A stretch of 14,299 bases of DNA, taken from positions 1-14,299 of the forward strand of contig DAOWHZ010000098.1 in the NCBI GenBank assembly GCA_030641105.1, written 5' to 3'. Positions 1 through 14,299 of the stretch are shown here, piece by piece (positions within the stretch are counted from its first letter, which is position 1; each line of letters begins with the position of its first letter). The notes beneath the pieces are model-generated. The model ran no database searches. It had not been told where the DNA came from and saw only the letters and a program-made list of their open reading frames with translations. The DNA comes from a bacterium. GTDB lineage: Bacteria; Patescibacteria; ABY1; BM507; VMTK01. Made by a program: the position numbers and the translations under genes.

Positions 1-67
1 GTTCGCAATGACATATTATTTGTATATTTGTAGGAGATTTGTTGATTTGTGGGAGTTAAAAAAATAT

Positions 68-1090
68 ATGAGTAAAAAAGTTATTTTCAGTAAAAAAAAT
101 GTTCTAGTCACTGGCGGAGCCGGTTTTGTTGGCTCTCATCTTTGTGATGAATTAATTAAAACTTGCAAGGTAATATGCCTTGATAATTTTTCTACCGGAG
201 ACGAAAAGAATATCGACCATTTATTGGCTGAACCTGATTTTGTATTTTTGCGCCATGACATTACTGAACCGATTGATTTAGAAAGCTTGCCAGAGCTGCA
301 AAAATTCAAAATCCAGTTTCAGGGCCTTCAGGAAATTTATCATTTGGCCTGCCCGACTTCGCCAATAAATTTTGAAAAAAATAAAATAGCCACACTATTA
401 GCTAATTCTTACGGCATGAAAAACGCGCTTGACTTGGCGGTTAAGTATAAAGCGAAATTTTTGCATTTTTCTTCATCAGTTGTTTACGGGCCAAGGCGCG
501 AGGGCAACAAAAAGGTTGTTGAAGATGATATAGGTCTGGTTGATTTTTTGTCAGAGAGAAGCTCTTATGATGAAGGCAAAAGATTTGCTGAAACCATGGT
601 ATTAAATTATAGGCAGGCGCATAATATTGATGCAAAGATTTTTCGTGTTTTCAGAATTTATGGCCCGAGAATGAAATTAGACGAAGGTCTAATGATCCCG
701 GATTTTATTAGCAATGCTTTAGATAATAAAGATTTAGTGATCTTAGGTGATAAAGATTTTTCATCCTCTTTTTGCTATGTCAGCGATGTAGTTGACGCGA
801 GTTTAAAAATAATGGAAACTGATTTGACAGGCCCGCTTAATATCGGCTCTGATGTTGATATTAATGTAACTGATATTGCCCAGAAAATTATTAACGCGCT
901 GGAATCAAAGTCAAAAATAACTTATGCTGATAAATTTTTATTTATGACACCTCTTTGCTTGCCGGATATTGCCAAAGCCCGCAATGATTTGGGATGGATG
1001 CCGATTGTTACTTTGGAAAAGGGGCTGGAAAAGACTATTGAAGATCTGCGGGCGAGCAAAATGTTGAAGGGATTGGGACGAAATGTATAA
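68..1090 (+). CDS. NAD-dependent epimerase/dehydratase, UDP-glucuronate decarboxylase-like
   Basis: Short-chain (extended SDR) nucleotide-sugar enzyme, 340 aa from the chosen ATG. It most resembles UDP-glucuronate decarboxylases, which convert UDP-glucuronate to UDP-xylose in the cytoplasm for glycan synthesis. Visible motifs: Rossmann NAD site TGGAGFVG (residues 15-22), ACPTSP (95-99 region) matching the family's ACPASP block, catalytic Y167xxxK171 in YDEGK, and IYGPRM (197-202). An upstream in-frame ATG at 8 would add 20 unlike residues before the Rossmann strand, so the ATG at 68 is preferred. There is no convincing Shine-Dalgarno. Residues about 70-88 (LESLPELQKF...) look slightly longer than usual before the HLACP strand. 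It heads a plus-strand run of sugar-transfer genes. It could be a related 4-epimerase or dehydratase; the SDR assignment is firm, the exact substrate less so. Confidence 0.88.
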   Translation: MSKKVIFSKKNVLVTGGAGFVGSHLCDELIKTCKVICLDNFSTGDEKNIDHLLAEPDFVFLRHDITEPIDLESLPELQKFKIQFQGLQEIYHLACPTSPINFEKNKIATLLANSYGMKNALDLAVKYKAKFLHFSSSVVYGPRREGNKKVVEDDIGLVDFLSERSSYDEGKRFAETMVLNYRQAHNIDAKIFRVFRIYGPRMKLDEGLMIPDFISNALDNKDLVILGDKDFSSSFCYVSDVVDASLKIMETDLTGPLNIGSDVDINVTDIAQKIINALESKSKITYADKFLFMTPLCLPDIAKARNDLGWMPIVTLEKGLEKTIEDLRASKMLKGLGRNV

Positions 1091-1110
1091 TCCAAATCAA
1101 ATTAATAAAT

Positions 1111-1237
1111 ATAATCCAAATCTACAAATGCATCCAAATGCCGCAAATTGCTACAAATCAAATTAAAAAAATCGGATTATCTATATTTGATTTGTAGCTA
1201 TTTAGGGCATTTGGATGCATTTGGGGATTTGGATTTA
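1111..1237. repeat. Long imperfect inverted repeat (about 51-bp arms) before the GxxExxY gene
   Basis: The left arm (about 1113-1163) and right arm (about 1185-1236) are nearly perfect reverse complements separated by about 20 nt. They consist of tandem words such as ATCCAAAT and CAAATGC. The right arm recurs as a diverged direct copy at 1697-1750, on the far side of the GxxExxY gene. The element could fold into a very long hairpin in the spacer. It looks like a low-complexity intergenic repeat family rather than a gene. Confidence 0.9.
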
Positions 1238-1244
1238 TAGATAT

Positions 1245-1646
1245 ATGGATAAAGTTATACATAAGGAATTATCATATAAAATTACAGGTTTATTATTTAA
1301 AGCTCATAGTGATTTGGGTCGTTTTAGAAATGAAAAACAATACGGAGATTATTTTGAAGATTTATTAAAGAAAGAAAGCATAAAATATATTAGAGAGTAT
1401 AGATTTGAAGATCAGCAGTATGGGAAAGGTAAAGTAAGATGTGTATGCGATTTTATTATTGAAGACAAAATTATTTTAGAATTCAAAACTGTAGATTACA
1501 TTACTAAAAATGATTATTATCAAGTAAAGCGATATTTAGCAACACTAAATTTGGAATTAGCGATATTAGTTAATTTTAAGCAATACAGATTATCGCCAAA
1601 AAGAGTTTTAAATAGTGATTATCGTAATTCGAATGTTCCGAATTAA
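1245..1646 (+). CDS. GxxExxY protein (PD-(D/E)XK nuclease-like)
   Basis: A 133-aa protein from the ATG at 1245. The upstream ATG at 1215 lies inside the repeat arm and is unlikely to be the start. It matches the GxxExxY family (PF13366 type), small proteins of unknown cellular role with a restriction-endonuclease-like core. The core is visible: CDFIIEDKIILEFKT gives the aspartate and E-x-K of PD-(D/E)XK, followed by YYQVKRYL with the usual glutamine. The N-terminal signature is a diverged form (LGRFRNEKQYGDYFE). The gene is more AT-rich in codon choice (ATA, TTA, AGA) than the flanking sugar genes and is bracketed by copies of one repeat, which suggests it arrived as a unit. No Shine-Dalgarno is seen. 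Nuclease activity is inferred only from the fold. Confidence 0.85.
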   Translation: MDKVIHKELSYKITGLLFKAHSDLGRFRNEKQYGDYFEDLLKKESIKYIREYRFEDQQYGKGKVRCVCDFIIEDKIILEFKTVDYITKNDYYQVKRYLATLNLELAILVNFKQYRLSPKRVLNSDYRNSNVPN

Positions 1647-1690
1647 TATTTTACAAGGCACCTCGGGATTCTAAATACGAATTACCCGAG
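1625..1690. repeat. Two small hairpins at the GxxExxY 3' end
   Basis: A 7-bp stem TAATTCG/CGAATTA spans 1625-1645 and overlaps the stop codon. A second hairpin spans 1662-1690, with CTCGGG/CCCGAG plus an inner ATTC/GAAT pairing. Neither has a T tract, so they are structural repeats more than obvious terminators. Confidence 0.6.
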
Positions 1691-1696
1691 TAATTT

Positions 1697-1750
1697 ATTT
1701 GATTTGTAGCTATTTGGGGCATTTGGATACATTTGGGGATTCGGATTATT
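1697..1750. repeat. Second copy of the GxxExxY-flanking repeat arm
   Basis: This is a direct copy of the right arm at 1185-1236 with only a few substitutions. It ends just before the GT2 start codon. It has no complementary left arm here. Together with the copy upstream it places the GxxExxY gene between direct repeats. Confidence 0.85.
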
Positions 1751-1754
1751 TTTT

Positions 1755-2444
1755 ATGAAAACATTTTGCATCATCCCAGCTTATAATGAAGAAAAAACTA
1801 TTGTTGAAGTTATAAACAGCGTTAAGCCATTAGTTGATCAAGTGGTTGTGGTTGATGATGGCTCTGGTGATAGGACTTTTGAGCTGGCTGAAGCGCGGGA
1901 TGTTACAGTATTGCATCATATTATAAACAGAGGACAAGGTGCGGCTTTAAAAACAGGCACAGAGTATGCTTTGCGAAATGACGCGGATATTATTGTTCAT
2001 TTTGACGCTGATGGCCAGTTTTTAGCCAGTGATATGAAAAGTGTTGTTAAGCCAATAAAAGATGGAGTTGCTGATGTTGTTTTTGGTTCTCGTCTTTTAA
2101 ATAAACAATCAGACATTCCTTTTGTTAAAAAAAATATTATTTTACCCTTAGCAAAATTTGTTAATAGAATATTTTTTGGCATAAGAATGACAGATCCGCA
2201 AAGCGGATTTCGCGCTATGTCGGCTCAAGCCGCTAAACAAATAGATTGGCAACAAGACAGAATGGCTCATTGCTCGGAAATTTTATTTGCCGCGGGAAGG
2301 CGAAACGTCGACGTTTCGCCTTCCCGTGGAAATTTAAAGATTAAGGAAGTGCCAATAACAGTTATTTATCATAATTTTGGCCAACGGCTTAGCGATGGTT
2401 TTCGGATTTTAAAAGATTTGTTTTTAGCCAGACTTATAAATTGA
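1755..2444 (+). CDS. GT2 glycosyltransferase, polyprenyl-phosphate mannosyl/glucosyltransferase-like
   Basis: A 229-aa GT-A fold transferase of the dolichol-phosphate mannosyltransferase (DPM1) type, expected to move a sugar from a nucleotide donor to a lipid phosphate at the inner membrane face. Visible motifs: IPAYNEE (7-13), VVDDGSGDRT (32-41), the metal-binding DADGQ (84-88), GSRLL and DPQSGFRAMS. There is no C-terminal membrane domain; a small DUF2304 membrane protein follows, a pairing common for this family. Odd feature: codons about 180-192 (AGRRNVDVSPSRG) are encoded by a 34-bp perfect palindrome that looks like an in-frame insertion between SEILF and KIKEVP, two blocks normally closer together. 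No Shine-Dalgarno precedes the ATG. Acceptor and sugar are unknown. Confidence 0.9.
   Translation: MKTFCIIPAYNEEKTIVEVINSVKPLVDQVVVVDDGSGDRTFELAEARDVTVLHHIINRGQGAALKTGTEYALRNDADIIVHFDADGQFLASDMKSVVKPIKDGVADVVFGSRLLNKQSDIPFVKKNIILPLAKFVNRIFFGIRMTDPQSGFRAMSAQAAKQIDWQQDRMAHCSEILFAAGRRNVDVSPSRGNLKIKEVPITVIYHNFGQRLSDGFRILKDLFLARLIN
2293..2326. repeat. 34-bp perfect palindrome inside the GT2 coding sequence
   Basis: Perfect two-fold symmetry is centred between 2309 and 2310 in GTCGAC, with two more pairs (2290-2291 with 2328-2329) after one mismatch. The arms contain GAAGGCGA and TCGCCTTC, the same outer arms as the palindromes at 6566-6627 and 12863-12921. It is read in frame as part of the protein. 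Confidence 0.95.
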
Positions 2445-2451
2445 TGATTTA

Positions 2452-2527
2452 AAATTTAAGATTTAAAATTTATAAATAAGAAAGATTTCAAGATAATAAT
2501 AAATCTGAAATCTTAAATCTTAAATTA
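2452..2527. repeat. AT-rich inverted repeat between GT2 and DUF2304 genes
   Basis: Words of the AATTTAAGATTTAAAATTT type near 2452-2472 pair with a complementary run at about 2503-2527. A similar word family (CTTAAATCTAAAAT, repeated) reappears at 6667-6698 near the clpB stop. It is a low-complexity spacer repeat with no T tract typical of a terminator. Confidence 0.6.
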
Positions 2528-2530
2528 TTT

Positions 2531-2854
2531 ATGTTTCAACAAACAATTGCTTTGATAATAATAGCTTTTTTTCTAGCAAGACTTTTTTGGCAGAAACAAA
2601 AAAAGCAGATTGGAGCCGGAGAATTTATTTTTTGGCTTGTTTTTTGGCTGTTAGCCGCTATAGCCATGATATGCTTAAAATGGATTGACAGATTAGTGGC
2701 TGGTTTGGGTTTTTCAGCCATGGGCATAGAAGTGCTCCTTTATATAGCCGTGGCTATTTTATTTTATTTTATTTTTAGGTTAAGATTAAGGTTAGAAAAG
2801 ATTGAAAAAGATATAACTAAGATTGTTAGAAATATTGCGCTTAAAAATAAATAA
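2531..2854 (+). CDS. DUF2304 family small membrane protein
   Basis: A 107-aa integral membrane protein with three predicted helices: about 3-19 (IALIIIAFFLARLF), 31-50 (FIFWLVFWLLAAIAMICLKW) and 66-86 (GIEVLLYIAVAILFYFIFRL). A basic, charged tail (RLRLEKIEKDITKIVRN) follows, probably a short amphipathic or coiled segment. Architecture and composition match DUF2304, often encoded next to DPM1-like GT2 enzymes and thought to help hold or assist the soluble transferase at the membrane. Here it follows the GT2 gene by 86 bp, fitting that pairing. No Shine-Dalgarno is visible before the ATG. The biochemical role is not established. Confidence 0.82.
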   Translation: MFQQTIALIIIAFFLARLFWQKQKKQIGAGEFIFWLVFWLLAAIAMICLKWIDRLVAGLGFSAMGIEVLLYIAVAILFYFIFRLRLRLEKIEKDITKIVRNIALKNK

Positions 2855-2899
2855 TAGAGTTGATAAAATTAAAATATTCAGGCAATTTTCAAGCTTTTT

Positions 2900-2976
2900 G
2901 TTAAATTAGTTAAATATGTTAAATTAGTTAATTTAATAATGAACCAAGAACTAATTTAACGTATTTAACTAATAAC
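2900..2976. repeat. Inverted repeat of TTAAATTAGTTAAA words
   Basis: A left arm at about 2900-2929 pairs with about 2948-2976 over roughly 27 bp with few mismatches. It lies in the 204-bp spacer between the DUF2304 and membrane-protein genes. Otherwise that spacer shows no gene or clear promoter. Confidence 0.7.
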
Positions 2977-3058
2977 AAAAATTATTGCAAAATAATTCAA
3001 ACATTAATTATTATTAATAGGCTGTTCATGCATTAACGCGTGAAGCTTCATTAATTAT

Positions 3059-3469
3059 ATGAACGCAAAAGACATGATTATTGATTTCATCAATGACATT
3101 TTTGCAATTATTTTAATCGGCCTTTGTATTATGTTTTTTATTATCGGAGACCGTTTTGAAGCGTTTGGCCAATTCATGAAAGCGCTATTTCCTTTAGCGG
3201 TTTTTGTAATTATTTTTTTAGTTAAGTTTAGAATCAATAGGATGCAGTTGAAGAAAAGAGAAAATGAGAATAATCCAGAAATAGTCTTGCGTATAACTTA
3301 TGTTGATAAATTAATATTTGATGTTTTAATCTATTTATTGCCAATAATAATAGTTGGCATCGCTTTTATTGCTAATAAACAAATTACTTTAGTGGATATT
3401 TTTCAAGCCATAGCTGCCTTTTTAATAATGTATTTTTGGCAGAGAATTTTATTTAAAAAGGAAGGTTAG
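3059..3469 (+). CDS. Hypothetical four-helix membrane protein
   Basis: A 136-aa protein of unknown family. Four hydrophobic segments are visible: about 9-28 (FINDIFAIILIGLCIMFFII), 41-58 (KALFPLAVFVIIFLVKF), 85-105 (LIFDVLIYLLPIIIVGIAFIA) and 112-130 (LVDIFQAIAAFLIMYFWQRI). A charged linker (RMQLKKRENENNPE) joins helices 2 and 3. No catalytic motif or signal peptide is recognised. It sits in the plus-strand glycan region between DUF2304 and a GT4 gene, but 200-280 bp repeat-bearing spacers on both sides mean co-transcription is not shown. No Shine-Dalgarno precedes the ATG. Its length, hydrophobic pattern and clean reading frame support a real gene. Confidence 0.7.
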   Translation: MNAKDMIIDFINDIFAIILIGLCIMFFIIGDRFEAFGQFMKALFPLAVFVIIFLVKFRINRMQLKKRENENNPEIVLRITYVDKLIFDVLIYLLPIIIVGIAFIANKQITLVDIFQAIAAFLIMYFWQRILFKKEG

Positions 3470-3543
3470 ATTATTAATTTTAAATACCATTCGTATTATA
3501 AGGTTGAGATTGGCTTAAAAATGAAACGTTTTTTATATAAATA

Positions 3544-3694
3544 CCAAATTTCAAATCCCAAATAACAAACAAATCCCAAATAATAATGTCCAAAATTTCA
3601 AATTGCTAATAACATTAATTTTAGCTCTTTAAAGTTTTGGTTTTTGGAATTTGAAACATTGAAATTTATTTGTTATTTGGGATTTGAAATTTGG
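3544..3694. repeat. Long inverted repeat of CAAATCCCAAAT-type words
   Basis: The left arm 3544-3569 is a perfect 26-nt reverse complement of 3669-3694, and weaker complementarity continues inward to about 3600 and 3640. The arms are built of the words AAATTTCAAATCCCAAATAAC. This is the main content of the 279-bp spacer before the first GT4 gene; no gene is seen in it. A weak promoter-like pair (TTGAAC near 3706, TATTAA about 18 nt later) may serve the GT4 gene. Confidence 0.88.
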
Positions 3695-3748
3695 GATTTC
3701 AAAAATTGAACATTTCATTTTCGTATCAATATTAACCATTATATTTCT

Positions 3749-4948
3749 ATGAAAATTGCGCAAATAGTCTGTACTTTTCCGCCATATAAAGGCGGCATGG
3801 GCAACAGCGCTTATCAGTTTGCAAAGGTTATGGCAAAATCAGGGCATGATGTAACTGTTTTTACACCTAATTATACCTTGCCCCTTGTCCGATTGCGCGG
3901 CCAGGTTGGCCTAATCCCTTTTCTAAATAGGAGAGGGGAATTTACAGGAGAGAATAAAGTGCGGGGAGTAAAAATTATTAGATTAAAACCATTGTTCAAA
4001 TACGGAAATGCGGCTTTTTTGCCGCAATTATTATGGCGATTGAAAAATTATGATATTGTGCATCTGCATTACCCTTTTTACGGAGCGGCTGAAATTGTGA
4101 TGTTAAGAAAAATGCTGTTTGGCAAAAAAATAAAATTAATTGTTCATTATCATATGGATTCAACAGCAAAAGGGATTAAAGGGTTTATTGTTAAAATTTT
4201 CCGATTATTTGTTTTGCCAATTTTATTAAAGCAAGCTAAAATCATCACTTGCGCTTCATTGGATTATGTTAAGCATTCTGTTTTAGCTAGTTATTATAAA
4301 AAACATCAAAAAAAATTCAGGCAAACTTTTTTTGGCGTTGATTTAGAGCAATTTGTGATTTATCATGACCATAAAAATAAAGAGAGAAAAAACAAAGTTG
4401 TTTTATTTGTAGGCGGCTTAGATAAGGCGCATTATTTTAAGGGGTTGGAAAATTTATTAAAAGCGATTAAAATTGTCAGGCAAGATTTGCGTGATGATGT
4501 TTTATTAAATATAGTTGGCGAAGGTGAGCTAAAGCCATATTATAAAAATTTAGCAAAACAGTTAAAGGTTGCAGAGCATGTTCACTTCGCAGAAAATGCG
4601 GACAATAATAAGTTAGTTGATTATTATAATTATTGCGATGCAGTGGTTTTGCCGTCAGTTAACCAGGGCGAGGCGTTTGGCTTAGTTCTGCTTGAGGCCA
4701 TGGCCTGCGCCAAGCCGGTTATTGCTTCTAACCTGCCCGGGGTTAGGAGCGTTTTTAAAAATGGCAAGCATGGCTTGTTGGTCAAGCCCGATAATGTAGC
4801 TGATTTAGTTGATAAATTAAAAATTATTTTACAAGATAGTGTGTTGGCGGAAAAAATGGGGCAGGCGGGCAGGAAGCTGGTTGAAGAACAATATACATGG
4901 GGGAAGGTGGGTAAACGATTGGATTTGATTTATCGCCATATTTGTTAA
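3749..4948 (+). CDS. GT4 family glycosyltransferase
   Basis: A 399-aa GT-B retaining glycosyltransferase that would transfer a nucleotide-activated sugar onto a growing surface glycan at the cytoplasmic membrane face. Visible landmarks: N-terminal acceptor domain beginning KIAQIVCTFPPYKGGMG, HLHYPFYGA in the N domain, the strand VVLFVGGLDKAHYFKGLENLLKA that opens the donor-binding domain, and the EX7E motif within GEAFGLVLLEAMACAKPVIA. The closing helix is typical (LAEKMGQAGRKLVEEQYTW). Length is normal. A stretch at residues about 48-66 (LPLVRLRGQVGLIPFLNRR) is encoded by two small hairpins (3899-3938) and may be a repeat-derived insertion. No strong Shine-Dalgarno. Sugar and acceptor cannot be told from sequence. 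Confidence 0.92.
   Translation: MKIAQIVCTFPPYKGGMGNSAYQFAKVMAKSGHDVTVFTPNYTLPLVRLRGQVGLIPFLNRRGEFTGENKVRGVKIIRLKPLFKYGNAAFLPQLLWRLKNYDIVHLHYPFYGAAEIVMLRKMLFGKKIKLIVHYHMDSTAKGIKGFIVKIFRLFVLPILLKQAKIITCASLDYVKHSVLASYYKKHQKKFRQTFFGVDLEQFVIYHDHKNKERKNKVVLFVGGLDKAHYFKGLENLLKAIKIVRQDLRDDVLLNIVGEGELKPYYKNLAKQLKVAEHVHFAENADNNKLVDYYNYCDAVVLPSVNQGEAFGLVLLEAMACAKPVIASNLPGVRSVFKNGKHGLLVKPDNVADLVDKLKIILQDSVLAEKMGQAGRKLVEEQYTWGKVGKRLDLIYRHIC
3899..3938. repeat. Two small hairpins inside the first GT4 gene
   Basis: GGCCA/TGGCC with a 3-nt loop lies at 3899-3911. A G:T-containing stem of CCCTTTTCT with GGAGAGGGG follows at 3916-3938. They lie in frame in a region variable among GT4 proteins. This is weaker than the other coding palindromes. 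Confidence 0.4.
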
Positions 4949-4969
4949 ATGTGTTTTAAAAGAAAATGA

Positions 4970-4989
4970 GTCAGCCGTTTTTGGCTGAC
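4970..4989. terminator. Hairpin terminator between GT4 and the cysteine-rich gene
   Basis: Stem GTCAGCC/GGCTGAC with a 6-nt loop. Read on the minus strand it is followed by a T-rich run (TCATTTTCTTTT), so it best terminates the cysteine-rich gene ending at 4997. On the plus strand the tail (CATATTTTA) is weaker, but it may also end the GT4 transcript from 3749-4948. Confidence 0.75.
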
Positions 4990-4996
4990 CCATATT

Positions 4997-5239
4997 TTAC
5001 TTGCATTGTTTATGTTTTTTCTCAAATTCAATGACTGTTTCCCAATTAACATTTTCGATCATTTTGCGACATTTTTTACATGTCGCATTAAAAGTTGCTT
5101 TACACACGCATCTATCGCCATTGAGTTCCTCGAGCGTGATTTTGGATATCGAGATAAAAATACTTGAAAATTTCTTTAATAGTTTTTTACTACAAAGCAT
5201 TTCTACACATATACAATGTACGTTATATTGAATACCCAT
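4997..5239 (-). CDS. Hypothetical cysteine-rich small protein
   Basis: An 80-aa protein of unrecognised family with eight cysteines: C9xC11, C16, C44xC46, C54xxC57 and C79, plus H8 and H76. The C44-C57 group (RCVCKATFNATCKKCRK) could bind one zinc or iron centre; this is inference. No signal peptide or membrane helix is clear. An overlapping plus-strand frame (5001-5231) exists, but the minus frame is preferred: AGGGGG lies 9 nt before its ATG (5254-5249), and a minus-strand terminator follows its stop. The gene is oriented against all its neighbours in the glycan region, suggesting an independently acquired or regulated unit. Function is unknown. Confidence 0.68.
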   Translation of the reverse strand: MGIQYNVHCICVEMLCSKKLLKKFSSIFISISKITLEELNGDRCVCKATFNATCKKCRKMIENVNWETVIEFEKKHKQCK

Positions 5240-5315
5240 TTTTTATTACCCCCTTTTTTTTGAAATGATCGTAAATTTTATTTTAATTTTAATTCAATTT
5301 TAATATTTTGTCAAA

Positions 5316-6554
5316 ATGAAAATTTGTTTAATTAATAATTTATATAAACCATACAATCGCGGCGGAGCCGAGCGAATTGTTGAACTGATTGCGCAAGGCC
5401 TGCAAAGTCAGGGCCATGATGTTTTTGTGATAACCACAAAATCGCGTAACGCACAACGTGTAACCCCGCAAATGCTCCGCAAAACGGGGCAGGCGCGTAA
5501 TGCTCAGCAGAAAATTTATTATATAAATGCTTTATATTATAATCTTGCTGTTTTGCCTAAATTTTTACGGCTGTTTTGGCATTTGGGTGATATGTTTGAT
5601 GTTGGCAGTTACTTTAGAGTAAAATCAATTTTAAAAAAAGAAAAACCGGATATTGCAATGACGCATAATTTAAAAGGTGTTGGCTATTTGATTCCTAAAG
5701 CTATAAAAAGTTTAAGCATAAAGCATATACATACTTTGCATGATATTCAATTATTGCATCCGTCTGGTTTAATGATTTGTGGCAAGGAAAAACAGGTTGA
5801 TAGTGTTTTGGCAAAGATGTACGCGAGTATCTGTCGTTGGCTCTTTGGTTTTCCAGATATTGTGATTTCACCGTCTAAGTGGTTAATGAAGATGCATACG
5901 GATAGAGGGTTTTTTAAGGAATCAGAGAAGGTGGTAATTTTTAATCCCTACCCCTCACCCCCCTGTCTGCGCAGGCAGGCAACCCCTCTTCCGCTGCGGC
6001 GGGAGAGGGGAGTTGAAATTCAAACTAAAAATGGCAAATTCAATTTTTTATATGTCGGCCAGATTGAAGAGCATAAAGGCGTATTATTTTTAATTAAAAT
6101 TTTTAAGATGCTACGCGAGGATTTAGAAGATGCAAACTGTGAGTTAATAATTATTGGAGATGGTTCAAAATTAAAACAAGCTCAAAAATTAGCTGGTGAT
6201 GATAGCGGGGTAAAATTTTTAGGCAGAGTTGGTAATAAAGACTTACTGATGATGATGCAGGAATATAATATTTTAGTTGTGCCGTCCTTATGTTATGAAA
6301 ATTCTCCAACTGTGATTTATGAAGCATTAAGCGCTGGTTTGCCTGTTATTGCTTCGCGAATTGGCGGTATTACAGAATTAATCCATAAAACAGCAGGAAT
6401 TTTGTTTAAGCCGGATAATCACGGTGATTTAATGTATCAGATGAAATGGGCCATGGAACATAGTGAGGAGTTGCGGGAAATAAGCGAGACAGGAAAAGAA
6501 AAAGTTAAGCAATTTGGGCTTGATTTTTATATTAAAAATTTGGTAAAAATGTAG
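5316..6554 (+). CDS. GT4 family glycosyltransferase with in-frame repeat insertions
   Basis: A 412-aa GT-B glycosyltransferase, a second GT4 enzyme of the surface-glycan region. It opens with KICLINNLYKPYNRGGAERI, the usual acceptor-domain start. The donor domain begins at FNFLYVGQIEEHKGV, and the EX7E block is ENSPTVIYEALSAGLPVIAS. Two stretches look foreign to the fold. Residues 212-234 (YPSPPCLRRQATPLPLRRER...) are encoded by two tandem GC-rich hairpins and sit in the linker between VVIFNP and NGKFNFLYVG. Residues about 43-63 (SRNAQR...ARNAQQ) are encoded by a hairpin flanked by near-direct repeats. The frame stays open through both. No Shine-Dalgarno. The gene ends 11 bp before a bidirectional palindrome. 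Substrates are not deducible. Confidence 0.92.
   Translation: MKICLINNLYKPYNRGGAERIVELIAQGLQSQGHDVFVITTKSRNAQRVTPQMLRKTGQARNAQQKIYYINALYYNLAVLPKFLRLFWHLGDMFDVGSYFRVKSILKKEKPDIAMTHNLKGVGYLIPKAIKSLSIKHIHTLHDIQLLHPSGLMICGKEKQVDSVLAKMYASICRWLFGFPDIVISPSKWLMKMHTDRGFFKESEKVVIFNPYPSPPCLRRQATPLPLRRERGVEIQTKNGKFNFLYVGQIEEHKGVLFLIKIFKMLREDLEDANCELIIIGDGSKLKQAQKLAGDDSGVKFLGRVGNKDLLMMMQEYNILVVPSLCYENSPTVIYEALSAGLPVIASRIGGITELIHKTAGILFKPDNHGDLMYQMKWAMEHSEELREISETGKEKVKQFGLDFYIKNLVKM
5444..5503. repeat. Hairpin flanked by near-direct repeats inside the second GT4 gene
   Basis: CCCCG (5464-5468) pairs with CGGGG (5485-5489), with an inner TGC/GCA pairing. The flanks CGCGTAACGC (5444-5453) and GCGCGTAATGC (5493-5503) are similar and make the protein repeat SRNAQR/ARNAQQ. 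It is GC-rich compared with its surroundings. It is a candidate in-frame insertion, less certain than the one at 5949-6011. Confidence 0.55.
5949..6011. repeat. Tandem GC-rich hairpins inside the second GT4 gene
   Basis: The first hairpin is CCTGTCTGC/GCAGGCAGG at 5962-5979 with one G:T pair. The second is a 12-bp stem, CCCCTCTTCCGC (5983-5994) with GCGGGAGAGGGG (5999-6010), again with one G:T pair and a 4-nt loop. The first hairpin shares a 15-nt exact stretch (5962-5976) with the minus strand of 12528-12542, so it is a dispersed repeat. It is translated in frame as residues 212-234. Confidence 0.88.
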
Positions 6555-6565
6555 AATTTGAAGTA

Positions 6566-6627
6566 AATAACAAAAAAATAATGAAGGCGAGGTTTGCAAA
6601 CCTCGCCTTCATTATTTTTTTGTTATT
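6566..6627. terminator. 62-bp perfect palindrome, probable bidirectional terminator
   Basis: Perfect symmetry centres between 6596 and 6597 (GGTTTG|CAAACC). The arms include A7 on the left and T7 on the right, so both strands give a GC-rich stem followed by a U run. It lies between the convergent GT4 (ends 6554) and clpB (ends 6701) genes, where it can stop both. The arms GAAGGCGA/TCGCCTTC match those at 2293-2326 and 12863-12921. Confidence 0.9.
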
Positions 6628-6700
6628 CGCTAGGCCTTATTTTATTTCCTAAATAATTAATTTTCAATCTTAAATCTAAAATCTTAAATCTAAAATTCAA

Positions 6701-9328
6701 TTACCTCACCTTCATCATCACCCGATCATGAGCTCCCAGATCAATAATAATTTTATCTCCTTCCTTAACTTTGCCTTCAATAATCTCTAAAGCTAATTCA
6801 TCAAGTATCATATTCTGAATAATTCTTTTAAGCGGCCGGGCGCCAAAGGTAATGTCATAGCCCTTTTCAGCTAACATTTTTTTAACCTTGCAAGCTATTT
6901 TAATGGTAATATCTTTATTTCTTAACCTTTGCTGCACTTTAACTAATTCCAAATCAACAATTTTAGCCAGAGCTTGTCTGTTTAAACTTTTAAATATAAC
7001 AATTTCATCAATGCGGTTTAAAAATTCTAACTTAAAATGCTCTTTTAAAATTTGATCAATTTTTTCTTTCATTTCCTGGTCCCGCATTTGCAATGCTTCT
7101 TTTTCATCACTGCCGTCAGAAAAGCCGATTGAATACTGCTTTATAACTTCATTGCCCAGATTAGAAGTCATTATTATAATAGTATTTTTAAAGTTAGCAG
7201 TCCGTCCTTTAGAATCTGTTAACTGCCCGTCATCTAAAATTTGCAGTAAAATATTAAATACTTCCGGATGGGCTTTTTCTATTTCATCAAACAAAATCAC
7301 GCTATAAGGCCGGCGGCGGATTTTTTCTGTTAATTGGCCGCCTTCATCATAGCCGACATAACCGGGAGGGGAACCGATGATTTTAGATACTGAATGCTTT
7401 TCCATAAATTCACTCATGTCTAACCTGATTAAAGCCGCTTCGTCATTAAATATAAATTCCGCTAAAGCTTTAGCTAATTCGGTTTTGCCAACACCGGTAG
7501 GGCCGACAAACAGGAATGAACCTATTGGCTTTTTTTCTTCACCAATGCCGGCGCGGGAACGGCGAATGGCATTAGCCACTGATTTTATGGCTTCACCTTG
7601 GCCAACGACCCGCTTCTTAAGATCTTCTTCCGCCCTAGCTAATTTTTTAATTTCAGATTCCAGCATTTTAGAAACCGGGATGCCGGTCCAGCGGGCAACA
7701 ACTTTAGCAATATCTTCCTGATCAATTTCTTCTTTTAAAATCCGCTGCCCGGCTTTTTGAATTTTCACCAATTCCGTTTCATACTTTTTAACATTTTTTT
7801 CTGACCGAGGAATTTTAGCATAACGGATTTCAGCCACCAAGGTTAAGTCATCGCCCTTGCGCTCGGTAATTTCCGCCTTGGCTTTAAGCTCATCAATCTG
7901 CTTTTTAGCTTCTCTGATTTTAGAAATTATTTCTTTTTCATTATTCCAATGCAGTTCAAGCTGGTTGGCTTTTTCTTTGAGTTGAGATAACTGTTTATTA
8001 ATGCTTCTTAATTTACAAGATGATTTTTTGTCTTTAATCAGCCCGGCCTTGGCAATTTTTAATTGTTTGATTTTTCTTTTAAGTTCATCCAGTTCTTCAG
8101 GCATGGAATCAATTTCCATGCGCAAAGCTGAAGCAGCTTCATCTATTAAATCAACCGCTTTGTCCGGCAAGAATCTGTCTGTAATATAGCGAGCCGAAAA
8201 TCTGGCAGCCGCCGTAACAGCATCATCAGTAATACGCACACCATGATGAACTTCATATTTTTCTTTAATGCCGCGCAATATAGCAATAGTGTCTTCAATG
8301 CTTGGTTCAGCCACATAAATGGGCTGGAATCGTCTTTCTAAAGCCGCATCCCGTTCAATATATCTTTGGTATTCCTTAGTGGTGGTAGCTCCTATGGCCC
8401 GCAGTTCACCCCGCGCCAGGGCTGGTTTAAGCATATTGGAAGCGTCAATTGATCCTTCAGCCGCGCCGGCCCCAACCAAAGTGTGTAATTCATCAATAAA
8501 TAAAATAATATTGCCTGATTTGGCTTTAATTTCTTTTAGCACGGCTTTAAGCCGATCTTCAAATTCACCCCTAAATTTTGCCCCAGCCACTAAAGAGCCG
8601 ATATCAAGCGAAATTAATTCTTTATTTTTTAAGCTTTCCGGCACATCGCCGCTGACAATCCTCTGCGCCAGCCCTTCCACGATCGCGGTCTTGCCGGTTC
8701 CGGCCTCGCCAATTAAAACAGGGTTATTTTTAGTGCGTCTTGACAAAACCTGCATAATGCGCCTGATTTCATTATCCCGGCCAATAACCGGATCAAGTTT
8801 TTCCTGTCTGGCCATTTCAGTAAGATTAATAGCATATTTTTCCAAGACCTGAAATTTTGCCTCCGGGGACGGCGTATCAACCTTTTGCGCGCCGCGCAAT
8901 TGGGATAATATTTTTAAAACCTCGTCATATTCAACTCCGGACATTATTAAAATTTCCTGTGCCTTTGACTTAATGCTAATTAAGGCCAAAAGCAGATGTT
9001 CAGTGGAAATATATTCATCATTCATTTTAAATGCCTCTTTTTTAGCGCGTTCTAAAATCATAGCCACTTCAGATGTGCCTTGCACCGTGCCAATAGATGA
9101 GGTCATTGATACTTTTGGCAATTTTTCAATTTCATTAATAACTTTTTTTTCTATAAATACAGGATCAATTTTTAGCTTTTCTAAAATCGGCTTGATCAAA
9201 CTTTCAGTTTGCTGCGACAGCGAAGCCAGCACATGCAAAGCTTCAATGTGCTGTTGGCCATGATCTTGCGCAATAATCTGCGCGTTTATAACAGCTTCCT
9301 GTGATTTATGAGTAAATTTGTCTAACAT
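6701..9328 (-). CDS. clpB: ATP-dependent disaggregase ClpB
   Basis: An 875-aa Hsp100 chaperone that, with DnaK, extracts polypeptides from aggregates by threading them through a hexameric AAA+ ring in the cytoplasm. Domains in order: Clp N domain (1-145, two repeats beginning FTHKSQEAV and [11 protein letters not shown]), first AAA+ module with Walker A GEAGTGKT (207-214) and Walker [15 protein letters not shown], a charged coiled-coil middle domain (about 405-530), and second AAA+ module with GPTGVGKT, pore segment [13 protein letters not shown], Walker [14 protein letters not shown] and the C-terminal small domain. The middle domain distinguishes it from ClpA/ClpC. Length is normal. A promoter and perfect CIRCE lie upstream, predicting HrcA repression. 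There is no clear Shine-Dalgarno before the ATG. It is convergent with the GT4 gene. Confidence 0.97.
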
Positions 9329-9357
9329 ATTGGTATTAGTTAATTAGTTGCTTAGTT

Positions 9358-9387
9358 TCAGCCAAAGGCTGATCCGCCTTGGGCGGA
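9358..9387. repeat. Tandem GC hairpins in the clpB leader
   Basis: Two adjoining 6-bp stems: TCAGCC/GGCTGA (9358-9372) and TCCGCC/GGCGGA (9373-9387), each with a 3-nt loop. A 13-bp exact direct repeat, AGTTAATTAGTTG, flanks them at 9338-9350 and 9392-9404. The unit lies within the untranslated leader between the CIRCE operator and the clpB start, so it would be transcribed. Confidence 0.8.
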
Positions 9388-9404
9388 AATCAGTTAATTA
9401 GTTG

Positions 9405-9431
9405 TTAGCACTCGCAAAGATAGAGTGCTAA
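9405..9431 (-). promoter_or_regulatory. CIRCE operator (HrcA site) of clpB
   Basis: TTAGCACTC, 9-nt spacer, GAGTGCTAA: a perfect match to the CIRCE consensus bound by the heat-shock repressor HrcA. On the minus strand it begins 4 nt after the -10 hexamer, covering the expected transcription start, which is the classic arrangement for repression. hrcA itself is not in this window. Confidence 0.95.
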
Positions 9432-9435
9432 TTTC

Positions 9436-9464
9436 AATATAGTATAGTGGGGAAAATATGTCAA
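9436..9464 (-). promoter_or_regulatory. sigma70-type promoter of clpB
   Basis: On the minus strand, TTGACA (9464-9459), a 17-nt spacer and TATATT (9441-9436). The -35 matches consensus fully and the -10 differs at one base. The start would fall at the edge of CIRCE, leaving a leader of about 100 nt before the clpB ATG. A palindromic repeat abuts the -35 on its upstream side. Confidence 0.88.
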
Positions 9465-9492
9465 GCCTTCGCCAAGGCTACGGCTTGCAAGC
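9465..9492. repeat. Palindromic repeat abutting the clpB promoter
   Basis: GCCTT/AAGGC (9465-9478) overlaps a longer AAGCC/GGCTT pairing and is followed by the 10-bp palindrome GCTTGCAAGC (9483-9492). The element is GC-rich compared with the surrounding spacer. The rest of the spacer up to 9699 shows no gene and no convincing promoter, only an isolated TTGACA at 9558-9563 with no good partner. Confidence 0.65.
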
Positions 9493-9699
9493 AAGTCCTC
9501 TGATGAAAATAATAATGAGAATTTGGCTAAAATTAGTGGTTGAATCTTGGAATAGGGTTGACAGGTTCTTGAGAATGTGCAAAGGTGTAATTAGAACATT
9601 TTTGTTGTTTGTCCTTTCATAATAATTAAATTTAACATCAAGAAGGTAAAAGTAAAAGCGAAGGTTTGTTAAAATTTATTTCAACAAAGGAGGTATATA

Positions 9700-9915
9700 A
9701 TGACCACAAAAAAACAAAACGACCAAAAAAATAAAGTTAGGGTGCAATTTGATCTTTCACCAGAAGGAGTTAAGCAAGTTGATAGATTGGTAAATGATCT
9801 TGATTATGCAAGCAGGGCAGAAGCAATTCGCAAAGCAGTTAAGGTTTGTAATTATATTTTGAAAAAGAAAAAAGCAGGCAGAAAGAGCATTAAGATAGAG
9901 GATTTATTATTATAA
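9700..9915 (+). CDS. Ribbon-helix-helix (CopG/Arc-like) transcriptional regulator
   Basis: A 71-aa protein with a ribbon-helix-helix fold, which dimerises and inserts a two-stranded beta ribbon into the DNA major groove. Visible parts: a basic N-terminal arm (TTKKQNDQKNK), strand VRVQFDL (13-19), helix 1 SPEGVKQVDRLVNDL (20-34), the turn YASRAEA and helix 2 RAEAIRKAVKVCNYIL. A basic tail follows (KKKKAGRKSIKIEDLLL). A textbook Shine-Dalgarno AAAGGAGGT (9686-9694) sits 6 nt before the ATG, and an intrinsic terminator follows, so it is monocistronic. No toxin gene is adjacent, so it is not an evident antitoxin; the neighbouring clpB is under CIRCE instead. Its target is unknown. Confidence 0.88.
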   Translation: MTTKKQNDQKNKVRVQFDLSPEGVKQVDRLVNDLDYASRAEAIRKAVKVCNYILKKKKAGRKSIKIEDLLL

Positions 9916-9938
9916 TAACCCTTCACGATTAACTTCAG

Positions 9939-9971
9939 CTCCATAGCCCTTCGTGACTATGGAGTTTTTTT
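9939..9971 (+). terminator. Intrinsic terminator of the ribbon-helix-helix gene
   Basis: 8-bp stem CTCCATAG/CTATGGAG (9939-9946 with 9957-9964), a 10-nt loop, then seven Ts (9965-9971). It lies 24 nt after the stop codon. Confidence 0.93.
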
Positions 9972-10074
9972 ATAGTTTAATCGTATCTTTTGCACCAAAT
10001 GATACAATTAAAATAACCGCTATTTATTATGAATGGCAGTTTATTTTTTATATAAATCTTTCCTGTTGTTTAAT

Positions 10075-11091
10075 TTACTCCACAATATCCAAATTTTTAT
10101 CACAAGCCGTGCATCTGCCTTTATTGTCTAATCTTTCAATATGATAACCCATGCGTCTGATTGCTAACTCGCCGCATTTAGGGCAGTAAGTATTTTCTTT
10201 TTGATCGCCGGGAATATTACCGACATAAACATATTTTAACCCGGCTTCTTTGCCAATCTCATAGCATTGATAAATTAAATCATCACCAGTAGGAGTTAAA
10301 TTTTTTAATTTCCAGGAAATTTCCGGTGAAAATTTAGACAAGTGCCAAGGCACATCTGTGTCTAATTCTACAGCAATAAATTCCGCTAATTGTTTCAGCA
10401 TTTCCAAACTGTCAGACAAAGTAGGGATAATTAAAGTAGTAACCTCTAAATGCACATCAGCTTGTTTAATGGTTTTTAAATTATCTAATATCGGCTTGAC
10501 TCGGGCCTGGCAGTTATTTCTATAAAATTCATCATCCATTGATTTTAAATCAACATTAATAGCATCAAGATAGGGGAGCATGGCTTCTAAACATTGCTCA
10601 GACATAAATCCATTACTAACCCAGATATTTTTAACATTATTTTCCCGAGCTAATTTCATAATGTCCAAGGCATATTCAGCAAATATTGTTGGCTCGGTAT
10701 AGGTATAGGCAATTGACTTGCAATTATTGCCAATGGCTTCTTCAATAATTTTTTCCGGCTCAATAAAGTCCATGCCCCGGACCTTATTTTCAATGTCAGT
10801 GGCTTGGCTAATGTCCCAGTTTTGGCAATTAGCGCACCGAAAATTGCAGCCCAATGTGCCAAGAGAATAAGAATAACTGCCGGGACGAAAATGAAACAGG
10901 GGTTTTTTTTCAATCGGATCAATATTGGTTGCTATTGGGTAGCCGTAGACTAAAGTATACAGTTTGCCATTCTGATTTTTACGAGTATGACAAATACCAA
11001 CTTGGCCATTTTTTATGGCGCAAAAATGATTACAGAGCTGGCATTGGATAATATTGTTATCTAATTTTTTGTAGAATTTGGCTTCATGCAT
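10075..11091 (-). CDS. amrS: AmmeMemoRadiSam system radical SAM enzyme
   Basis: A 338-aa radical SAM protein matching the AmrS family (formerly annotated as pyruvate formate-lyase-activating-like). The radical SAM cluster motif is C82x3C86x2C89 in GCNFRCANCQNW. Four N-terminal cysteines (C17, C20, C24, C34 in CQLCNHFCAI...GICH) and a C-terminal zinc-ribbon-like tail (YCPKCGEL...RCTACDKN) are family hallmarks. Family partners are AmrA (AMMECR1) and AmrB (Memo); neither is in this window, and the substrate is not established in the family. The start is supported by TATAAT exactly 6 nt before the ATG with no Shine-Dalgarno, implying a leaderless mRNA. Catalysis by 5'-deoxyadenosyl radical is inferred from the motif. 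Confidence 0.92.
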   Translation of the reverse strand: MHEAKFYKKLDNNIIQCQLCNHFCAIKNGQVGICHTRKNQNGKLYTLVYGYPIATNIDPIEKKPLFHFRPGSYSYSLGTLGCNFRCANCQNWDISQATDIENKVRGMDFIEPEKIIEEAIGNNCKSIAYTYTEPTIFAEYALDIMKLARENNVKNIWVSNGFMSEQCLEAMLPYLDAINVDLKSMDDEFYRNNCQARVKPILDNLKTIKQADVHLEVTTLIIPTLSDSLEMLKQLAEFIAVELDTDVPWHLSKFSPEISWKLKNLTPTGDDLIYQCYEIGKEAGLKYVYVGNIPGDQKENTYCPKCGELAIRRMGYHIERLDNKGRCTACDKNLDIVE

Positions 11092-11097
11092 ATTAGC

Positions 11098-11103
11098 ATT
11101 ATA
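11098..11103 (-). promoter_or_regulatory. -10 element placed for leaderless amrS transcription
   Basis: Perfect TATAAT on the minus strand (11103-11098), then 6 nt, then the amrS ATG, so transcription should begin at the start codon. The -35 region is T-rich and does not match TTGACA well. Confidence 0.6.
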
Positions 11104-11139
11104 TTAACAAATATTTTAAAAAAAGAAAAGGCGTTTTTT

Positions 11140-11260
11140 AGATAACAGACCCGCCCGACCGCGTGCTGTTTTTAAATTAATATAAATTAGTTTAATCGCT
11201 CAGGCGGGCGCGGTAGCAGACGACAGATAACAGATTACCTGTCATCTAATTATAAAGATA
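11140..11260. repeat. GC-rich repeat-like spacer upstream of amrS
   Basis: Blocks such as CCCGCCCGACCGCG (from 11147) and GGCGGGCGCGGT (near 11202), and repeated GATAACAGA words, stand out in an otherwise AT-rich spacer. Similar words (CCCGCCTGCGCAGACAGG, AGATAACAGA) recur at 12523-12556. No gene is seen. Confidence 0.45.
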
Positions 11261-11283
11261 GCAGAAGGCAAACAAAAAGAAAA

Positions 11284-11310
11284 GGCATTCTGCTTTTTTT
11301 ACAGAATGCC
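11284..11310 (-). terminator. Intrinsic terminator of the two-gene minus unit
   Basis: 9-bp stem GGCATTCTG/CAGAATGCC (11302-11310 with 11284-11292) and a 9-nt loop. On the minus strand it is followed by TTTTCTTTTTG. It lies 22 nt past the stop of the 58-aa gene and insulates it from amrS. Confidence 0.9.
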
Positions 11311-11332
11311 ATGTAATTATTGAGTTGCTAAT

Positions 11333-11509
11333 TTACTGCGGTAATAGTCCGATGCCACCAGGATCGATTTTGTCTTTAAGGTGCGCAGCTTCATGTTCAT
11401 CAATTACGCGATTTTTTACCATTTCATCAATCCCGGCTAATTGCCTTAATACCTCGCTTTTTGCGATTTTTTGATTTTCATCAATCATTAGCTTTTTGCC
11501 TCCACGCAT
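11333..11509 (-). CDS. 58-aa hypothetical protein with an HExxH motif
   Basis: A 58-codon frame read on the minus strand, starting MRGGKKLMIDENQKIAKSEV and ending DPGGIGLLPQ. Strong support comes from AGGAGG ending 6 nt before the ATG (GGAGG 11520-11516) and a canonical intrinsic terminator just after the stop. It is mostly helical and charged, with no membrane segment. Residues 39-43 read HEAAH, the HExxH zinc-protease signature, but at 58 aa the protein lacks the rest of a zincin fold, so this may be chance or a remnant. It lies 42 bp after the 96-aa gene on the same strand, probably in one transcript. Family not recognised. Confidence 0.75.
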   Translation of the reverse strand: MRGGKKLMIDENQKIAKSEVLRQLAGIDEMVKNRVIDEHEAAHLKDKIDPGGIGLLPQ

Positions 11510-11551
11510 ATTGCACCTCCTAATTCGGTTTAATTTTGTTAACGCCTGGGC

Positions 11552-11842
11552 TTATATAGTGGGTTTATATATACCAGAGGTGTAAGTGTATGGCCCAAAG
11601 AAAATGCCCAGCTTTTCTTTCCATGAAAATTTTTCCATAAAAAATTTCCATTCTACACTGGTATTTATAAATATTTCTTTGGCGTATTCTTTTCCTCCCA
11701 CTTGCACTCGTTCCCTGAATGTGCTGGTTTGTGTATATTTATAAAATGCCAGTAACACTTTTGCTTTTGCCCAGGGCGAGTGGCCCTTGATATATCCATA
11801 AATCTTTATGATTACCACTAAAAGCACGGATATAAATTTCAT
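11552..11842 (-). CDS. 96-aa hypothetical protein with N-terminal membrane anchor
   Basis: Unrecognised protein beginning MKFISVLLVVIIKIYGYI, a single hydrophobic segment (about 3-17) that could be a membrane anchor or uncleaved signal. It is followed by a basic, aromatic-rich region (SPWAKAKVLLAFYKYTQTS, VEWKFFMEKFSWKEKLG) and a tail ending FGPYTYTSGIYKPTI. The frame extends 17 codons upstream to 11893, but the internal ATG at 11842 is chosen because GGAGGG (11852-11847) sits 4 nt before it, and the upstream residues are coding-unlike. It is probably the first gene of a two-gene minus unit with the 58-aa gene and is divergent from thpR. Function is unknown. Confidence 0.68.
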   Translation of the reverse strand: MKFISVLLVVIIKIYGYIKGHSPWAKAKVLLAFYKYTQTSTFRERVQVGGKEYAKEIFINTSVEWKFFMEKFSWKEKLGIFFGPYTYTSGIYKPTI

Positions 11843-11899
11843 TTTTCCCTCCTTTTTTTTGTTTGTGTTGTTTAGTTGTTTATAAGTTAGCATAAATTG

Positions 11900-11928
11900 T
11901 TGATAAAATCAAGAGCATGAGATATAAT
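11900..11928 (+). promoter_or_regulatory. Promoter of thpR, leaderless arrangement
   Basis: TTGATA (11900-11905), 17-nt spacer, TATAAT (11923-11928), then 6 nt to the thpR ATG at 11935. The predicted start of transcription is the first base of the start codon, and there is no Shine-Dalgarno. Confidence 0.82.
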
Positions 11929-11934
11929 TAAAAT

Positions 11935-12498
11935 ATGCAGGAACAAAGAAAAAAACGTTTATTTATTGCTTTAAATTTACCGCAGAATATTAAAAATGAA
12001 ATATCTGTTTTAATAAATAGATTAGATAGACAAAACAGTAGAGCGCCGGTAAAGTGGGTTAAGCCAGCAGGTATGCACCTAACTTTGCACTTTTTAGGTT
12101 ATGTAAGCGCTGATTTAGAAGAGCAAATTAAATTAGCTATGCAATGCTTTCAGGGTAAATTTGGCCAATTGCAACTTAAGCTAAGCAAGATTAACGCTTT
12201 TCCTGATTTGACTTATCCAAGGGTAATATTTTTAGAATGCAGGCAAATTCATGGCAAATCTGTTTTTAAATTACGAGAATTGTTAGGAGAAAAATTAATT
12301 CAACTGGGAATTAAAGTTGATAAGCGGCCATGGAAGCTGCATCTTACATTGGGGCGGGTTAAAGAAAGATGCAATGTAAAAATAGAAAAATGTACAATTG
12401 CTCCTTCGGAATTCATGATGAACACTTTTGAATTAATGGAATCCGTGTTAAGGCCTGCCGGCGCAGAGTATAGAAAAGTGATAAGTTATATTATGTAA
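11935..12498 (+). CDS. thpR: RNA 2',3'-cyclic phosphodiesterase
   Basis: A 187-aa member of the 2H phosphoesterase superfamily (ThpR/LigT), which opens 2',3'-cyclic phosphate ends on RNA and was first known for 2'-5' RNA ligation of tRNA halves. Both catalytic HxT motifs are present: H48LT50 in MHLTLHFLG and H136LT138 in LHLTLGRV, at the expected spacing. The opening KRLFIALNLP and the block VKWVKPAGMH are also typical. Length matches the family (about 180 aa). Transcription appears leaderless from its own promoter. It is followed after 84 bp by the DUF167 gene on the same strand, with a hairpin repeat in between. Confidence 0.95.
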   Translation: MQEQRKKRLFIALNLPQNIKNEISVLINRLDRQNSRAPVKWVKPAGMHLTLHFLGYVSADLEEQIKLAMQCFQGKFGQLQLKLSKINAFPDLTYPRVIFLECRQIHGKSVFKLRELLGEKLIQLGIKVDKRPWKLHLTLGRVKERCNVKIEKCTIAPSEFMMNTFELMESVLRPAGAEYRKVISYIM

Positions 12499-12504
12499 AA
12501 ATTT

Positions 12505-12581
12505 TTTTAGAAAGCAGAAAGCAGCCCGCCTGCGCAGACAGGAAAGCAGATAACAGAGAAGCTGCTTTTTGTTTTCTAAAA
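12505..12581. repeat. Nested inverted repeat between thpR and the DUF167 gene
   Basis: Outer arms of 21 nt (12505-12525 and 12561-12581, about 19 matches) are of the TTTTAGAAAGCAGAAAGCAGC type. Inside is a GC palindrome, CCTGCGCAGACAGG (12529-12542), shared on the opposite strand with the coding hairpin at 5962-5976. The right arm ends in a T-rich run, so it may weakly terminate thpR transcription, but it abuts the next start codon. Confidence 0.75.
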
Positions 12582-12582
12582 T

Positions 12583-12849
12583 ATGTTAGAGCAATATAAG
12601 CGACAATTAAAAAATAAAGGTGAATTATATTTGCGTGTTAAAGCGCGGCCTGGCGCGGTTAGAACCGCTGTAATAAAAGCAATGGATGATGGAACAATCA
12701 AAGTTAATATTGCCGCGCCGCCGGTTAAAGGCAAAGCCAACCAGGAACTTGTTAGGTTTTTAGCCAAAGAATTTGCTGTTTTAAAAAATAATGTTAAGAT
12801 AGTTAGCGGAGGAAGCGGGAGAGTGAAATTAGTTAGGGTAATAAAATAA
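12583..12849 (+). CDS. DUF167/YggU family protein
   Basis: An 88-aa small alpha/beta protein of the DUF167 (YggU) family, conserved across bacteria, archaea and eukaryotes; its function is not established. The diagnostic block is clear: LYLRVKARPGAVRTAV, then IKVNIAAPPVKGKANQELVRFLAKEF (the AAPPVxGKAN signature), then VKIVSGGSGRVKLVRV. Length is normal. No Shine-Dalgarno precedes the ATG, which directly follows the nested repeat. The stop is followed by a perfect-arm palindrome acting as a likely terminator. An opposite-strand frame across 12576-12869 is only its shadow. Confidence 0.93.
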   Translation: MLEQYKRQLKNKGELYLRVKARPGAVRTAVIKAMDDGTIKVNIAAPPVKGKANQELVRFLAKEFAVLKNNVKIVSGGSGRVKLVRVIK

Positions 12850-12862
12850 TTATTGAAGATTA

Positions 12863-12921
12863 CAAACAAAAAAATGAAGGCGAATCCCGCCGAGCGGGAT
12901 TCGCCTTCATTTTTTTGTTTG
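12863..12921. terminator. Perfect-arm palindrome, probable terminator after the DUF167 gene
   Basis: 28-bp perfect arms (12863-12890 and 12894-12921) around a 3-nt loop. A7 lies in the left arm and T7 in the right. The arms contain GAAGGCGA/TCGCCTTC, as in the palindromes at 2293 and 6566, but the core (ATCCCGC/GCGGGAT) is different. It lies between convergent genes and gives a T run on either strand. Confidence 0.9.
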
Positions 12922-12944
12922 ATGTTTTTGAAACAAATAAAAAA

Positions 12945-12970
12945 AGTCCGACTTTTAGTAAAGTCGGACT
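12945..12970 (-). terminator. Intrinsic terminator of guaA
   Basis: 11-bp perfect stem AGTCCGACTTT/AAAGTCGGACT with a 4-nt loop (12956-12959). On the minus strand it is followed by TTTTTTATTTG. It lies about 45 nt past the guaA stop. Confidence 0.93.
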
Positions 12971-13015
12971 AGTCCTTTTTTTCGATATGTTTTATCCTCC
13001 GTTAAATTATTTTTA

Positions 13016-14299
13016 CTACTCCATTTCCGTAGTCGCCGGCGGTTTGTCTGTTGGATCAAACCAAACCCGATTGATTTTAGGGTGAGTAGTTACCGCTTTC
13101 TCAATTTTCGTTTGAATATCAGGCGGAAAATGATATCCGGACACCGTCATAAAATCGCGGGTTACTACACCCCTAACCAAAATCGGATAAGCATATGAAC
13201 GTCCATCGCCTTTAATCCCGACTGTCTTAACCCCAATCAATGCGACAATTAACTGCGATAATTTTTTGTAGATGCCATGCTTCTTGAGAATATTGGTAAC
13301 GATCGCATCGGCTTCCTTAAGAATAGACAACTTAGGCAATGTTGCCGGTGTCCCGACTACCCGGATAAACAAGCCTAGCCCAGGGAAGGGTTGTCTTTCA
13401 GTAATTGAATCAGGCAAGTCCATTTCCCTTGCTAGAGCACGAATCTCATATTTAAATAGCTCGCGAATCGGATGTAGGTCGCAAAGCTTCCACTTATTTC
13501 CGATATTGTGATGTGATTTAATAAGTGCTGCTTCACCGGTGTACCCAGATTCGATATGATCAGTTGCCAAACTACCCTGAATAATATAAGTTGCCCCGAA
13601 TTTTGCGGCTTCTTCTTCAAGAATAGTGACATAAAGCTTCTTGAAAGCTTTTCTTTTTTTTTCAGCATCAGTGATGCCTTTGAGCGCATTTTGAAAGCGA
13701 AGCGATGTATTAACAATTTTCAACCCGACACCGGCCGCATTCGCGTTGATTTTAATTTCTTCGATTTCGTGCTTGCGCAATGCGCCGGTATTAATACATA
13801 CGGCTAACAACTGTTTGCCCAGCATCGGCTGAATAATAGCTCCTGTGGTACTTGAATCCACACCGCCGCTCCATCCGATAATTGCTTTTTTGTCGCCCAC
13901 TTCCGCGCCCACATCTTGGCGAATCTTATTAATGATATTAAACGGCAGCCAATCTTTTTGGCAACCGCAGATGCCGGTAAGGAAATTTCGCAAAATATCT
14001 TTGCCATTGTCCGTATGGGTTACTTCGGGATGAAATTGAAGACCCCACATTTTCCTTTTCTCATTTCCAATAGCAGCAATCGTTTGCCCATTACTTGATT
14101 TAGCCAAAATCGAAAAATCATCAGGTATTACATCAATGCTGTCACCGTGACTGGCCCAGGCGATTTTTTTACCATTAATTCCTGTAAACAACTTACTGCC
14201 GGATCCATAATAAACAATCTCGATTTTCCCATACTCCTTTTTTTCTCTTCCGGCGCCCACTTTGCCCCCAGGTTCATTCGCCAGCCACTGCATTCCATA
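13016..14299 (-). CDS. guaA: GMP synthase (glutamine-hydrolysing), N-terminus beyond the window
   Basis: The last 427 or so codons of GuaA, which aminates XMP to GMP using glutamine and ATP. The frame runs off the window edge: the outermost codons read YGMQ, so the catalytic cysteine of the GICYGMQ motif lies one codon outside. The rest of the class I amidotransferase triad is visible in GLQFHPEVTHT. The ATP pyrophosphatase domain has its P-loop at IIGWSGGVDSST. The C-terminal dimerisation domain ends KPPATTEME, matching the usual KPPATIEWE, so the 3' end is complete. Deviations include QPFPGLGLFIR where most enzymes have HPFPGPGLAIR. An intrinsic terminator follows. The identity is firm. Confidence 0.96.
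   Translation of the reverse strand, partial: YGMQWLANEPGGKVGAGREKKEYGKIEIVYYGSGSKLFTGINGKKIAWASHGDSIDVIPDDFSILAKSSNGQTIAAIGNEKRKMWGLQFHPEVTHTDNGKDILRNFLTGICGCQKDWLPFNIINKIRQDVGAEVGDKKAIIGWSGGVDSSTTGAIIQPMLGKQLLAVCINTGALRKHEIEEIKINANAAGVGLKIVNTSLRFQNALKGITDAEKKRKAFKKLYVTILEEEAAKFGATYIIQGSLATDHIESGYTGEAALIKSHHNIGNKWKLCDLHPIRELFKYEIRALAREMDLPDSITERQPFPGLGLFIRVVGTPATLPKLSILKEADAIVTNILKKHGIYKKLSQLIVALIGVKTVGIKGDGRSYAYPILVRGVVTRDFMTVSGYHFPPDIQTKIEKAVTTHPKINRVWFDPTDKPPATTEME

Follow-up and report, generated by a model that had tools for sequence, protein, structure and literature searches.

A REP-like palindrome read in frame inside a GT2 glycosyltransferase gene of Patescibacteria, and the RAYT-type transposases associated with its family in related genomes

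We analysed a 14,299-nucleotide stretch of Patescibacteria DNA, referred to here as the window, and found within one of its GT2 glycosyltransferase genes a perfect palindrome that appears to belong to a dispersed family of REP-like elements 28 bases long. On the sequence evidence laid out below, this copy was probably inserted, in frame, by a RAYT-type (TnpA-REP, Y1/HUH) transposase. The element is built of fixed 8-base tips, GAAGGCGA...TCGCCTTC, flanking a variable, self-complementary 12-base core. The relevant features of the window are the following:

1755..2444, plus strand: gene for the GT2 glycosyltransferase (229 aa) in which the element lies (ORF call and PF00535)
2293..2326, no strand: 34-base perfect palindrome (inverted-repeat detection, arms 17, loop 0)
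2296..2323, no strand: 28-base element within the 34-base palindrome, tips GAAGGCGA and TCGCCTTC, core AACGTCGACGTT
2295..2330, plus strand: codons 181-192, peptide GRRNVDVSPSRG (translation and 120-protein alignment)
6583..6610, no strand: another 28-base copy, core GGTTTGCAAACC, embedded in a perfect palindrome of 62 bases (6566-6627) that lies between convergent ORFs and resembles a terminator
12876..12908, no strand: third copy, 33 bases with a 3-base loop, inside a palindrome (12863-12921) between convergent ORFs, terminator-like

An initial annotation had placed a 34-bp palindrome in the GT2 gene, within 2289-2330, and had stated that the reading frame is preserved. We found the palindrome there, perfect, with two arms of 17 bases and no loop, although the proposed limits are a few bases too wide and the true ones are 2293-2326. 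It lies in frame in the 229-aa ORF, reading G-R-R-N-V-D-V-S-P-S (GRRNVDVSPS) from codon 181, and outreaches the 28-base element by three bases on each side. The minimum free energy fold of positions 2275-2344 as RNA contains the hairpin, with -37.6 kcal/mol and a z-score of -7.57 (-7.25 when folded as DNA), and no shuffle out of 200 was equally stable.

The GT2 ORF matches PF00535 (E = 1.4e-24). The best PDB sequence match of its protein is the dolichol-phosphate mannose synthase 5mlz, and the best Foldseek match of its structure model is ArnC (9bhc), with DPMS (9ep0 and 5mlz) and GtrB among the top matches. Those close proteins and loci that carry a name come from Patescibacteria, and several of them are labelled Falkowbacteria. 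We aligned the best 120 of 6694 proteins with MAFFT, the window's own (P0001) included, and measured the spacing between I176, the I of the SEI helix, and E198, the E of the KEVP strand. This spacing is 12 residues in 117 of the 120 proteins and 21 in both the window protein and P0002, which is 90% identical to it and has the same residues; the earlier estimate of about 11 residues in related enzymes and 20 in this one was therefore close. The spacing is 17 in P0003 (83% identical), where the stretch reads CRRGADVSHT, and which we read, from the protein alone, as a partly lost or different copy of the element. Compared with the 117 proteins, the window protein gains 9 residues, or 27 bases. 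Judged from this alignment, the palindrome is an insertion, and the longer loop is restricted to the window lineage among the 120 aligned proteins instead of being the loop length of the family. The closest GT2 DNA locus in the genome scan is 69% identical in its best segment, and no nearer one was found at E <= 1e-85, either in the class (380 genomes) or in the order (111 genomes).

In the structure model of the GT2 protein (mean pLDDT 78, built from 30 sequences), residues 184-191 have a pLDDT below 50 and lie between the helix 172-181 and the strand 196-200, which is the location between helix and strand that the initial annotation had indicated. Other weak parts of the model are residues 111-150 and the C-terminal 30 residues, with block means of 54-66. 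The extra residues are predicted to form a disordered loop between helix and strand, and for this reason the enzyme likely still works.

Two further copies lie in the window. Palindromes of the form AGGCGA-N(4-20)-TCGCCT occur three times in it, compared to none in 200 shuffles, which supports the view that the GT2 palindrome is more than a chance occurrence. The word GAAGGCGA occurs six times in the window, each time as an arm of one of the three palindromes and never alone. Both intergenic copies score as terminators on both strands. The copy at 6583 is base for base the same 28-mer as one found in a Y1 transposase ORF of a related genome, G279 (L178:2340). The third copy has the inner arms ATCCCGC/GCGGGAT, and a 32-base copy resembling it was observed in G462, a genome of the phylum sample (L123).

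The family extends to other genomes. The order to which the best GT2-matching genome belongs was searched for the pattern GAAGGCGA-N(4-24)-TCGCCTTC, which was present in 15 of 111 genomes, whereas a reversed-pattern control was present in 1 of 111. Twenty-seven of the 32 places in the order span exactly 28 bases, and at these 27 places 150 of 162 core pairs are complementary, even though the pattern left the core free. Places of other lengths in the 15 genomes (22, 23, 25, 29 and 30 bases) likely include some chance matches. A fixed-length search with at most two tip mismatches in 16 genomes, mostly picked because earlier pattern searches had matched in them, returned 87 places compared to 7 for the control, with 1-14 matches per positive genome; many of the tip mismatches come in pairs, with both tips changed together. 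In the phylum sample the pattern was present in 7 of 379 genomes and the control in 3, which is near background with the exception of G475, which has 4 copies, and perhaps of G462. The AGGCGA...TCGCCT pattern was at background level in the first six relatives, with 12 places and 11 for the control, and a GTAG-tipped version, GTAGGCGA...TCGCCTAC, was found in none of the 111 genomes of the order. We also observed on a related contig (L058, 3181-3211 and 11944-11974) two palindromes GTAGAGAC...GTCTCTAC with differing cores, which resemble the 28-base design in a double-foot form with GTAG.

We scored where the copies lie relative to genes, using at most 3 tip mismatches and at least 11 of 14 pairs as criteria. 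The window was covered together with 60 stretches that had been picked by eye because they hold palindromes, a selection that is not a random sample. Among the resulting 65 placements, 43 are outside ORFs of at least 120 aa and 22 are inside. An A-rich left or T-rich right flank is found for 35 of the 43 outside copies compared to 1 of the 22 inside copies. The 22 include some redundancy (L187/L190 and L188/L191 are the same gene in sister genomes), two copies near the C-terminus (L138 and L170) and one poorer palindrome (L162). Copies are read in frame in UvrA, DNA polymerase I, a MurD-like protein, a SpoU methylase and TsaD. At the element, the UvrA of G454 has 12 residues more than 27 of 29 other UvrAs and 13 more than the other two, in an alignment of the 30 best loci from 105 matching genomes. 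Relative to the best PDB match, 12 extra residues are seen both in UvrA and in DNA polymerase I; for the MurD and SpoU proteins the PDB matches are remote and align too loosely for the inserts to be sized. The UvrA and DNA polymerase I palindromes were observed in frame at L193 (G454:C26) and L194 (G454:C31), respectively. Sister genomes were compared at the copy in the SpoU methylase and at the one in what is presumably a lamin-tail protein, and the regions differ, with no clean gap or empty site. The net gains of 27 bases in GT2 and 36 bases in UvrA are neither of them 28, and no target duplication is evident at these two copies.

Eight of the 22 in-ORF copies fall within six ORFs whose match to PF01797 (Y1_Tnp) exceeds the cut-off:

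PF01797 ORFs with copies: L135, L142 (two copies), L155, L167, L178 (two copies), L186

In all six ORFs one copy is located between the HUH region and a conserved FKWQ block and reads EG-x5-RL; the six cores are all different, and the protein region and the frame are the same. The other L178 copy is close to the transposase N-terminus. In the transposase ORF of G267 (L142, 1680-2423) the palindrome was observed twice, within a 37-residue tandem duplication. In G409 the same 28-mer is found just upstream of and inside the transposase ORF, an arrangement that comes near to what the literature calls a REPtron. A profile of 33 of these transposases has a single PDB match at E <= 0.01, namely 4er8, the E. 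coli TnpA-REP (E = 1.5e-12). The columns of H67, H69 and Y177 are at least 90% conserved among the 33 sequences, and in the alignment to 4er8, of the W-Q...H..R guide-recognition residues that PMC6006769 names for E. coli TnpA-REP, W, Q, H and R match and the E is D. The exceptions are L135, L186 and P0168, in which the second H of HUH (H69) is N, and L155, which stops early, before the Y; because of these changes the L135, L186 and L155 transposases may be inactive. In the transposase model, the ten-residue block with the loop has a mean pLDDT of 57, compared to 83 in the flanking blocks.

Furthermore, the signature of the palindrome can be followed in the transposase protein itself. The peptide E[GSD]-x5-R[LFP] is present in 48 of the 66 listed transposase homologues, most of which were assessed by peptide, the palindromic DNA being read in six genomes. 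A perfect 28-base palindrome can encode 28 of its 32 distinct forms. For the EG-x5-RL peptides, 24 of 26 distinct forms are encodable in this way, compared to 1.1 +/- 1.0 (largest 4) in 200 column shuffles. The deduced palindromes include some that were observed in genomes; for example, EGEIRESRL corresponds to two G007 copies.

A related transposase was found at E <= 1e-10 in 8 of the 111 genomes of the order, and 7 of these are among the 15 element-bearing genomes (P = 1.4e-6), with a query from an element-bearing genome, which favours co-occurrence. The G453 match is a fragment only, and the eighth genome, G004, has a 30% relative. At the same threshold there was no match in 8 of the 15 element-bearing genomes, including G007 with its six places; these are metagenome bins, and other RAYT types would escape the query used. 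Association of the element with a Y1 TnpA-REP gene is found, accordingly, in G475 and, within the order, in 7 of the 15 genomes that bear the element. The window itself shows no RAYT, and the link to the window's own genome would be one of kinship.

Collectively, the RAYT association and the in-gene copies in relatives argue for a REP-like element that was likely mobilised by a RAYT, rather than for one of the Rickettsia type. Rickettsia palindromic elements are short palindromes translated in frame, RPE-1 being longer, and by description the GT2 copy resembles them in this. The initial annotation had proposed an insertion with the frame kept, which stands, and had taken these elements as the parallel; with a RAYT-like Y1 transposase associated with the family and carrying copies of it, they are not supported as the best one. 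A selfish palindrome of that kind, spreading by some unspecified route without a RAYT, would reduce the transposase copies to mere gene insertions. It would agree with the in-frame copies in unrelated genes (SpoU methylase, MurD-like, TsaD, UvrA, DNA polymerase I) and with the 8 element-bearing genomes in which no transposase was detected, but we consider it unlikely in view of six genomes sharing one transposase region and frame with six different cores, of the fit of the homologues' peptides to palindromic coding, and of the co-occurrence of transposase and element.

The great stability of the GT2 hairpin could also mean that this copy is retained because it acts on its own messenger, through attenuation or stability. 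The terminator scores of the window's other two copies and the A-rich and T-rich flanks of most copies outside ORFs point in this direction; however, the GT2 copy is absent from the 31 terminator-like sites, such flanks are found for a single in-ORF copy, and 117 of the 120 aligned proteins do without the extra residues, which makes a function of this kind improbable. A local inverted duplication by template switching in the GT2 gene, with no mobile family involved, would account for the palindrome being three bases longer than the element on each side, but not for tips and a total length that match copies elsewhere in the window and in other genomes, and we regard it as very improbable. Paired uptake words are found in Neisseria-type terminators, and the inverted GAAGGCGA pairs at gene ends could be taken for such DNA uptake signals. 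This reading was dropped, as there is no lone GAAGGCGA word in the window; the exact 28-base span of most pairs in the order also speaks against it, and we give it hardly any credence.

The favoured reading, a RAYT-mobilised element, has close relatives in the literature. In its features the element fits the REP sequences of TnpA-REP subclass 2.4, for which Quentin et al. 2018 (PMC6006769) describe double-foot REPs as well as REPs placed in frame within the transposase gene, as a rule between HuH and Y. Common to both are the foot repeated at both palindrome ends, the presence of REPs in unrelated genes, a transposase akin to E. coli TnpA-REP, and a REP-like copy in frame between HUH and Y (seen here in the DNA of six genomes and by peptide in the homologues). 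The two differ in the foot, which is GAAG/CTTC here and GT[AG]G/C[TC]AC there, in the layout, where constant tips of 8 bases enclose a variable core and the whole is mostly 28 bases long, and in the host, Patescibacteria not being named for subclass 2.4 in the portion of PMC6006769 considered. The element is a palindromic dispersed repeat within the REP range of about 20-50 bases, it is mostly outside genes (43 of 65, at loci picked for palindromes), and in relatives it is associated with a Y1 TnpA-REP gene; we call it REP-like because it lacks the GT[AG]G foot, its tip being GAAG. According to PMC6006769, subclass 2.6 and class 3 sequences are also without GT[AG]G. With 1-14 matches per positive genome, it is far from the about six hundred reported for E. 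coli K12 (PMC8266576). Whole REPs tagged GTAG or CGTC have been described inside ORFs, with targets that include uvrA and DNA polymerase I (PMC3733652), the same two genes as in G454, whereas the present copies lack these tags and are single 28-base units. In that account, R. conorii RPE-4 and RPE-6 are counted with the intragenic CGTC repeats, and these repeats were found to lack an association with transposase genes (PMC3733652). The two intergenic window copies resemble intrinsic terminators, unlike the GT2 copy, which is not in the terminator list. In-frame REPs in RAYT genes and unrelated genes are thus a kind already known, and it is the GAAG foot, the mostly fixed 28-base layout with a free core and the Patescibacteria setting that differ; no REP or RAYT work in Patescibacteria was found among the best literature matches.

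Under the RAYT hypothesis, the transposase would bind the single strand in its folded form, as E. coli TnpA-REP is reported to do. The E. coli enzyme needs GTAG and cuts at CT (PMC8266576); the spread of REPs by TnpA-REP is itself a proposal, not shown in vivo, in the part of that source considered. The transposase would move the copies, most of which would land outside genes and may serve there as terminators. A copy inside a gene would survive if it lengthens the gene by a net multiple of three bases, if it brings no stop and if its residues fall in a loop. In a more speculative reading, which we consider less likely than not, the mobile repeat of these bacteria would have its master copy in the transposase gene: the variable, self-complementary core in the RAYT frame would set the genome's 28-base repeat, the core would drift by paired changes, and GT2, UvrA and DNA polymerase I would receive ready-made in-frame loops. 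If so, the GT2 copy would come from a RAYT with the loop EGETSTFRL. Apart from this speculative reading, the element offers a case in reduced genomes of mobile palindromes turning into protein sequence, in a family whose repeat sequence is readable from the transposase protein itself, and it makes testable both the recognition by a RAYT of fixed tips with a changing core and whether such transposases still move repeats.

The window holds other repeats as well. A second palindromic repeat, CTGTCTGCGCAGGC[AG]GG, is found at 5963-5979 (plus strand) and 12525-12541 (minus strand), compared to none in 200 shuffles, and its copy at 5963-5979 belongs to the GT4 ORF 5316-6554, in whose frame it reads SPPCLRRQATPLPLRRERG. 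Finally, 60-61-base inverted repeats and a 52-base direct repeat (94%) at 1107-1235 and 1694-1753 flank a PD-(D/E)XK nuclease-like ORF at 1215-1646 and extend in part over its start.
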